Shown: piece after piece, positions 1 to 64,000 of the stretch
Position numbering within the stretch: position 1 is the first letter of the stretch
How the letters are laid out: each line of letters begins with the position of its first letter
Origin: Vagococcus xieshaowenii
Lineage (GTDB): Bacteria > Bacillota > Bacilli > Lactobacillales > Vagococcaceae
Length of the DNA stretch: 64,000 nucleotides
Assembly (NCBI RefSeq): GCF_004792515.1
Contig: NZ_CP038865.1
Coordinates: forward strand, 1,014,001 to 1,078,000
Reading direction: 5' to 3'
Program-made: the position numbers and the translations under genes
The notes under the pieces: model-generated
What the model saw: the letters and a program-made list of their open reading frames with translations, nothing else
The model's database searches: none
Told to the model about the DNA's origin: nothing

Positions 1-857
1 ATTTTGCCGTAATCAGGATTTGTCATCGGAGTATCTCCATAAAAAACATGAATTGCTTCCTTTACATGTTCCATAAACTCAGGTAAACATTGACGATCGA
101 CTAGACAATAATCCGGTGCGACACAGGTTTGTCCCGTATTAATAAATTTCCCCCAGACAATGCGTCGTGCTGCATGTGACAACTTAGCATTCTGAGTAAC
201 GATTGCAGGACTCTTTCCCCCTAACTCTAAGGTAACAGGTGTTAATTGCTTACTAGCAGCTTCATAAACAATTCTTCCAACTTTCGGGCTACCGGTAAAA
301 AATATTTTGTCAAAATGATGAGTTAAAACAAACGTATTCGCTTCAATACTACTTTCAAAAAAAGATAACAACCCCGGATCAAAATAACGACGGACACCTT
401 CTATTAAGACTTGGTTAATCGTGGGCGTATATTCGGATAATGCTACTAATGCAGTATTTCCACCTGCTAAAGCACCAATAATAGGATCAAACGATAGCAA
501 AATAGGATAGTTAAAGGCAGACATAATCAAACTATTTCCTAATGGTTCGGTTATAATGTGACTTGTTGCAGGAAAAAGGGTTAAAGGCGTTTTTACTCGT
601 TTAGGTTTCATTAGTTTACGTAAGTGTTTAAACATGTAATGAATACTCTCATAGGTAATCCCAATTTCCGTTAAGTACGACTCGCTTGGATGCTTACCTA
701 AATCACGTTTTAAGGCATTCATTATTTCCGGTTCCAAATCCTTTATCATCTTTTTTAATCTCTTTAAAGCGTCTATACGAGCCTCATAGGAACGTATACG
801 CCCGTCTTGATAGTATAAGCGTTGTCTTTCTATTATTGATAATAATTCTGTTTCCAT
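1..857 (-). CDS. Aldehyde dehydrogenase, class-3 type (3' end beyond window)
   Basis: NAD(P)-dependent oxidation of an aldehyde to a carboxylic acid. The visible 285 residues cover the N-terminal coenzyme-binding part and most of the catalytic core. The general base Glu211 lies in LELGGKSPA and the nucleophile Cys245 in TGQTCVAPDY, the usual ALDH pair; the class-3 (fatty aldehyde/YwdH-like) relationship rests on the N-terminal pattern around NYPILL. The start at 857 is chosen because GAGGG lies 6 nt upstream; an ATG at 863 has no room for a ribosome site. The C-terminus lies left of position 1. It stands alone behind the terminator at 921-960. The substrate cannot be told from sequence. Confidence 0.88.
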   Translation of the reverse strand, partial: METELLSIIERQRLYYQDGRIRSYEARIDALKRLKKMIKDLEPEIMNALKRDLGKHPSESYLTEIGITYESIHYMFKHLRKLMKPKRVKTPLTLFPATSHIITEPLGNSLIMSAFNYPILLSFDPIIGALAGGNTALVALSEYTPTINQVLIEGVRRYFDPGLLSFFESSIEANTFVLTHHFDKIFFTGSPKVGRIVYEAASKQLTPVTLELGGKSPAIVTQNAKLSHAARRIVWGKFINTGQTCVAPDYCLVDRQCLPEFMEHVKEAIHVFYGDTPMTNPDYGK

Positions 858-920
858 TGTCATCCCTCTATTTTCTTTAGCGATCATTTAACAATTAGTT
901 CATTACGTTTCTTTTATATA

Positions 921-960
921 AAAAAACATTCTGTCTCTTAATGATAACAGAATGTTTTTT
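921..960 (-). terminator. Intrinsic terminator after the siderophore operon
   Basis: A 14-bp perfect stem (921-934 with 947-960) ends in a run of T on the minus strand and of A at the other end. It lies directly after the substrate-binding protein gene and before the aldehyde dehydrogenase start. Confidence 0.8.
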
Positions 961-975
961 ATTTATGTAGTGAGA

Positions 976-1923
976 TTATTTAAATGCTGCTTGAACATCG
1001 TCTAACATTAAACCAGTTGATTCAATGCCACCACCTGCTAAATACCAGACGTCAGAAGCTAGTGAAATGATTTTGTCATTTTTAGCAGCATTCGTTTGTG
1101 CTACTAACTCATTTTTAGAGATATTGTTATTTGTTTCATCTCCACCCACGACTTTAGTACGGTCAATAACGAATAAAATATCCGGGTTTGTTTCTAAAAT
1201 ATATTCATAGGATACTTGTTGTCCATGCGTAGATGCTTCAATATTTTCATCAGCTGCTTTAAAGCCAAACACATCATGTACAATACCAAAACGAGAACCT
1301 TTACCGTAAGCAGAAATAGCGCCTTCGTTTACTAATGTTACCAATGCTTTTTGATTTAATGCAGAGGCTTTTTCTTTTGTTTCGTTAATACGTGTTTCTA
1401 AAGCAGTTATCTCTTTGTCTGCTTTTTCTTCTTCACCAAAAATATTTGCTAGAGCATTAATATTATTCTTAGTTGATTCCCAAATATTAGAAGCATCTAC
1501 TCCTAAATAAATCGTTGGCGCAATTTTCTCTAATTCTTCACGAAAATCTTCTTGGCGTCCTGAGATGATGATTAAATCAGGTTGGATAGCGTTGATTTTT
1601 TCCATATCTGGCTCTTTAATACCACCTGCAGAGTCTACGTTTGAAAAATCATCTTTTAAATATTCAGGTAAGCTTTGGTTTGGAACAGCTACTACTTTAT
1701 CGCTTTTCCCTAATGCGTTGATCGTATCTAATGATCCCATATCAAATACAACCACTTTCTCTGGATTTTTATTGATTTCAACATCACCAAACTCAGTTTT
1801 TACCACAACTGTTGAAACTTCTTTATTTGATGATTCTGTTGGCGTAGACGTTTTGCCACAACCGGTAATTAAAAATAACCCCAATACTAATAAACTAAAT
1901 AAAATTTTTCCTGTATTTTTCAT
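976..1923 (-). CDS. Siderophore-binding lipoprotein (YclQ/FatB/CeuA family)
   Basis: Extracellular ferric-siderophore receptor of an ABC importer, anchored to the outer face of the membrane. Residues 1-21 form a lipoprotein signal ending in LITGC, with the lipidated Cys22. The rest is a periplasmic-binding fold of the FecB/BtuF type; the segments DMGSLDTI, EPDMEKI and PDLIIISGRQ are characteristic of the YclQ/CeuA subgroup, which in Bacillus subtilis binds petrobactin and related catecholates. Length (315 residues) is normal. It is the last gene of a four-gene operon that follows the yclN-O-P-Q order and ends at the terminator at 921-960. Iron-catecholate specificity is inferred from family, not visible in sequence. 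Confidence 0.9.
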   Translation of the reverse strand: MKNTGKILFSLLVLGLFLITGCGKTSTPTESSNKEVSTVVVKTEFGDVEINKNPEKVVVFDMGSLDTINALGKSDKVVAVPNQSLPEYLKDDFSNVDSAGGIKEPDMEKINAIQPDLIIISGRQEDFREELEKIAPTIYLGVDASNIWESTKNNINALANIFGEEEKADKEITALETRINETKEKASALNQKALVTLVNEGAISAYGKGSRFGIVHDVFGFKAADENIEASTHGQQVSYEYILETNPDILFVIDRTKVVGGDETNNNISKNELVAQTNAAKNDKIISLASDVWYLAGGGIESTGLMLDDVQAAFK

Positions 1924-1952
1924 TTTCTATATTCTCCCCTTAAAATAAGTGA

Positions 1953-2711
1953 TTATTCGTTAAAATATAAACAGAAACGCTTACCCTCTAGTTCACAAAC
2001 TCTAATATTCATATTGTATAGATCATCTAACACTTCTTTTTGGATGACTTTTTCTGTTGTATCGTGCAAATAGATACGGCCATCCTTCATTGCGATAATC
2101 TCATCAGCGTAACTTGCTGCAAAATTGATATCATGTAATACCATAATCACTGTTTTACCATGATGATCAACCAAATCACGTAACACTTTCATCATCTGTA
2201 CGGCATAATTCATATCTAAATTATTAAGTGGCTCATCTAGCAAAATATATTCTGTGTCTTGTGCAAATACCATTGCGATAAACGCTCGTTGTAATTGTCC
2301 GCCAGAAAGCGTGTCGATATAGCGATCAGCTAAATCTTCTAAACCTAATTGGACAATAGCTTTATCTATGAAGACTTGATCTTCCTCTGTTAGGCGACCT
2401 TTAGAATAAGGGAAACGACCAAACGCTACTAACTCCTTAACCGTCAACTTCAAATTAATCATATTTGATTGTCTTAAAATAGCAATTTTCTTAGCAAGGG
2501 CCGTTTGGTTCCAATCATTAATTTCTTGTTGATCGATTAATACTTCCCCAGTATCTTTTTCAATCAAACGACTCATCATAGACAAAACCGTACTCTTACC
2601 TGCACCATTAGGACCGATAAAGGCGGTGAATTTCCCTTTAGAAATTTCAACATCAACCGCTTTAACAACTTGCTTAGTTCCAAACATTTTAGATAATTGA
2701 CGAACAAGCAT
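1953..2711 (-). CDS. Siderophore ABC transporter, ATP-binding subunit (YclP-like)
   Basis: Cytoplasmic ATPase that powers siderophore import together with the two adjacent permeases. The sequence has Walker A GPNGAGKS at 33-40, the signature LSGGQLQR near 139, Walker B YILLDEP and a switch histidine in VLHDINFA. Length (252 residues) is standard for FecE/FepC-type ATPases. It follows the second permease with a 10-bp gap, and the binding-protein gene follows 29 bp later, consistent with one transcript. Confidence 0.93.
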   Translation of the reverse strand: MLVRQLSKMFGTKQVVKAVDVEISKGKFTAFIGPNGAGKSTVLSMMSRLIEKDTGEVLIDQQEINDWNQTALAKKIAILRQSNMINLKLTVKELVAFGRFPYSKGRLTEEDQVFIDKAIVQLGLEDLADRYIDTLSGGQLQRAFIAMVFAQDTEYILLDEPLNNLDMNYAVQMMKVLRDLVDHHGKTVIMVLHDINFAASYADEIIAMKDGRIYLHDTTEKVIQKEVLDDLYNMNIRVCELEGKRFCLYFNE

Positions 2712-2721
2712 CTCTAGACAC

Positions 2722-3681
2722 CTACTTTCTTTCTCTTAATAATTTCCCAACAAAATACACACCGCCAGTAAATTCAATAACAACGCTAAGTGTGGTGTTC
2801 CATTTAAACACTTGTTCTACTAAGAACTGACCACCAATTAATAGTAAAATAGCTAATAAACTACTACCTATAAACAATATACGATGTTTATAGGTGTTAA
2901 ATAACTGATAAGAAATATTGGCCACAATAAACCCTAAGAAGGTGATAGGCCCTACTAGAGCGGTTGAAACGGCCACTAATAAACTAATCACAAACAATAA
3001 TTGCCATTGAAAACGTCCCACATTAATGCCTAAGTTAGTCGCCACATCTTTTCCTAAATGTAAAACATCCATTTTCTTTGCCGATAACCACAAATACCCA
3101 GCACCTATCATTAAGAAAACAAACGCTAGAGTAAGTAACGTTGTATTGACGTTTGCAAAACTTGCAAACAGCTTCCCTTGTAACTTATCAAACTCATTAG
3201 GATCTAGTAAGACTTGTAGAAACGTGCTGACGCTTCCAAAAAGCGTTCCTAGAATCATACCTACCATTAATAATAGATACAAGTTATTGCCTTGTTTTTT
3301 TAATAAGAAATAAAACATCGACGTGCTCAAAACAATCATTAGCGAAACATTAACAACAAACATCACTAATTGATTTTCTAAAAGCGATAGCTTTGCTTGT
3401 TCTCCCATAAAGAAAAATAAACCTGTATGAATTAACGTGTATAACGAGTCAAATCCTAAAATGCTAGGCGTAAGAAAATGATTGTTGGCTAACGTTTGAA
3501 AACTAATAGTAGCAAAACTGGTCGCAATACCTACAAAAATAAACGCCAGTAATTTTTTTCCTCTGAAATTAAGTGCAAAACTCCAGTTACCATATGTGTT
3601 ATAGGTTAAGAATAACAGGCTCATTAAGACCACTGCACTTATTAGACTTAGCCAAATGATTCTTTCTTTGGTTTTAGGCAT
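2722..3681 (-). CDS. Siderophore ABC transporter permease (YclO-like)
   Basis: One of two FecCD-family membrane subunits, forming a heterodimer with the product of 3674-4627. It is almost entirely hydrophobic, with about nine to ten membrane helices, and carries the family pattern VGPITFLGFIVANI near residue 250, the ATPase-contact loop. The start is placed at 3681 (MPKTKE), preceded by GGGGGA 9 nt upstream; the longer reading from 3711 lies inside the upstream gene and has no ribosome site. It overlaps the upstream permease by 8 bp, indicating translational coupling. Confidence 0.9.
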   Translation of the reverse strand: MPKTKERIIWLSLISAVVLMSLLFLTYNTYGNWSFALNFRGKKLLAFIFVGIATSFATISFQTLANNHFLTPSILGFDSLYTLIHTGLFFFMGEQAKLSLLENQLVMFVVNVSLMIVLSTSMFYFLLKKQGNNLYLLLMVGMILGTLFGSVSTFLQVLLDPNEFDKLQGKLFASFANVNTTLLTLAFVFLMIGAGYLWLSAKKMDVLHLGKDVATNLGINVGRFQWQLLFVISLLVAVSTALVGPITFLGFIVANISYQLFNTYKHRILFIGSSLLAILLLIGGQFLVEQVFKWNTTLSVVIEFTGGVYFVGKLLRERK

Positions 3682-4627
3682 GTGATTTCGTCCCCCTAAC
3701 AAGTAGTCCAATAAAGGCTAAACTACCAATGATACCGACAATTAAACTCACCGGTACTTCGTAGGGTGGGATAATTGTTCTCGAAAGAATATCACAACCA
3801 ATCAAGAATAAACTACCACATAACGCAGTGGGCCAAAGTGTTTTTTTCATTTGATCCCCCGCATATAACGACACCAGATTAGGAATAACAATTCCTAAAA
3901 AAGGTAAATTTCCTACTGTTACTAGTAACACCGAGCTAGCCAAGGACACAATGATTAAACCACCCATTTGAATCATTGTATAATTCATCCCAACACTCGT
4001 CGCAATATCTTTCCCCATTCCAGCAAGCGTAAATTGATACGCATAAAGACTTGCTATAATTAGTAATGGCACAGATAAATAAATCAATTCGTAACCATTT
4101 CGAGTAATTGTTGAGAAATTACCTTGCAACCACGAAGACATATTTTGGATAATTTCTAGTTGATAGGCAAAAAAGGTCACAATAGAACCAATGATATTAC
4201 CAAACATCATCCCTATCAAAGGAACCATGACATTACTTTTTTGTGGTAAACGATTGATCAATTGAACAAATACCATCGTACCGATGAAGGCGAAGATAAA
4301 AGCAACAAAAGATCGCATAATACTAGAACTATTAGGAAAAAAAATCATCGCGATTAGGATACCTAAGCGAGCACTATCTGCTGTGCCTGCAGTTGTCGGT
4401 GAAACAAATTTATTTTGTGTTAGATGTTGCATGATCAACCCACACACACTAGCCGTTGCCCCAGCTATAACTAAACTCACTGTTCTAGGGATTCGAGTAC
4501 TCCATAATACTAATTTCTGTGTTTCAGACAGATTAAATATATCTGTAAGAGGAATACTTTGTACACCTATGAACAATGAAGTGATGACTAATAATAGAAA
4601 GAACAAAGGTAATAAATATCTTTTCAA
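3674..4627 (-). CDS. Siderophore ABC transporter permease (YclN-like)
   Basis: First gene of the iron-uptake operon and the other FecCD-type membrane subunit. It has multiple hydrophobic helices and the FecCD motif GNLPFLGIVIPNL near residue 250. I start it at a TTG at 4627 (MKRYLLPLFF) because AGGAGG sits 8 nt upstream. The longer reading from an ATG at 4678 would begin upstream of the Fur box and within the promoter -10, so it cannot be translated from that promoter. The product is then about 317 residues. Iron-dependent repression by the Fur encoded at 34592 is likely. Confidence 0.88.
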   Translation of the reverse strand: MKRYLLPLFFLLLVITSLFIGVQSIPLTDIFNLSETQKLVLWSTRIPRTVSLVIAGATASVCGLIMQHLTQNKFVSPTTAGTADSARLGILIAMIFFPNSSSIMRSFVAFIFAFIGTMVFVQLINRLPQKSNVMVPLIGMMFGNIIGSIVTFFAYQLEIIQNMSSWLQGNFSTITRNGYELIYLSVPLLIIASLYAYQFTLAGMGKDIATSVGMNYTMIQMGGLIIVSLASSVLLVTVGNLPFLGIVIPNLVSLYAGDQMKKTLWPTALCGSLFLIGCDILSRTIIPPYEVPVSLIVGIIGSLAFIGLLVRGTKSHA

Positions 4628-4649
4628 AGACCTACCTCCTATTTCTAAT

Positions 4650-4664
4650 TGAGAATGATTTTCA
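4650..4664 (-). promoter_or_regulatory. Fur box of the siderophore operon
   Basis: The 15-mer TGAAAATCATTCTCA (minus strand) matches the 7-1-7 Fur consensus TGATAATNATTATCA at 12 of 14 informative positions. It lies between the predicted -10 and the ribosome site, where bound Fur would block transcription. Confidence 0.75.
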
Positions 4665-4676
4665 CTCTCACTAATC

Positions 4677-4705
4677 ATTTTAAATCAATATTTCACAAAT
4701 TACAA
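4677..4705 (-). promoter_or_regulatory. Sigma-A promoter of the siderophore operon
   Basis: The minus strand reads TTGTAA (4700-4705), a 17-bp spacer, then TAAAAT (4677-4682). The Fur box lies just downstream, at about +5 to +20. Confidence 0.55.
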
Positions 4706-4773
4706 CCTAAAGTTCACTTCTTTGAGCATATCTCTTGCAATTTAATCCATCGTTAATATTATGTCGGTTTTTT

Positions 4774-4823
4774 AATAAAAAAACTCCCACAAATTCATTC
4801 GCAATCGTTGAACTCGTGGAAGT
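4774..4823 (-). terminator. Intrinsic terminator of oatA
   Basis: On the minus strand a long, slightly imperfect stem (4816-4823 with 4783-4790, extended inward with G-U pairs) is followed by seven T. Confidence 0.7.
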
Positions 4824-4854
4824 ATATCTATTATTATGATTATTTTTAAAAAGT

Positions 4855-6630
4855 TTACTTCTTATCATCAAAAATAAATTGTTTTTCTAAATCTTCTTTG
4901 ATTAAATTTGCCAGTAAGTCTCGGCCCTCAACTGTTGGATGAACACCATCATTTTCCAGATAAGCTAACTTATCTGCAATATAGCTATGCCAATCAATTA
5001 CATGAACCTCTTGATGTTTATTTGCAAACGAATCGATCACACGGTTGACTTGATCTTGCCAATTAAGTGGCACATAAGTATTCATTAGGGCTAAATGAGC
5101 GCCTGTTGTGGTGATTTGTTGATATAAATTAGCCAAGTCTTTCTCTTCAAAAGGACCATTAGTTCCTAATGACACAAGAACTAGCGTCTCCTGATTAAAT
5201 TTATTAGCATATTGTTTCTTTAAAAGATCAGGTAAATCGATAAATTGACGACCAACTTCCCCATCGACACTAGCTTGGGGTAGAATGGCTTCAATATTGC
5301 TTTTTGATCCCAATAGGACAGAATCACCAATCATATAGATATGTTTAATCGGAACTTTTTTTATTGTTGTTTCCTTTTCTGATGGTTTTTTATCAGTTTT
5401 TTTCGAGACGTTTTCTGTAGACAGTGTTGATGATCTATCCACCATTTGATTAAAGAATGTTACCGTAAAGACCATCCCTAGTATAGTTATACCAATCAGA
5501 ATTAGTTCAATAATTTTTGTTTTACTTTCTTTAATGGCATGATTAACGGATTTAAACCAATTTCCGCTATATTTTCTAATAGGCGTTTCAATGTATTTAT
5601 AAGACATCTCTGCCAAAACGAACATAAGGATTGTTTGGAAAAACATCAACGTCCAGTGATAAACACCTGCAATTTTCATTGGCGTTGTTAAGACAATAAT
5701 CGGATAGTGCCATAAATATAGACTATACGATCTCATACCAATCCATCTTAATAATGAATGAGAAAAGAGGCGATTTAATGTTGTCGCTGGATGAATAACA
5801 ACTGCTAGTATTAACGTACTTGCAAGTGTTATTAGTAAAAAGCCACCTTGATATAGAAACGGCTGATATTCATTTCCCATTAAAACAAAAATTCCTATGA
5901 TGACTAACATCAATGTACCTACACCATCAAAAGATCGTGTCATCTTCTTTGGCATTGTCACTTTCAAACGATTATACGGATAAATAAAGGCTAATAAACT
6001 TCCCATTAATAACGTAAAAATTCTTGAATCTGTTCCGTAATAAGCTCTGTTAATATCACCAGGACTATACCAACACATCATGCTTATAACGGACAAAATG
6101 ACCGCTAGTAACAAAATAAAAGCACGACTTTTTTTCTTTGTTGGAGAATTATTATCCCCTATAAATAATAGAGGTAATAATAAATAAAATTGGGCTTCCA
6201 CAGCTAAAGACCAGAGATGCTTTAGTGGCGCTGGATTAGCAAAAGTATCTGCATACGGTACTTTTTTGACTATGTACCACCAGTTACTCACCCCAAAGAT
6301 ACCCGCTAAATCATCGGTTAATACCGATTGAATATTTGTGGGTGATTTCACGAATACAAATAGTGTCACCAATAACATTAATGCTACTACTGCTGGATAC
6401 AATCGCTTGACTCGTTTTATCCAAAATTCTTTTAGAGACAAAATTTCTTTATGTGATAATTTATATAATAATTGTCCGGTAATTAAATAACCTGAGAGGA
6501 CAAAAAACATATCGACTCCTATGAAGCCCCCTTTAAACAATGGCATTCTAAAATGATACCCTATCACTAGTAGGATAGCTAAGGCGCGCAGCCCATCTAA
6601 ACTTTTTATATATGATTTTTTTTTCTTCAT
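4855..6630 (-). CDS. oatA: Peptidoglycan/cell-wall O-acetyltransferase, OatA type
   Basis: Membrane acetyltransferase that O-acetylates N-acetylmuramic acid on the outer surface, which typically confers lysozyme resistance. Residues 1-370 form an acyltransferase-3 domain with about ten to eleven membrane helices (YHFRMPLFKGGFIGVDMFF near the N-terminus). After a Lys/Glu/Thr-rich linker (about 400-425) comes an extracytoplasmic SGNH domain with GDSVLLG (Ser437) and DGVHPT (Asp561, His564), a complete Asp-His-Ser triad as in OatA. Length (591) is normal. It is monocistronic, flanked by terminators at 4774-4823 and 6761-6784. Another envelope glycan could be the acceptor; OatA is the best fit. 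Confidence 0.85.
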   Translation of the reverse strand: MKKKKSYIKSLDGLRALAILLVIGYHFRMPLFKGGFIGVDMFFVLSGYLITGQLLYKLSHKEILSLKEFWIKRVKRLYPAVVALMLLVTLFVFVKSPTNIQSVLTDDLAGIFGVSNWWYIVKKVPYADTFANPAPLKHLWSLAVEAQFYLLLPLLFIGDNNSPTKKKSRAFILLLAVILSVISMMCWYSPGDINRAYYGTDSRIFTLLMGSLLAFIYPYNRLKVTMPKKMTRSFDGVGTLMLVIIGIFVLMGNEYQPFLYQGGFLLITLASTLILAVVIHPATTLNRLFSHSLLRWIGMRSYSLYLWHYPIIVLTTPMKIAGVYHWTLMFFQTILMFVLAEMSYKYIETPIRKYSGNWFKSVNHAIKESKTKIIELILIGITILGMVFTVTFFNQMVDRSSTLSTENVSKKTDKKPSEKETTIKKVPIKHIYMIGDSVLLGSKSNIEAILPQASVDGEVGRQFIDLPDLLKKQYANKFNQETLVLVSLGTNGPFEEKDLANLYQQITTTGAHLALMNTYVPLNWQDQVNRVIDSFANKHQEVHVIDWHSYIADKLAYLENDGVHPTVEGRDLLANLIKEDLEKQFIFDDKK

Positions 6631-6760
6631 GATTCATTTCCCTTTCAGGTCATTTTCTAAAACGATCCTTTATCATTGTAATACAACCGTAACATTACTG
6701 CAATATATTATCTTTATTTTTACAAACAAATGACAAATATTATTTATTGAAACATTAAAA

Positions 6761-6784
6761 AAAGACCCTTAATAAAGGGTCTTT
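6761..6784. terminator. Bidirectional-looking intrinsic terminator
   Basis: Stem of nine to ten bp (AAGACCCTT paired with AAGGGTCTT, loop AATA) flanked by A and T runs on both sides. It terminates the ypmR-ypmS-msrA-yozE transcript coming from the right. Confidence 0.75.
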
Positions 6785-6795
6785 TACTCATTTTA

Positions 6796-7017
6796 TTATG
6801 TTTGTTCAAGATATTGTTGCCACAAAGCATCAAAATCATCCATACTTTTTACGTAATTGGTATAATCTTCCAAATAAGAGCTAATTTGGTGATAATCTTC
6901 AGAAGTCTTTGAAAAATTAATATCATCATGGATAGATCCTGCTAGTACCACTGATGGCGTAAGATCATAAGGATTTTTAACAGTTTGAACAAATTGATAA
7001 AAACTTTTACTTCTCAT
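6796..7017 (-). CDS. YozE family (UPF0346) SAM-like small protein
   Basis: Small cytoplasmic protein (73 residues) of the YozE SAM-like family, function unknown. The pattern KSFYQFVQT, then [14 protein letters not shown], then DFDALWQQY is diagnostic. The start at 7017 (MRSKSF) is preferred, with AAGG 9 nt upstream; the ATG at 7026 abuts that site. It overlaps the end of msrA by 11 bp and so is probably translationally coupled to it. Confidence 0.85.
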
Positions 7018-7528
7018 GCCACGCATCCTTTACAAACGTTTCTCTAGGTTGACTTGAGGCTTTATAACGACTCGGATCCTTCTTATAAAAATCTTGATGA
7101 TACTCTTCTGCTTCATAAAAAGGTGCGATAGGTTTGATCTCTGTCACAATAGGACGATCAAATCGGCCACTTGCTTGTAGCTTATCCTTACTTGTTTGAG
7201 CGATTAGTCGCTCTTCCTCGTTTTGATAAAAGATTACTGGACGATAACTTGATCCTCTATCTTGAAATTGACCGAATGCATCTGTCGGATCAGTTTGTAG
7301 CCAGTAAATTTCAACCAATTCTGCATAACTAATAATAGCAGGGTCATAAGTGATCTCTACAGCTTCTGTATGTCCAGTTTCTCCTGAGCATACCTCTTCG
7401 TAGGTTGGGTTCTCAACATGTCCATCTGTATAACCTGAGATAACTGAATGAATACCTGGTTGTTGGTCAAACGGATGCACCATACACCAAAAGCATCCCC
7501 CAGCAAATATTGCTTTTGCTTGTGTCAT
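7007..7528 (-). CDS. msrA: Peptide methionine sulfoxide reductase MsrA
   Basis: Reduces methionine-S-sulfoxide in proteins and free methionine, repairing oxidative damage in the cytoplasm. The catalytic motif GCFWC is at residues 11-15 with nucleophile Cys12; [18 protein letters not shown] and [12 protein letters not shown] are the other family blocks. Length (173) is normal. There is no fused MsrB domain and no msrB neighbour in this window. It is packed 2 bp behind ypmS. Confidence 0.95.
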
Positions 7529-7530
7529 GA

Positions 7531-8169
7531 TTATTCCTCCTTACTTGCTGATTCGTTCACATCGAAATAAACACTTAAGCGAATTTCGTCATCAACTAAG
7601 TTTATTTTGTCAGCTTTAATACGGATATCATCTTCGATTACTAATTGATTCAAATGAAGAATGACTTGTCCGTCTTTTGATTTTACTTCAACCCACTCTG
7701 GTAAGTCCAATTTGGCGACTTGTTTTAATACTTGATTCATTGGAATACTCAAGCTTCCTACAGAAACATTTTTAGCTTCTAGTAGCACATTGCCATCACT
7801 CATGACAAATGGTTCAAAATATAAATAAAACTCAACTGGAAATCCTAGTAATTTAAACGTCCCATTTAACATCGCTTGATTTTCTAAATAAAAATCATAT
7901 TTTACCGTTTTAGTACTTAAATATTTATCTAAGTAATGATTGATAATCCGATTAATGTCTTCTTTATTAGAAACTAATTGAAAACTTGGTTTATCATCAA
8001 AGATTACTTGGTCAACTTTATCCTTATAGACTTCTTCTCGGTTTTCACTAAGACGAACACCTACGAACACTGCCAAGCCAATAATAGTTGCTAATAAGGC
8101 AAGGAAAGCCATTTTCCAATAATTTGTTGATTTCACTGTTTGTTCTTGCTCATTCATTTGTTCCTTCAT
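7531..8169 (-). CDS. YpmS family membrane-anchored protein (DUF2140)
   Basis: One N-terminal membrane helix (about residues 19-41) is followed by an extracytoplasmic domain with the YpmS features [19 protein letters not shown] and [10 protein letters not shown]. Function is unknown; in Firmicutes it is paired with the SGNH lipase-like protein YpmR, as here (16 bp downstream of it), which suggests a shared envelope role. 212 residues. Confidence 0.8.
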
Positions 8170-8185
8170 GTGTCTTATCTCCTTA

Positions 8186-9013
8186 TTACTTCAGCTCTCC
8201 TGAAGTTTCAATAATCATCGCAAACTCATTTGCAATGATTTGATAGCCAAGGTTATTGGGGTGAAAATTATCAGCATCTGATAATAAATTATTGATACCA
8301 TCATCTGTATTGGATGACTCTGAAGCTAATCCATCATAAATATTGTCGTTAATAGGGACAAAATAAGCTTTTTTACGCGTATTTAAGGTGGATTTAGCAG
8401 AACCATTCCAATTATCAACAATTTCTTGCATCGCATCTATCTCATTAAAACTCACATAAAAAGGATTATAGATTCCTAGTTGATAAATAGGTGCTTGATC
8501 ATTATATTGTCGAATTAATTGATACAACTCATCTAGATCTTCCTGATATTCTTGGCTAGGTTTATCAAATGTTTCTACTGCTAAATTATTGAATAAATTC
8601 GATTTAATAACCTTCATTAAATCATTCCCTCCAGTAGTCAAGGTGATAATTGTAGCCTCTTTTAAATCATTTTGAATATCAGTTGAGCTATTGATTCGCT
8701 TAATAATCTGACGGGTCGTATTACCCGCTTTACCATAATTAACAGTACTAATGATTTTGTCTGGATATTTTTCCATTAAATTGGATTGTAGAAGCGGCAC
8801 ATAGCCCCCTTCATTAGTACTATCTCCTACCCCTTCTGTTAAAGAATCACCAATTGCAACAACAAAGACTTCCTTAACATCTTCTTGTTTAGGGATATTA
8901 TTTTGCTCCATTCGATCTGCTGGTTTTCTTAACAATAAACTTCCAAAAATCAGCGGTAACACAAAGAAAATTGTACAGACTACTAATTCTTTAGTATGTT
9001 TTGAAAAAAACAT
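8186..9013 (-). CDS. SGNH/GDSL hydrolase, YpmR family
   Basis: Predicted secreted or membrane-anchored esterase or lipase. Residues 8-28 form a signal anchor. The nucleophile block VVAIGDSLTEG contains Ser57, Gly and Asn blocks lie in the middle (TLTTGGNDLM), and the C-terminal Asp/His block is ADNFHPNNLGY. The catalytic set therefore appears intact. It heads the ypmR-ypmS-msrA-yozE run. The substrate is unknown; an envelope lipid or acylated glycan is plausible. Confidence 0.85.
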   Translation of the reverse strand: MFFSKHTKELVVCTIFFVLPLIFGSLLLRKPADRMEQNNIPKQEDVKEVFVVAIGDSLTEGVGDSTNEGGYVPLLQSNLMEKYPDKIISTVNYGKAGNTTRQIIKRINSSTDIQNDLKEATIITLTTGGNDLMKVIKSNLFNNLAVETFDKPSQEYQEDLDELYQLIRQYNDQAPIYQLGIYNPFYVSFNEIDAMQEIVDNWNGSAKSTLNTRKKAYFVPINDNIYDGLASESSNTDDGINNLLSDADNFHPNNLGYQIIANEFAMIIETSGELK

Positions 9014-9034
9014 TCACTCACTTCCTTATATAAA

Positions 9035-9064
9035 CAGGGCGTGACAGTAAACCGTCACACCCTG
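9035..9064 (-). terminator. GTGACA-type hairpin between a degV-family gene and ypmR
   Basis: A 13-bp stem (CAGGG...CCCTG with a GTGACNG core) has only a poor T run on the minus strand (TGTTTAT). It may be an inefficient terminator or attenuator. It shares its core with hairpins at 24741, 26795 and 36345. Confidence 0.45.
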
Positions 9065-9090
9065 CAATAGATTGTAAAAAATAATACAAC

Positions 9091-9948
9091 TTACGCTGCG
9101 GTATCATTTTCACTATAAATCATAATAGCAAAAGCACCTGCACCGGTATGTGTTGCCACTAAAGGTGACGTATCTAATACGCTAATTTCTGCAGTAGGGA
9201 ACAAATTAGTCAGCGCATTCTTGAATTTTTCAGCTGTTGCTAAACCATCAGCATGAGAGATGCCAATTTTTTTGACGTGTGTTAAATGTTTTAGTTGTGT
9301 TTCAGTTAAGTCATCAAACCATTTTTTAAATGTTTTGGTGCCACGGCCTTTCATCATTGTTTCTAGTCCCGTTGGCAACAATTGCATCACAGCCTTAATA
9401 TTTAACATATTTGATAAAATTCCTGTCGCTCGACTTAATCGACCACCTTTAACCATATTATCTAGTGTGGCAATACCAATATATAATAAACTGTTACCCA
9501 AAGCTGATTCTGTCGCATCTAGCACTTCCTCTAATGTTGCACCTGTATTTGCAACTTCAGCAGCACGCTCACAAACAAAAGCAAGTGCTTGATCAATAAA
9601 TTTAGTATCAAGAACTGTCACATTGGCTTGTGATAGTTGAGCAGCTTGTCTTGCAGCGTCCACTGTACCGCTTAATAAGCCTGTCATATGTAATGAAATG
9701 ATGTCATAGCCTTCATTAGCTAATTTATCATATAGCTCTACAAATTCTCCAATTGGTGGTTGTGATGTTTTAGGCAATGCTCTAGCTGAACCCATCATAT
9801 CCATAAACGCTTTACCATCTAAATCTGTGTCTTTATATATGACATCATCAATCATGACAGATAAAGAAATCACCTCGATACCCAAACGTTCTGCTTCTCC
9901 AGGTTGAAATTTTGCACTTGAATCGGTTACTACTTTAACTTTTTTCAT
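9091..9948 (-). CDS. DegV family fatty-acid-binding protein
   Basis: DegV/FakB proteins bind a fatty acid and present it to the kinase FakA for phosphorylation and phospholipid synthesis. The family N-terminus VKVVTDSSAKF, the central TSQPPIGEF and LHMTGLLSGT, and KGGRLSRATG are all present. Length (about 285) is normal. The start is put at 9948 (MKKVKV); a TTG at 9957 is also possible, both near the same AAGGGTGG. No fakA is in the window. The bound lipid cannot be assigned. An extended -10 (TGATATAAT, 10009-10014) lies upstream. Confidence 0.88.
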   Translation of the reverse strand: MKKVKVVTDSSAKFQPGEAERLGIEVISLSVMIDDVIYKDTDLDGKAFMDMMGSARALPKTSQPPIGEFVELYDKLANEGYDIISLHMTGLLSGTVDAARQAAQLSQANVTVLDTKFIDQALAFVCERAAEVANTGATLEEVLDATESALGNSLLYIGIATLDNMVKGGRLSRATGILSNMLNIKAVMQLLPTGLETMMKGRGTKTFKKWFDDLTETQLKHLTHVKKIGISHADGLATAEKFKNALTNLFPTAEISVLDTSPLVATHTGAGAFAIMIYSENDTAA

Positions 9949-10008
9949 TGAGACCAAACCACCCTTAATTATTTAAATAAATTACTTTTTTTAGTATTTG
10001 ATGCTAAT

Positions 10009-10017
10009 ATTATATCA
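10009..10017 (-). promoter_or_regulatory. Extended -10 of the degV-family gene
   Basis: TG-A-TATAAT on the minus strand, about 60 bp before the start, with no convincing -35. It faces the hemolysin III promoter at 10024-10051, so the two divergent promoters lie side by side. Confidence 0.45.
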
Positions 10018-10023
10018 TACAGA

Positions 10024-10051
10024 TTGACTTTTTTAGTGGTAAAGGTATACT
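10024..10051 (+). promoter_or_regulatory. Promoter of the hemolysin III gene
   Basis: TTGACT (10024-10029), 16-bp spacer, TATACT (10046-10051). The start codon is about 70 bp downstream. Confidence 0.5.
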
Positions 10052-10121
10052 ATTTTTTTAATAACCCATTAACTGTGTTATTTTTATAAAGGTTTAATGA
10101 AGTAAGAACGGAGGAATACAT

Positions 10122-10751
10122 ATGAGTCAAAGAAAATACGATATTGTCAATGAAGTATTTAACGCTATTACACATGGATTAGGGTGTTTGGCAGCAATTA
10201 GTGGCTTAATTTTTCTCTTAATTAAGGCTGTTTCTTTAGGTAAAATTTACATGTTTGCCTATTTAGTATTCGGTCTATGTTTAACGTTACTCTTTTTATC
10301 GTCAACTTTATTTCATAGTTTGATTTTTACAAAAGCACGAAATTTTTTTCAAATTATGGATCACTGTTCCATTTATTTATTGATTGCAGGCTCCTATACG
10401 CCTTATTGTTTATTAACTATTCAAGGCAAAAAGGGGTGGATACTTTTTAGCATCATTTGGCTACTGGCGATTGGTGGTGTCATCTATAAATCATTTTTCA
10501 TTAACAAGAAGTGGAAATTTGATTTTGTTATTTACTTATTCATGGGGTGGCTATGTTTAGTCGCTTGTCGAGATTTATATGACGGATTAGGTTGGAATGG
10601 CATTCTATTATTAGTTCTTGGCGGTCTTAGCTATTCACTAGGAACCATTTTCTATGCACTACAAAATAAAAAATTCATGCATGTTGTGTGGCATCTCTTC
10701 GTATTAGCAGGTGCTGCCTTTATCTATTTTTCTATTTATCTTTATACTTAG
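10122..10751 (+). CDS. Hemolysin III / PAQR family membrane protein
   Basis: Seven-helix membrane protein of the YqfA/HlyIII (TrhA, PAQR) family, linked in bacteria to membrane fluidity homeostasis. The conserved metal-site elements are visible: NAITHGLG near residue 16, STLFHS near 61, MDHCSIYLLIAGSYTP near 81-96 and HVVWHLFVLAG near the C-terminus. These His/Asp residues match the zinc ligands of PAQR proteins. GGAGG lies 9 nt before the ATG. It is a monocistronic plus-strand gene between divergent and convergent neighbours. Despite the name, haemolysis should not be assumed. Confidence 0.9.
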   Translation: MSQRKYDIVNEVFNAITHGLGCLAAISGLIFLLIKAVSLGKIYMFAYLVFGLCLTLLFLSSTLFHSLIFTKARNFFQIMDHCSIYLLIAGSYTPYCLLTIQGKKGWILFSIIWLLAIGGVIYKSFFINKKWKFDFVIYLFMGWLCLVACRDLYDGLGWNGILLLVLGGLSYSLGTIFYALQNKKFMHVVWHLFVLAGAAFIYFSIYLYT

Positions 10752-10760
10752 ACACAAAGA

Positions 10761-10792
10761 CACGCCCTGTATCTCAACTGATACGGGGCGTG
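10761..10792. terminator. Bidirectional terminator between hemolysin III and racemase genes
   Basis: A 13-bp stem with six-base loop, followed by CTTTTATT on the plus strand. Serves two converging genes. Confidence 0.7.
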
Positions 10793-10795
10793 CTT

Positions 10796-11497
10796 TTATT
10801 TATGCTTCATAGCTTGTTTAATTGTTTGATTCACTAATTCTAATTGCGCATCAACGACTTCATAATTAGATAAATCTGTATATTCGGCAATTAAAGAAAG
10901 TTCTGTACATCCAAGGATAATCGTATCACATTGATAATCATTCTTCATTTTATCCAAAATCTGATAAAACAACGCTTTATTCATAAAGTTTTTTTCTTTA
11001 ATATCACGATAAATTAAATTCATGACCTCTTTTTGTAAATGTTCATCTGGCGTAATAACTGACAATTGAGGATATCTAGCTAGAGCATCTTTATAAACAC
11101 CCGTTTTGATAGTGCCACTAGTTGCTAACACACCGACATTAACGGCTTTCTTTTCAATGACCTGATCTACTGCAATTCTTGGCATATGTAGAATAGGAAC
11201 CGTTGTAGCCTCTTGTAATTCATCAAAAAAACGATGGGCTGTATTACAAGTTAAAACAAAGAAATCAGGTGACATTAAACTAAATTGTTTAATATCTTCA
11301 ATTAAAGTAATCGCAGGATTTTCTTCTGATTCCCCTAATAAATAAGCAGTTCTATCTGGAACAGTTGCATGATTAACCAATAAATAATCTAGATAATCTT
11401 GGTCTTTTTTTGCGGGCGTTTTTTCATTCAATAAGTGGACAAAGCTTTCGGTAGCCTTTGTGCCCATTCCCCCTAAGATAACAAAAAAGTTTTTCAT
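10796..11497 (-). CDS. Aspartate racemase (Asp/Glu racemase superfamily)
   Basis: Cofactor-independent interconversion of L- and D-aspartate. The two catalytic cysteines are visible as VLTCNTAH (Cys84) and ILGCTEL (Cys197), and the N-terminal ILGGMGTKATE is typical of aspartate racemases. 233 residues. It lies 20 bp downstream of the D-aspartate ligase gene and after murE. This is the arrangement expected when D-Asp is made for the peptidoglycan cross-bridge (the Asl/Rac pair of Enterococcus faecium). That pathway context supports aspartate over glutamate as the substrate. Confidence 0.87.
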   Translation of the reverse strand: MKNFFVILGGMGTKATESFVHLLNEKTPAKKDQDYLDYLLVNHATVPDRTAYLLGESEENPAITLIEDIKQFSLMSPDFFVLTCNTAHRFFDELQEATTVPILHMPRIAVDQVIEKKAVNVGVLATSGTIKTGVYKDALARYPQLSVITPDEHLQKEVMNLIYRDIKEKNFMNKALFYQILDKMKNDYQCDTIILGCTELSLIAEYTDLSNYEVVDAQLELVNQTIKQAMKHK

Positions 11498-11517
11498 TAT
11501 GACTACCTCTTTTAGGA

Positions 11518-12498
11518 CTATTTTTCAGTAAAATGTTCTTTATATCGTTTATTATATAATCTATAAATACGATTAACGAGCAAGTAACGTTTGAAATTCA
11601 TATCTTCTTTATAGAACAACGTAGTACCGCATTGTTTATTCTTCATCATTTCTAGCGCTTTTGTTTTTTGATCAGAATCTTTCACGTATTTTTTTACGAT
11701 TTTTTCAGGAACACCTAACCATAATTTGTTTCCTTTAGCGTATTCAACCTCTGTTAATTCTTTTTTAAGCACATAATCTTCTACGATATATTTAGCTAAA
11801 TTATACCCCATTAATGTTACATAGTAGCTACTTCTACCTTGGCGTAAATTAATTTCAAATAACTTATACTCACCATCTCGTTCATCATATTTCATATCAA
11901 AATTAGCAAATCCTGTATACTCAATTTTTTCTAAGAACGATTGAATGTTTTGGTAAATTTTTTCATTATAATCGGGCATAATAGCGACATAATTACCTAC
12001 TGCTTCAGGTGTAGGGTCTTCTAATAAAGGATTACCTAAACACATCATACGTACTTTATGATGTTGATCGACATAAGCATTTAATACACGCATATGACTA
12101 TCATCACCAGGAATGAAATCTTGGCAAATCATTTCTCCTTGATAATTTGAAGCAAATATACGCTCAACGATTGTCATAAACTCTTGTTCATCTTTAAAAA
12201 TAAAGGCTTTTTTCTTACCTTCAAATTTAGCATCTAACCACGCCACACTATCGGCTGGTTTTAATGCCACAGGGAAAGAAAAAGGAACATTGACTGCTTT
12301 GTTTGCGACGATATCTTTATTAATAATATACGTTGCAGGATAAGGTAAACCGTACTCTTCGCATGTTTCATAGAAGGTTACTTTATCCTCTAGTTGTTTT
12401 TGCAAGTCGGTATCAATCGTTGGACAAATAAACGTTTCTTCCAGTTCTGCTTTATTCATCGCAATTAACTCTGTATAGCCATCTCCACATGGAATCAA
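11518..12498 (-). pseudogene. asl: D-aspartate ligase, downstream part of a frameshifted gene
   Basis: ATP-grasp ligase that joins D-aspartate to the Lys side chain of the peptidoglycan precursor, as Asl(fm) does in E. faecium. This part has the ATP-grasp core: FPVALKPADS, the lid region ICQDFIPGDDSHMRV and the metal-binding LFEINLRQGRSSYY. It lacks the N-terminal pre-ATP-grasp region, which is encoded in another frame at 12515-12757. One extra A in the A8 tract at 12529-12536 would fuse the two frames without a stop, reading ...VKKKHYANNGK...LIPCGDGYTEL. Either the gene is broken or phase-variable here, or the base count is a sequencing error. Confidence 0.85.
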
Positions 12499-12514
12499 GA
12501 GATTAACTTTACCA

Positions 12515-12757
12515 TTATTGGCGTAATGTTTTTTTTACTTCTCTCATGGCTTTAATAAATCCTTCAGGTTCATCGAATTTATCATGGGCATGAACATTGA
12601 CAATATGACTGTATTTAGTTGGTGATAAATGCATCAAACTGTGGGCTTCAGATACAATCCCGTATTCTTCATGAAAGGCACGGGCCATCCCATAAACATT
12701 AATATCACTGCCTAATAAAATAACTGTAAATTTTTCTACAATTGCTGATTTATCCAT
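12515..12757 (-). pseudogene. asl: D-aspartate ligase, N-terminal part of the frameshifted gene
   Basis: About 80 residues starting MDKSAIVEKF, with ILLGSDINVYGMARAFHEEYG and the KYSHIVNV strand, the usual N-terminus of Asl-type ligases. The frame ends (LRQ, TAA) shortly after the A8 run, and the rest of the enzyme continues in a different frame from about 12498. The start at 12757 has AAGGAAG 9 nt upstream and overlaps the stop of murE by 8 bp, so translation is coupled to murE. In this frame alone the product would have no catalytic residues. Confidence 0.85.
12529..12536 (-). other. A8 homopolymer at the frameshift point
   Basis: Eight A on the coding (minus) strand inside asl. Nine A would restore one continuous reading frame of roughly 413 codons from 12757 to 11518. 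Confidence 0.85.
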
Positions 12758-14270
12758 TAATAACATCTTCCTTCGATATAAATTCCTCTACTATCTGTTT
12801 ATCCCCTTGATAAGCGACTTTTTCTTTACCAATAATTTGGTATTTATCTGTCCCTTTACCCGCAATTACTACGACATCTTGTTCTGATGAATGAGTTAAT
12901 GCGTAAAGAATTGCTTCTTTTCGATCTATAATAACATTAGTTATCACTTTTCCATCAATATGTTCTTTAATGGTTTCAGCGATATTTACAGGATTTTCTG
13001 TTCCTGGGTCATCACTGGTTAAGATAACTTGCTGAACATATTGATTAATTACTTTACCAAAATCCATGCGACGCTCGACACCTTTATCACCTGTACTACC
13101 GATTACTAACTTAATCATATGATTAGGATAACTAGTATGTACATGTGATAGTAAGTTATCTAAGCTCAAGTAATTATGAGCAAAATCGACATAAACCGGT
13201 GTTTGTTTAGTCATCAATTTTTCCATGCGCCCTGGAATCACGGTTTCTTCTAATCCAATACGGGCATTTTCCCCTTGATTATCCGTTACTAGTGAGCATG
13301 CTAGCAGGGCACTGGTTGCATTGCTTTGATTAAAGACACCTTCCACTCTAAGTGAATAATCACCTTCAAGCACCCATTCATTTGGTTGAATCGCGAACGA
13401 ATGAAGATCGCGACTGATAAACGAAACATCGGCTTGTTTATTATTCTCTCCAAATGTTAGGACTTCTTTATTATTCGACTGACATTCTTGTAATAAAAAG
13501 TCACTATAATCACTATCTAAATTCAAAATAAATTGTTTTGAATGAGACATTAGCTGACGTTTACAATAAAAATAATCATCAAACGTTGGATGTTCAATTG
13601 GACTTATATGATCCGGTGAAATATTTAAAAATACACCTACATCATAAACCAACCCGTAGACACGATTTAATTTATACGCCTGTGAAGAAACTTCCATCAC
13701 TAAATGTGTCATGCCATTATCAACTGCTTGTCGCATCATTTTATATAAAGGTAATGCTTCTTCCGTTGTTAGATTTGATTTAAAGTGCTCTCCATCACCT
13801 AAAAAAGTTTCTAATGTACTAAACAAGGCTGTTTTATTGTTGGTTACATGTTTTAAAATGCTGTAACAAAAATAAGCAGAGCTTGTTTTCCCTTTGGTTC
13901 CAGTATAGGCAATAATCTTAAGTTCATTTTGTGGCATACCATAAAAATTCATTGCGATGATAGCCATTGCTTTACGAATATCTGTCACAATGATACCCAT
14001 TGTATTAGAGGGTACTTGTTCATAGACTAATTCTGAAACATAAACTTGTAAACCGTTTTGACAGGCATCCACTAAATATTCTTCCTTAAACATTAAACCT
14101 TTACAGAAAAACAAGGTCGACTGGCTCACTTCTCGGGAATCATAAGTAATATGTTCAATATCAAGTTGATAGTCAGTTGGAACATTATAGTGCCACCGCT
14201 TATCAATAATAATTTCTTTTAATAGTGCTTCTTTTTTTAATAGACCAATAATTTGTTGCATGCTTAACAT
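12750..14270 (-). CDS. murE: UDP-MurNAc-L-Ala-D-Glu:L-lysine ligase MurE
   Basis: Cytoplasmic Mur ligase adding the third residue to the peptidoglycan stem peptide. The ATP loop GTKGKTS is at 124-130, the central domain has NISPDHISPIEH, and the C-terminal domain carries LTSDDPGTENP. At the substrate-selecting position the sequence reads DDPG rather than the DNPR of diaminopimelate enzymes, so L-Lys is the expected substrate. 506 residues, start at 14270 with GGGGG 6 nt upstream. It heads a murE-asl-racemase operon, which supports an L-Lys-D-Asp type wall. Confidence 0.9.
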   Translation of the reverse strand: MLSMQQIIGLLKKEALLKEIIIDKRWHYNVPTDYQLDIEHITYDSREVSQSTLFFCKGLMFKEEYLVDACQNGLQVYVSELVYEQVPSNTMGIIVTDIRKAMAIIAMNFYGMPQNELKIIAYTGTKGKTSSAYFCYSILKHVTNNKTALFSTLETFLGDGEHFKSNLTTEEALPLYKMMRQAVDNGMTHLVMEVSSQAYKLNRVYGLVYDVGVFLNISPDHISPIEHPTFDDYFYCKRQLMSHSKQFILNLDSDYSDFLLQECQSNNKEVLTFGENNKQADVSFISRDLHSFAIQPNEWVLEGDYSLRVEGVFNQSNATSALLACSLVTDNQGENARIGLEETVIPGRMEKLMTKQTPVYVDFAHNYLSLDNLLSHVHTSYPNHMIKLVIGSTGDKGVERRMDFGKVINQYVQQVILTSDDPGTENPVNIAETIKEHIDGKVITNVIIDRKEAILYALTHSSEQDVVVIAGKGTDKYQIIGKEKVAYQGDKQIVEEFISKEDVING

Positions 14271-14320
14271 AAGGATCCCCCTTTCATATCTGCATGACAG
14301 ATATGAACTTTATAAACTTT

Positions 14321-14692
14321 TTACTCCCTTGAACTAGCATATCCTAATAGATAATTAGCTGTTCCAATATTAGTAGCTAGTGGGATATTATAAACGTCAC
14401 ACAAACGAATAAGAGCTGAAACATCTGGCTCATGAGGCTGAGCAGTAAGTGGATCTCTAAAAAAGATAACTAAATCCATTTTTTCATCCGAAATAAGCGC
14501 CCCAATCTGTTGATCTCCTCCCAACGGACCAGACTTAACACGGTGTACTTGTAATTGTGTATGATCAATAATTAATTGTCCTGTCGTCCCAGTGGCAAAT
14601 AATTGATGTTTACAAAAAAAATCACGATGCTTTTTGGTGAATTCAATCATTAATTCTTTTTTCTTATCATGCGCAATTAAAGCAATATTCAT
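14321..14692 (-). CDS. mgsA: Methylglyoxal synthase
   Basis: Converts dihydroxyacetone phosphate to methylglyoxal and phosphate, a bypass of lower glycolysis under phosphate limitation. Recognised by [36 protein letters not shown] and [14 protein letters not shown], the phosphate-binding and catalytic-Asp blocks of the family. 123 residues, slightly short but with all motifs present. Gene placement next to cell-wall genes appears incidental. Confidence 0.95.
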
Positions 14693-14780
14693 ATCCTTTT
14701 CTCCTCTTCAATGACTGTTTCTTTCCTAGTTTATCACATCTTTAATTTTTTCCAAATGCTTTGCTTGAAAAATCGTCAAT

Positions 14781-14814
14781 AAAAGGGATAAGACATGATG
14801 TCTTATCCCTTTTA
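14781..14814 (-). terminator. Intrinsic terminator of the ABC-F/thyA/dfr transcript
   Basis: Near-perfect 15-bp stem (AAAAGGGATAAGACA with its complement) and flanking A/T runs, immediately after the dihydrofolate reductase gene. Confidence 0.8.
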
Positions 14815-14835
14815 TAAAATTTATGCGGTAAAAAA

Positions 14836-15327
14836 CTATTTTTTTCGCTTAAATGTTTCAAATGAGTGTGGGTATTTGTTTTTTTCATCCACAACACCAT
14901 CACTAACGTCAATCATCGACCATCTATCGAAATCAATATCTGGGATAAACACATTTCCTTCAAATGATTCATGAATGACTGTTCGATAGACAATATCACA
15001 TAGTGGTAAAAATGCCTGATAAACTTTCGCTCCACCAGTAATAAAAACAATGCCTTCGTAATTTTTTTCATAGGCCACAACTTCATCAACTGAATGCATG
15101 ACAATAACCCCTTCAGCTTCGTAATTTTCATCTGAAGTAAGAACGATTGTCTGACGATTTGGTAAAGGTTGCTTATTCATCCCTTCAAAAGTAGTTCTAC
15201 CCATCACAATAGTATTATTTTCTGTTGTCGTTTTAAAAAATTGTAAGTCATTTGGCAGATACCATGGCATCTGATCATTATTCCCTATTAATCTGTTCTC
15301 ATCTTGTGCCCATATAGCAGCAAACAT
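14836..15327 (-). CDS. folA: Dihydrofolate reductase
   Basis: NADPH-dependent reduction of dihydrofolate to tetrahydrofolate; target of trimethoprim. Motifs: MFAAIWAQDENRLIGNNDQM at the N-terminus, MPWYLPNDLQFFK with the substrate-binding acidic Asp in the first helix, IVMGRTTFEGM and FITGGAKVYQAF. 163 residues, typical of chromosomal enzymes. It follows thyA after 24 bp; thymidylate synthase oxidises the folate that this enzyme recycles, so the pairing is functional. Confidence 0.95.
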   Translation of the reverse strand: MFAAIWAQDENRLIGNNDQMPWYLPNDLQFFKTTTENNTIVMGRTTFEGMNKQPLPNRQTIVLTSDENYEAEGVIVMHSVDEVVAYEKNYEGIVFITGGAKVYQAFLPLCDIVYRTVIHESFEGNVFIPDIDFDRWSMIDVSDGVVDEKNKYPHSFETFKRKK

Positions 15328-15351
15328 AGTTTTTTCCTCCCTGAAGCCTTC

Positions 15352-16299
15352 CTAAACCGCGATTGGGGCTTTTATGGCTGGATGTGGTTCATAATTTTCA
15401 ATGGTAATATCCTCCATCTCAAAATCAAAAACAGATTGTTTATCTGTGTTTAATTTCAATGTTGGAAATGGTCGAATTTCTCGTGTTAATTGTTCATTTA
15501 CTTGATCAACGTGATTATTATAAATATGCGCATCACCTAATGTATGAACAAATTCTCCTACTTCTAAGCCTGTTTCATGCGCTATTAAATGCGTTAATAA
15601 TGCATAGCTAGCAATATTAAACGGCACACCTAAGAAAATATCGCCACTTCTTTGATAAAGCTGGCAACTTAGTTTACCATCTGACACATAAAATTGGAAG
15701 AGGCTATGACATGGAGGTAAGGCCATTGTAGGAACATCTTCTGGGTTCCACGCAGAGACAATTAAACGTCGAGAATCTGGTGTGTGTTTGATCATATCAA
15801 TAACTTCTTTAATTTGATCAATCGTTTCTCCTGTCTTTGTTTGCCAATGGCGCCATTGTGAACCATAGACATTTCCTAAATCACCATACGTTTGTGCAAA
15901 GGTGTCATCAGATAATATACGTTGGCAAAATGCGTCTTTTTCTACTAAATAAGCTTGATTAAATGCCTCATCTGAAACAGCACGCAAGCCAAAATCTGTC
16001 ATGTCTGGTCCTTGATAATCCTCGCTCTTAACATAACGCTCAAATGCCCATTCATCCCAAATATGATTGTTATGCTCTAATAAAAAGCGAATATTCGTAT
16101 CCCCTCTTAAAAACCATAGCAACTCACTTTTAATCAAACCAAATGGCACGCGTTTAGTTGTTAACAAAGGGAAACCCTTTTGCAAATCAAAGCGCATTTG
16201 ATGTCCAAAAATGCTTTTTGTTCCAGTTCCCGTGCGGTCTGTTTTTTCTGTGCCACTTTCCATCACTTTTTGACATAAGTCTAAGTATGCTTGCTCCAT
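15352..16299 (-). CDS. thyA: Thymidylate synthase ThyA
   Basis: Methylates dUMP to dTMP using methylenetetrahydrofolate. The nucleophile is Cys197 in [24 protein letters not shown] and [17 protein letters not shown] form the phosphate- and folate-binding parts. 315 residues, in the range of the Lactobacillales form that has an insertion compared with the E. coli enzyme. It lies 18 bp after an ABC-F gene and before the dihydrofolate reductase gene, in one transcriptional run. Confidence 0.96.
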
Positions 16300-16317
16300 G
16301 ATTACTACTCCTTCTTA

Positions 16318-18210
16318 TTAGATATATTCACTCAGGTATTCCCATCGTTCTAATTTTTCTTCAAGTGCTGCTTCTGTTTCTTGTAATTCTTTTTGAAGTT
16401 TTTGTAACGACGTAAAGTCGCTGTTTTGATGGTTCATTTCTTCTTGAAGTTCTTCCACTTTCCCTTCTAAAATAGCGATATCTTCTTCAATCGTGTCCCA
16501 CTCTTTTTGTTCCATATAGGTTAATTTTTTCTTAGGTTTATTGATTACTTCAGCTGAAGTTGAATTTTCTAATGGTTTATTTTGAACGGTTACTTTTTCT
16601 TCTGAAAGCGTTTCTTGTGCTTTCATCAAGTATTCGCTCATTGAGCCATAATGTGATTTGATCACTGTTTTTCCTTCAAAAACTAAAAGTTTTTCCATTG
16701 TTTTATCTAAGAAGTAACGATCGTGACTGACCGCAATAACAGCACCACTAAATTCATTTAAATAATCTTCTAAAATAGTTAGCGTGTCAATATCTAAATC
16801 ATTGGTTGGCTCATCAAGTATTAAAACATTGGGTTGACTAATTAATAATTTTAATAAGTATAAGCGTCTTTTTTCGCCACCTGATAATTTTCTAATAAGT
16901 GTACCATGTTGGCTTCTTGGAAACAAGAAGCGTTCCAACATATCTGTCACACTAATCTCTGACCCATCTGCTGTCTTAACTTGAGAAGCTACTTCGTGCA
17001 TATATTGAATCATACGCATATCATCAGGAATAGCTTCATTTTGTTGCGTGTAATATGCAATTCTTACCGTCTCACCAATCTCAATGACGCCTTGATCAGG
17101 TTCTAGTCTTCCGACTAATAAGTTAAGCAACGTCGACTTACCCGCTCCATTCATCCCCGTAATACCTAAACGTTCATTAGTCGTAATTAATAATGAAAAA
17201 TCACGAATTAACGGTTGATTCCCTAAAGAATAACTAACATGTTTAGCTTCAATTACTTTCTTACCTAATCGTTTTGTCGCGATACCTAAATCAATCGATC
17301 CTTGTTCTTTTACTTGATGTAAATTTTCTTTTAAATCTTCAAAACGCTCTTTACGCGCTTTTTGTTTAGTCCCTCTAGCTTGAACCCCTGCTCTTATCCA
17401 AGCTAGTTCTTGCTTAAATAATTGCTTACGTTTATATTCAGCGCCTCGTTCTTGCTCATCTCTAAGCGCTTTTTGTTCTAAATAGGTTTGATAATTACCA
17501 CGATATTCATGAAGTTTGCCGAAGCTTAATTCAAAAATCCGATTGGTTACTTTGTCTAAGAAATAACGATCATGTGTCACAATAATGATTGCGCCTTTAT
17601 ATTGACTCAAATAAGATTCTAACCATTCAATCGTTTGATAATCTAGATGATTGGTAGGTTCATCTAGAATTAATAAATCTGCCTCTTGAATCAACGCTTG
17701 TGCTAAAGCTACACGCTTTTCTTGACCACCAGAAAGTTCTCCAATCTTTTTTGTAATATCGATAATACCCAGTTTATTCAAAATTGTTTTCGCTTCGGTA
17801 TCTGCTGTCCAAGCGTCAGTAGCGTTCATCTTCTCTTCAGCTTTCGCGTATCGACGTTGGTTTGCTTCAGATAAACCATCTTCAGATAAAGCGGCCAGTG
17901 CTAATTCATATTCCCTAATTACGTTTAGTAAAGGCGATTCACCAGAAAAAATGGCTTCTGCTACCGTATCATTTACATTAAAATGACTGGTTTGTGATAA
18001 ATAACTAATTTGATAATCATGTGGGTGTTTTAATTCCCCTTGGTCGCCTGTATCAAGTTCTGCGATGATATTTAATAGGCTTGTCTTTCCTGTACCGTTT
18101 ACTCCGATTAATCCAATACGATCATTCGTATGAACTAAAAACGAAATATCATCAAATAATACTTTGTCCCCATACGTTTTTGTTAAGTTATCGACTCTAA
18201 GTTCCTTCAT
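16318..18210 (-). CDS. ABC-F family ribosome-associated ATPase (Uup/YfmR-like)
   Basis: Soluble tandem ABC ATPase without membrane domains; ABC-F proteins act on the ribosome. First Walker A GVNGTGKT at 36-43, signature LSGGQEKR and LLILDEPTNHLDY; a charged linker about 235-305; second Walker A GMNGAGKS near 350, LSGGEKRRLYLL and VLILDEPTNDLD. The C-terminal 70 residues form a predicted coiled coil rich in Glu, Gln and Leu, typical of Uup/YfmR. 630 residues. A housekeeping role in relieving stalled ribosomes is likelier than antibiotic resistance, but cannot be proven from sequence. Confidence 0.88.
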   Translation of the reverse strand: MKELRVDNLTKTYGDKVLFDDISFLVHTNDRIGLIGVNGTGKTSLLNIIAELDTGDQGELKHPHDYQISYLSQTSHFNVNDTVAEAIFSGESPLLNVIREYELALAALSEDGLSEANQRRYAKAEEKMNATDAWTADTEAKTILNKLGIIDITKKIGELSGGQEKRVALAQALIQEADLLILDEPTNHLDYQTIEWLESYLSQYKGAIIIVTHDRYFLDKVTNRIFELSFGKLHEYRGNYQTYLEQKALRDEQERGAEYKRKQLFKQELAWIRAGVQARGTKQKARKERFEDLKENLHQVKEQGSIDLGIATKRLGKKVIEAKHVSYSLGNQPLIRDFSLLITTNERLGITGMNGAGKSTLLNLLVGRLEPDQGVIEIGETVRIAYYTQQNEAIPDDMRMIQYMHEVASQVKTADGSEISVTDMLERFLFPRSQHGTLIRKLSGGEKRRLYLLKLLISQPNVLILDEPTNDLDIDTLTILEDYLNEFSGAVIAVSHDRYFLDKTMEKLLVFEGKTVIKSHYGSMSEYLMKAQETLSEEKVTVQNKPLENSTSAEVINKPKKKLTYMEQKEWDTIEEDIAILEGKVEELQEEMNHQNSDFTSLQKLQKELQETEAALEEKLERWEYLSEYI

Positions 18211-18327
18211 AACACCACCATCATTTCTTAAAAATTCACCTTATTTTACCAAAAATAACCATTAAAAACAAATAGGTCTAGACAATTTATTGAATCTAAC
18301 TTTTTATTTTCAACAAACAATCAAAAA

Positions 18328-18360
18328 AAGCTTAACAATCATTTGTTGATTGTTAAGCTT
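18328..18360 (-). terminator. Intrinsic terminator after the 152-residue conserved gene
   Basis: A 14-bp perfect stem (AAGCTTAACAATCA and complement) with TTTG loop region, followed by seven T on the minus strand. Confidence 0.8.
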
Positions 18361-18373
18361 TACTAAGCGATTA

Positions 18374-18832
18374 TTAGATATCTTTTCCGTAAATTGAATC
18401 GACTGTTTCGTTAGGATCAATGACGATGTATAGATGATTATTTTTCCCTGCTTTAGTACTTTGGTAAACATTATCTAAACCTTCTTGTCCAGGAGTCGCT
18501 TTATCTTTATATGGGAAATAAACTAAATCTTCATCTTCATTATCAAACACAATACCCATTTTTTCAATGTCTTGATATTGTAAAGCACGTCCGAACATTC
18601 CTGATTCAAGTCCACCTTGATTAATATCATCTGTTAACACATGATCAGCTTCTTCAAAAATTTCAATCTTGATTCCTTCACATGGATTAATTTTTTGGAA
18701 ATCACCACCGTTGATTCTACCAAAACTTGTTGTAATCTGACGAATCCATAAGTCTCCGATATTTTCACGTTCGATTGTCCAAGTTTCACCATTTCTGAAA
18801 TAAAATTTTAAAGCGTTCATTTGTTTTGTCAT
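18374..18832 (-). CDS. Conserved hypothetical cytoplasmic protein
   Basis: About 152 residues, acidic, no signal peptide or membrane segment once the start is set at 18832 (MTKQMNALKFYFRNG) with GGAG 11 nt upstream. Reading from 18913 would add a hydrophobic stretch that has no ribosome site and lies in the intergenic region. The sequence has alternating beta-like strands (LKFYFRNGETWTI, NHLYIVIDP). I do not recognise the family. Monocistronic, with its own terminator at 18328-18360. Confidence 0.7.
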   Translation of the reverse strand: MTKQMNALKFYFRNGETWTIERENIGDLWIRQITTSFGRINGGDFQKINPCEGIKIEIFEEADHVLTDDINQGGLESGMFGRALQYQDIEKMGIVFDNEDEDLVYFPYKDKATPGQEGLDNVYQSTKAGKNNHLYIVIDPNETVDSIYGKDI

Positions 18833-18918
18833 ATTGATCGACTCCTTCGCTTGTTTATATGTATATAATATCACAAACAAAACGAAAAGCAAGCTTTTTG
18901 TGAAAAATAACACAAAGA

Positions 18919-19275
18919 TTATAATTTTTTCAAAAAAGATGATTGATCAACAATAACTCGTTTATGATTAGCGGTTCCTATCAATTCTTCCCCTTGAAAA
19001 GCAGCACATTCAAACGTCGCTTTTCTATCTGTTTTCTCTATAATATCTACCACTATATTAACCTTTTCACTAACTTTAGTTGGTTTCAAATGAGAAACTT
19101 CAATATGAACACCTACAGATGTCTCATTGTCTTGAAGCTCGTTTTCTAGCCATTCAAAACAAACATTCTCTATATAAGCAATCAACATTGGGGTTGCCAA
19201 GACTTGTAAGCCGCCTGATCCGACAAATTCAGCCGTTTCTTCCGGCTTGACAATAAACACTTTACTGATTTCCAT
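18919..19275 (-). CDS. Hot-dog fold thioesterase (FlK-like)
   Basis: Predicted small acyl-CoA thioesterase (118 residues). The single hot-dog domain starts at about residue 8 and includes VGSGGLQVLATPMLIAYIENV, the active-site helix of the fluoroacetyl-CoA thioesterase-like family, and VSHLKPTKVSEKVNI. It overlaps the 3' end of cca by 14 bp, so translation is coupled. The substrate is unknown. Confidence 0.75.
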   Translation of the reverse strand: MEISKVFIVKPEETAEFVGSGGLQVLATPMLIAYIENVCFEWLENELQDNETSVGVHIEVSHLKPTKVSEKVNIVVDIIEKTDRKATFECAAFQGEELIGTANHKRVIVDQSSFLKKL

Positions 19276-20485
19276 TTACATTCCTCTCCTCCAAAAAGTT
19301 TAATAAAGATAATTTATTATTCTCAACCTGTCCAATTAATACAGCTTGTTCTAGCGTTTTCAACAGGCGTCCTAACCAAGGGCCTGGTTGTTGATTCAAA
19401 TGAGCAATCAAATCACTACCTGTCACTGCCAAATCTTTTAGCCCGTGAATAGGCAATTCGTTGTATTTCTTTTTCGCTAAAGACACGTCATATGAAACGT
19501 TTAGTATCTTTAATACACGTTCTGTCATAAGGACTTGTTCTTCGTTTAATGGATATAAATGAGCCGTATCCCATTCATGTTCTAACCTAAAGGAAACAGA
19601 AGGAACTACTTTTTTACAATTATCGATAATCTTATTGGAAAGCTTCCATTTTTTTAAAAAGCTGGTCAATTCTTGTCCTTTTAAAGATAACTTATGGCAA
19701 AGAATAACCCAACTATCTTCTTCTGATTCAATTTCATATGGTGCTAATTCTATGAGACTTTTTAACATACCAGCTTGTTCATTTAAGCCTGGACAATATT
19801 GATACAACTCAGTTAAAACAAATGCTTCAATTCCTTTATTACGATTTTTACCAAGTAGTAACTTGATCCATTCTATATGTATACGTTCTACCGAAATATG
19901 TTGTAGTAACGGACTTAGCTCTTTAATGGCTTCAAACGTTTGCTCTTCTATACTGAAATCTAACTGGCTTGCAAAACGAACGGCACGCATCATTCGTAAC
20001 GCATCTTCATTAAAGCGCTCATGTGCTAGTCCAACCGCTCTAATGATTCCTGCTTTAAGATCAGCTTCTCCATCAAAGAGATCAATAATATCACCTTTGG
20101 TATTCATGGCTAGCGCATTTATAGTAAAGTCACGACGTTTTAAATCTTCTTCTAAACTTCGTACAAAGACTACTTCATCAGGTCTACGATAATCTTGATA
20201 GTCAGATTCTGTTCTAAAGGTGGTGATTTCATATTCATTGCCTTCAGATAACACCAGAACGGTACCGTGTTCAATCCCAATATCAACCGTATGAGGGAAT
20301 AGCGTTTTAACCTCTTCAGGAAAAGCACTCGTTGCAATATCAATATCATGAATCGGTTTATTTAACAAGACATCTCGAACGCTTCCTCCCACAAAATACG
20401 CTTCATATCCAGCTGCTTCAATTTGTTCCATAATAGGAATTGCCTCGATAAATTCTATAGGCATCTTTTCTTTAGTGATTTTCAT
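19262..20485 (-). CDS. cca: CCA tRNA nucleotidyltransferase
   Basis: Adds or repairs the 3'-CCA end of tRNAs without a template. Nucleotidyltransferase domain: FVGGSVRDVLL followed by DIDIATSAFPEE, whose Asp pair binds metal, then RRDFTINALAMN and ERFNEDALRMMRAVRFASQL. About 407 residues, a normal class II bacterial enzyme. The start is uncertain; 20485 (MKITKEK) is chosen, overlapping the upstream pyrophosphohydrolase gene by 14 bp. The ypjD-cca order matches other Firmicutes. Confidence 0.93.
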   Translation of the reverse strand: MKITKEKMPIEFIEAIPIMEQIEAAGYEAYFVGGSVRDVLLNKPIHDIDIATSAFPEEVKTLFPHTVDIGIEHGTVLVLSEGNEYEITTFRTESDYQDYRRPDEVVFVRSLEEDLKRRDFTINALAMNTKGDIIDLFDGEADLKAGIIRAVGLAHERFNEDALRMMRAVRFASQLDFSIEEQTFEAIKELSPLLQHISVERIHIEWIKLLLGKNRNKGIEAFVLTELYQYCPGLNEQAGMLKSLIELAPYEIESEEDSWVILCHKLSLKGQELTSFLKKWKLSNKIIDNCKKVVPSVSFRLEHEWDTAHLYPLNEEQVLMTERVLKILNVSYDVSLAKKKYNELPIHGLKDLAVTGSDLIAHLNQQPGPWLGRLLKTLEQAVLIGQVENNKLSLLNFLEERNVNGNQ

Positions 20486-20840
20486 TTGCTTCGTCCAACT
20501 TTCTAACATCTTGTTCATTTCTTTCAAAACGATGGCGATCTCTTTTACGATACTTCTTCATATTTTGATCAAAGGTTGAAGATAAATCTATTTCTAAGGC
20601 ATTCGCCATAATTACTACCGAAACCAATAAATCCATCAATTCTTCGCTTATTTCACTGATTTCTTCATTCTTTTTCTTAGTAACATGACCTTCATGATAC
20701 ATCAATGATTTCGCAACCTCTCCAAGTTCCTCCGTCATTCTACCTAATAAAACAAGTGGAGGAAAATAGCCTTCTTTAAACTGTGAAATATACTCATCTA
20801 ATGTTGCTTGAATTTCTTTAAGTGTCGGTTCTTTCATCAT
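20472..20840 (-). CDS. MazG-like nucleotide pyrophosphohydrolase (YpjD family)
   Basis: Predicted all-alpha NTP pyrophosphohydrolase. Glu-rich metal site: MTEELGEVAKSL followed by EELMDLLVSVVIMANAL. 122 residues, about the size of B. subtilis YpjD, which also precedes cca in a conserved cluster. It probably removes non-canonical or excess nucleotides. Distinct from the second MazG-like gene at 60050-60376, which is of the DCTPP1 type. Confidence 0.82.
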   Translation of the reverse strand: MMKEPTLKEIQATLDEYISQFKEGYFPPLVLLGRMTEELGEVAKSLMYHEGHVTKKKNEEISEISEELMDLLVSVVIMANALEIDLSSTFDQNMKKYRKRDRHRFERNEQDVRKLDEANENH

Positions 20841-20899
20841 TTCCTCCTTGAAACTACCTCCCTAGTTTAACAAAAAAAAAACACATAATAAAGCGAATA

Positions 20900-20931
20900 A
20901 AAAGCTAAGACCTTATTTTGTCTTAGCTTTT
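20900..20931 (-). terminator. Terminator overlapping the end of ypiB
   Basis: A 12-bp stem (AAAAGCTAAGAC with complement), partly inside the last codons of the gene at 20913-21458; its right arm encodes the Lys/Thr-rich C-terminus. On the minus strand the T-rich exit is TTTTTATTCG. Confidence 0.65.
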
Positions 20932-21458
20932 GTTTTAGTATTCAAACATTCCGATAGTGACTCGAACCTTGCAATGTCACCTTGTTCAAGTGCAAGATCA
21001 ATTGCCTCACGAAGTACTTGTTCATTAAAAGTAGCTTCAAGTTCATTTAATACCGTATGTCGTTCGCCTTTTGCTACTTGCTCATTCCAAGGCGCATACG
21101 GATTATCTTCTAAAACGCTTAGTAACGCTTCGTTTTTCCAACCCTCTTCAAAATTAAATTCTAAAAATAAATCAAACAATAAGTTAGAACGAATTTCATG
21201 AAAAATTTGTTCTCCATGTTCAAATACAAGCTGATGTTTAAACATTTGAAATGCCGGTTCTTTTTGCTTCAAATCTGAAAATTTAATTCCTCTAGGTGTC
21301 TTTTCGACGTGTTCAACGATTCTTACTTTCTTTAATACATTGTCATGTGTCACAATATAATTCAATAACCAATAAGCTTCTCTATCCTTAAATCGAATAT
21401 TTTGAAGCACCCACGTTAAAAATAACTTTTTATCATCAGTAGGAATCATTTTACTCAC
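20913..21458 (-). CDS. YpiB / ReoY family protein (UPF0302)
   Basis: 181-residue cytoplasmic protein with the YpiB N-terminus (KKLFLTWVLQNIRFKDREAYWLLNYI) split by no gaps and the typical FNFEEGW and EDNPYAPWNEQ blocks. In Listeria the homologue ReoY, with ReoM, controls ClpCP-dependent degradation of MurA and so peptidoglycan synthesis; a similar role here is inferred. It follows the TPR gene ypiA by 3 bp, the conserved ypiA-ypiB pair. The transcription terminator overlaps its last codons. Confidence 0.82.
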   Translation of the reverse strand: MSKMIPTDDKKLFLTWVLQNIRFKDREAYWLLNYIVTHDNVLKKVRIVEHVEKTPRGIKFSDLKQKEPAFQMFKHQLVFEHGEQIFHEIRSNLLFDLFLEFNFEEGWKNEALLSVLEDNPYAPWNEQVAKGERHTVLNELEATFNEQVLREAIDLALEQGDIARFESLSECLNTKTKAKTK

Positions 21459-21461
21459 TCC

Positions 21462-22709
21462 TTATTCTACCAATAAATGTTGTATCTCCATATCATCAGG
21501 GAAGTACTCTAGATATTGCTCTAAGACAACTTGTGCTTCGGCTAAATTGCCTTCTTCTCTTAAGAATAATCCATATTCTCTCAAAAAGTCTGGTTCATCG
21601 TCTAAGCCTTCGTAAGCACGGTGATACTGGATATTCGCATCTTCATATTGTTCTAACCCGTAATACGCCTGAGCAAGGCTCCAGTGCCCTTGTACGTTCA
21701 TTAAGTCTTGTTGATCTTCTAATAATGCAACCACTTCTTCAAATTCTTCTTGCGCAATATATAAGTTACTTAATTTGATCAACGTTAGTTCTTTATCTTC
21801 TTCAATTTTTAAGGCATTAATCAAATATTCTTCTGCTTCATCTAATCGATGGTACTTATAAGCAAAATCTGATCCTAAATGATAAAGTGACACATCATAA
21901 GGATTTTCTTTCAACCCTGCTTTAATCATTGCGTCTGCTTCTTCGAGACGATTTTCGTCAATCAACGCACTCACCAGTGGTACATAGACATTAAGATACG
22001 TAGAACCTAACAAACGAATCTCTTCTAGTAAGGCAATAGCCTTTTCATTTTCACCAGTTTGAATATATAACAATGCCAATGAATGAAGCACATCATCCGA
22101 ACGATTTTCTTTAAGTTCTTTTTCAAAAAGTTCAACAGCCTCATCAAACTCACCCATATGACTTAACGCAGTCGCTAATTGTTTAGGAATTCTTGTTTGA
22201 GCGAAGTCTTCAATTCCCAAGTTTGATAATTGTTTGTAGTAGTTAACTGCTTTAGCAAATTGATCAGTTTCTAGCGATAATTCAGCTAAAGCAAACAGAA
22301 TAGTTGGCTCATTTGGCATTAATTGTAAAGCTTCTTTTAACTTAGCCTCTGCTGTTTCAGGGATTTGAATAGTAAAATACAAATCTGCTGCCACGAGCAA
22401 ACTTGCCGGATATAATTCATCTTCCTTTGATACTTTGCTTAAATACTCCAACGCATCATCAATTTTATCCTCTTCAATTGCAATTTCTGCTAAGGAAATA
22501 TACGTACTTGTTTCAACTTTATTGGTATCTAATAGGAAAATAAATATTTTTTTGGCTTCATCAATAAAACCCATTCTAAAAAGTTCATCACCTAATACGC
22601 CTAATAATTCATGATCATCAAATTTTAAGGCTTTTTCTAATAATAATTCCGCTTCAACGTAGTCGTTTTCTTGAATAGCGGCTAACATTTGTTCACTATA
22701 TGTTGTCAT
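21462..22709 (-). CDS. Tetratricopeptide repeat protein (YpiA-like)
   Basis: 415-residue, strongly acidic, all-alpha protein made of about eleven TPR units from residue 1 to the C-terminus, for example YISLAEIAIEEDKIDDALEY and LFALAELSLETDQFAKAVNY. No signal or membrane segment. A protein-interaction scaffold; in Firmicutes it neighbours ypiB and has been linked to the same cell-wall regulation. Confidence 0.85.
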   Translation of the reverse strand: MTTYSEQMLAAIQENDYVEAELLLEKALKFDDHELLGVLGDELFRMGFIDEAKKIFIFLLDTNKVETSTYISLAEIAIEEDKIDDALEYLSKVSKEDELYPASLLVAADLYFTIQIPETAEAKLKEALQLMPNEPTILFALAELSLETDQFAKAVNYYKQLSNLGIEDFAQTRIPKQLATALSHMGEFDEAVELFEKELKENRSDDVLHSLALLYIQTGENEKAIALLEEIRLLGSTYLNVYVPLVSALIDENRLEEADAMIKAGLKENPYDVSLYHLGSDFAYKYHRLDEAEEYLINALKIEEDKELTLIKLSNLYIAQEEFEEVVALLEDQQDLMNVQGHWSLAQAYYGLEQYEDANIQYHRAYEGLDDEPDFLREYGLFLREEGNLAEAQVVLEQYLEYFPDDMEIQHLLVE

Positions 22710-22804
22710 TTCCTCACCTCTTATTGGCTATATTATACCTCATTTATAAGGAATATTCATTTAAATAGACTATAAATTAATACAAGCTTATTGTAAAAAA
22801 CAAA

Positions 22805-22847
22805 AACCCCCACTAAAAACGACCATGAGCGTTTTTAGTGGGGGTTT
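22805..22847 (-). terminator. Strong intrinsic terminator of hup
   Basis: A 17-bp perfect stem (AACCCCCACTAAAAACG with complement) and flanking A/T runs, just after the HU gene. Confidence 0.85.
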
Positions 22848-22853
22848 AGGTAA

Positions 22854-23129
22854 TTATTTAACAGCGTCTTTTAAAGCTTTACCTGGTTTAAATGCAGGAA
22901 CTTTGCTTGCTGGAATGCTGATTTCTTCACCTGTTTGAGGGTTACGACCTTTGCGTTCTGCGCGGTCACGTACTTCAAAGTTACCAAAACCGATAACTTG
23001 TACTTTTTCACCTTCAGCTAGAAAATCTTGAACTGATGAAAATACTGCATCTACAGCTACTGTAGCGTCTTTCTTAGTTAAGTTTGTTTTCTCAACAACT
23101 TTTTCGATTAATTCTGCTTTGTTTGCCAT
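22854..23129 (-). CDS. hup: DNA-binding protein HU
   Basis: 91-residue histone-like nucleoid protein, a homodimer that bends DNA. Typical [20 protein letters not shown] start, [20 protein letters not shown] beta-arm and the arm tip Pro in [21 protein letters not shown] precedes the start. It is monocistronic, with a strong terminator. Confidence 0.97.
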
Positions 23130-23310
23130 GTCTATTATTCACCTCCGTAAATTTTAAAGTGTTGGACACTTATCGATAAAAAGATAATAAACACATAAGA
23201 TAACAAATTGTTACCCATATCAAAGATAACATAGAAACCCTTTATTATCAAGGGTTTGGACTATTTAATTAAACTTTTTATTAAGGTAGATTAAAGTGAA
23301 TCAAATTAAG

Positions 23311-24621
23311 TTATTTTCTACGTCTTGGAATGATGTGAATTGGTGTTCCTTCAAATGGAAACGCACGTCTAATTTGGTTTTCTAAGAATCTATTGTAAGA
23401 AAAATGCATTAATTCTTCTTCGTTCACAAAAACAACGAAAGTAGGAGGTTTTACTGCTACTTGTGTTGCATAGAAAATCTTCAAACGTTTCCCTTTATCT
23501 GTAGGCGTTGGGTTAATCGCAATCGCATCCATGATAATATCATTTAATACTGATGAAGAGACACGTAGATTTTGATTCATGCTGATTTGTTCAATCATTT
23601 CAGGCAACTTATTTAATCGTTGCTTTGTTTTAGCTGAAACAAAAATTAACGGGGCATAATCTAAGTATTTAAATTCTTGACGAATTTCGTCCTCAAATTC
23701 TTTCATTGTGTGCGTATCTTTTTCAATCGTATCCCACTTGTTAACAACAATCAAAATACCTTTACCGGCTTCATGAGCGAATCCAGCAATTCGTTTATCA
23801 TATTCACGAATACCTTCTTCTGCATTAAGCACCATTAAAACAACGTCTGAGCGATCAATCGCACGCATTGCACGCATGACACTATATTTTTCAGTTGATT
23901 CGTATACTTTCCCACGTTTCCTCATACCTGCTGTATCAATCATTAAAAATTCTTGACCAGTATCCGATACAAATGATGTATCAATCGCATCACGTGTAGT
24001 ACCCGCAACATCAGAAACAATCACACGTTCTTCACCTAAAATGGCATTAATAAGAGATGATTTCCCTACATTAGGACGACCAATTAAACTAAATTTAATT
24101 ACCCCTTCATCTTCTTCCTCTTGCTCAGTATTAAAGTGTTTAACAGCTTCATCTAATACATCTCCAAGTCCAATACCATGACTTCCTGATACTGGATATG
24201 GATCACCTAATCCTAGTGAATAAAAATCATAAATATCTGCTCTCATTTCAGGATTATCTACTTTATTTACTGCCAAAATAACGGGTTTTGTTGAGCGTTG
24301 TAACATACGTGCAACAAGTTCGTCAGCGTCAGTCACGCCTTCACGTCCACTTGATACCATGATAATTACATCTGCTTCTTCCATCGCAATTTCAGCTTGA
24401 TACTTGATTTGTTCCATGAAAGGCTCATCACCAAGATCGATACCACCCGTATCAATAATACTGAATTCTCTTCCTAACCATTCACCGACAGCATAAATTC
24501 TATCTCGAGTTACCCCCGGTGTGTCTTCTACGATGGAAATTCTTTCTCCAGCGATACGGTTAAACAATGTAGATTTCCCTACGTTAGGTCTACCTACAAT
24601 TGCAATTGTTGGGTTTGCCAT
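23311..24621 (-). CDS. der: Ribosome biogenesis GTPase Der (EngA)
   Basis: Essential double-GTPase needed for 50S subunit maturation. Two G domains: first GRPNVGKS at about residues 9-16 with DTPGVTRD and NKVD; second GRPNVGKS near 182 with DTAGMRKRG and NKWD; a C-terminal KH-like domain ends in [14 protein letters not shown]. About 436 residues. Start at 24621 (MANPTIAI) with GGAAGGAG 8 nt upstream. Confidence 0.97.
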
Positions 24622-24740
24622 TAGCTTATCTCCTTCCATTTCGTCATACTTTCATAGTTTACCTAATTGAATCACGCAATTCAAGTAAATTATGTTATTA
24701 TTTTGTGTTTAGCCTAAATAACACCTCATACGTCCATAAT

Positions 24741-24769
24741 AAAAGGATGTGACAACGTCACATCCTTTT
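24741..24769 (-). terminator. Intrinsic terminator of rpsA
   Basis: A 13-bp stem (AAAAGGATGTGAC with complement, loop AAC) right after the rpsA stop. Contains the GTGAC core shared with other hairpins in this window. Confidence 0.75.
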
Positions 24770-24781
24770 GCTTAAAAACGA

Positions 24782-25984
24782 CTATTCTTCTTCAGAAAGT
24801 TCTAAATCTTTTCCAAGTAAATCACCTAAAGTAAAGCCTGAATCTTCCTCAGGTTCGTATACTTCAACGATTTCTTCTTCTACAATTGGTTCTTCTTTTT
24901 CTTCTAAAGCTTTAATGCTTAAAGCAATACGATGTTCTTCTGGTTTCACTTCTAACACTTTTACTTCTATTTCTTGACCTTCTGTTAAAACTTCATGCGG
25001 TGTCGCAATATGTTTATGTGAAATTTGTGAAATATGTACAAGACCTTCAACACCAGGAGCAATCTCAACAAAAGCACCAAAGCTTGTTAGACGTTTAACA
25101 ACACCTGAAATAACTGATCCTACAACAAATTTTTCTGCAACATTTTCCCAAGGTCCAGGTTGTGTTTCTTTAATAGATAATGAAATTCTTTCATTATCGG
25201 CATCTACTGATAATACTTTCACGTCAACTTCATCGCCAACAGATAGCGCATCTTCAGGTTTTGCTACATGAGCATGTGAAATTTCAGATACGTGAACTAA
25301 TCCGTCAATGCCACCTAAATCAACAAAAGCACCAAAATCAGTTAAACGAGCAACTTTCCCGTTCAACACAGCACCTTCAGTAATATCTGCTAGTAATTTA
25401 TCTTTAAGTTCAGCTTTTTCAGCTTCAACAATCGCTTTGTGAGATAAAATCAAACGATTTTCTGATGGCTCAATTTCAATAATTTTAAATGTCATTGTTT
25501 TGCCTTTATAATCTGAAAAATCCGAAACATAGTGGTCTTCAACCATAGAAGCAGGCACGAATCCTCTAACACCCGCGTCAACTACTAAACCACCTTTTAC
25601 AACATCTGTAATTGGCGCTTCGATAATACGGTCTGCTTTGAAATCTTCTTCGATATCAGCCCAGATTTTTTTAGCATCTAGACGACGTTTAGATAATAGA
25701 TAGTTACCATTTTCTTTATCTTTACCGATTGTTGTAATAACAACTAAATCTAAAACATCTCCTACTGATATGATCTCGTTGATATCTTCTACAGGTAATG
25801 TTGATAATTCCTTAAGTGGAACTACCCCCTCAACGCCTGCTCCAATAATACCAACTAAAGCTTGTTTGTCTTCAATCTGTAAAACTTCTCCTTGGACAAC
25901 ATCTCCAATTTGTACCTCTTGTACACTATCTAGCGCATCTAACATTGAAGTATTTTCTACGTTTTCAAAACCAAATTCTGACAT
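24782..25984 (-). CDS. rpsA: 30S ribosomal protein S1 homologue
   Basis: Four S1 RNA-binding repeats of about 70 residues (roughly 24-92, 108-171, 192-260, 277-346), each with the G-F-V-P/G-L-V-H strand pattern such as GAFVDLGGIDGLVHVSEISH, followed by an acidic, probably disordered tail ending in DLLGKDLELSEEE. 400 residues, the four-repeat Firmicutes form rather than the six-repeat E. coli form. Downstream of cmk, as is common. AAGGAGG lies before the ATG. Confidence 0.93.
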   Translation of the reverse strand: MSEFGFENVENTSMLDALDSVQEVQIGDVVQGEVLQIEDKQALVGIIGAGVEGVVPLKELSTLPVEDINEIISVGDVLDLVVITTIGKDKENGNYLLSKRRLDAKKIWADIEEDFKADRIIEAPITDVVKGGLVVDAGVRGFVPASMVEDHYVSDFSDYKGKTMTFKIIEIEPSENRLILSHKAIVEAEKAELKDKLLADITEGAVLNGKVARLTDFGAFVDLGGIDGLVHVSEISHAHVAKPEDALSVGDEVDVKVLSVDADNERISLSIKETQPGPWENVAEKFVVGSVISGVVKRLTSFGAFVEIAPGVEGLVHISQISHKHIATPHEVLTEGQEIEVKVLEVKPEEHRIALSIKALEEKEEPIVEEEIVEVYEPEEDSGFTLGDLLGKDLELSEEE

Positions 25985-26092
25985 AACTTTTGACCTCCTT
26001 GCTAATCCATAGTCTAAAACTACTCTTACAAAACAATTTTAACGTATTGGATCAAGTAATTCTAGTAGAATAACTTATTTTTGATATAACTA

Positions 26093-26761
26093 TTATATCA
26101 CAAGATACGATTCAATGGTATTGACAACCTTTTCAATTGACATGCCAGTTGTATCGATTAGTTTGGCATCCTCTGCTTGAATTAACGGTGACACATCACG
26201 TGTCATATCTTTATGATCACGATCTGCAATTTCTTGTTTAAGTTTTTCAAAGTCAACATCCATCCCTTTGGCAAGGTTTTCTTTATAACGTCTTTCTGCA
26301 CGTTCTTCAACACTCGCTACTAAGAAGATTTTTAATTCTGCATTTGGCATAACAGCTGTCCCTATATCACGGCCATCCATTACGACACCACCATTACGTC
26401 CTATTTCTTGTTGACGGGCCACTAAAATCTTTCTCACCTGTTCATGGGCAGAAACTTGCGATACATTATTTGTAACTAAGTCTTCACGAATCACTTCTGT
26501 TACATCTTCACCGTTCATCAGAACTGTTTGAGGGGCATCGTCATTAGATTGAAAACCTATTTCAATCGTCTCTAATAACTTAACAATTGCCTTCTCATCA
26601 GAAGGATTAATATTATTTTTCAACGTTGCGTATGTTATCACGCGGTACATTGCTCCTGTATCAACATAAACATAATTTAATTTTTTTGCTAATAATTTTG
26701 CTACTGTACTTTTTCCAGCTGAAGCTGGACCATCAATTGCAATACTAATTTTTTTGGTCAT
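26093..26761 (-). CDS. cmk: Cytidylate kinase
   Basis: Phosphorylates CMP and dCMP. P-loop IAIDGPASAGKST at residues 7-19, DTGAMYRVITYA and MDGRDIGTAVMPNAELKIFL are the CMP-binding blocks, with lid SVEERAERRYKE. About 222 residues from the start at 26761 (MTKKISIA), with AGGAG 10 nt upstream. Confidence 0.96.
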   Translation of the reverse strand: MTKKISIAIDGPASAGKSTVAKLLAKKLNYVYVDTGAMYRVITYATLKNNINPSDEKAIVKLLETIEIGFQSNDDAPQTVLMNGEDVTEVIREDLVTNNVSQVSAHEQVRKILVARQQEIGRNGGVVMDGRDIGTAVMPNAELKIFLVASVEERAERRYKENLAKGMDVDFEKLKQEIADRDHKDMTRDVSPLIQAEDAKLIDTTGMSIEKVVNTIESYLVI

Positions 26762-26794
26762 ATTAAACACACTCCTATATTTTACCATAAATGA

Positions 26795-26820
26795 GGCTGT
26801 GACAACTTAATGTCACAGCC
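26795..26820 (-). terminator. GTGACA-type hairpin between the LysM gene and cmk
   Basis: A perfect 11-bp stem (GGCTGTGACAA.. with complement) but a weak T run (CCTCATTTA). A weak terminator or processing site. Confidence 0.45.
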
Positions 26821-26863
26821 CCATATTTCTCATATAAATCAAAGTTAATATCAAATCAACTAA

Positions 26864-27574
26864 TTATTTAGTTCTTAGCACTTGACCAGCTGATAATGGT
26901 GAATCTTGTGTTAAACCATTTAATTGCATTAATGTTTCCATTGAAACTCCTGCATTAATAGCTGCTCTGTAAATTCCTTCACCTGGTTGAACAGTGTACG
27001 TACCCGCTGCTCCTGCAGTTTCAGGTGTTGCTGGTGTTTCTACTTGTTGTTCTGCTTGGTTCTGTTCAACTTGTTGAGCAGCCTGTTGCTCTGCTGCCGC
27101 TTGTTGTTCTTGCTCAGCCTGTACTCTAGCCGCTTCTTCTTGTGCTTGTTTTTCAGCTGCTAATCTTTCAGCTTCAGCTTGTTCTTGTGCCTCTTTAGCT
27201 TTAGCTGCTTCTTCTTCAGACTTTTCTTTGTCTTCTTTTTCTTTTGCTACACTCTCAGAGTCAACTGTTTTTGTTTCTTTCGTTTTGCTGGCTTCTTCTG
27301 ATGTAGAAGAAGCACTCGCTTTCGTACTTGACTCTGTTGTTTGAATAGCAATACCTGGTTCATTTTTTAATGATGACTCAGGTGTACGTGTTGCTTGCAC
27401 AAAAATAAAAACAATCAGTAACACAATGGCTATTAATAATGCCAACAAGACTGTAATGAATCCCGCGTTCCCTTTAGAATTATTTTTTTTACCAGAACGA
27501 GAATATTCATCCTCTGACTCTGTATCATAAATAGGTTCTTCCCACGGCTCGCGTTTGTTATCGTTTTTATCCAA
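26864..27574 (-). CDS. Membrane-anchored LysM protein (SAG1386/EF1546 family)
   Basis: Type II membrane topology: acidic cytoplasmic N-terminus (1-35), one hydrophobic helix (38-60), a long low-complexity extracellular stalk of Ser/Thr then Ala/Glu/Gln repeats (75-180), and one LysM domain (about 192-235: YTVQPGEGIYRAAINAG through SAGQVLRTK) that binds peptidoglycan. 236 residues. This is a recurrent neighbour of the recQ/cmk region in enterococci and streptococci. The function is unknown; a wall-tethering role is inferred. Confidence 0.85.
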   Translation of the reverse strand: MDKNDNKREPWEEPIYDTESEDEYSRSGKKNNSKGNAGFITVLLALLIAIVLLIVFIFVQATRTPESSLKNEPGIAIQTTESSTKASASSTSEEASKTKETKTVDSESVAKEKEDKEKSEEEAAKAKEAQEQAEAERLAAEKQAQEEAARVQAEQEQQAAAEQQAAQQVEQNQAEQQVETPATPETAGAAGTYTVQPGEGIYRAAINAGVSMETLMQLNGLTQDSPLSAGQVLRTK

Positions 27575-27654
27575 GAAAAACTCCTCCTTAAATACGTAGT
27601 TAACTATATCGTTATCCTATCCTAATAAATAGTACAACATTTTCAAAAAAAAAT

Positions 27655-29094
27655 CTATGAATTAAACAGTTTCTTTATAATTTCTTGGGGTTTTAAGCCA
27701 ATAATTGTGTTATTTTCATTTTTTGTCTGAAAATAATCGATTGGAAATGATTCGTTGTTTAATTCGTTACAATTATCACAACAAATATCTTGATGAGGAA
27801 ACGCTGGTTCTTCAAAATAATCTGAGATTATTTGACGACGACATGTAGCGGTTGTTAAAAAAGTCATCATTTCCGACACTTGCAATTGTTTCTCAAGTAA
27901 TCGTTGTTGAATACGTTGTTCTAATTCTTCCTTGCTGGATTGTTCGTTAGATTGATATTCTAACCATTTAACTTGAATATCTGAATAATTTTCTTTCGAA
28001 ACATCTTTTAATGACGTTAATTGCGTAAATGTTTGCCATTCATTTTCTAATTCTTTTCTAAAATAGTGATGAATCCGTTGATCTTTTTCATCAAAAAGAA
28101 CGACAGAAACCGATTGTTTACCATCTCTACCAGCCCTACCGGATTCTTGCACGAATGCTTCCAGACTATTAGGTAACTGATAATGAATTACATAACGTAT
28201 ATCCGCTTTGTCAACCCCCATTCCAAAAGCACTTGTCGCAACCAAACAATCCAATTGTCCTTTAATAAACTGTTCTTGCACATTAGCTCGTTCCACGCCG
28301 TTCATCCCACCATGATAATAAGCTATCTTAACTGACGTATTATCCTTCAAAAAACGATAAACCCCTTCAGCATCTTTTCTTGTTGTGCAATAAATCATTC
28401 CAGGGCCAGCGTATTGTTTAACAAACGATTCTAACCAGTCATTTTTATTGGTCGTTCCATTCGTTTCTTCTACATGATAATAAATATTGGGACGATTAAC
28501 AGTTGTTTTTATTACATGCACTGGTTTATTTAAATATAATTTCTGCTCAATATCTTTTATCACGTGAGACGTCGCTGTAGCAGTTAATGCCAATACTCTA
28601 GGGCTGGATAACTGATGAATAACGGTATGTAATCGCTCATAATCCGGTCTAAAATCAATCCCCCATGTTGAGATACAATGAGCTTCGTCAACAACAAATA
28701 AAGAAATCGACAAACGTTTTAAACGATAGATTAATTCTTTATTCATCAACGATTCTGGCGTAACAAAAATAAATTTGTATGTTGCTAAACGTTCAAAAAT
28801 CCACTGACGTTCCTCGGCAGATAATTGACCATTGATTGAAACGACACTTTTTTCACCCTGTTTTATCAACCGTCTAACTTGATCCTCCATCAAAGAAATA
28901 AGCGGAGAAACAATAATCGTCTGACCAGTAAGTAAATAGCTTGTCAGTTGATAACAGAGTGACTTACCGCTCCCAGTTGGAAGGATACTTAATACATGAC
29001 GTGTAGAAATAATCGTTCGGATAGTTTCTTCTTGACCTTCTCTAAAGGTTTCAAAACCAAAGCGATGTCTTAACGTTTTAATAACTGGATCCAT
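27655..29094 (-). CDS. recQ: RecQ family ATP-dependent DNA helicase (RecS-like)
   Basis: 3'-5' superfamily 2 DNA helicase. Motif I LPTGSGKSLCYQ near 40, II VVDEAHCIS near 136, III LALTATAT, V CLVATSAFGMGVDK, VI QESGRAGRDG; a zinc-binding cysteine cluster near the C-terminus (CRRQII... CCDNCNEL). 479 residues without an HRDC domain, matching the short Bacillus RecS form. It overlaps ypbB by 17 bp, the conserved ypbB-recS pair. Confidence 0.93.
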   Translation of the reverse strand: MDPVIKTLRHRFGFETFREGQEETIRTIISTRHVLSILPTGSGKSLCYQLTSYLLTGQTIIVSPLISLMEDQVRRLIKQGEKSVVSINGQLSAEERQWIFERLATYKFIFVTPESLMNKELIYRLKRLSISLFVVDEAHCISTWGIDFRPDYERLHTVIHQLSSPRVLALTATATSHVIKDIEQKLYLNKPVHVIKTTVNRPNIYYHVEETNGTTNKNDWLESFVKQYAGPGMIYCTTRKDAEGVYRFLKDNTSVKIAYYHGGMNGVERANVQEQFIKGQLDCLVATSAFGMGVDKADIRYVIHYQLPNSLEAFVQESGRAGRDGKQSVSVVLFDEKDQRIHHYFRKELENEWQTFTQLTSLKDVSKENYSDIQVKWLEYQSNEQSSKEELEQRIQQRLLEKQLQVSEMMTFLTTATCRRQIISDYFEEPAFPHQDICCDNCNELNNESFPIDYFQTKNENNTIIGLKPQEIIKKLFNS

Positions 29095-30157
29095 TTAACG
29101 TCATCTTCTTTCTGTATAGTTGATAAAGCCTCATTTCAAAATAAGTCAGCGGCACTTGTGCATTTTTTTCAATCACTTGAAATACCCACTCTTTTTCATT
29201 TGGAAATAGTTCATTGAGATGCAATAACTCGTCATAAAGTTCTTCATATAAGAAGTCTTCAAACGGGAACGCCTCATCGATAATAGCAAATTCTAACAAA
29301 TGCTCATCCAATGTGCTCTGCTTAATCCTTCTTCTGTGCATTACTTCATTAACATCTCGTATTTCTTTATATAACGCATAACTTTGCGCCGCACTTTGAT
29401 TATACGGATAGTGATAAATTAATTGATAAACACTTGCTAGAAGCGGTGTTTCTTTCATATTTAATTTCCCCATAATAAAATGATAACTATTACGATCGAT
29501 TAATAGGGCTTCTAGTGGACTCATGTTTAGTTCATCACTTAATTGGGCCAATGTTTTCCCCGTCAATCCATGCCCACTAATTTGGGAAAAAAACAACGAA
29601 GACTCAAGAGAATCCTCTACTAGCCAATCTAAAACTGTTGTCAATTCAATCGATAAAGATTGCACCAACGCTGTTTTTGATTGCTTTTCTAGTTGCATTG
29701 CCAACCATTTTTTTACTAGCATTTGGCGAAAACCATTCAATTCAATCGGCAAGTAGTGCTTATTATGAAAAGATAACTCTGAGCTTACTTGTATCACAAG
29801 TAGTAAAACTGATTTGAACAACTCATCATTACGGCTATATTTAAACCCATTAATAGTAGATGTCGGAACGTTCATTTGATGTTGCTCCAAATAGGACTTA
29901 CCTGAACGGGTGATCACCACTTTGTCATTACTTTCTAATAGTAATTGGTTACGCAATAATCGTTTAATTATTTGATTAAATTGATATTCTTGAAATTCAG
30001 GAAAAATCGCAAAATAAGGTAACGAATCGTATAGATAACCATACGATATTATTGAAATTGTTCGTTTACCTTTTAATAATTGATAGAGTGTTGAGGCTCT
30101 AACCTTGTTCCCGTGAGCAAATAGGGATAAAATAAAATCATCAATACTATATGTCAT
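29078..30157 (-). CDS. YpbB family helix-turn-helix protein
   Basis: 359-residue protein with the YpbB C-terminal HTH region (NGLTGKTLAQLS is too divergent to fix the exact helix; the clearest block is SGHGLTGKTLAQLSDELNMS, about 193-212). In Firmicutes ypbB lies directly before recS, and together they are thought to act in DNA metabolism; the exact function is unknown. AGAGG sits 7 nt before the ATG. Only 28 bp separate it from the divergent ferredoxin gene. Confidence 0.78.
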   Translation of the reverse strand: MTYSIDDFILSLFAHGNKVRASTLYQLLKGKRTISIISYGYLYDSLPYFAIFPEFQEYQFNQIIKRLLRNQLLLESNDKVVITRSGKSYLEQHQMNVPTSTINGFKYSRNDELFKSVLLLVIQVSSELSFHNKHYLPIELNGFRQMLVKKWLAMQLEKQSKTALVQSLSIELTTVLDWLVEDSLESSLFFSQISGHGLTGKTLAQLSDELNMSPLEALLIDRNSYHFIMGKLNMKETPLLASVYQLIYHYPYNQSAAQSYALYKEIRDVNEVMHRRRIKQSTLDEHLLEFAIIDEAFPFEDFLYEELYDELLHLNELFPNEKEWVFQVIEKNAQVPLTYFEMRLYQLYRKKMTLNGSSY

Positions 30158-30185
30158 TGAAATACCTCTTTATAAGGGTGATAAG

Positions 30186-30404
30186 ATGTTAACCAAAATT
30201 ATACCAGAAAAATGCATTGCATGTGGACTATGCCAGTTAAAAGCACCAGATATTTTTGACTACACAGCTGATGGTATCGTCATTTTCCAAGAAGATGATC
30301 AATTATTAGAAAAAACCATCCCAAGTGAGTTAGAAGCACAATGTCTTGCTGCTTACAAAAAGTGTCCCACTCGTGCCATTATTATTGAAAAATTGCAAAA
30401 ATAA
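30186..30404 (+). CDS. fer: Ferredoxin [4Fe-4S]
   Basis: 72-residue electron carrier. Ligands Cys10, Cys13, Cys16 (CIACGLCQ) and Cys60 (KKCPTRAI) fit a single 4Fe-4S cluster as in Bacillus Fer; Cys53 is extra. AAGGGTG lies before the ATG. Divergent from ypbB with a 28-bp gap, so its promoter must lie within the ypbB coding region. Confidence 0.92.
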   Translation: MLTKIIPEKCIACGLCQLKAPDIFDYTADGIVIFQEDDQLLEKTIPSELEAQCLAAYKKCPTRAIIIEKLQK

Positions 30405-30434
30405 AAGAAGAACGCTCATTAGCGTTCTTCTTTT
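30403..30434. terminator. Bidirectional terminator between fer and ribU
   Basis: A 14-bp stem (AAAAGAAGAACGCT and complement, loop of four) flanked by A and T runs. It overlaps the last codons of ribU at 30419. Confidence 0.8.
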
Positions 30435-31015
30435 ATTATATACGAATTAGAAGTCTTTTCTTTTTTATTTAGCCATGGTGCAAGACTCTTATAGACAACA
30501 AAGAATAAACTGTTGACGATAACCCCTTTAATTAAATTAAAGGGCAATACCCCAAAGAATATATAGTCTGCCATTGTCCCCGGAAGAACAAAGCCAGCAA
30601 ATTTAGCATACACAGGAAGTATGAAACTATAGTTAGCAATTGCCATAACAACCGTTGAAATTAACACACCCACAATTAACCCCGTCATCAAACCAACCGA
30701 TGTATGTTTTTTCTTATAAATAAGATACACAGGAATACTTAATGCAATCGAAGCTAAAAAACTAGCCAGATCACCGATCATATTAGGAATGCTAAAACCT
30801 GTTGATAACAAATGCAATATTGATCGTAACACAGCAACACCAATACCTGCAAGCGGCCCTAAAATGAATGTCCCTAATAAAATAGGAATCTCACTAAAAT
30901 CCACTCTCATAAATGAAACAGCTGGTAAAACGGGAAATGCAAAAAACATTAACACAAATGAAACTGCGGCCAGCATGGCGATAATCACCATACCTTGTAC
31001 TTTACTCTTTTTCAA
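30419..31015 (-). CDS. ribU: Riboflavin ECF transporter S component RibU
   Basis: Membrane substrate-binding subunit that works with the shared EcfA/EcfA'/EcfT module. Six hydrophobic helices, with the family patterns MRVDFSEIPILLGTFILGP and LAGIGVAVLRSILHLL. The start is a TTG at 31015 with AGGAGGG 9 nt upstream. Riboflavin specificity is strongly supported by the FMN riboswitch in its leader. 198 residues. Confidence 0.95.
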   Translation of the reverse strand: MKKSKVQGMVIIAMLAAVSFVLMFFAFPVLPAVSFMRVDFSEIPILLGTFILGPLAGIGVAVLRSILHLLSTGFSIPNMIGDLASFLASIALSIPVYLIYKKKHTSVGLMTGLIVGVLISTVVMAIANYSFILPVYAKFAGFVLPGTMADYIFFGVLPFNLIKGVIVNSLFFVVYKSLAPWLNKKEKTSNSYIIKEER

Positions 31016-31072
31016 ACTGAAACCCTCCTAGAAGGATCCATCTTCACTGAACTGCAAAGACTATTTTCAAAC

Positions 31073-31143
31073 AAAAAAACTATTTTTCTACATAAGGGCA
31101 GAAAAATAGCGAATTATCTTATTTGAAAGCTAGTCAAATAAGC
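31073..31143 (-). terminator. Expression platform of the FMN riboswitch
   Basis: Downstream of the aptamer come a hairpin (31119-31143, CTTATTTGA with complement) and then a terminator: stem CTATTTTTCT / AGAAAAATAG at 31080-31109 followed by seven T (31073-31079). This fits transcription attenuation when FMN is bound. Confidence 0.8.
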
Positions 31144-31149
31144 TCAATC

Positions 31150-31275
31150 CTCTTTATACCAGACTATACTGTCGGTTTTGGAATTTCACCAAATCAGCCA
31201 TTCTAGCAAGCTAGAACAGGTCGTGGACTATAACCACCGGTCGGGAATTACACCCTGCCCCTGAAGACGAACCTT
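31150..31275 (-). ncRNA. FMN riboswitch (RFN element)
   Basis: Minus-strand leader with the conserved RFN blocks in order: AGGGGCAGGGTGTAATTCCC, GACCGGTGGTTATAGTCCACG, a variable hairpin (TTCTAGCTTGCTAGAA), TGATTTGGTGAAATTCC and AAAACCGACAGTATAGTC. It is followed by a terminator and the ribU gene. High FMN is expected to shut off riboflavin uptake. Confidence 0.97.
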
Positions 31276-31357
31276 TATTTAATTTTTACGACTTAATTCT
31301 AACATGAAAACAACGACAATACAATATGTTCACGTTAAAAAAACATCATATAAAAGA

Positions 31358-32086
31358 CTAATCGTTTTTATCTAAATTCATTAAATCTTTGACTTCTCTT
31401 GGTGTTAAGCGACGATATTGTCCTGGCGCTAATCCTTTAAGATCTAAATTACCATAACGTTCACGTTTTAATTTTACAACCGGATAACCAATCGCTTCCA
31501 TCATTTTTTTAACTTGGTGATTACGACCTTCGTGAATAGTTAGCTCAACAATTGCTGTTTGATTCGCTTTATCACGTGATAAAACCATGATTTTGGCAGG
31601 CGCTGTTTTGCGTCCTTCAATACGAATTCCTTTTTCGATTTTTTGTAAATCTTTTTGCGTAGGAATTCCTTTTAATTTAGCTACATATATTTTATCTACC
31701 TCATAGCTTGGATGCGTTAATTTATTGGTGAATTCTCCATCATTGGTTAATAATAACAGACCTGATGTATCGTAATCTAAGCGTCCAACTGGGAAAATAC
31801 GTTCATGTACACCTGGTAAAAAGTCCGTCACTACCGTACGATCTTTATCATCTGATACGGTTGAAACAACCCCTCTTGGTTTGTATAGCATGAAATAAAC
31901 ATTTTCTTCACGTGTTAATGGGATTCCATTAACCTCGATAACATCTTTCTTGGTAACTTTAACTCCCATTTCCGTTACTTTTTTACCATTAACGGTTACT
32001 TTACCTTGTGCAATTAATTCCTCTGATTTTCTTCTCGAAGCAACACCGCTTTGAGCTAGAAATTTCTGTAATCTAACTTCTTCCAT
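31358..32086 (-). CDS. rluB: 23S rRNA pseudouridine synthase RluB family
   Basis: Modifies a uridine in helix 89 of 23S rRNA (family assignment). An S4 RNA-binding domain occupies residues 1-60 (RLQKFLAQSGVASRRKSEEL); the catalytic domain has GRLDYDTSGLLLLTNDG with catalytic Asp104. 242 residues. It follows scpB after 27 bp, the common scpA-scpB-rluB order. Confidence 0.94.
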   Translation of the reverse strand: MEEVRLQKFLAQSGVASRRKSEELIAQGKVTVNGKKVTEMGVKVTKKDVIEVNGIPLTREENVYFMLYKPRGVVSTVSDDKDRTVVTDFLPGVHERIFPVGRLDYDTSGLLLLTNDGEFTNKLTHPSYEVDKIYVAKLKGIPTQKDLQKIEKGIRIEGRKTAPAKIMVLSRDKANQTAIVELTIHEGRNHQVKKMMEAIGYPVVKLKRERYGNLDLKGLAPGQYRRLTPREVKDLMNLDKND

Positions 32087-32113
32087 ATTTGTTTTATCAT
32101 CCTTTCGCGAGAT

Positions 32114-32761
32114 CTACTCGCTAATTTCGTCTTGTTGTTCATTTAAATAGTCGGTTAAATCATGTGAGTCAAACGCATCTTGATCATTGAGTTCTTCTTT
32201 TAATTTATCAAAAAACAAATCAGTCGGCATATCATCTGCAAATTCTTTTTCCATTTCATCGATGGATGGTAATTGATCAAGTGACTCTAACCCAAAATAA
32301 TTCATAAAATAGTTCGTTGTGCCGTATAAAATTGGACGACCCGGTCCATCCATACGCCCACGTTCTTCAATTAAATTACGCGCCAACAACTTTTGTAAAG
32401 ACCCTGACGATTGAACGCCACGGATATCATCAATTTCTACACGCGTAATGGGTTGTTTATAGGCGATAATTGATAAAGATTCAAGCGCTGCTTGTGATAG
32501 ATTATGTGACAGCGAAGACTGGGCATAGGTTTTAAGCAAATCAGCCATTTCTTTTTTTGTTGTTAACACATAATGGGTACCTACTTCTAATATATTAAGC
32601 GCACATTGAGCATCTGCTAAATACTTTTGAGATAATTGTTCTATTTCTTCATAAATAACATTAGTTGGTTGGTGGGTATAGTAGGCCAATTCATCGATGG
32701 AAATGCCCTCTTGCCCAACGACAAATAATAACGCTTCTATTTTGCTTTGTAAAGACATCAT
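32114..32761 (-). CDS. scpB: Segregation and condensation protein ScpB
   Basis: Condensin accessory subunit with two winged-helix domains; dimer that binds ScpA in the SMC complex. Typical IEALLFVVGQEGISIDEL start and LSIIAYKQPITRVEIDDIRG followed by GRPILYGTT. 215 residues including an acidic tail (about 170-215). It starts 5 bp after scpA. Confidence 0.95.
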   Translation of the reverse strand: MMSLQSKIEALLFVVGQEGISIDELAYYTHQPTNVIYEEIEQLSQKYLADAQCALNILEVGTHYVLTTKKEMADLLKTYAQSSLSHNLSQAALESLSIIAYKQPITRVEIDDIRGVQSSGSLQKLLARNLIEERGRMDGPGRPILYGTTNYFMNYFGLESLDQLPSIDEMEKEFADDMPTDLFFDKLKEELNDQDAFDSHDLTDYLNEQQDEISE

Positions 32762-32766
32762 TTTTG

Positions 32767-33540
32767 TTACTCCACCTCTTCTATACTTGTTTGAAATAAT
32801 ACTATTGGAGCATAGGGTTCTACTTGTTTAGCAATGATTGTTTTTTTCTTTATCAATTCTAGCATTGCCATAAAAGTTGTCACAATTTCACTTTTGCTAA
32901 ATGTAATGAATAGAGACTCAAACGATAAACCTTTATGAGATGTAGAGACTTCATTTAATTTTGATTCAATCCAGTTCATCTGTTCTTCTATAGAATTTTT
33001 ATCCGGTCTAATCGTTGTTTCTTGTGTCATTTTATGTTTACGTCTTTCTAAAATATCATGAAAAGCAAAAAATAAATCAATCGTAGTTACTTGATCTGGT
33101 TCTAATTCAGGGATTTCTTCTTGATAGTGATCCAAATCCATGGGCTCTTTAGAATAATAGTCGCCTCTTTGATGTTCTTTTTCTTTCAATACCCCTGCTG
33201 CATATTTAAATTTCCTATATTCCAATAATTGTGCGACCAATGCTTCACGTGGATCTTCTTCTTCATCCATTAATAATTCATCATCCATCATTAGTTCTTG
33301 CTTTGGCAATAGCATTTTACTTTTAATAGACATAAGTGTTGCTGCCATCACCATGTATTCCCCAGCTACTTCCAGCTGAAGCTCTTTCATCGAATGAATA
33401 AACTTCATGTATTGTGAAGTAATCTCCGCAATTGGAATATCATAAACATCCACTTCTAAGGTTTTTATCAAATGCAATAGTAGATCTAGAGGTCCTTCAA
33501 ATACCTCTAATTTTAAATTTAATTCCGTCATTTCCGACAC
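32767..33540 (-). CDS. scpA: Segregation and condensation protein ScpA
   Basis: Kleisin that bridges the SMC heads. N-terminal KLEVFEGPLDLLLHLI and IPIAEITSQYMKF, then EYMVMAATLMSIKSKMLLP; the C-terminal winged helix includes LFITFSKSEIVTTFMAMLELI. 257 residues. First gene of an scpA-scpB-rluB operon. Confidence 0.95.
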   Translation of the reverse strand: MSEMTELNLKLEVFEGPLDLLLHLIKTLEVDVYDIPIAEITSQYMKFIHSMKELQLEVAGEYMVMAATLMSIKSKMLLPKQELMMDDELLMDEEEDPREALVAQLLEYRKFKYAAGVLKEKEHQRGDYYSKEPMDLDHYQEEIPELEPDQVTTIDLFFAFHDILERRKHKMTQETTIRPDKNSIEEQMNWIESKLNEVSTSHKGLSFESLFITFSKSEIVTTFMAMLELIKKKTIIAKQVEPYAPIVLFQTSIEEVE

Positions 33541-33599
33541 CTTTCATGCATGATTAACTTATGTATTATAGCATACTAACTAGCTGAACGTGTAATGAT

Positions 33600-34490
33600 T
33601 TATGCACGAGGAAAATATTGCTTATAGACTTCTGCCATTCGTTTCTTCGTAATGTGCGTGTAAATTTGTGTCGTTGAAATATCTGAATGACCTAATAGCT
33701 CTTGAACCACTCTTAAATCTGCTCCATTTTCTAATAGATGTGTAGCAAAACTATGGCGTAGTGTATGAGGTGTTACCTCACTTTTTATACCCGTTTGAAC
33801 CACATACTGTTTTAAATTCTTCCATATCCCTTGTCGTGTGAATCCTCCACCTCGGTGATTTAAAAACAAAATATCTGTTGGCTTTCTGGCATCTGCAAGT
33901 AAAGGACGTGCTTCATCTAGATAGGTCGTGATCCATTTAATAGCGTGATCACCTAACGGAATAATCCGCTCCTTATCGCCTTTACCAATCGTTTGAATTA
34001 AGCCTAACGATAAATGTAAATCATCCAATTTCAAGGTGATTAACTCTGTCACACGTAAGCCAGTTGCATACATCACTTCAAAAATAGCACGGTCACGTAT
34101 ACCTAAAATAGATTGTGTATCAGGAGCATTGATAATTTTTTCCACTTCTTCCAAAGACAATGTTTTTGGCAACGTGCGACCCTTTTTAGGTGTTTCGACA
34201 TATTGCATAGGATCATGATCTGTTAGCCTCTCAATTCTTAAAAACTGATGGAACTTTCTCAAAGTAGAAACCATTCTGATACTTGTGGCAGCAGACTTTC
34301 CTTCATCATTTAACTTTTTTAAAAAGGCAAGAACATGATAACGATCAACTGATTGCCACTCCTCAATAGCTTCTTCTTCTAAAAAAGTTGCGTATTGCAT
34401 TAAATCTCTAGTATAGCTCTCAATACTATTTTTGGATAATCCTCTCTCAACTTTTAAATGATGTAGATACTCTTCGATTACTTGTTTCAT
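33600..34490 (-). CDS. xerD: Tyrosine recombinase XerD
   Basis: Chromosome dimer resolution at dif with XerC. SAM-like N-terminal core-binding domain (1-90) and catalytic domain with a complete R-K-H-R-H-Y set: Arg146, Lys170, His242, Arg245, His268 and nucleophile Tyr277. 296 residues, adjacent to fur as in Bacillus, so this is the housekeeping recombinase rather than a phage or island integrase. Confidence 0.94.
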   Translation of the reverse strand: MKQVIEEYLHHLKVERGLSKNSIESYTRDLMQYATFLEEEAIEEWQSVDRYHVLAFLKKLNDEGKSAATSIRMVSTLRKFHQFLRIERLTDHDPMQYVETPKKGRTLPKTLSLEEVEKIINAPDTQSILGIRDRAIFEVMYATGLRVTELITLKLDDLHLSLGLIQTIGKGDKERIIPLGDHAIKWITTYLDEARPLLADARKPTDILFLNHRGGGFTRQGIWKNLKQYVVQTGIKSEVTPHTLRHSFATHLLENGADLRVVQELLGHSDISTTQIYTHITKKRMAEVYKQYFPRA

Positions 34491-34541
34491 ACTAACCTCC
34501 TTGTTTTAACCGTATATATATTATGTAAACTATTATACCAA

Positions 34542-34582
34542 AACTAAAAAGGAGATGAAACACGTTTCATCTCCTTTTTAGT
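34542..34582 (-). terminator. Intrinsic terminator of fur
   Basis: A 19-bp perfect stem (AACTAAAAAGGAGATGAAA.. and complement) between fur and xerD. Confidence 0.8.
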
Positions 34583-34591
34583 TACTTTCTA

Positions 34592-35032
34592 TTATGATTG
34601 ACACTTATGGCAAATACCATGAAACGTCAATCGATGATCCGTTACGCGAAAACGAAAATCTCGTTCAACAGTTTTTTCTACTTCTAATAACAAATCATCT
34701 TCTATTTCTTGAATATCACCACATTCTAAACAAAGTAAATGATGATGAAAGTGCTTCGCCCCTTCTTTTCTCAAATCGTAGCGTGCAACACCGTCAGTAA
34801 AACTAATTTTATCAATAATTTTCAGTTCCGTTAGCATCTCTAACGTACGGTAAACAGTTGCTAAACCTATATCTGGACTTTTTAATTTAACTAATAAATA
34901 AATTTCTTCTGCTGTTAAATGGTCTTTTTCATTCTCAATTAGCACTTGAACAGTGGCTTCTCGTTGAGGTGTTAGTTTATAGCCACCTTCATGTAATTGT
35001 TTACGAATAGATTCTAGTTGTGTTTCTGTCAT
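34592..35032 (-). CDS. fur: Fur family transcriptional regulator
   Basis: Winged-helix repressor (N-terminal domain with LTPQREATVQVL and IGLATVYRTLEMLTEL) plus a dimerisation and metal domain with HFHHHLLC near 94-101, CLECGDI and a C-terminal CHKCQS: four cysteines for a structural zinc. 146 residues. The fur-xerD neighbourhood supports true Fur over PerR or Zur, though metal choice cannot be proven here. It probably represses the siderophore operon at 976-4627 and its own promoter (box at 35048-35062). Confidence 0.88.
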   Translation of the reverse strand: MTETQLESIRKQLHEGGYKLTPQREATVQVLIENEKDHLTAEEIYLLVKLKSPDIGLATVYRTLEMLTELKIIDKISFTDGVARYDLRKEGAKHFHHHLLCLECGDIQEIEDDLLLEVEKTVERDFRFRVTDHRLTFHGICHKCQS

Positions 35033-35047
35033 TCTAACACCTCTTAT

Positions 35048-35062
35048 TTATAATAATTATTA
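35048..35062 (-). promoter_or_regulatory. Putative Fur box upstream of fur
   Basis: TAATAATTATTATAA (minus strand) matches the 7-1-7 Fur consensus at 12 of 14 informative positions, about 20-30 bp before the fur start codon. AT-richness makes chance matches likelier than for the box at 4650. Confidence 0.45.
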
Positions 35063-35076
35063 TTTATCACAAAAAA

Positions 35077-35118
35077 TCAGACAAACTATTTATAATGATT
35101 ATAAAATAGTTTGTCTGA
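35077..35118 (-). terminator. Intrinsic terminator of the MFS gene
   Basis: Stem of about 15 bp (TCAGACAAACTATTT with complement) followed by six T on the minus strand. Confidence 0.8.
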
Positions 35119-35131
35119 TTAAGCAAGAATT

Positions 35132-36325
35132 CTATTGGGTTCGACAGTTTTTATCGACTTTCATACTATAAAACATTGATAAAACACCTAAAACCATAAC
35201 AACAACCCCAAACGCTAACATTGTTTTAACGCCATAATGAGTGATAATTTGTCCACCTACGAAACTTCCCACGACATTACCAAATGTAAGAGCCGCCATT
35301 ACAAACGATTGCCCTTTAACATTATCTTTTTCATCCATTATCAGATTAATATAGTGAGCATAAGCCGGCGTAATTAAAGCAAATGAGAACATTTGCAGTA
35401 ATTGGACAGGAATAATTTGCGTAAAACTTCCAGCTATTAAATACAACACACTTCTAATTAGGAAAAAGACCACTGAAATTAGCAATAAATTTCTAACATT
35501 AAATTTCTTTTCTAGCCACTGAAAGCCAAACATCACTGGAATTTCTACGGCACTTGCGATGGCGATTGCATAACCAATTTGACTTTGTCCCCCGTTAACA
35601 CTACTAATAATTTGTGGTAAAAAGACATTGACTAAATTATGAAAGGTAAACACTAAGGCAATCGCAATAATTAATGGCAATAAGCTAGGATAACGTTTTA
35701 ATAGACGATTACTACTCTTACTATCATCTAACTTATTAACTACCATTTCTTTAGGCACTTCCTCAATCTTTGGAAGCGCGAACAATAAACTCAATAATAA
35801 AAGAGATGCCAATATGGTCACTATTGGAATTGTCAGACTTGAGTGCTTAGCCAACCACCCACCTAAAAGAAATGATGTAAGAGCATACGCTCCGGACCCA
35901 ATCCCTCTAGTCACCGAAAACGATACATGATATCCAGCATTATCATATTCATAAACTAAACTAGTCATTAACGGTTGAATATTGTAGAGTAATATCACCG
36001 CTATGCAATATAACGTCCCAATCACCAGATTAGATTCATGGAATAACATAAGCAATATATTAATAAGCGCCATTAAACACGTACTACCAACAATCATCCT
36101 TTTCAATGTCAATTTAGGGATTTTTTCTATTATAAATCCGGACCCAAATTGAACAAAAACCGAAATAAAACAAGCTACAGCAATAATTGTCCCTACTTCT
36201 CCATCGTTAATGCCCCTATCTAACATATAAACCGTAGCAAATCCACTAACACTACAAAAAATTATCCAGTACAATCCTTGAATAACACTCATGATACCAA
36301 AAACTGATTTATTTTTACCTAACAA
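35132..36325 (-). CDS. MFS transporter (12-helix, PucC/LacY-like group)
   Basis: Major facilitator with about 12 membrane helices (397 residues). The N-terminal half has YWIIFCSVSGFATVYML and the intracellular loop IIEKIPKLTLKRM, similar to the LacY/phenylpropionate-permease-like group that often carries oligosaccharides or nucleosides. I start it at a TTG at 36325 because GGGAGGGG lies 6 nt upstream; reading from 36361 would extend into the cvfB terminator. No enzyme gene neighbours it, so the substrate is unknown. Confidence 0.8.
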   Translation of the reverse strand: MLGKNKSVFGIMSVIQGLYWIIFCSVSGFATVYMLDRGINDGEVGTIIAVACFISVFVQFGSGFIIEKIPKLTLKRMIVGSTCLMALINILLMLFHESNLVIGTLYCIAVILLYNIQPLMTSLVYEYDNAGYHVSFSVTRGIGSGAYALTSFLLGGWLAKHSSLTIPIVTILASLLLLSLLFALPKIEEVPKEMVVNKLDDSKSSNRLLKRYPSLLPLIIAIALVFTFHNLVNVFLPQIISSVNGGQSQIGYAIAIASAVEIPVMFGFQWLEKKFNVRNLLLISVVFFLIRSVLYLIAGSFTQIIPVQLLQMFSFALITPAYAHYINLIMDEKDNVKGQSFVMAALTFGNVVGSFVGGQIITHYGVKTMLAFGVVVMVLGVLSMFYSMKVDKNCRTQ

Positions 36326-36344
36326 AACGTTCCCCTCCCAAAAA

Positions 36345-36375
36345 AAGAGGATGTGAAACATAGCTTCACACCCTT
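36345..36375 (-). terminator. Intrinsic terminator of cvfB
   Basis: Stem AAAGGGTGTGAA.. paired with TTCACATCCTCTTT followed by T on the minus strand; sits just before the ribosome site of the MFS gene. Confidence 0.7.
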
Positions 36376-36389
36376 TATCTCAAAGTTTA

Positions 36390-37271
36390 TTATTTATCGC
36401 TAGTTGTTTCTGTTGCTTCTTCAAGTAAAATAGTAAAACCATTTTCTTGTTTAATTTTTCTAGCTTTCAATAAACTACCTAATGCACGTTTAAATTGTGC
36501 TTTGCTTATCGCAAACATTTCTTTAATTTCCTCTGGTGTTGATTTGTCCGTATAAGGGATTTTACCATCACGAGATTGACGTAGGAAAGTCAAAATCATA
36601 TTCGCATCGTCAGAAATTACTTCATGCGCACGTGGTTTAAGTGAGATATTAAGCATGCCATCTGGTCTGATACCAATAACACGACCCGTTACTTTTTCTC
36701 CAAGTCTTGGTTCATTAAAACGTTCAGACGGATGGATAAAGGCTAAGTGATAGTCTTCGGTTAAAACAAACGTCCCAACAACTTTCACACGGTAAACCGT
36801 CCCTATAACATCCTTATTATGCATCTCTTCAGTTGCTGGACGACTCATCGCTGCAACCAACTCTTCATCGGCTAGTTCCGCCCATAAGCGATCTTTATCA
36901 TCTGTACGCAACGTGACATATAAACGATCATCTTTTTTCGGCCATAATTCTTTCATTGCTGGCAATTCATCTGAAGATAACGCAATATCTTTATCTTTAA
37001 GACCAATGTCTACAAACGCACCCAAGTCACGGCGTGTGCCAACAACATCTACAAAGCCATATTTTCCTTTAACGATTTCAGGAATTTGCGTTGTTAATGC
37101 GCCTTCACTTTTTTGATTTAAATAAGCAAATCCTTCAACTGCTTCACCTAATGCGTGTTCGCCTTCTGATTTGGCTAATTTAAACGTGTAACCATTTTTC
37201 TGGACAAAATATGATATATCGTTTTCATCGATAATCAAGCCTGTCCATACAGTCCCTAATAAGTCTTTCAT
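36390..37271 (-). CDS. cvfB: S1 RNA-binding protein CvfB (YitL family)
   Basis: RNA-binding regulator of virulence and RNA metabolism in staphylococci. Three S1-like repeats (about 1-60, 65-135 with KYGFVDVVGTRRDLGAFVDI, 145-210 with GEKVTGRVIGIRPDGML) and a C-terminal winged helix (about 220-285: KSTPEEIKEMFAISKAQFKR). About 293 residues. Start set at 37271 (MKDLLG); the ribosome site is weak, and GTG at 37280 is an alternative. Confidence 0.88.
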   Translation of the reverse strand: MKDLLGTVWTGLIIDENDISYFVQKNGYTFKLAKSEGEHALGEAVEGFAYLNQKSEGALTTQIPEIVKGKYGFVDVVGTRRDLGAFVDIGLKDKDIALSSDELPAMKELWPKKDDRLYVTLRTDDKDRLWAELADEELVAAMSRPATEEMHNKDVIGTVYRVKVVGTFVLTEDYHLAFIHPSERFNEPRLGEKVTGRVIGIRPDGMLNISLKPRAHEVISDDANMILTFLRQSRDGKIPYTDKSTPEEIKEMFAISKAQFKRALGSLLKARKIKQENGFTILLEEATETTSDK

Positions 37272-37357
37272 ACATTTCACTCGATTCTATTATGTTTATT
37301 TACGCTTTATTATATCATAATCCCTGTACCGAAACACAAATTAGCAAAAAATAAAAA

Positions 37358-37386
37358 GAGTTTGCACTAAAATTTAGCACAAACTC
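37358..37386 (-). terminator. Intrinsic terminator of the purine permease gene
   Basis: Imperfect stem GAGTTTG.. / CAAACTC around TAAAATTTA, followed by TTTTTATTTT on the minus strand. Confidence 0.7.
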
Positions 37387-37406
37387 CAAAAGTTTTAAGA
37401 CATTTA

Positions 37407-38843
37407 TTATAAAACACTCATAATAATGAAATTTAAGATAAATAAAGCTGTGATTACCCAAACAATAGGTGCCACTTCTTTCATTCTTCCTTTGATTACT
37501 TTTAGAATCACGTAGAAAATGAAACCAACCGCAATTCCATAAGAAATACTAAATGATAATCCCATAAAGATTGAAGCGAAAAATGCTGGAATTGCTTCGT
37601 CTAAGTTATCCCAATTAATTTCTTTAAATGAGCTTAACATCATAATACCTACAACGATTAAAACTGGTGCCGTTGCTTGAGCAGGAACAATTGAAATTAA
37701 TGGAGCAAATAAACTACTCAAAGCGAATAAGACAGCAACTACCACAGACGTTAATCCTGTACGTCCACCCGCCCCAATACCGGCAGCACTTTCTACAAAC
37801 GTCGTTGTATTAGACGTACCAAACACAGCACCAATTGATGTTGCAATGGCATCTGCAAATAACGCACGATCCATCTTAGATTTCATTCCAGTACTGTTTT
37901 CAAGTGCTGCTTCATCTTCAGCACTGAAAATACCTGTTTTTCGTCCAGTCCCAATAAATGTGCCGATTGTATCAAAGGTATCTGATAAACTAAACGCTAA
38001 AATGGTCATTAACACTAACGGAATACGTTGTGCATTCTCAAATAGACTTGGTAATCCTTCTGAACCAAACGCCGCACCAAACGTTGTGCCTAACTCTTTA
38101 ATTGAGCTACCTAACGAATTGTTTTTGAAATCAATAGCTGATAAATCAACCACACCCATAAAAATACCGATAATCGTTGTCCCAATGATTGAAATTAAAA
38201 TACCACCTTTAACATCAAGAGCCACTAAGATAATCGTTAACACTAAACCAATCACTGCTAAAATCATTCCTGGGCTATTAAACATCGCTAAGCCGGGAAC
38301 AATCCCACCATTAACTGTAACGTTAACAGCTTGATCGCCATCTACAATTGAACTTGTAATAGAGCCAGCATCACCTGAGAACGTTAATAAATTAGCACTT
38401 TTCAACCCTGCATAGGCAACAAAGATACCGATACCTCCACCGATGGCATGTTGTAAACTTTCAGGAATTGCTTTGATAATCATTTTTCTTATTTTTGTTA
38501 CTGTAATTAAAATATTAATAATTCCACATAAAAATACCATTCCTAATGCTTGTTGCCAAGAATAGCCTAAACCAAATACGACAGTAAATGTAAAGAATGC
38601 ATTAAGCCCCATACCTGGTGCTTGCGCGTAAGGAACGTTTGCAAATAATCCCATTACTAATGTTCCGATAATTGAAGAAATAATTGTTGCTAAAAATACT
38701 GCCTGAAATGGCATGCCAGACTGCGATAAAATATTAGGATTTACAAATAAAATGTAGCTCATAGCAAAAAACGTAGTAAATCCAGCTATTACCTCTCTTG
38801 AGACTGTTGTACCATTTTCTTTCAGTTTAAAAAACTTATCCAT
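37407..38843 (-). CDS. NCS2-type purine permease (AzgA/PbuG group)
   Basis: Proton symporter for hypoxanthine, guanine or adenine in the membrane. About 12-14 helices; AzgA/PbuG blocks EVIAGFTTFFAMSYILFVNP, YAQAPGMGLNAFFT and ESAAGIGAGGRTGLT. Start at 38843 (MDKFFKL) with AAGGGG 7 nt upstream gives 478 residues; reading from 38903 adds residues without a ribosome site. A PurBox-like sequence about 140 bp upstream suggests PurR control. No purine riboswitch was recognised. Confidence 0.88.
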   Translation of the reverse strand: MDKFFKLKENGTTVSREVIAGFTTFFAMSYILFVNPNILSQSGMPFQAVFLATIISSIIGTLVMGLFANVPYAQAPGMGLNAFFTFTVVFGLGYSWQQALGMVFLCGIINILITVTKIRKMIIKAIPESLQHAIGGGIGIFVAYAGLKSANLLTFSGDAGSITSSIVDGDQAVNVTVNGGIVPGLAMFNSPGMILAVIGLVLTIILVALDVKGGILISIIGTTIIGIFMGVVDLSAIDFKNNSLGSSIKELGTTFGAAFGSEGLPSLFENAQRIPLVLMTILAFSLSDTFDTIGTFIGTGRKTGIFSAEDEAALENSTGMKSKMDRALFADAIATSIGAVFGTSNTTTFVESAAGIGAGGRTGLTSVVVAVLFALSSLFAPLISIVPAQATAPVLIVVGIMMLSSFKEINWDNLDEAIPAFFASIFMGLSFSISYGIAVGFIFYVILKVIKGRMKEVAPIVWVITALFILNFIIMSVL

Positions 38844-38984
38844 TATGATTCCCCTTTTATGTTTTTTACGAACAATTAACCCTTCTGATTTAATATTGTT
38901 CATATTTAATGAATAAATTAATTATATGAATAAAATAAACAAAATGCAACACTTTTGTGAACTTTATCTATATACATTATGATT

Positions 38985-38997
38985 AATGTTCGTGTTT
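38985..38997 (-). promoter_or_regulatory. PurBox-like PurR site
   Basis: AAACACGAACATT (minus strand) matches the lactococcal-type PurBox AWWWCCGAACWWT at 11 of 13 positions, upstream of a purine permease. A single box; PurR usually uses two. Confidence 0.3.
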
Positions 38998-39169
38998 AGA
39001 CGTTTAATTATTAAACGGATAGGTAGTTAGCGTGCAAAACATTATATTTCTAATCTATTCTTCTCTAAAATCTTCCTCATCTCTAACAAATCGTCCATTC
39101 ATACAAAAAACAATTATTGAGCGTTTTTTGATTGATTTATTTTATATTAGGGTGTACGATATTAACAGA

Positions 39170-39185
39170 TTTAGGCAAACCTAAA
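39170..39185. promoter_or_regulatory. MntR/EfaR-type operator of mntH
   Basis: Perfect inverted repeat TTTAGG-CAAA-CCTAAA ending 6 bp before the AGGAGGG ribosome site of mntH. It fits the operators of DtxR-family manganese repressors (MntR, EfaR, SloR). Manganese repression of uptake is expected. Confidence 0.75.
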
Positions 39186-39201
39186 AAAAAGGAGGGTTTT
39201 T

Positions 39202-40548
39202 ATGTCCGCTACTCAATCAACCAAAAATAATCCACCACATAAAAGCTTAAGTGAGATTAATCAATCTATTGACGTTCCAACAGACAAAAGTTTTTTCAAA
39301 AATCTATTAGCTTTTTCAGGTCCTGGTGCCTTAGTGGCAGTTGGCTACATGGATCCTGGAAACTGGATTACGTCTATTGGAGGAGGCGCAAAATACGGTT
39401 ACTTACTACTTTCAATTATTTTATTATCTAGTTTAATTGCCATGTTATTACAATATATGTCTGCAAAATTAGGCATTGTGACACAAATGGACTTAGCTCA
39501 AGCTACTCAACATCTTACCGGTAAGAAAATGTCATTCTTCTTATGGATAATTGCAGAGTTAGCGATTATGGCAACTGATATCGCTGAAGTTATAGGTGGT
39601 GCTATCGCACTTAATTTGTTGTTCGGAATACCTTTGTTATACGGCGTTCTTTTAACTGTTTTTGATGTATTTATTCTTTTGTTTTTAATGAAGTTAGGGT
39701 TCAGAAAGATTGAAGCAATCGTTGTTTTATTAATTGGCGTCATTTTATTTGTCTTTCTTTACGAAGTTATTATCGCACAACCAAATGTTCCTGATATCTT
39801 CAAAGGATTCATGCCACAAAAGCAAGTTTTACATCCAGGCGAGTTAACCATGTCACTAGGGATTATTGGTGCAACGGTTATGCCACATAATTTATATCTA
39901 CATTCTTCCATTTCTCAATCACGAAAAATTGATGCGTCTAATAAACAAGAAGTCGCTAAAGCCGTTAAGTTTGCAACTTGGGATTCAAATATCCAATTGT
40001 CAGCTGCTTTCTTTGTTAATTGTTTGTTATTAATTCTTGGTGGGGCATTGTTCTTCGGGAATGGAGAAGGCTTAGGAACATTCTCAAGTTTATACAATGC
40101 GTTACAAGATCCTAATTATGCCGGTAGTGTGGCTAGTCCCTTATTAAGCACCTTGTTCGCTGTGGCATTACTTGCTTCAGGACAAAACTCTACTATAACT
40201 GGAACACTAACTGGACAAATTGTAATGGAAGGTTTCATTCATTTAAAAATACCTTCATGGGTGAGACGCTTAGTGACACGATTAATATCTGTTATCCCTG
40301 TCATCATTTGTGCTTATATTTTTGGAGATAATGAAGCGGCTTTAGATAACCTATTAATATACTCTCAAGTACTCTTAAGTATCGCCTTACCTATTGCTAT
40401 GGTTCCGCTAGTATACTTTACTAGCTCTGAAAAAATAATGGGGGCACAATTCAAAAATAAAAAATGGGTAGCTATATTAGGTTGGGTAGCCACTGTCTCC
40501 CTATGTGTACTAAACATCCAATTAATTATCCAAACACTTTTCCCATAA
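39202..40548 (+). CDS. mntH: Nramp manganese/divalent metal transporter MntH
   Basis: Proton-coupled Mn(II)/Fe(II) importer with about 11 helices. The metal-binding helix-1 motif is [10 protein letters not shown] (near residues 51-60) and the helix-6 motif is [13 protein letters not shown] (near 227-239). 448 residues. Strong GGAGGG ribosome site; MntR-type operator just upstream. Monocistronic, terminator at 40551-40595. Confidence 0.96.
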
Positions 40549-40550
40549 TA

Positions 40551-40595
40551 AAAAGCCTCATCAATTCTTCACAAGAAAAATTGATGAGGCTTTTT
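40551..40595. terminator. Bidirectional terminator after mntH
   Basis: Stem of about 18 bp (AAAAGCCTCATCAATT.. and complement) followed by six T on the plus strand. Confidence 0.8.
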
Positions 40596-40930
40596 TAAAA
40601 CCTTCTATTTAATTGCTTAGCAACAATTCTTGTTAGATTAATCGATAACGCTGCCATGATTAATGTTACGAGATTTATAGAACCTATTGTCGGTATTTTT
40701 TTTATAATAGCTTGCTTATATAAAAATTCTTGTACCATTGGCATAATAGCTAAAACGATGATACCTGTATAATGATAAATAATTTGGTGTTTGATTTTTC
40801 TTAAAATTTTTTTAGTTTTTTTGTAAATAACAGGTAATACGATCGTAAGAACCAATGTAAAGACCACCAACACCCAGTATTCTTTTACTATATCCATGAT
40901 TAAAGTGATTATTTCTTGTTTGTTACGCAT
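40595..40930 (-). CDS. Small membrane protein, function unknown
   Basis: About 111 residues from a start at 40930 (MRNKQE) with GAGG upstream. Two to three hydrophobic helices: YWVLVVFTLVLTIVLPVIY (about 19-37), HYTGIIVLAIMPMVQEFLY (about 53-71) and INLVTLIMAALSINLTRIVA (about 85-104), with a lysine-rich loop between the first two. I do not recognise the family. Its end lies inside the mntH terminator region. Confidence 0.6.
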   Translation of the reverse strand: MRNKQEIITLIMDIVKEYWVLVVFTLVLTIVLPVIYKKTKKILRKIKHQIIYHYTGIIVLAIMPMVQEFLYKQAIIKKIPTIGSINLVTLIMAALSINLTRIVAKQLNRRF

Positions 40931-40993
40931 GATTGTGTCATCCTCATATCTTTTTATTCGTGCTTTCTTATAATAATTCAAAACAAATAAAAA

Positions 40994-41024
40994 AACAAAT
41001 AACCCAAAAAGCAGGTTATTTGTT
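40994..41024 (-). terminator. Terminator overlapping the end of the PRD regulator gene
   Basis: An 11-bp stem (AACAAATAACC with GGTTATTTGTT) followed by T-rich sequence on the minus strand; its right arm contains the last codons of the gene. Confidence 0.65.
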
Positions 41025-42950
41025 AATCATATAGATTTTTTCAACTTCATTTTTTATCAGCTCATTTAATTTCTTTATAAATAACGGAAAACTTTTTTGA
41101 TTAATTAATTGTTGAACTGCTTGTTTTTCTGATAAAATACCGAACAATAAATGGAAATAATCATTTAGTTCGTATTGTTGCTCTTGATTGATGGCCAATA
41201 ATAGAACAAGTACTACACAGTCTTCTTCCCATTTAATGCCTCGAGACGAACAATCATACCAAACCGAGATTTTAGTCTCCTTAGCATCTCGATTTAATGA
41301 ATGTGGCATGGCCACATTTTGGATAATCGACGGTGAGATGGCTTCTTTATCATTAAGCGATTGAATAAATGAAGGGCAAACAATACCTTCTCTTAAAAAA
41401 TCTTTCCCCATTTTGTCAATTAACCTATCCTTATGATTAATCGATAAACCTTGATAAAAAAATGTCTCATCAAAAAATTGATACGTCAGCTCTTGATAAT
41501 AATCAATTTTACGCTTAATTCTTAAAGCCACAATTTTCTTTTCAATTTTTTGGATATCTAATTCCGTAATAAAAAGGGAAACATTTACAACTTCTTGATG
41601 ATCAGTTCCTTTATACGGAATTGTAGAAACAATAATATCGGTATCTAATAGGTCGTTTATTTCTGAGTAGGCATCTACTAATTGATTAACGGCTATTTTA
41701 TCACCATAATAATACTCTAATTTTCTAATTAATTTATTTTCTAAATGCTGATAAGAAATTGATGGTGATACAATACCTATTGTAACAGGCTCAAATTCGA
41801 CTTCTTCTTCTAAAAAAACACCGAATAAAATAGATAAAAATAATAATTCCTCTTCCGGTATATCAAGGCCAATTTCATTTTTGAGCTTATTTCCTACATA
41901 CAACGCTAAATCGTAGACAAGTAGATCTTTAGTATTCATTAAATTTAGCATTGGATTGTCGATTAATTCGCCTTTATTTATCCGTTCAATTAGACCATAT
42001 ACATGTAAAATAAAACGAGATCGAAAACCATCCATCATAAAATTAATCCCATAAACTAAATGAATATCTTTTAAAATACCATCCATTCGCTGAAGAAATG
42101 ATGGCTCAATAACTTCATCTAAAATTCTCAATTCATGCGGATTAATAGTATTGCCAACAATTAATAGACTCAAGTTATCAATCTCGGCTTGCGAATACTT
42201 AAAGGAAAAAGCGAGTGAAAGTTCTTCCATAATTTCGACAGATAATTGATAACCAGTAGATTCTCTATTAACTGGTTTATTGGTTGTTAGTAACGAACAG
42301 TTTCTTTGCAATCGACTGATCGTTATCACTAAATAACGAATTAATTGCCCCATAACAAAATCAACCGTTACTAGATGACGGCGATTAAACGTTGTTTGAA
42401 CAATTTGGCGAAGTATGTCTACTTCATCATCCGTTAATAAATCTTGATTTTTGAAAAAGGATGAGATAACATCGCAGCCTTCTTCTTCAAATATTTCTTT
42501 CATTAATTTCCTGATTTGTATTTCTTCGCCTGATAATTTTATGATATTGTTATTTTTTTTGATCTGCAACTCATTTTTATAAAAATAGTGTACCACGCTT
42601 TTTAAATCGTTCTTTAAAGTAGCTTCTGAGACGTTCATCTCTTCTAATACAATATCCCAATTAATCCCTTCAGGAGTCAATAAAATCTGTCTAATCAATA
42701 ATTTTCTACGCTCCACAAAGTTATTCGCGGGTGAATCCAAATAGTGAAACATCACAGCTTCATAATAACTTTTTTTTAATAAGTAGCCTTTAGAACTCGA
42801 TATGATAACTGGCGTTTCAAAATGTTGATTGATTCTACTGACATAGTTACGAATAGTACGAGTTGAAACAGCCATTTTTTTTGAGAGCACGGATGAAGAA
42901 ATAGGTATAGAACTCTTCCTTAATTCTTCTACTAATTGAAACTCCTTCAT
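41016..42950 (-). CDS. PRD/EIIA-containing transcriptional regulator (LicR/MtlR type)
   Basis: 644-residue PTS-controlled regulator. Two N-terminal HTH domains (about 1-60, VSTRTIRNYVSRI, and 85-145), PRD1 (170-275), PRD2 (285-395), an EIIB-like domain (405-490) and a C-terminal EIIA fructose/mannitol-like domain (500-640) with NVAMPHS, the phosphorylatable His. Odd points: the usual PRD1 histidine position reads RYLVITISR, without His, and the EIIB-like loop reads GIVSPSIS with Ser where Cys is usual. So only the PRD2 His (ILHVYGLIERI) and EIIA His are obvious phosphoacceptors. The target is unknown; no PTS permease lies nearby. Confidence 0.82.
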   Translation of the reverse strand: MKEFQLVEELRKSSIPISSSVLSKKMAVSTRTIRNYVSRINQHFETPVIISSSKGYLLKKSYYEAVMFHYLDSPANNFVERRKLLIRQILLTPEGINWDIVLEEMNVSEATLKNDLKSVVHYFYKNELQIKKNNNIIKLSGEEIQIRKLMKEIFEEEGCDVISSFFKNQDLLTDDEVDILRQIVQTTFNRRHLVTVDFVMGQLIRYLVITISRLQRNCSLLTTNKPVNRESTGYQLSVEIMEELSLAFSFKYSQAEIDNLSLLIVGNTINPHELRILDEVIEPSFLQRMDGILKDIHLVYGINFMMDGFRSRFILHVYGLIERINKGELIDNPMLNLMNTKDLLVYDLALYVGNKLKNEIGLDIPEEELLFLSILFGVFLEEEVEFEPVTIGIVSPSISYQHLENKLIRKLEYYYGDKIAVNQLVDAYSEINDLLDTDIIVSTIPYKGTDHQEVVNVSLFITELDIQKIEKKIVALRIKRKIDYYQELTYQFFDETFFYQGLSINHKDRLIDKMGKDFLREGIVCPSFIQSLNDKEAISPSIIQNVAMPHSLNRDAKETKISVWYDCSSRGIKWEEDCVVLVLLLAINQEQQYELNDYFHLLFGILSEKQAVQQLINQKSFPLFIKKLNELIKNEVEKIYMINK

Positions 42951-43047
42951 CGAATATACCCTCCTAAACCATTATTAGTGATACCTTGATTTTACTCATT
43001 ATGTTACCTTATGTAAAATGATACAATTAGATAACTATAATGCTTCA

Positions 43048-43362
43048 TTAATCTTCTAATAAAGGAATAAGCTGTTGCATACTTTTAAAATCTTGCTCAA
43101 TTGCCGATAACATATTCAATACAATTGCGCTATAGTTTTTTTCTTCTGAGGACAACTCATTTAACATCGTTATTTTTTTGCTAGAAACTAATATTGCTTG
43201 ATATAAATCATGTTCTGCTTCATTCAAATAACGATAAGCGTCATCAAAATCTTTATCTAACGCACTGTCTAACGATTGATTAATTTTCTCCCTAATATCA
43301 CCAATCATTAGAACTAAACGAACGGTATAATCTTCTATATATTCATTAACTGCTAATTTCAT
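43048..43362 (-). CDS. PTS lactose/cellobiose IIA-like protein lacking the active His
   Basis: 104-residue helical protein resembling the EIIA-Lac fold: GDIREKINQSLDSALDKDFDDA and YLNEAEHDLYQAI follow the family's first two helices. In real EIIA-Lac the third helix carries the phosphorylated histidine in a VHAQDH-like motif; here that region reads NMLSAIEQDFKSM, without His. It is probably a regulatory or degenerate paralogue, perhaps a partner of the adjacent PRD regulator. The family call itself is tentative. Confidence 0.5.
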   Translation of the reverse strand: MKLAVNEYIEDYTVRLVLMIGDIREKINQSLDSALDKDFDDAYRYLNEAEHDLYQAILVSSKKITMLNELSSEEKNYSAIVLNMLSAIEQDFKSMQQLIPLLED

Positions 43363-43662
43363 ACTATTTCCTCCCCTGAAATCAATGATCTTCTCCCTAA
43401 ATCAACCAATATAAATCTTTTTTACTTGTTAAACGATGCCCTCTTTTTAACTACTTGTTACAAACTATTCAATAAAACTATGTAAATAATCATCAACAAT
43501 TAATACTTATAGTTTATAAGTTCTACTTCATATGTACAACTCAACTCTTTCCTATCAAATAGGAAAGTTATGTTATATATAATTAAATATTCATTATTTA
43601 AACAAGAGAATCCCATTAACCACCCGTTATTTAATACACGTTATAAAAACACGATACACAAA

Positions 43663-43686
43663 AAAAGACTGCTAAAGCAGTCTTTT
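43663..43686. terminator. Orphan bidirectional terminator
   Basis: A 10-bp stem (AAAAGACTGC / GCAGTCTTTT, loop TAAA) flanked by extra A and T on both sides. No gene ends nearby, so it may terminate an unseen small RNA or be left from a lost gene. Confidence 0.6.
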
Positions 43687-43739
43687 TTTGTGCTTACTCT
43701 TTTAGTTGATTCAACTAATTTTCAGCCAGTACAGTATTA

Positions 43740-43930
43740 AAAGGGAGTTGTCAAAATATATAGACATGGGAGGATGGCCCATAATCTATTTGACGCTCAA
43801 GAAACAAAAATTGGGGGTAATTGATTTCTTGATTTTTAACTTTGAGAGATTACTTGCTTGGCCATAAAACGATTCATTAACTTTCTAGCACCTCATCTGC
43901 TATCAAATTGAAACCTTTTAAAATAACACA
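43740..43930. mobile_element. Possible degenerate insertion-sequence end
   Basis: The stretch contains an imperfect inverted repeat (GTCAAAATATATAGACATGGG with CCCATAATCTATTTGAC, 43750-43794) beside TTGTCAAA and TTTGAC motifs like ISL3-family ends. No transposase frame remains. Tentative. Confidence 0.25.
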
Positions 43931-44056
43931 AGTTCCTCTAACTGCCTTTATCATACTACAAATCAGCATATATCCCCAAATTATACGTCACAAATAAATC
44001 AAAATATAAAAAAATTCATAATCACATCATTAATAGACGTTAGATAATACTACACG

Positions 44057-44473
44057 TCATGATATTTCATTATTGATGCTAATGGTGCACTCATGCTTTC
44101 TCTTACTAATCCATTCTTTTTGCTCTTTTTTTAAGTTAGCGCAGACTAACTCAAAGGACTTCGTTAATAATTGCCCTAACACCTCATCAGCAATTTCATC
44201 TTGATCTAATAGGATGGTATTCCAATGTTTTTTATTCAGATGGAAGCCTGGTGTAACAATAGTTGGATATAGTTCTCGCCATTCTTCGTTTTGCTCTGGT
44301 ATATTTTTTAACGATATAGAACTAGTTGTGGTTGCTTCTGGGGACATTAAGCCAAACATCTTACCAAAAATATCGAAATAATAAACGTTCCAATCCTCAC
44401 GTAAATAGACTTTGGCATAGGGAAGATGAGTTACCTGTCTGATTAAATAGTCCATCCTTTGTTGCACAGTCAT
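44057..44473 (-). CDS. MmcQ/YjbR family DNA-binding-like protein
   Basis: About 138 residues with the CyaY-like MmcQ/YjbR fold: LPYAKVYLREDWNVYYFDIFGKMF is the core, split here only for length, then GFHLNKKHWNTILLD, the family's KKHWNT signature. Start at 44473 (MTVQQRMDY) with GAGGGGG 8 nt upstream. The biological role is unknown across the family. Monocistronic, preceded by the long intergenic region downstream of it. Confidence 0.82.
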   Translation of the reverse strand: MTVQQRMDYLIRQVTHLPYAKVYLREDWNVYYFDIFGKMFGLMSPEATTTSSISLKNIPEQNEEWRELYPTIVTPGFHLNKKHWNTILLDQDEIADEVLGQLLTKSFELVCANLKKEQKEWISKRKHECTISINNEIS

Positions 44474-44550
44474 AAATAGCCCCCTCACTTTCTGAATACT
44501 CTAATCTATTCTATCAGAACTATTTGTTTAAATACCAAATAAATAACTGA

Positions 44551-45750
44551 TTAATTGCCTGTCGTTAAACTCACATGATGCGCATGTTTAATTGATTCAA
44601 GTAATGCCTCATTTAATAGTAGATCTAAAGCTGTCCGTGCTAGCAATTCCGCTGCAATACTAATAGAAGCTAGTCCTTTTTCACTTTTAGCTGCGATTTT
44701 GAATTCTTCAGAATGCCCCGCAATATACTCATCTGAAATAGAGATAGTTGGTTGAATGGTAGGAATCACTTGACTAACATTTCCTACATCTGATGAACCT
44801 AAACTAGTTGTTGCTTCTAAATCAATTTCTGATGTAGCGATATTAAGATCTTTCATATGTCTTAAAAAAACATCGTCAAACACTGGTGTGACAATAGTAT
44901 CATCTACTGAATTTTGGAATAAGCCAAATTCATAACTAGCGCCTGTAGCCAGTGCCGCCCCTTTTACAATATTTTCAACTTTTTGATACACCTCATTGAG
45001 CATTTGTCGATTGGTAGCTCTCAAATAAAAACGACCGGCAGCAAAATCAGGGACGACATTAGCAGCCACACCACCAGCTGTTATAATACCATGAATATTA
45101 ACATCTTTTGGCAAGTGAAGTCGTAAAGCATTAATACTATTAAAGACTTGTATTAACGCTTCTAGTGCATTAATTCCTTGTTCCGGTGCCCCTGCGGCGT
45201 GTGAGGCCTTTCCATAAAACTTAATGTCAACCGGATCATTGGCCAAACTAGTCGTTGTACGACCATACTTATGAGCTGGATGAGCACATAATGCAACATC
45301 GACATCATTGAATAACCCCTCTCTTACAAAACTTCCTTTAGCAGAACCATTTTCACCACCCTCTTCACCTGGGGTTCCATAAACACGAATTTCGCCCCCC
45401 ACCTCATCAATTACTTCTTTTAGGGCTGTGGCGGCTAAAATAGAATAAACACCAAATAAATTATGACCACATGCATGTCCAATCCCTGGTAAAGCATCAT
45501 ACTCTGCTAAAAACACTAAAATAGGGCCGGATTTCTTTGATACATAGCGACCAATAAAACCGGTACGATGTCCCGCTACTTCAGCTTCTACAGAAAAGTC
45601 CTCCTTCATCAAGACTTTCATTAAACGATCAGATGAATAAAACTCATCATTACTTACTTCGGGATGATCATGGATATCAAGAGCAACCTCTTGATATTCT
45701 TTCAGTCGTATTTGGATCGCGTTCTTTATTCTGTCATGATAATTCATCAT
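44551..45750 (-). CDS. M20 family amidohydrolase/peptidase
   Basis: Zinc amidohydrolase related to AbgB and N-acyl-amino-acid hydrolases. Metal-site blocks AEYDALPGIGHACGHNLFG, GTPGEEGGENGSAKG and ALCAHPAHKYG; the dimerisation domain follows at about 180-290 (KFYGKASHAAGAPEQGINAL). About 400 residues from a start at 45750, with AGGAGAG 7 nt upstream; the longer frame reaches into the T-box terminator. A T-box in the leader that reads best as methionine-specific suggests the enzyme releases or salvages methionine from N-acyl or peptide conjugates. That role is inferred. Confidence 0.87.
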   Translation of the reverse strand: MMNYHDRIKNAIQIRLKEYQEVALDIHDHPEVSNDEFYSSDRLMKVLMKEDFSVEAEVAGHRTGFIGRYVSKKSGPILVFLAEYDALPGIGHACGHNLFGVYSILAATALKEVIDEVGGEIRVYGTPGEEGGENGSAKGSFVREGLFNDVDVALCAHPAHKYGRTTTSLANDPVDIKFYGKASHAAGAPEQGINALEALIQVFNSINALRLHLPKDVNIHGIITAGGVAANVVPDFAAGRFYLRATNRQMLNEVYQKVENIVKGAALATGASYEFGLFQNSVDDTIVTPVFDDVFLRHMKDLNIATSEIDLEATTSLGSSDVGNVSQVIPTIQPTISISDEYIAGHSEEFKIAAKSEKGLASISIAAELLARTALDLLLNEALLESIKHAHHVSLTTGN

Positions 45751-45810
45751 TATTTTTCTCTCCTTTTGTTTATTTATTGGGATAAAACTCTTTATTATAT
45801 TCAGACCAAT

Positions 45811-46075
45811 AAAAAAAGCGTCCTCGAGCAAATAACTAATCATTTGCTCGAGGACGCTTTTGCGTGTTACCACCTCTAATTTGAACGGCTCTCACGAACA
45901 CGCTCCTCTTCAAGTATCATTATACTCTTGCATTCATAACGGTTGCTACCGCTAGTCCTTTGTAGTTGAAAACTAAGACTAGAAAGCTCATTGGCCATTT
46001 TCCATGATGTTTACTTTGCTTCTTTACAGCTACCGAAGCTCTCTGTTAAAGTTACTATCATGTACTCACCCGTTC
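45811..46075 (-). ncRNA. T-box riboswitch, probably methionine-specific
   Basis: Leader of the M20 gene. Stem I is closed by AGAGAGCTT pairing with GAGCTTTCT. The T-box sequence AGGTGGTAACACGC is at 45862-45875, followed by a 16-bp terminator stem (45818-45857) and seven A on the plus strand (T on the minus). Upstream of GAGC the strand reads GGAAAATGGCCAAT. Counting from the glyQS T-box spacing, the specifier is AUG (45996-45998). The tRNA-end contact UGGU calls for an ACCA 3' end (discriminator A), as in tRNA-Met and unlike bacterial tRNA-Trp, which would suit the overlapping UGG. Confidence 0.85.
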
Positions 46076-46161
46076 ATTGCTTTACATATTTAATCAATAT
46101 TTTTATAATCTAACATTAATTATTCTAATCTTATTTTAATTAATTGTCAACTAGTTAAAAT

Positions 46162-46191
46162 AAAACCGTCATGCCTAAACATGACGGTTTT
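46162..46191. terminator. Intrinsic terminator after the serine hydrolase gene
   Basis: A 12-bp stem (AAAACCGTCATG / CATGACGGTTTT) with loop CCTAAA and flanking A/T runs. Confidence 0.8.
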
Positions 46192-46195
46192 ATTA

Positions 46196-47269
46196 TTACT
46201 GTTGAAATAATATATCGCTTGTAATTTTAGTCAATTGTTCAATAATTTGTTTACCTTCAGCCATGGTTTGATCATGATTCGTAAACACCGCAATTAAATA
46301 CTTTTTATCACCATTCATGACCTGTCCGATACTGTTAATGACACAATCATTAGTATCAGTTAACCACCCATTTTTTAAAGCAACGTGACTAGATCCTGCC
46401 CCAACACCCCAAGCTTGATCGATATCTACTTCAGACATTAATTTTTGAATGTATTCTCTTTCTGAATCAATTAAGTAATCTGATGGCATAAATACATTTT
46501 TTAATAATTTGATTTGATCTTTTGCTGTAGTTGTTGTTTGCCCCCAATGATAATTATACGTAGAATCGTTCATTTCTAATGTATCAAATAAAGCTTGGAT
46601 TGATGTTGCTTTATCTAAATAATTATCGATTAAATAGGTTGTCGCGTTATTATCACTGCTTTTGATCATGTTTTCTGCACTTTTTATTTCAAGTTCTGAT
46701 AATTCAGTTTGTTCTTCCTGATGTTTATGTAATAGTGCCGTTAATACAGAAACTTTGATAACACTTGCGGTAGGAATTAAAGGCTGTTCGTGTTGATTCG
46801 TATATTGAAATTCCTGATTGGATTGCATGTCATAGACAGCAATATCAATAACCGGTGATTTATCCTTTGCGTATTCTTTCCATAGATTAATTAGCTGGTT
46901 AGATAAATCTTTTTGTTTTTGTTCTTTGTCTTGTCGTTCTTTTTCTTTCTTTTGCTGTGCTAACACTTTGGGATCAGGCTTATCTTTATTTTTATATGCC
47001 GTCATATAGTCTGAAACCTTAGCATCTAATCGCTCTGTTGCATGGACGCCCAGTTCTCCCAAAAGAATAACCGCGACAATTGTACCTGTCCACAAGAATA
47101 TCTGCGCTCTTCTTTTTTGATGATTATTAAGTCTTTTTAAGTTTTTCTCTTTGTACAAATAACTCATAAAAAATAAACATATTGCAATAAACAACCACCA
47201 ATATCTAAGAAAGGCAACCATTCCTACTACTATCCCCAAAAAAAGCATCATGTATTTTGTCTTATTCAT
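46196..47269 (-). CDS. Membrane-anchored serine hydrolase, class A beta-lactamase fold
   Basis: Two or three N-terminal hydrophobic helices (about 7-38 and 57-75), then a Lys/Gln/Glu-rich stalk (95-125) and an extracellular beta-lactamase-like domain. Active site: SVIK (Ser169, Lys172), SDN (205-207) and KNGW in place of the KTG triad. 357 residues. In Lactobacillales such proteins are usually uncharacterised; cell-wall peptide processing is likelier than antibiotic resistance. Monocistronic. Confidence 0.8.
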   Translation of the reverse strand: MNKTKYMMLFLGIVVGMVAFLRYWWLFIAICLFFMSYLYKEKNLKRLNNHQKRRAQIFLWTGTIVAVILLGELGVHATERLDAKVSDYMTAYKNKDKPDPKVLAQQKKEKERQDKEQKQKDLSNQLINLWKEYAKDKSPVIDIAVYDMQSNQEFQYTNQHEQPLIPTASVIKVSVLTALLHKHQEEQTELSELEIKSAENMIKSSDNNATTYLIDNYLDKATSIQALFDTLEMNDSTYNYHWGQTTTTAKDQIKLLKNVFMPSDYLIDSEREYIQKLMSEVDIDQAWGVGAGSSHVALKNGWLTDTNDCVINSIGQVMNGDKKYLIAVFTNHDQTMAEGKQIIEQLTKITSDILFQQ

Positions 47270-47415
47270 TTATCAACTCACCCAACCATTATTTTATCAT
47301 TTACATACTCGTCTATAATGATTGTAATATATGAGGGTAACCGTATCAACACGTTCACAAAAATGTTATATTAAATTCACAAAATATTCATATTTTATAA
47401 ATTAGGTTTACATAA

Positions 47416-47862
47416 TTATTTTATAGGAATATACATGCACATCGTATGATTCTGAATATCTTTATAACTATACCATTCAAGAATAGGGCGGCTAACATCC
47501 CGTTCTATCGTTCCCCCTCCCGAAAAAACTGTAGACCAAAAGCTAGTAATAGCTTCCTCTGTATGAGCTAATTCAATTACTTGATATTTCCCACCTGAAA
47601 TACGTCGTTTATCAAAACCTTCCTCCAATAAACGATCATCTTTTTGACTAAGTTTCACTCCTACATCATACCTAAGCAACGCTGGTTCTATTTGGATGGG
47701 ATCATCTAATGCTATGCCAATTAATACAGACGTTTCATCAAGATAATGCTTCCTTATCAACGTCTGTTTTACGTCTTCCATTAAGTAATGATTTTCTGTT
47801 CCATAGTGTCCTATTCGACGTTTATAGTAACTATCAAAATCTTCTAATTCTATATAGCTCAT
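47416..47862 (-). CDS. GyrI-like / AraC effector-binding domain protein
   Basis: About 148 residues forming a stand-alone GyrI-like small-molecule-binding domain: IGIALDDPIQIEPALLRYDVGV, then GGKYQVIELAHTEEAITSFWS and the C-terminal ILEWY. No DNA-binding domain is present. Start at 47862 (MSYIELE) with GGGAG 8 nt upstream. Ligand and role unknown; such proteins can act as multidrug sensors or hydrolases. Confidence 0.75.
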   Translation of the reverse strand: MSYIELEDFDSYYKRRIGHYGTENHYLMEDVKQTLIRKHYLDETSVLIGIALDDPIQIEPALLRYDVGVKLSQKDDRLLEEGFDKRRISGGKYQVIELAHTEEAITSFWSTVFSGGGTIERDVSRPILEWYSYKDIQNHTMCMYIPIK

Positions 47863-47942
47863 GTTGTCATCTCCCTTATTATTTGGTTGATGCCGGCTCA
47901 ACACATTCAGAATAATCTATACTAAAATGAAATACAATAGAA

Positions 47943-47987
47943 AAAACATCCAATTACCATACGATATGTATAATGACAGGATGTTTT
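47943..47987 (-). terminator. Terminator of the CRISPR array transcript
   Basis: On the minus strand, AAAACATCC pairs with GGATGTTTT around an inner hairpin (ATTATAC.. / GTAT..TAAT), followed by T-rich sequence. It lies 70 bp past the trailer-end repeat. Confidence 0.65.
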
Positions 47988-48056
47988 AAATAAATTAAGA
48001 ATTGATTTACCAAAAGCCACTTACTTCTCTCTTAGTGGTTGTTTTGTAACTGAATT

Positions 48057-49412
48057 GTTTTACGATTACTTGAATCTTTAGAGTACTAAAACTCTTCTGT
48101 TGTGTCATACACGTAAACTTTTGTTTTACGATTACTTGAATCTTTAGAGTACTAAAACTAATACTAAGATTATGTCGATTGCACAAGTGTTTTACGATTA
48201 CTTGAATCTTTAGAGTACTAAAACCATATTTACCTATAATTTTGTGCTTTTCTTGTTTTACGATTACTTGAATCTTTAGAGTACTAAAACTTAAGCGTTC
48301 GTTTGAACTCATAACCAACTGTTTTACGATTACTTGAATCTTTAGAGTACTAAAACAATATGAGCATTTACTTAATAACAAATGACGTTTTACGATTACT
48401 TGAATCTTTAGAGTACTAAAACAAAGCGCTATGTGGACGCTAGGCGCTACATGTTTTACGATTACTTGAATCTTTAGAGTACTAAAACTACCAGTTGCAG
48501 CATCACGAACGTACAAATGTTTTACGATTACTTGAATCTTTAGAGTACTAAAACGAAGTCAATGTTGATTATCTGCATAAATTGGTTTTACGATTACTTG
48601 AATCTTTAGAGTACTAAAACTGATTTGAACCTTGCTAAACCTTACTAAAAGTTTTACGATTACTTGAATCTTTAGAGTACTAAAACCATTTGCTTTTACA
48701 ATCATTTTCTCGCCGAGTTTTACGATTACTTGAATCTTTAGAGTACTAAAACGAAAGTGGCTATCAAACTCACATAGAAATTGTTTTACGATTACTTGAA
48801 TCTTTAGAGTACTAAAACCAGTTTCGAAAGCACCGCCACCAATATTAGGTTTTACGATTACTTGAATCTTTAGAGTACTAAAACAATCTTCAAAGATACG
48901 ATCAATCGTTTCTTGTTTTACGATTACTTGAATCTTTAGAGTACTAAAACTACTTTCACGCCAACCGAAATAATTCAATGGTTTTACGATTACTTGAATC
49001 TTTAGAGTACTAAAACGTCGGTTTCGTATCTTTTTGGATAACTCCTGTTTTACGATTACTTGAATCTTTAGAGTACTAAAACGCTTTTCTATGTTCTTCC
49101 CAATATTTAGAAGTTTTACGATTACTTGAATCTTTAGAGTACTAAAACACTCGTCAAACGCTTGTGACTTGTTTGCTTGTTTTACGATTACTTGAATCTT
49201 TAGAGTACTAAAACTAGAATTATTTTTTGAACAGCCGGTCATTAGTTTTACGATTACTTGAATCTTTAGAGTACTAAAACAAGTCATGATTGGTTTAGCA
49301 GCAGTTGCTCGTTTTACGATTACTTGAATCTTTAGAGTACTAAAACAGCTTTCAAGACCGCCGTACAGAGCGCAATGTTTTACGATTACTTGAATCTTTA
49401 GAGTACTAAAAC
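48057..49412 (-). CRISPR. Type II-A CRISPR array, 21 repeats and 20 spacers
   Basis: Repeat length 36 bp and spacer length 30 bp throughout, so the period is exactly 66 bp from 48057 to 49412. On the crRNA strand (minus) the repeat begins GTTTTAGTACTCTAAAG and ends AAGTAATCGTAAAAC. All 21 repeats look identical, including the trailer-end one, which is usually degenerate. The newest spacers are at the right end next to csn2, as shown by the leader motif there. The exact 66-bp period keeps reading frames open through the array, producing two false repetitive proteins. I found no match of a spacer to the rest of the window by eye. Confidence 0.99.
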
Positions 49413-49452
49413 CTCAAATCCGTCGAAATGCGATTGTAGTATTAATTTAATT
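49413..49452 (-). promoter_or_regulatory. CRISPR leader with II-A anchor ATTTGAG
   Basis: Forty bp between the csn2 stop and the first repeat. The last seven bases before the repeat are ATTTGAG, the leader-anchoring sequence that directs spacer insertion in type II-A systems. It fixes the polarity of the array. Confidence 0.9.
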
Positions 49453-49478
49453 CTATAATGTTCGCCTTAAATTATCAA
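49450..49478 (-). promoter_or_regulatory. Array promoter inside the csn2 3' end
   Basis: TTGATA (49473-49478), 17-bp spacer, TAGAAT (49450-49455) on the minus strand. Transcription would start about 30 bp before the first repeat. Confidence 0.6.
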
Positions 49479-50505
49479 TTAAATATTTAATTTCTGGTTC
49501 AGATAAGCTAGTTGTATAAAGATAATCATTATTTACGATACCTAACAACTTGTTTAACACTATTAGACTGACTAAATATTGACTATTAATATTCGGAATA
49601 TCGAAACTCCCAATATAACCAAGCCATTTATTACCTGTCTCAAAAAAATCTTCATATTCAATATATTTAGAAGGATAATTGAACTTCAATCTTTCATACA
49701 AAAATTCTAAATCATTTACTTCAAACTTCACGTCATTTAAAATAGTTATATTAGAATTTTCATCCAAAGATAAATATTCTACATCAGAATGTATCATCAT
49801 AAAATAAAAATTAGGAAATTCATCTGACAATGAACTCATCAATCTGTATAGTTCTAAATATTGCTTTTTAGATAAGAAATTCGGACTATCTTTAACAACT
49901 AATAAGATTCTGTCTCCCGAATTAGATAATGAATATTTTATTAAATTGATAAATACTTTTATTATCGTTATTTTATCAAAATAGGAAATATTTCTCTGAT
50001 CAATTTCATCATAATAATTAATCGTAGTATTCTTTTTCAAATAATCAATCATCAACTTCTTAGAAAATTCAAGATCCATTTCAATAGAATTAAAAATATT
50101 TTCCTTAAGATATTTTTCAAAAAGGAATAGAATACTTTTACTAGCAGTATCGATTTGATTTGAAATCTCTGTGATATTTATGTCACTATTTAAGAAGTTA
50201 TCAAAAATTTCGTCTAGTATTTTTTTATTTCCTAACTCAAGCTCCTTATAAATTTCTTCCATAGAGCCATAGGAAAAAAAATTGAATCGAGATTTAGAGA
50301 TTAACTCGTTGTTTTCTTGAATCCAAGGCTCTTCCATACCAAAGTCTCTCAAAACCAATTCATCATACTTCTTTTTATTAAAAAATAATCCTAATACTTT
50401 TTGAATTTTTTTTATTTTATCAACATTTTGCCCAATTATTTGATTTTTTTGTCCAACTTCGATTTCAACGGTCTCTGAATGATCTAACTTTATCTTCCAA
50501 ATCAC
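49453..50505 (-). CDS. csn2: Csn2, long (S. thermophilus CRISPR1-like) form
   Basis: Type II-A adaptation protein; Csn2 forms a ring around DNA ends and is needed with Cas1, Cas2 and Cas9 for spacer acquisition. 350 residues, the long subtype, versus about 220 for the SpyCas9-type Csn2. Visible parts: MIWKIKLDHSETVEIEVGQ N-terminal strand region, helical arm (about 70-170) and a degenerate P-loop-like core with DRILLVVKDSPNFLSKKQY near 208. Start codon GTG overlapping the cas2 stop (GTGA). Assigned mainly by position and size. Confidence 0.85.
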   Translation of the reverse strand: MIWKIKLDHSETVEIEVGQKNQIIGQNVDKIKKIQKVLGLFFNKKKYDELVLRDFGMEEPWIQENNELISKSRFNFFSYGSMEEIYKELELGNKKILDEIFDNFLNSDINITEISNQIDTASKSILFLFEKYLKENIFNSIEMDLEFSKKLMIDYLKKNTTINYYDEIDQRNISYFDKITIIKVFINLIKYSLSNSGDRILLVVKDSPNFLSKKQYLELYRLMSSLSDEFPNFYFMMIHSDVEYLSLDENSNITILNDVKFEVNDLEFLYERLKFNYPSKYIEYEDFFETGNKWLGYIGSFDIPNINSQYLVSLIVLNKLLGIVNNDYLYTTSLSEPEIKYLIDNLRRTL

Positions 50506-50828
50506 TCAATCACAACCAATCTCTTATCACCAATAACTTCCTCTTGTTGACTTTTCTTTCCAACTAGAAACGTCATATCTTCATACTGCTTTTCCGTTAC
50601 CATCATCAACCTTACTTCACCGTTTGGAGGCAAATATTTAGTTAGTAGTGCTTCATACTTCATAGCAAAACTCCTGTTGGGACACGTTCGTACATAAACT
50701 GAAAATTGAATCATCTGGAACCCATTGGCTAATAATGATTTACGAAAAATCCGATAATATCTTAAATCAGCCTTTGTTTCTGTTGGTAAATCGAAAAAAC
50801 ACATCAATCTCATAGCCGTATACCTCAT
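50502..50828 (-). CDS. cas2: CRISPR-associated endonuclease Cas2
   Basis: 108 residues, ferredoxin-like fold. N-terminal MRLMCFFDLPTETKADLRYY carries the metal-binding Asp13 (FDLP), followed by FRKSLLANGFQMIQFSVYVR. With Cas1 it forms the spacer integrase. Overlaps cas1 (ATGA) and csn2 (GTGA), so the three adaptation genes are translationally coupled. Confidence 0.96.
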   Translation of the reverse strand: MRYTAMRLMCFFDLPTETKADLRYYRIFRKSLLANGFQMIQFSVYVRTCPNRSFAMKYEALLTKYLPPNGEVRLMMVTEKQYEDMTFLVGKKSQQEEVIGDKRLVVIE

Positions 50829-51733
50829 TTAAATACGCTTTCTAAACTTAATAAATCAAAATTTTTTAGATTAATTTCTTTATTATCAATCATTATGTTT
50901 ACAAATTTCTGAACATACTTTTCCATAATGGTTGACAATAATGTATTATTACCGTTATACACTAAACGTTGATTAAGTAAATCAATTAGAGCACGTCTAT
51001 CATCCGCAGTAAGATATTCCCTCCCATTCATATACTTCACTGTCCAAGCATCCACGATAGGACGAAATGGCTCAATCAAATCATCCACTAAATTAAATTG
51101 ATTATATTCACTTTTGTGAAATACTCCTAAAGCGGGGATTAATCCATAACCTGTAACTAATCTTGCCATATAAGAACGTAATATAGTATAGCCGTAATTT
51201 AACGCTCCGTTTACAATAAAGTCATCTGAACGACGATTAAATTCTAATCCAAAAAGGGTGTTGAAATATACTTTAGCCGCATGACCTTCTCGATTGCTAG
51301 AATCACCTAACTTTACTTCATTTTTTAACTTATCAAGCACCGCTATTCTTTCTTCATCACAGCCGTATCCCACTAACACTTGCTTCTGGTTTTCAATTTT
51401 CAAGCTAATTATTTCCTTCCAAATATTATCTTTCATTTCTTCTGTCCATTTTGCCTGTTTTTGAACAATTTTACTTGACCTTGAATGAGATAAAAATGGG
51501 TGATAAACACCTACAGGTAGATAATTTTTATCACAAAAAATGACTGAAATTGAATAATCAGCACATTTAGCCAATAACCTACTAGTGATTTTAGTTCGAA
51601 CACTTTCTATGACAATCATAGAAATATCAGAAAGAGGAATTACGAAATCACTTTCTGAACAAATAATGTGTAAATTATCGAGCTTTAACTTTAATTCTTC
51701 TGAGTCTTTTATTAAGACTACTCGCCAGGTCAA
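50825..51733 (-). CDS. cas1: CRISPR-associated endonuclease Cas1
   Basis: 302-residue type II integrase subunit. N-terminal beta domain 1-75, alpha domain with the metal ligands Glu149 (NREGHAAKVYF), His206 (ALGVFHKSEY) and Glu221 (DDLIEPFRP). Start is a TTG at 51733 with GGAG 9 nt upstream. It follows the tracrRNA gene, as in the S. thermophilus CRISPR1 layout. Confidence 0.96.
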   Translation of the reverse strand: MTWRVVLIKDSEELKLKLDNLHIICSESDFVIPLSDISMIVIESVRTKITSRLLAKCADYSISVIFCDKNYLPVGVYHPFLSHSRSSKIVQKQAKWTEEMKDNIWKEIISLKIENQKQVLVGYGCDEERIAVLDKLKNEVKLGDSSNREGHAAKVYFNTLFGLEFNRRSDDFIVNGALNYGYTILRSYMARLVTGYGLIPALGVFHKSEYNQFNLVDDLIEPFRPIVDAWTVKYMNGREYLTADDRRALIDLLNQRLVYNGNNTLLSTIMEKYVQKFVNIMIDNKEINLKNFDLLSLESVFK

Positions 51734-51760
51734 ATTACCACACTCCTTTCATTAATAAAC

Positions 51761-51887
51761 AAAAAAACTTCTCTTGCCTAAACAAGAGAAGTAAATTCGG
51801 GATTTCCCCTTATTTTAGTAGGTTCTAAAAATTCAAGTAATCGTAAAAATTTTTTAACCTAATCACTAGTGATATGAGCGTCCTCAC
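51761..51887 (-). ncRNA. tracrRNA
   Basis: Between cas9 and cas1, same strand. The anti-repeat (51812-51849) begins TTTTTACGATTACTTGAAT and pairs with the crRNA repeat in two helices: GUUUUAGUA with UACUAAAAU, then a 2-nt/4-nt bulge (CU/AACC), then 13 bp. Next comes a nexus hairpin (GGGGAAATCCC, 51798-51808) and a terminator stem ACTTCTCTTG / CAAGAGAAGT (51768-51792) with seven T. Transcription from the promoter at 51894-51922 would add a leader of about 40 nt before the anti-repeat. Confidence 0.93.
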
Positions 51888-51893
51888 AATTAG

Positions 51894-51922
51894 ATTATAT
51901 CATCCGTATATTGAACGAGCAA
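51894..51922 (-). promoter_or_regulatory. Promoter of tracrRNA
   Basis: TTGCTC (51917-51922), exactly 17 bp, TATAAT (51894-51899) on the minus strand. The -35 ends one base before the cas9 stop codon. Confidence 0.8.
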
Positions 51923-54900
51923 CTAAAAAATTAAACTTAAGTCTTCTTTTTTTACATGATAGATATTACCTAATATGTCCGTTCTTAATTTTTCAATAAC
52001 TAAATTTTCCTTAGAAATTCCTTTTAATAATTGTCGACCTGCAGATTTTCCTAATTTTTCTAATCCCGTATCATCACCTTTTTCAAATAATGCTTTATGA
52101 TAAGGTTTTAACTCAACATATCCTCTTTTTTGTGGCATCGTTCTAGATAAAAATCTAAAAATGTTGGTTTCACCATTTTCTGTATCTGTAATTCTGATAA
52201 TATCATTTTTATATAACGAAAAGACAAATTCAGAATTTTCTCCTATTCCTTCTTTTATTCTTAATTCCTCATAAACACCGTCTTTAAACCCGTATTTACC
52301 ACCTTTAAGAAACTGAATGTCTTTATACTTGATTCCTAATATCTCATAAACACCTTTTTGATGATTATAATATACATCAGATCGATAAGGATTCGTCGAT
52401 AACAACACCACTTTTTTACTAGAATTACTTGGTGTAATATCAACACATTCATTTACTTTTTTGTTATAGTATTTTATATCTTTAATCACCGGTCCATTAC
52501 CTTTTTTGCTGTATTTCTTAATTTCACCGTATTCTTGCTGATATGCAGCAAAGGGATTGTCCATATCCGAATATTGATCCATAATTTTTTCCATTAACTC
52601 GAAGGTTTTTGGATCATGGTGATACATCAAAAATTGGGTTTTGTCTTTTTTATATTTTGGTAAAAAATCTTTCTTATAAATATTAACATCATAAATATTT
52701 TTAATTTTTCCGATTGTTTTAATTTCTTTTTTCCCCTTGGCATTTTCAACTTCTCTTGTTGAATAAATAGTAGCATCGCTTATTTTGCGATTATACTTTG
52801 TATCCACTCTGTGTGAGTACTTAACGTATGGCTCATAAGCTTTTACATTATCAAAGAAATTGGGATACGGGTTTCCATAAGCTAGCTCTCCATAAACTTT
52901 TTTATCCATTTTTTCAAGGTATAGTTTTTCCTCAGTAGCATCTGAATTCGTATTATTTTCTTGTAGGGAGCTGAATTTATTTTGCCAAATCTTTTGTTGA
53001 GGAACACTTGCGACAATTAGTGCATCAATCGCATGATGGGCATAGCTTTCATCCCTATCCTTGTTTATTCGCCATTTTCTTCTAAGAGTGCTTGTATATT
53101 TTCCACGTACGATTGAAACTTGTGTATTATTTCCATGTGCTTTAAAAAATTTTTGTAATTCGTTTAACACAGTTTTGGAAGCATAACGCGTATCCACTAA
53201 GTTTCGATTAATAAAACCTTGCCTCACTTCCCATTTATTAATGTCTTCCATCATGAGTAAATTTTTTCTTTTCGATAAAGTTATTTTCTTTTTATTGTAC
53301 AATTTTTCTATATCATTCCTGAAATCTTCAAAATTTCTACGGCTACTTCCGCTTAGATATTGCCAAGGTGTTCGCTGTCCTTTTACTTTATTTTCAGAAC
53401 GATAGGATAACACTTTATTATTTAAACCATCATCAAACGAAACCGAAAGTGGAATAACATGATCAATTTCAAACTGATTAGGGTTATTTACCAACTCAGA
53501 AATTTTTATTATTTTACCTGAATATAGACATTTTCCACCCTGTTGATACCATAACCTTAATTTAGTATCTAAGTCTTTATGACCATGGAATACACTGTCA
53601 TCACAACCATATTCTGCTTTAGCTAGATCGATAGCTTTTCTTTTTTCTTCACGATTATTTTTTTGTGCTTGTTCCTGTGCCTTCTTTTGATCTGCAAGAT
53701 TAGTTTCACGAGGCATTTCGATTACAATTTTTTCAATTTCACCATAATTTTTAAGCAGTTGATTTATTATTTTTAGTGACTGATTTACTGATCTTCTAAC
53801 AACTGGATTCAAGATTTCTTCGCTAATCATTTTGGTGGGTAAATATTTATACGATTTATATTTTTCTATATTTTTCTTGAAAAATCCTCGCTCCGCGAGA
53901 ATTTGCATCTGATTTTTAGGTTCAATATACATATCTGCTATCATTTCATTCATGGCAAGTAACGACAAGCTGTGCCATCCTTTAATATCCTTAGAGTATT
54001 TTTTTCTGAATGAAATAATGAGTTCGATTTGTTTATCGTTAAAAATCGGTAATTTATCAGCAATGTCCCTTTTTATTCCACTTGCTTCGGTATTTAGTGT
54101 TAATATATAGCCTAATGTATCTAACTCTTCTCTACTTAAGTTATCAACAATAATTTCTTCATCGAAGAATTTCTGCATGTCACGATAGGTTTTAAAATTG
54201 TGAAACATTGGTTTGTCATCTTTTACAATAAATCCCGTAATTAATTCTTTAGACTCACCTGTAATTTTAGATATAATATTCATTACTTTAGGAGCTTTTT
54301 CATTTTTTATTTGTTTTATAATTTGTTTTTTTTGAGTCTCTGTTAACTTCTCATCATTAACACTTAAATTGTTAAGTTCATTTAACAAATCAAATTCTTG
54401 AGCGGTATAACTTATTCTTGCTCCCCTTAATTCATTGGGATAAACAGTACATTTGCCGATTAATACTTCAAATAAATTATTTAAAGTTTCTCCATTAACT
54501 TTATATCGTCCATAATCAGTCCTAGATGTTTCGGATCCAGGTCCATCAAAATATTCTCTTCTGTTACTTAATATTGAAATGTATTCATTTATAAATTCAT
54601 CACTTATTTCATCATAAAAGGCTTTTTGTGTTTTTAAAATTTCTTTAGCTTCATTTACATAAGCGGATGTTGGGAAAATATTTTCATACGCATGATTATC
54701 TTTAATAATAGTTCCTCTCGTCGCCCCAAATTTAGATAAACGAGCCAATTGAATTTCACAAGGAAAATATCCTTCTAGTAATCTTTTATTCTCATTAATT
54801 GCTTCGTTTGAAACTTCTTTATCATCTGCTAAATCATCTAAATAAGATACCCCTCTTCGTTTACAAAGGTGAATCAGTGACGCACTTAATTCATCTTTAC

Positions 54901-55186
54901 TAATTTGTTCAGTTAGTGCTTTAGTACGTACAGAATATATATTAATTATTTCTTTTCCAATTGGAAATCCATTTTTTTCTAACAATCTTTTAGCTCTAGT
55001 TAATCGATAAGTTCTGCGATTTTTTAACCTTCTAGCCCCTCTACTTTCTCTCCTGATTTTATTATTGTCTGCATCAGCCATAGGAAATAGTCTTGAACCC
55101 GCCTCAATTATATCTCCTGATTGAGCATTTATTACACCATAACCGACTGATGAAACACCTATGTCTAAACCTATTATTATCCCCAT
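51923..55186 (-). CDS. cas9: CRISPR effector endonuclease Cas9 (type II-A)
   Basis: RNA-guided DNA endonuclease, 1087 residues, a compact form close in size to S. thermophilus CRISPR1 Cas9. RuvC-I GLDIGVSSVGYG with Asp8; Arg-rich bridge helix RRESRGARRLKNRRTYRLTR split at about 48-67; RuvC-II VIEMPRE with Glu490; HNH EIDHVIPLS with Asp575 and His576; RuvC-III HHAIDALIV with His717/718 and Asp721. All catalytic residues are present, so it should be an active nickase pair. The C-terminal PAM-interacting domain (about 900-1087) gives no PAM by eye. AAGGAGG precedes the ATG. Promoter: extended -10 TGGTATAAT at 55216-55224. Confidence 0.98.
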   Translation of the reverse strand: MGIIIGLDIGVSSVGYGVINAQSGDIIEAGSRLFPMADADNNKIRRESRGARRLKNRRTYRLTRAKRLLEKNGFPIGKEIINIYSVRTKALTEQISKDELSASLIHLCKRRGVSYLDDLADDKEVSNEAINENKRLLEGYFPCEIQLARLSKFGATRGTIIKDNHAYENIFPTSAYVNEAKEILKTQKAFYDEISDEFINEYISILSNRREYFDGPGSETSRTDYGRYKVNGETLNNLFEVLIGKCTVYPNELRGARISYTAQEFDLLNELNNLSVNDEKLTETQKKQIIKQIKNEKAPKVMNIISKITGESKELITGFIVKDDKPMFHNFKTYRDMQKFFDEEIIVDNLSREELDTLGYILTLNTEASGIKRDIADKLPIFNDKQIELIISFRKKYSKDIKGWHSLSLLAMNEMIADMYIEPKNQMQILAERGFFKKNIEKYKSYKYLPTKMISEEILNPVVRRSVNQSLKIINQLLKNYGEIEKIVIEMPRETNLADQKKAQEQAQKNNREEKRKAIDLAKAEYGCDDSVFHGHKDLDTKLRLWYQQGGKCLYSGKIIKISELVNNPNQFEIDHVIPLSVSFDDGLNNKVLSYRSENKVKGQRTPWQYLSGSSRRNFEDFRNDIEKLYNKKKITLSKRKNLLMMEDINKWEVRQGFINRNLVDTRYASKTVLNELQKFFKAHGNNTQVSIVRGKYTSTLRRKWRINKDRDESYAHHAIDALIVASVPQQKIWQNKFSSLQENNTNSDATEEKLYLEKMDKKVYGELAYGNPYPNFFDNVKAYEPYVKYSHRVDTKYNRKISDATIYSTREVENAKGKKEIKTIGKIKNIYDVNIYKKDFLPKYKKDKTQFLMYHHDPKTFELMEKIMDQYSDMDNPFAAYQQEYGEIKKYSKKGNGPVIKDIKYYNKKVNECVDITPSNSSKKVVLLSTNPYRSDVYYNHQKGVYEILGIKYKDIQFLKGGKYGFKDGVYEELRIKEGIGENSEFVFSLYKNDIIRITDTENGETNIFRFLSRTMPQKRGYVELKPYHKALFEKGDDTGLEKLGKSAGRQLLKGISKENLVIEKLRTDILGNIYHVKKEDLSLIF

Positions 55187-55215
55187 ATATACCTCCTTAT
55201 ATTCTATTATTAATA

Positions 55216-55224
55216 ATTATACCA
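55216..55224 (-). promoter_or_regulatory. Extended -10 promoter of cas9
   Basis: TG-G-TATAAT on the minus strand, 30 bp before the start codon, without a clear -35. Confidence 0.6.
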
Positions 55225-55316
55225 CCTGAATTTGTAAGCGTTATAGTTTATTTGAAATACTAAACATTAAATTTTAGAATGTTTAATAACTTGGTGTTTT
55301 TATTTTAAAACATAAA

Positions 55317-55347
55317 AAACCTCCCCACTCATTAGAATGGGGAGGTT
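55317..55347 (-). terminator. Intrinsic terminator after the eno fragment
   Basis: Stem AAACCTCCCCATT.. / ..TGGGGAGGTTT of about 12 bp followed by T on the minus strand. Probably the original eno terminator carried along with the fragment; it also insulates cas9 from the island. Confidence 0.8.
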
Positions 55348-55376
55348 TCCTAATTACACTATTTTTAATTTAGAGC

Positions 55377-55743
<367 letters not shown>

Positions 55744-57051
55744 TTAAGTATTCATATCTTGTTTTAAAGTTTTTTCATCTAAAAAGGTTTCCTTATAATT
55801 TTTTGTTTCAAAATTATTATTTGTTTCAAAATTATTAATAGTTAACTCTTTGTCATCTAGTATGTCGGAGACTAACTTACCTAGTAGCCTATTTTCATTT
55901 CTTTCTTCTATATATTTTCTCCTATGTATATGAATTGACTCTTTATCAGGAATATCTTTTAAAAGCTCCTGTAAAAAATTATTGTAACTTTTGCTATGAT
56001 TCACTTGATAATAGATTTGTTCATTCAAATATTTCTTAAAAAAATTATATCTATTTTCAATATGGAAAGACTCAATAAACTTTTTTAGTCTCACTGAATG
56101 AGGATAATTCTTGTCATATACTATTTTAATATCATAGTCTAAAGAATTACCAATAAAGCTCTCAATACTCTTTTCAGAATGAATATAAAATTTATACTTA
56201 TCTAAAAAGGATTCAGTAAACACATTCATTACACTATCAATGCCAATGTCCGTGCTACCTTTTAAAGAACTGTTACATTGAGAACAACTGGGAACAAGAT
56301 TAAACAATGAAACTGCTAAAAAAGGATGGTGTACCTTAGGAAAGCAATGGTCTAATTCTGCACGTATTTTCCCTTTATTCTTATTCTGGTATGTATAGAT
56401 ATATTGTGAATTACAATAAGGACATACGCTGATTCCTAATAAAAAAGTATATAAATATGCGCACCAATCTTTCGATTCTATCCCTTCTCTTTGAACTTCA
56501 TTCATATTTTCAATATTTTTAAATTTAATTACGCCAATATTCCTACACATTCTATTTTTATAAAAATTTTCTTTAAATAATTCTTCAAAGTTATTAATTA
56601 ATTCAATGTCTTTTTTTCCATTTTTTTTGTAAATATCATAACACCTTGTTCTGACTTTTGAATTAAAAACCTTTTTGTCTAATTTAATGAGATAATTGCC
56701 AAATTGCTTCTCTTTTTTTATCAATTCTGAATATTCTTCTTCTATTAACAACGAATTAGCATACATAAATAGGCACTTAAATTCTTTTATAGTTAGCATT
56801 TTTTCTTTACTAACCAAATTTTTACTAATACTTATTTTCTTTTTTTTCTTTTTTTCATCTTCTTTTTTTTTATCTTCATACTCTTTTTTCGCTTTAATTA
56901 ATAACTCTTTAAAATCTTTAGAAATTTCATCATCAAAATTAAAATCCCTACTGTCTTTTAGAAACATGTAAATAAATTCTTTTATAAATTCTTCTTTAAA
57001 AAAAGCATTGTGTAATTCTTTAATTTTAGGTTTCATTTCTAAAGGAATCAT
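55744..57051 (-). CDS. HNH endonuclease (Septu PtuB-like), last gene of the operon
   Basis: 435 residues. C-terminal-half HNH zinc nuclease: CPYC (Cys210, Cys213), then AELDHCFPKVHHP (Asp234, His235), then NLVPSCSQCN (Cys256, Cys259) - the zinc-knuckle HNH arrangement of PtuB and related nucleases. Before it is a Lys/Glu/Asp-rich stretch (about 68-80) and a helical N-terminal domain; the tail after 280 is unlike known domains. Longer than typical PtuB. It overlaps the ATPase gene by 4 bp (ATGA). Likely the DNA-cutting effector of the ATPase next door. Confidence 0.8.
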   Translation of the reverse strand: MIPLEMKPKIKELHNAFFKEEFIKEFIYMFLKDSRDFNFDDEISKDFKELLIKAKKEYEDKKKEDEKKKKKKISISKNLVSKEKMLTIKEFKCLFMYANSLLIEEEYSELIKKEKQFGNYLIKLDKKVFNSKVRTRCYDIYKKNGKKDIELINNFEELFKENFYKNRMCRNIGVIKFKNIENMNEVQREGIESKDWCAYLYTFLLGISVCPYCNSQYIYTYQNKNKGKIRAELDHCFPKVHHPFLAVSLFNLVPSCSQCNSSLKGSTDIGIDSVMNVFTESFLDKYKFYIHSEKSIESFIGNSLDYDIKIVYDKNYPHSVRLKKFIESFHIENRYNFFKKYLNEQIYYQVNHSKSYNNFLQELLKDIPDKESIHIHRRKYIEERNENRLLGKLVSDILDDKELTINNFETNNNFETKNYKETFLDEKTLKQDMNT

Positions 57052-58796
57052 TTTGTTACACCATTACTTTCACTAATTTCTTTCAACTCTATCTTAATTT
57101 TATTTAACTCATTTTCTAAGTATTCTCGTCTAGCTTCTACATTTTCATTTGCTTTATAGTATCTTGATGATTCCATATTTTTAATTAATGAATTTTTAAT
57201 GAAAACCTCTCCAATTTCTTCAATAATTGAATAAATATTGTTCACTTCACTTTGAGATAGTCTTTCTTGACCATTTATCTTATTTATTATCGTTTTAATA
57301 ACACCTTTGCTAAAGTCTCCGATTAAGCCATCTGATAAGAAAAAACTTTCCGCCATCAATTCATTTAAATTAGCTCCAAACGTATTTATCTCTATTTTAC
57401 TATGATTGTTACATAGAAAATTAACATCATCTTTTCTAATATCCGATAAAACCAGTGGAGAATGAGTTGTTAATATTATTTGAACATTTTTCCCTTTAAA
57501 CTTTTTGTTAGTAAACAATAATAATTCATGGATAAATTTTCGTTGCCACTCAGGATGAAGTGTAACATCTACTTCATCTAATAATATGATAATATTATCT
57601 TCTTCTTTATCAGACAATAAGCTTAAATTCGAAAATATAGACAATAAGGAATTTGTTCCTGAACTAATACTATTCCAAGATTTATTAAAATACTTGAATA
57701 TATCATTATTTAACATTTTTTTATTAGTATTTAATACTACTTTATCTTTTACAATAAAGTTAGAAATATCTATTAGGTACTTATATTCATCTACAATATC
57801 TACATCTAACCCTTTTATAAAAGAATCATAAATTGAACGTTCTTCGTTGTATAATTTATCAAAAAATATTTCACTAAACTCTTCCTCTTCACTTAAGAAT
57901 AAGTCAATTTTAGTAATAATTCTATTAATATTATAGTCTGGGGCTTCATTAATCCTTTCTTTTCCAAATTTATTTTCTAAAAAATAGCGAAAATCAGTAT
58001 ACGCATCATTTTCTCTCTTTATCTGATTGAACAAAAAACTTTTATTAGCCGTTAATTGAAAATTAGTATGTTTAGTATTATCAACTAATTTTTCTGACTC
58101 TTTGTTTAGATAAGCATAGGCAAAACTATGCTTTTTGAAGTAAGTATCATAAGCGTTGTCTACTCTTTCTGATTCAAGTTCAATAATACTATTCAAACCA
58201 AAGCGTTCTAACATTCCTTCCTCATCATTACTAGAAATATCATTAAAAATAAATCTAATTTGATTAGCGGTATTAGATTGTTCAAGTGATTTATAATCAT
58301 AAAATCCATTTATTATCAAATTGGTTAAAGAAGCATCTATGACACGACTCTTTTTTTTAGAATTTAACAAATTTGTAGATTCTAAATTATTTGATATAAA
58401 CATAGATTTTGTATGTTTAATAATATTCCCCCATTGGCCTTTTTCTTTTTTTATTACATCATCAATATATAGTTCAAAATCGAATATTCTTGAAATTTTA
58501 TATAAATACTCTTCATTTTCTTTAAATATAACGATAGTATTTCTATTTAATTCTTCTCCCTCTAAAATACTTATTATTTTTCTCAATAATCTTGTCTTTC
58601 CACTTCCATTTCCACCAACATTAACGGTCAAACAGTCCACCACTTCGCCATAAAAATTTTGTATAAACTTATCGCTTTTCTGTATTCTCACAAAAACTTT
58701 ATTTTCATTAAATTCCGTTTCCATTTGAATACGTGAGTCGAAACAATAACTTCTTACATCTGACCCTGTCACTTCAATAATACCAACTACTGTCAT
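57048..58796 (-). CDS. ABC/SMC-type ATPase (Septu PtuA-like)
   Basis: 582 residues. Walker A GGNGSGKT at 61-68; a long insert of coiled and helical sequence (80-370); signature-like SGTNSLLSI; Walker B ILLDEVDVTLHPEWQ with Asp407 and Glu408; D-loop and switch TTHSPLVLSDI near 449. This is the AAA_21/OLD-like ATPase architecture found in PtuA, RloC-like and retron-associated ATPases. No TOPRIM domain, so it is not OLD or PARIS AriB. It starts on the stop of the upstream gene (TAATG) and ends within the HNH gene start, so the three are co-translated. Confidence 0.85.
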   Translation of the reverse strand: MTVVGIIEVTGSDVRSYCFDSRIQMETEFNENKVFVRIQKSDKFIQNFYGEVVDCLTVNVGGNGSGKTRLLRKIISILEGEELNRNTIVIFKENEEYLYKISRIFDFELYIDDVIKKEKGQWGNIIKHTKSMFISNNLESTNLLNSKKKSRVIDASLTNLIINGFYDYKSLEQSNTANQIRFIFNDISSNDEEGMLERFGLNSIIELESERVDNAYDTYFKKHSFAYAYLNKESEKLVDNTKHTNFQLTANKSFLFNQIKRENDAYTDFRYFLENKFGKERINEAPDYNINRIITKIDLFLSEEEEFSEIFFDKLYNEERSIYDSFIKGLDVDIVDEYKYLIDISNFIVKDKVVLNTNKKMLNNDIFKYFNKSWNSISSGTNSLLSIFSNLSLLSDKEEDNIIILLDEVDVTLHPEWQRKFIHELLLFTNKKFKGKNVQIILTTHSPLVLSDIRKDDVNFLCNNHSKIEINTFGANLNELMAESFFLSDGLIGDFSKGVIKTIINKINGQERLSQSEVNNIYSIIEEIGEVFIKNSLIKNMESSRYYKANENVEARREYLENELNKIKIELKEISESNGVTK

Positions 58797-59359
58797 TATT
58801 CGTCCTCCAGCTTTTTAAATAAAGATTGATTAAAATAGTAATATATTGAAAAAGATTCCCAAAATTCCACAGACCAATATCTAGACAGTTTACTTAAACC
58901 TCTATAAATATATCCCTCTTTATAATTAGCAAACTTATTCATTTCTTTAGTACTTATTTGTATTTTCCTTACATCTTTTAAAAAAAATACATTATGCCAC
59001 TTCACATCATCTATTTCCCAGAACTCTTTTTTTATATCTTCATTAACTATTCGTTTATGTATTTTTGCCATATATACAAAACCTTGATTATTTTTTGAAA
59101 AAAATACTAAATCATTCTCGTTCATTTCTTTCCAAATATTTTCCATACTAGGTGTTGTACCCCAAAAAGAAATTTTTGAATAATCTTTTGGATAGTTTTT
59201 TTCATTTCCAAAAACTTCTTGTAATATTTCTGGATGGGATTTAAAAAAATTAATTTTTTGATTTACTTCTTCATTCTCGAAATTAATATCTATGGTATCA
59301 GTATTCTTTTCTCCCATGGGACAAAAAAATACATTTGGGTATGTAATTTTATCTTTCAT
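58796..59359 (-). CDS. Possible PUA/EVE-like protein, function unknown
   Basis: 187 residues. The central FWGTTPSMENIWKEMNENDL and VFFSKNNQGFVYMAKIHKRI, followed by WHNVFFLKDVRKIQI, form the strand pattern seen in PUA-fold EVE/YTH/McrB-N type domains that bind modified bases. The assignment is from pattern only and could be wrong. Stop overlaps the ATPase start by 1 bp. If correct, it could be the sensor that licenses the ATPase-HNH pair. Confidence 0.5.
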   Translation of the reverse strand: MKDKITYPNVFFCPMGEKNTDTIDINFENEEVNQKINFFKSHPEILQEVFGNEKNYPKDYSKISFWGTTPSMENIWKEMNENDLVFFSKNNQGFVYMAKIHKRIVNEDIKKEFWEIDDVKWHNVFFLKDVRKIQISTKEMNKFANYKEGYIYRGLSKLSRYWSVEFWESFSIYYYFNQSLFKKLEDE

Positions 59360-59369
59360 CTTATTGCTC

Positions 59370-60050
59370 CTAAATTAATTTGCTTAAAATGGGCCCTACT
59401 GTTTGAGAAATTGTTGCTAAAGCAGATAACAAGTTAATCACATTGACTCCTCTTTCTATTACTACTTTACCAAACCCCTGCTGCATCATTTTTTTATCTA
59501 ACGATTTTAATTCATCAATTTGTGTTGTAATAGTCTCTATTAATTCATCTTGACTAACAGTTGAATCTAATGAAATAACTAACTCAATAAAGTATTCTAC
59601 TCTAATTATTAATAGTTTAGAATTAAGTTGCTTCTCTATATATAAACCTCGTTGTTCTATATGATTTTCTATTTCTATTTGTAAATTAGGGTCTGAAATA
59701 TTTAATATCATTTTTTTTGTTTGTTCATCATACTGAGCAAAAGCTATTAAATCTAAAAAATCTTTCTTCCAATCCTTGTTTTCTTCAGGATAAAGTAATT
59801 CTTTTTTTATTTTTAAATTCCTTACTCTAGTTTGAGTTATTCCTAGTTCTTTACTAAGAAGGTAATCTGAATCTGCGTTAAAAAAACCTTCTGCTTTTTT
59901 CTTGATTTTATTTTGATAAAAAAACTTAAACATTAGTAAATCTATTTCAGTTTTTGAGGTTAAACCAAAGTTTTTTTGATAGTATTTTTCACATATTTCA
60001 TCAAAATACTTTAATTTTTCTGAATCTGAAAATTCAACTTTAGGATTCAT
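59370..60050 (-). CDS. Unknown protein with HTH-like segment and hydrophobic C-terminus
   Basis: 226 residues, no recognised family. Residues 62-80 (DYLLSKELGITQTRVRNLK) look like a helix-turn-helix. Residues 201-226 (GVNVINLLSALATISQTVGP and on) are hydrophobic, without Lys or Arg until residue 224, and could be a membrane anchor. The middle is helical. The start codon overlaps the stop of the MazG-like gene (TAATG), so the two are made in fixed ratio. It resembles, in layout only, small membrane effectors of abortive-infection systems. Confidence 0.6.
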   Translation of the reverse strand: MNPKVEFSDSEKLKYFDEICEKYYQKNFGLTSKTEIDLLMFKFFYQNKIKKKAEGFFNADSDYLLSKELGITQTRVRNLKIKKELLYPEENKDWKKDFLDLIAFAQYDEQTKKMILNISDPNLQIEIENHIEQRGLYIEKQLNSKLLIIRVEYFIELVISLDSTVSQDELIETITTQIDELKSLDKKMMQQGFGKVVIERGVNVINLLSALATISQTVGPILSKLI

Positions 60051-60376
60051 TAATTTCCCTCCTTCCCATATTTACCTTTACTTTCTTCTATTGTATATTT
60101 TTTACCATTCTTCTTAATCTTATTTCTAATAATCTCCTCAACACTCAAACCTAAATCATCTGCTAACATCAATGAATAAATCATCACATCAGCTATTTCA
60201 TCTTTGATATTTTCTAAATCGTCTGCTATGGCTTCTTCACTTGTTTTCCATTGGAAGTTTTCAAGTAGCTCAGAAGCCTCTAATGAAACTGATAATGCCA
60301 AATCTTTGGCATTATGAAACTGTCTCCAGTCTCGCTCATCTCTAAATTGATTGATTTCTTTAATTAGCTCATCCAT
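60050..60376 (-). CDS. MazG-like nucleotide pyrophosphohydrolase, DCTPP1/RS21-C6 type
   Basis: 108 residues. N-terminal INQFRDERDWRQFHNAKDLA matches the RS21-C6 start almost word for word; metal ligands Glu33 and Glu36 (EASELLENFQW) and Glu60 and Asp63 (DEIADVMIYS). RS21-C6/DCTPP1 enzymes hydrolyse dCTP and modified dCTPs to monophosphates. Placed between a helicase gene and the membrane-effector-like gene, it may alter the nucleotide pool during infection. That role is inferred from context. Confidence 0.9.
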   Translation of the reverse strand: MDELIKEINQFRDERDWRQFHNAKDLALSVSLEASELLENFQWKTSEEAIADDLENIKDEIADVMIYSLMLADDLGLSVEEIIRNKIKKNGKKYTIEESKGKYGKEGN

Positions 60377-60388
60377 AATTAAATCCCC

Positions 60389-62053
60389 CTATAGTCCAAC
60401 TCTTTCTCTAAATAATCTCTCAACACTCTTATCTTCGAAATAAACCGCACAGCCATCAATTCCTCTTGAAAGGAGTACATAATAGATATTCAATATATAC
60501 TCAGTTAGTTCATACAAGTTAAATGTCTCTTTCAAAGGTGTTCCACCAACATCTTTATAATTTTCTGGTACAGCTATAATTTGACCATCTTTTACTGTTA
60601 AATCATTTCCAATAATAACTCCTGAATAATTTAAATCATAGCCTTGAATAGCATGAATAGAACCAATTTCATTTTCTGAGTTTGGTTTTTTCACCCAATC
60701 TTCATAAGTTGAGTTCCATCTCTTTTGAATACCATCCACATTCCAATCGTAAGGTAATTCTTCGCTTTTTTTACCCTTGTTATCTTTTTTCCCAATATTG
60801 GATAGCCATTCTCTGCAATAACCTGCAATCACTCTATTAGTTGTTTTGGGATATGCATGAGAGTATTCATCTACATAATCAACAACATCATTAAATGTAT
60901 CTACAATTTTGAAATAGTCATCTTTAAAAACATTAGAATTAAACTCTTTATCTTCACTTAGTTGAAGCGCATATAAAATCCCCTTCAAGAAATCTTCTCC
61001 TGAAAAATCTCCATTTCCACCAATTCTAAACTGTTGCATTAACAAAAGTTTTTTATAATCCTTTGTAAGATTTCTTATCTCTGATGGTCTAATATTTTGT
61101 GGTTTTATACCTTGATAAGGGTCATATAACAAAACTAACCCATCAGTTATTTCTTCGAGAAGTGTTATTTCCTCATCACCTTCACCCAAATGTCTTCTTG
61201 CATTGGGATGCCCTTTACGATAGTGTTGTTTCAATTTATGCGCTTCATCAACTATGATGATATCAAACTGCTCATCATTATTTTTTGCATCCATAATCAG
61301 CTGAGAACCTGTTTTAACGGATAATCTACCACTTAATCCTATTGATTTAAATATCAAATTAAATTGCTTAGTTAAATTTCCTGTGGTAATTAAGCCTATT
61401 CTTAAATCAGCGTATTTTTCAGCTAAAGAAAAAGCTAGATTTGTAAATAAGACAGATTTACCTGAACCTGCTGGTGCTTCAACTAAATATTTCTTTGTTA
61501 TATCTGTTTCAATTTCATTAACAATTTCTTTCTGCTTTGGTGATAGCTGTTTAAATGGTGAATACTTAAATAATAGACTTTCTCTTAACTCTTCAATATT
61601 AGGATTATGAACTAATTTTAAATTGTAAAGTTCATTATGCCATAAATTAAAGAACACTTCTGTTAAAATCATTTCTTTATTTTTATACACCAACTCACTC
61701 TGTCCGTTATTACCATTTGCAAAAACAAACTTAGTAGTATTAGCTTCTGCAATCATATAATTTAGAATTAATGACTCCAAATCCAAAATAGCTGATTTAT
61801 CAAATAGGTTAGAATATATTACCAAACAATCTGTATAGTCTCTATAATCTACTTTAGGATTCAACTCAGCTAAATGCTCATTGTGTCTTCTAGTGAAACC
61901 GTTTGTTTCACCAACGTAAACCTTTTTCTTCTTAATATTAAAATAAATATAAGTAACAGGATTATTATCAAGTACATTAGCATGAATTTTATCTAGCTTA
62001 CTAACTATTTCACCATCTTTAAGGGTTAAATTTAAAACTCTATAATTTGCCAT
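60389..62053 (-). CDS. GIY-YIG nuclease fused to DUF2075 (Schlafen group 3) helicase
   Basis: 554 residues. GIY-YIG nuclease domain at about 30-110: YIYFNIKKKKVYVGETNGF, with following RRHNEHL holding the catalytic Arg. SF1-like helicase from about 165: Walker A APAGSGKS (193-200), DEAH (IIIVDEAHKLKQ, 269-272), then QQFRIGG and a motif VI-like LLSRGIDGCAVYF near the C-terminus. The helicase is Pfam PF09848 type (DUF2075, SLFN-g3 helicase). Start at 62053 (MANYRV), GGAG 8 nt upstream. A nuclease-helicase that could degrade foreign nucleic acid. Confidence 0.85.
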   Translation of the reverse strand: MANYRVLNLTLKDGEIVSKLDKIHANVLDNNPVTYIYFNIKKKKVYVGETNGFTRRHNEHLAELNPKVDYRDYTDCLVIYSNLFDKSAILDLESLILNYMIAEANTTKFVFANGNNGQSELVYKNKEMILTEVFFNLWHNELYNLKLVHNPNIEELRESLLFKYSPFKQLSPKQKEIVNEIETDITKKYLVEAPAGSGKSVLFTNLAFSLAEKYADLRIGLITTGNLTKQFNLIFKSIGLSGRLSVKTGSQLIMDAKNNDEQFDIIIVDEAHKLKQHYRKGHPNARRHLGEGDEEITLLEEITDGLVLLYDPYQGIKPQNIRPSEIRNLTKDYKKLLLMQQFRIGGNGDFSGEDFLKGILYALQLSEDKEFNSNVFKDDYFKIVDTFNDVVDYVDEYSHAYPKTTNRVIAGYCREWLSNIGKKDNKGKKSEELPYDWNVDGIQKRWNSTYEDWVKKPNSENEIGSIHAIQGYDLNYSGVIIGNDLTVKDGQIIAVPENYKDVGGTPLKETFNLYELTEYILNIYYVLLSRGIDGCAVYFEDKSVERLFRERVGL

Positions 62054-62070
62054 TTCCATCACTCCAACTA

Positions 62071-63972
62071 TTAATTTAGAAATTCCATTACTTTTTCTTT
62101 TGTTGTATTATCTTTAAACCAGATGTATATACCTTTCCTTGCACGAGTCATCAATACTCTATAAGTATTTAAAACTAGTTCCTTAACTTCCACTGGATTC
62201 CCAAATTTAGGGATAAACTCATTTATATTATAGTCTTTACCATCTTTTTGAACTATCCAATGCCCCTTTAACCTATCATATTTTTTTAAAATCCCTTCAT
62301 ATTGTTGAACTATTTCCCTAATGAATTGAAAATCCTGACTTTTATTCAAATCAACTATCCAATCATTTTTTTGGGGTGACCAAATTAAGTCATTCCAAAA
62401 AATATAACCCACATAATCAAAATCAAGTCCCTGTGCTGTATAAATACAGCCGATTCTATCTTTATGATGTATTTCAATTTCTGAATACCATTCAAATTGT
62501 TCTTTAATAGGATTCCAAGGTTTAGAAAAGTTTTCTTTAGAGATGATGACATCATTTTTATTAACATTCTTAGTCCATTCCCAACAAAATGGAGCAAACC
62601 ACTGAGCTTTTTCATAATTAATTATATGATGTTCTAACATCATATCAATATCATTCAGACTATTTAAAACTCTTATGTCATAACCACTAATGTCTTCATA
62701 TTCATTAGCTACAGGATTCAAATTGAATAAATCATTTATCCTATCCACATAACTACTTTGATACAAAGACCTCTTTTGTATAGACAGGTATTCTTGGTGC
62801 AATCTAATGTCCATTTGACTGCTCTGAACATACTCATAAAAATTGTCTATCAGCCCTTCTTCATTAATTCTTACTCGTTGTCTGTCATCTTGAAGAACAA
62901 TAACAAATTTCACATTATTCTTAATATATAAATTATCTAAAACTTGATTTAAATTTTGTAATCTATGAGCTTCATCTATAATTACTAAATCAAATTGACC
63001 ACTTAAGTTATTGACATAAGGCATATATGTTTCAGTATGGCCACTAATGATAGCATTTAATATACGACTGGTTACCGCAAAAGCAACTGATTTTGACTTA
63101 GTTAAGTCAATATAGCGCTTAAGCAAATACAAACCTAAGTAGGTTTTTCCAGTTCCACAATCACCACTTATTATTATCAAGTGTTTCTGATTTTTTTCTC
63201 TAAAAATGTCAGAAACTCTAACAGAAACGTCTCTTTGCTCATCCAAGAGAGGGCTAATTTCATCTGAATTTAATGCTTTTACCAAATTTTCATACCCTTG
63301 TTTTTCCATTGAATACTGACCACTAATGATTAAGTTTGTAATAGTCGTAGAATCACTATTTTCAAACGTATCAGCTAACAATTTTACTAACTGGTTGTCT
63401 TCACCCTTAACAAAACAATTGCTCTTTTTCGAGTTATAGATACTATACTGATTAGCAAATAACTCCTCTTTATTTTGGAAATTATGAAGATACTGTACCT
63501 CCATAATTTCTACCTGATTGTTTCCTAAATTTGAATGATTACACTTCAAATGATTTCTATAGGTATGTGTTTGAGCGATTGGATGACTCCTAACACTTAT
63601 TTCTTCATCAACATTAGAAAGCTTCACAGATGTGCTAGAATCCTTATAATTTGTATCGATTGATTGCCACTGCTTTAGTTCAATTATCATCGCAGTTGGT
63701 CGATTAGTTTCTTTATGTAACCCAACTAATAACGCATCAATCCTTGAATTTAGAGGTGTTTCATATTCTAATATTAAATCCAAATTTGTTAATCCTGCTT
63801 CATTAATTAGATTAATCAGAATAGGCAATGAATTTTTCCATGATAATATTTCATTATCATTAAATTCAATAATAGTCTCTTCAAATGATTTAAATTTCAT
63901 CAACATCTTTTCAGCCAATTCTTCCTTAGACAAATTTATTAAGCTAGAAACTTTATCATAAAAATACAACAT
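62071..63972 (-). CDS. PD-(D/E)XK nuclease fused to DUF2075 (Schlafen group 3) helicase
   Basis: 633 residues, first visible gene of the operon. N-terminal restriction-like nuclease: Glu70, Asp79 (SRIDALLVG) and the E-x-K pair Glu98/Lys100 (AMIIELKQW), a complete PD-(D/E)XK core. Helicase: Walker A SGDCGTGKT (270-277 region), DEAH VIIDEAHRLQ (333-336), motif III-like VLQDDRQR, later YTAQGLDFDYVGYIFWNDL and RVLMTRARKGIYIWF (motif VI). Start at 63972 (MLYFYDKV) with GGGTGG 8 nt upstream. Upstream sequence beyond 64000 is unseen, so further operon genes may precede it. Confidence 0.85.
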   Translation of the reverse strand: MLYFYDKVSSLINLSKEELAEKMLMKFKSFEETIIEFNDNEILSWKNSLPILINLINEAGLTNLDLILEYETPLNSRIDALLVGLHKETNRPTAMIIELKQWQSIDTNYKDSSTSVKLSNVDEEISVRSHPIAQTHTYRNHLKCNHSNLGNNQVEIMEVQYLHNFQNKEELFANQYSIYNSKKSNCFVKGEDNQLVKLLADTFENSDSTTITNLIISGQYSMEKQGYENLVKALNSDEISPLLDEQRDVSVRVSDIFREKNQKHLIIISGDCGTGKTYLGLYLLKRYIDLTKSKSVAFAVTSRILNAIISGHTETYMPYVNNLSGQFDLVIIDEAHRLQNLNQVLDNLYIKNNVKFVIVLQDDRQRVRINEEGLIDNFYEYVQSSQMDIRLHQEYLSIQKRSLYQSSYVDRINDLFNLNPVANEYEDISGYDIRVLNSLNDIDMMLEHHIINYEKAQWFAPFCWEWTKNVNKNDVIISKENFSKPWNPIKEQFEWYSEIEIHHKDRIGCIYTAQGLDFDYVGYIFWNDLIWSPQKNDWIVDLNKSQDFQFIREIVQQYEGILKKYDRLKGHWIVQKDGKDYNINEFIPKFGNPVEVKELVLNTYRVLMTRARKGIYIWFKDNTTKEKVMEFLN

Positions 63973-64000
63973 AATTATTACCACCCACATCTAATATAGT

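Follow-up and report, generated by a model that had tools for sequence, protein, structure and literature searches.

On the minus strand of the window, the 64,000-nucleotide stretch of Vagococcus xieshaowenii DNA analysed here, an ATP-grasp gene resembling D-aspartate ligases stands in the assembly as two frames joined at exactly eight A. The split is very probably a homopolymer sequencing error, and the ligase is most likely intact in the living bacterium; an incorrect count of A in the tract would have shifted the frame on paper only. We favor sequencing error because the plasmid contig of the same assembly carries 12 private one-base indels, and because the breaks in the ligase and in fni, the gene for a type-2 isopentenyl-diphosphate (IPP) isomerase, match the signature of those indels. 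The features concerned are collected below.

Coordinates of the split ligase gene, its neighbors and fni (window positions unless a contig is given)
Feature	Position	Strand	Remarks
N-terminal ligase part	12515..12757	-	Stop soon past the tract; minus-strand ORF listed as 12515-12766 (83 aa, upstream ATG), inner ATG at 12757
A8 run (plus-strand T8)	12529..12536	-	Junction of the frames; seven A in sister G003; most likely a homopolymer length error
C-terminal ATP-grasp ligase part	11518..12528	-	Other frame; listed ORF 11518-12498, start TTG at 12498
murE (UDP-MurNAc-tripeptide synthetase)	12750..14270	-	Intact, upstream, overlaps the ligase start; TIGR01085 above cut-off
Aspartate/glutamate-type racemase	10796..11497	-	Intact, downstream; TIGR00035 above cut-off
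fni	G000:C1:989205-990178 (outside the window)		Gene split where a G run lacks one base relative to the sister

The initial annotation had placed the meeting point of the two frames at exactly eight A, and this was borne out. The N-terminal part shares 91% identity with the first 86 residues of the intact sister gene, and the C-terminal frame, which is open from the A tract down to 11518, is 91% identical to the sister across 326 aa, with no further stop inside either part. The ligase residues read ...MREVKK ahead of the tract and KHYANNGKVNLLIPCGDGY past it, and the same stretch, aligned in step, reads ...VKKDYENNGKVNILLPCGD in the sister and ...MKQYANDSRK in a more distant relative. Given that the residues on both sides are in step with both proteins, the frame change sits at the A tract, within the first quarter of the gene's length. 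It had also been claimed that a tract of nine A would yield a single intact ligase, which is wrong: on three-frame translation the frame opened by nine A reads ...KKNITPIMVKLIS and then stops, the ligase continues (...KHYANNGKVNLLIPCGDGY) in a different frame whose offset is of the opposite sign, being +1 relative to the upstream frame, and the sister has seven A. The flanking murE and racemase genes were described as intact, and indeed both have open frames and fit their families.

The gene is an ordinary putative D-aspartate ligase of the AslA/Asl-fm type, assigned by its ATP-grasp sequence and its racemase neighbor. The C-terminal part resembles ATP-grasp and carbamoyl-phosphate-synthase-like models weakly, under their cut-offs, and these matches together with 76 relatives point to an ATP-grasp carboxylate-amine ligase, next to which lies the aspartate-type racemase expected of this type; no curated ligase family of Pfam or NCBIfam was matched at cut-off, and no match was found among solved structures. 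The order murE, ligase, racemase is consecutive and in one direction on the minus strand; the ligase is followed by the racemase in 58 of the 76 relative loci, and murE is there too, mostly preceding, in 36 of them. This layout matches the AslA/RacD arrangement reported for L. lactis (PMC4155827). AslA of Lactococcus lactis and Asl-fm of Enterococcus faecium, with RacD, are likewise ATP-grasp ligases beside an aspartate-type racemase; unlike them, the Vagococcus ligase, known here from sequence, has its frame broken at an A tract, and this in the present assembly only.

Matches to the ligase were found in 37 of 60 related genomes; another 76 loci, in Vagococcus, Tetragenococcus, Enterococcus, lactobacilli, bifidobacteria and others, came from named genomes that were scanned in addition. 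The 106 loci assembled for comparison reduce to 101 distinct ORFs and, with the window's own removed, to 100, two of which are cut by the end of their locus; all of the 98 distinct uncut relatives thus assessed have a single open frame of at least 404 codons. Ten further matching rows from related genomes, outside the 106 loci, likewise show long open frames with no internal stop. The nearest relative, the sister species G003, is 91% identical and has seven A at the tract site in an intact 422-aa gene. In the interval around the junction that extends from 66 bases ahead of where the downstream match starts to 18 bases past that point, 3 of 105 relative loci, one of them the sister's, have runs of at least seven, and among close relatives a tract at this very site is found in that one sister species only. 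No ligase turned up when viral contigs were scanned, and a plasmid and phage search for the gene returned only records that are 60-80% identical. Four phage-labelled records (OR848680.1, OR847535.1, OR847621.1 and LT985590.1) have DNA 67-77% identical to the ligase and are possibly bacterial contigs.

Compared with the sister by the Nei-Gojobori method, with synonymous sites near saturation, dN/dS is 0.048 before the tract and 0.027 after it, so that both parts bear the mark of strong purifying selection; the corresponding values for the neighbors are 0.126 (murE) and 0.047 (racemase). Because strong selection has acted up to the present on the part beyond the break, the break must be either very recent or not real. 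These ratios, with no other stop in either part, exclude old decay to a pseudogene. A programmed frameshift gene was rejected as well, given that the frame change is not conserved and that the distinct uncut relatives, without exception, keep the gene in one frame.

The quality of the assembly could be gauged from its second contig, C2 (27,416 bases), an Inc18-type plasmid nearly identical to pEGM181-1 of Enterococcus gallinarum. The differences were first noticed in a 12.2-kb comparison of the two plasmids, and over 10.4 kb (G000:C2:1649-12000, locus L220) they amount to 12 single-base indels with 0 substitutions. When C2 is aligned with five plasmids, each of the 12 proves private to the present assembly, and the five differ among themselves by 35 to 477 substitutions and by no indel but one two-base gap in pBN31. 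All six gains in C2 are of A or T and all six losses are of G or C; the equal tally represents separate sites, at each of which the other five sequences of the six-sequence alignment agree. The indels hit transfer genes and break pEGM181-1 ORFs of 653 and 551 codons. Given that mutation would hardly yield 12 indels without a substitution, we take them to be homopolymer miscalls. Quality is uneven along the contig, with 11 of the 12 falling within 2.4 kb and a stretch of 3,949 bases showing no difference at all.

A survey of frame breaks was carried out by tblastn of ORFs between 934 kb of the present genome and 1,120 kb of the sister. Matches at 60% identity or more were obtained for 473 of 1,019 sister ORFs (147,539 codons), and seven frame changes were flagged in the present genome, of which inspection confirmed two as true one-base breaks of conserved genes: the ligase, which has gained an A, and fni, which has lost a G, with no other conserved gene affected. 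Left out of this count were an antisense ORF (320), an ORF in an rRNA region that was hit twice (388, 864), a VanZ-like remnant at 34% coverage (538) and the doubled match of a 94-aa ORF (812). The reverse comparison matched 458 of 819 ORFs (145,064 codons) and showed no genuine break in the sister; the single flagged change was an ORF extension upstream of hisS, apparently within a T-box leader, and this extension was left out on the sister's side together with an rplJ leader ORF and a largely masked ORF. In-frame stops, numbering 16 and 8 in the two directions, stand outside the frame-break count. The count of two breaks over about 440 kb of coding sequence, with none on the sister's side, does not by itself amount to a significant difference. 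The VanZ-like gene of the sister is represented in the present genome by a short remnant only, near G000:C1 1,425,116-1,425,299.

The second break is informative by virtue of the gene that it interrupts. The fni product is the sole type-2 IPP isomerase in the genome, in which HMG-CoA synthase is present and neither a type-1 isomerase nor ispH was found. The gene is in one open frame in all eight relatives compared, and its dN/dS values for the parts that flank the break are 0.050 and 0.075. By the known pathway, a cell of this kind with a truly broken fni would have no other source of DMAPP, and we therefore read the break as a sequence error, probably of the same kind as that in the ligase. 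The gain of an A in the ligase and the loss of a G in fni fit the signature of C2, A/T gains and G/C losses, and in C2 and fni the assembly has other one-base indels without substitutions, as expected of homopolymer assembly errors.

Eight A in a row is as such not beyond chance: the window has 21 A/T runs of at least eight, against 30 expected under a first-order Markov model, and 442 intact genes with orthologues in this genome contain, on the coding strand, 64 A8, 2 A9 and 6 T8. These 72 unbroken runs, with only two breaks in about 440 kb, speak against error in that they show a chromosome with far fewer faults than the bad stretch of C2; low coverage confined to that stretch may account for the 11 clustered errors. 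On the other side, long-read-only assemblies are reported to hold possibly hundreds of residual errors, mostly frame-shifting homopolymer indels (PMC8812927), and the likeness of the present case to the gene-splitting one-base homopolymer indels of such bacterial assemblies is one of indel type. Assembly errors of this sort are described as inflating apparent pseudogene counts (PMC12007338), and for frame-shifted genes that are unclustered and have homologues, sequencing error, not mutation, is given as the expected cause (PMC3711429). From all this we infer that the A tract itself would be one of the errors of the assembly.

Second after sequencing error ranks a real and very recent frameshift fixed in the isolate, as a culture mutation or a young pseudogene, which we consider unlikely and which would leave the walls without the D-Asp bridge. 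The ligase is single copy in the genome, where no other known bridge enzyme was found, with no match to the FemAB family, and the D-aspartate ligase gene of L. lactis is reportedly essential, to go by the title of Veiga 2006; these points, the strong selection on both parts of the gene and the proven presence of same-type errors in the same assembly all weigh against a real loss. In its favor, A8 is a plausible site of replication slippage, and poly(A) tracts are reported to mutate at rates that can be about 1,000-fold above average (PMC2831843).

Of the three readings that the initial annotation had offered, sequencing error gained support from fni and the C2 indels, old decay was excluded by the dN/dS values (about 0.05 and 0.03), and phase variation, by which slippage at the tract would toggle D-Asp bridging within the population, found no positive support and is very improbable. 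The position of the A tract in the first quarter of the gene and the seven A of the sister would suit such a switch, and a published polymorphic 5' poly(A) tract, that of Listeria inlA, makes it possible in principle (PMC2831843). As in the ligase, the poly(A) of L. monocytogenes inlA lies near the 5' end and its length sets the frame; there, however, strains differ and reversion has been measured (PMC2831843), whereas the ligase is broken in one assembly and no examined relative is off. The proposed switching also fails on the tract itself, in that it is kept at the site by one sister species and no other close relative, the relatives are all open, the supposed nine-A state is not an on state, and intact genes of this genome commonly contain runs of seven or eight A; a cytoplasmic enzyme that serves wall synthesis, a probably essential process, would moreover be an unusual target. 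A phase-variable contingency locus was rejected on the same ground, the repeat tract not being conserved at the site beyond the seven A of the sister. It is just as hard to credit that a lineage-specific A7/A8 tract might make the ligase phase-variable within a small Vagococcus group, with a subpopulation that would have an unbridged wall. A limited literature search found no joint report of D-aspartate ligase and phase variation, and a true switch would, as far as that search shows, have no known precedent among peptidoglycan bridge enzymes.

The least credible reading is that the gene is truly out of frame and rescued at the tract by RNA polymerase slippage or ribosomal frameshifting. The heptamer A_AAA_AAA is a -1 site, but the ligase frame is +1 and a -1 shift would enter a frame that stops, and no relative has a conserved frame break. 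Poly(A) longer than seven is counted among the slippery sequences for RNA polymerase (PMC3711429), but transcription slippage in A/T runs is reported mostly to add single bases, with losses rare (PMC5574713), which is the wrong direction.

With homopolymer sequencing error as the preferred reading, the case is a caution for the use of this genome: the public assembly carries homopolymer errors, gains in A/T runs and losses in G/C runs, and the split genes in it, the essential-looking fni included, should not be taken for biology of the organism without reads.

Follow-up and report, generated by a model that had tools for sequence, protein, structure and literature searches.

Fusions of a nuclease to a helicase are known antiphage effectors. 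Nhi and AbiO, for example, place a nuclease head and an SF1-type helicase in one polypeptide. The animal group III Schlafens (SLFN11, SLFN5 and SLFN14) combine a PF09848 helicase domain with the Schlafen core RNase domain. Nucleotide-hydrolyzing enzymes of the MazG group include human DCTPP1 (RS21-C6), which prefers dCTP and 5-methyl-dCTP (PMC4491611). We compared these systems with a locus in the window, the whole 64,000-nucleotide stretch of Vagococcus xieshaowenii DNA that was analyzed. Seven minus-strand genes there form a tight operon (63990-55744, spacing about -4 to +12 nt; Table 1) that begins with two nuclease-helicases and a MazG-like gene. We think it fairly probable that this operon holds a mobile defense-type module, the core of which would be one SLFN-g3 nuclease-helicase plus a MazG/DCTPP1-like pyrophosphohydrolase.

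Table 1. Genes of the operon, in operon order, with positions in the window
Predicted product	Position	Strand	Remarks
Putative PD-(D/E)XK-type head + SLFN-g3/DUF2075 SF1 helicase	62071-63990	-	first operon gene; 639 aa as listed
GIY-YIG head + SLFN-g3/DUF2075 SF1 helicase	60389-62062	-	557 aa; second gene
MazG-like NTP pyrophosphohydrolase, DCTPP1/RS21-C6 type	60050-60376	-	108 aa; third gene; recurrent partner
226-aa protein, no assigned function	59370-60050	-	probably not core
Reader-like protein	58796-59359	-	187 aa
AAA ATPase, Septu/PtuA-like, PADLOC candidate PDC-M62A	57048-58796	-	582 aa
HNH protein, PDC-M62B	55744-57051	-	435 aa; last gene of the tight operon

The two helicase genes are intact open reading frames with 8 nt between them. 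A hairpin resembling a terminator separates the PD-type gene from an upstream AbiH gene, and the PD-type gene likely starts at the ATG at 63972, which has a good Shine-Dalgarno sequence and would give a protein of 633 aa. Thus, the helicase pair heads its own operon. This ATG coincides with the position at which the first-pass annotation had ended the pair. The likely start of the GIY-type gene is 62053.

Both proteins match PF09848 (SLFN-g3_helicase) far above its cut-off of 24 bits (PD-type, E 2.4e-48; GIY-type, E 3.9e-44; 165.6 and 151.8 bits), confirming that two adjacent DUF2075/SLFN-g3 helicases are present. The claim that they carry different nuclease heads fared differently for the two proteins. 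The N-terminal GIY-YIG domain is recognized by profile (PF01541, E 5.1e-7, 30.3 bits against a cut-off of 22.6), and its matches to PDB sequences, T4 endonuclease II and an intron endonuclease, are weak. In contrast, the PD-type head matched no known nuclease family in Pfam and profile searches, and in one relative a NERD match (E 0.006) falls below the cut-off. Its assignment to PD-(D/E)XK is suggested by residues and by the alpha-beta-beta-beta-alpha-beta order of the modeled head (pLDDT 73.6, moderate confidence). Because the helicase domain filled the match lists, fold searches with both proteins revealed no known nuclease fold for either head. The catalytic residues are intact in both, as had been claimed. 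In the GIY head, Y38, Y49, G51 (108/109), R59, H63 and E96 (109/109) are conserved among 109 homologues, and E75, R83-x-D85 and E104-x-K106-Q107 of the PD-type head are invariant (45/45 homologues). The Walker A, Walker B and motif VI residues are likewise conserved in both families, so that catalytic and motor residues together are essentially invariant across the 109 GIY-type and 45 PD-type homologues. Judged by these residues, the parts for ATP-driven tracking and cutting are all intact.

The proposed link to the Schlafens stands at the helicase and ends there. Human SLFN11 (E 3.3e-7) and SLFN5 are the best PDB sequence matches of the PD profile, and SLFN11 aligns with the model of the GIY-type protein (pLDDT 89) with Z 17.4 over 276-280 residues. 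However, UvrD (Z 21.7) and UvrD-like SF1 helicases outscore SLFN11 against that model, and a domain search of both window helicases listed no Schlafen core (AlbA_2-type); the head is GIY-YIG or putative PD-(D/E)XK instead. As modeled, the helicases have an SF1 fold of the UvrD/RecD2/Dna2 kind, and by their domain content the window proteins are relatives of the Schlafen helicase domain, not Schlafens. The resemblance to Nhi and AbiO is also partial. The GIY-type protein weakly matches both profiles (Nhi, 41.1 bits, E 2.2e-11, residues 173-409 against 183-385 of 470 in the profile; AbiO, E 2.8e-9), but the match lies mainly in the helicase, and the window system differs in its GIY-YIG head, its MazG partner and its second, PD-headed copy. 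No Nhi profile match was listed for the PD-type protein.

The third gene of the operon, which the first-pass annotation overlooked, encodes a member of PF12643 (E 2.4e-21, 76.2 bits against a cut-off of 27), the only one above the cut-off in the host genome. It matches human dCTP pyrophosphatase 1 in the PDB (E 2.9e-11), sharing with DCTPP1 the signature ERDW-QFH...E..EL.E.FQWK; unlike the human enzyme, it is operon-linked to a nuclease-helicase. Its catalytic residues E33, E36, E60 and D63 (ExxE/ExxD, metal-binding) have been retained by 95-96 of the 97 homologues that are linked in this way. By analogy with DCTPP1, the substrate is probably a dNTP of the cytosine or modified-cytosine type, a specificity read from distant similarity.

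MazG, rather than the other helicase, is the usual partner of either helicase. With near-copies removed, 56 of 82 GIY-type genes and 17 of 40 PD-type genes have a MazG-like gene no more than 500 bp away, compared with 3 of 558 other ORFs of at least 300 aa at the same loci; most of the GIY loci were collected by scanning genome contigs with a GIY profile. In the subset from a class-wide family scan, the counts are 14/18 (GIY) and 11/23 (PD). About a third of the GIY loci and more than half of the PD loci are without an adjacent MazG gene; therefore, MazG is not strictly required. The helicase-MazG link spans Bacillota, Bacteroidota, Patescibacteria, Actinomycetota and one archaeon. That the pairing recurs across these groups and across two long-separated head types strongly hints that nucleotide chemistry aids discrimination between self and non-self. 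A literature search of limited coverage found nothing on DUF2075 with GIY-YIG or with MazG, and our results point to a little-described defense-type module in which the cutting of nucleic acids is tied to nucleotide metabolism. With a helicase domain as in human SLFN11 and a partner like DCTPP1, it could serve as a small bacterial model for the control of Schlafen-type helicases.

We postulate that the helicase would load on foreign or aberrant nucleic acid and track along it, and that the head would then cut, as in Nhi. The head would be interchangeable, one old clade having GIY-YIG and the other PD-(D/E)XK; the window operon would have brought both effectors together, with one MazG serving both. 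MazG might hydrolyze a dNTP, keeping the host pool clean and sparing the cell's own DNA, or it might set the nucleotide threshold for release of the nuclease. The reader-like protein and the Septu-like AAA and HNH proteins encoded downstream could provide sensing or further effectors. The antiphage role, the substrates and the role of MazG are what we infer from sequence. We favor a defense-type reading because the residues are intact, MazG is linked, the surroundings are rich in defense genes and the distribution is patchy. The surroundings include AbiH and a type II CRISPR-Cas locus (Cas9, Cas1/Cas2 and Csn2), and a repeat array with a period of 66 bp lies near the operon. Within the family, the GIY type is found in 5 of 29 genomes and the PD type in 2 of 29, and relatives also occur on plasmids and phage-like contigs. 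A single-sequence search found no close viral relatives of the GIY-type protein; alignment searches, done for the PD type as well, recovered viral relatives on only a few contigs.

The alternative that survives best, which we regard as possible but tentative, is a nucleotide gate. Here, (d)NTPs would hold the nuclease off, a fall in the pool during infection would release it, and MazG would lower or tune the inhibiting nucleotide. That the most recurrent neighbor is a nucleotide-hydrolyzing enzyme fits this idea, and Ppl, which is relieved when phage depletes nucleotides, provides a precedent (PMC12904381). However, apart from the motor we found no regulatory domain that would bind nucleotides, and the association of related loci with NUDIX and Ham1 genes fits sanitation of the pool at least as well.

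Defense islands gather unrelated systems, and the helicases, MazG and AAA+HNH genes could be unrelated passengers transferred together. The surroundings are indeed island-like, with a tyrosine recombinase adjoining eno, and the downstream genes diverge faster than the first three. A genome of the same family (G011) keeps the PD-GIY-MazG order (identities 75/85/94%), whereas the AAA and HNH proteins behind its MazG are only about 34% identical to those of the window. The 226-aa gene, present in one of these two operons, is missing from that of G011 and has homologues on Enterococcus plasmids. The conservation in G011 therefore marks PD-GIY-MazG as a coherent unit, and the AAA and HNH genes, although part of the operon, may belong to a different system. 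These two match PDC-M62A (E 1.6e-54) and PDC-M62B (E 1.1e-47) strongly and PtuA and PtuB of Septu weakly, the AAA ATPase reaching 63.7 bits against TIGR04435, below that model's cut-off; unlike the first two genes of the operon, neither encodes a helicase. For the operon as a whole, we judge chance co-location unlikely, given a MazG linkage far above the control, the tight spacing of all seven genes and the independent PD-MazG-GIY arrangements elsewhere (L027, L101).

A restriction-like system is a rather more doubtful extension of the defense-type reading. MazG would destroy modified or non-canonical dNTPs, such that only invader DNA would carry the base attacked by the reader and the two nuclease-helicases, and two motors with different cutters would share one guard enzyme. 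The 187-aa protein, which also matches phrog_14240 (E 6.4e-13), shares homology with the reader-like N-terminal region of the reader-HNH proteins at loci L172 and L162 (residues 34-158 of the L172 ORF, E 1.8e-10; 32 bits with the reverse profile), and such proteins elsewhere adjoin MazG and a PD-DUF2075 gene. Searches with it returned no sequence relative in the PDB and no plasmid match. Related helicases also adjoin MrcB_N reader and HNH genes (L011, L014, L052 and others), reader-like and HNH proteins (L172, L162, L109), or an N6-methylase and a gene annotated as an S subunit (L013, L014), as in modification-dependent or type I restriction. In contrast to those systems, the seven operon genes include no methylase, no match to HsdM or HsdS and no classical HsdR.

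The first-pass annotation had proposed that two paralogous motors with different cutters form a heteromeric machine or divide their labor, and had held that frequent independent occurrence of each gene would speak against this. An obligate heteromer of two motors and two cutters, in the manner of RecBCD or AddAB, now appears quite unlikely to us. The genes do share an operon, stay together in the window and in G011, and have paired again in a Clostridia MAG (L101; PD-MazG-GIY, about 25% identity). A fecal contig (L027; PD-MazG-GIY-Ham1, about 32-33% identity) also carries both. A GIY neighbor accompanies four of the five known members of the window PD sub-clade, a fraction biased upward because the paired members were reached largely through GIY-centered or same-family searches. 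However, solo genes predominate. Close PD+GIY pairs, which recur in the window, a same-family genome, Enterococcus phoeniculicola, the fecal contig and the Clostridia MAG, account for 5 of the 108 GIY loci collected (6 if L060 is counted, where the order is helicase-MazG-GIY and the head of the first helicase is unclassified). Among 399 genomes of the class, tandem PF09848 helicases were found only in the window genome and one genome of the same family, and tandems of one type also occur (PD-PD, L021; GIY-GIY, L031). GIY relatives at 82% (L018) and 68% (L019) identity have no PD gene, and a PD gene of the window sub-clade (G464, locus L172; 34-37% identity), accompanied by MazG and a reader-HNH protein, has no GIY gene. 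Such solo relatives rule out obligate pairing as a rule. E. phoeniculicola, considered as a third intact pair, has no MazG, and its PD copy is frameshifted just before motif VI, whereas its GIY copy is intact. In three scans of about 530 genomes, only G464 was clearly added to the window PD sub-clade, which is therefore rare. Close pairs recur, but they are few, and each gene is frequently found independently; the heteromer proposal is only partly supported. A heteromer or a division of labor is possible but would not be needed, as each gene is common alone. The pair nonetheless offers a clean test of cooperation between two cutters on related motors.

The two motors are not recent paralogues. 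Among 115 helicase domains placed in a tree, those with PD heads make up one side of a branch, and a 33-row tree agrees (99/98). A sister relationship of the window PD and GIY helicases, and with it a tandem duplication of the window pair, is rejected (AU test, p 5e-66). By these trees, the split between PD and GIY helicases is an old one, with each type in its own clade. In this sample, head type therefore switched about once, and on at least two occasions (the window type and L101) pairs were assembled from lineages that had already parted.

A role as a DNA or RNA repair or replication helper is very improbable: although the helicases fold in the manner of UvrD, RecD2 and Dna2 and MazG-like enzymes can be housekeeping, the genes are patchy in the family, found on plasmids and phage-like contigs, and adjoined by restriction-type genes.

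The MrcB_N reader, HNH, N6-methylase and PLD-helicase neighbors of related helicases fit the defense-type reading that we prefer. A PLD-helicase cluster occurs at 11 loci, NUDIX genes lie at 7, and AAA+HNH genes adjoin the helicases in the window and at L017, L085 and L014. Counted without a control rate, these associations, together with those of the readers and the methylase, are suggestive.

Every combination of the PD-(D/E)XK-headed (PD) and GIY-YIG-headed (GIY) DUF2075 helicases occurs doubled: a PD helicase with a GIY helicase, two GIY helicases in tandem, and two PD helicases in tandem (see table). On the faecal contig that carries both types, the row of four genes is preceded by an ORF6N gene. 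At the Enterococcus phoeniculicola locus, the PD gene (L028:8090-9922) has a frameshift just before helicase motif VI, and the neighbouring GIY gene is intact. A PD-type DUF2075 helicase is also present on the record of a cyanophage, Microcystis phage Mwe-JY31 (PP438423.1, 3864-5633), with 25% identity over 95% of the query.

The location of a recombinase gene beside eno suggests an island that integrated at this place. An abortive-infection gene lies upstream of the helicase operon, and G011, a genome of the same family with the PD-GIY-MazG operon in the same order, has a 63% identical AbiH copy that is also upstream of this operon. The 226-aa gene is part of the operon in the window and is absent from that of G011; its plasmid homologues are 47% identical over 96%.

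Features at the window locus and at loci with doubled helicases
Feature	Coordinates	Remarks
AbiH abortive-infection gene	L004:5134-6240	just upstream of window's end; PF14253, E 2.2e-22
Tyrosine recombinase, XerC/D-like	L004:13026-13973	directly adjoins eno
226-aa gene	window 59370-60050	homologues on E. faecium plasmids
Type II CRISPR-Cas locus	window 48057-49413 and 49453-55186	repeat array; Csn2, Cas2, Cas1, Cas9
Row of four genes: PD-DUF2075, MazG, GIY-DUF2075, Ham1-like NTP pyrophosphatase	L027:3064-7459	MT838580, a 'Bacteriophage sp.' contig from faeces
GIY-GIY tandem	L031:8195-11656	Lactobacillus sp. Sy-1
PD-PD tandem	L021:5835-9821	Hymenobacter canadensis plasmid

The CRISPR-Cas locus beside the operon has a repeat array with a 66-bp period and 20 reported copies, a Csn2 of the St subfamily, and a 1087-aa Cas9, together with Cas1 and Cas2.
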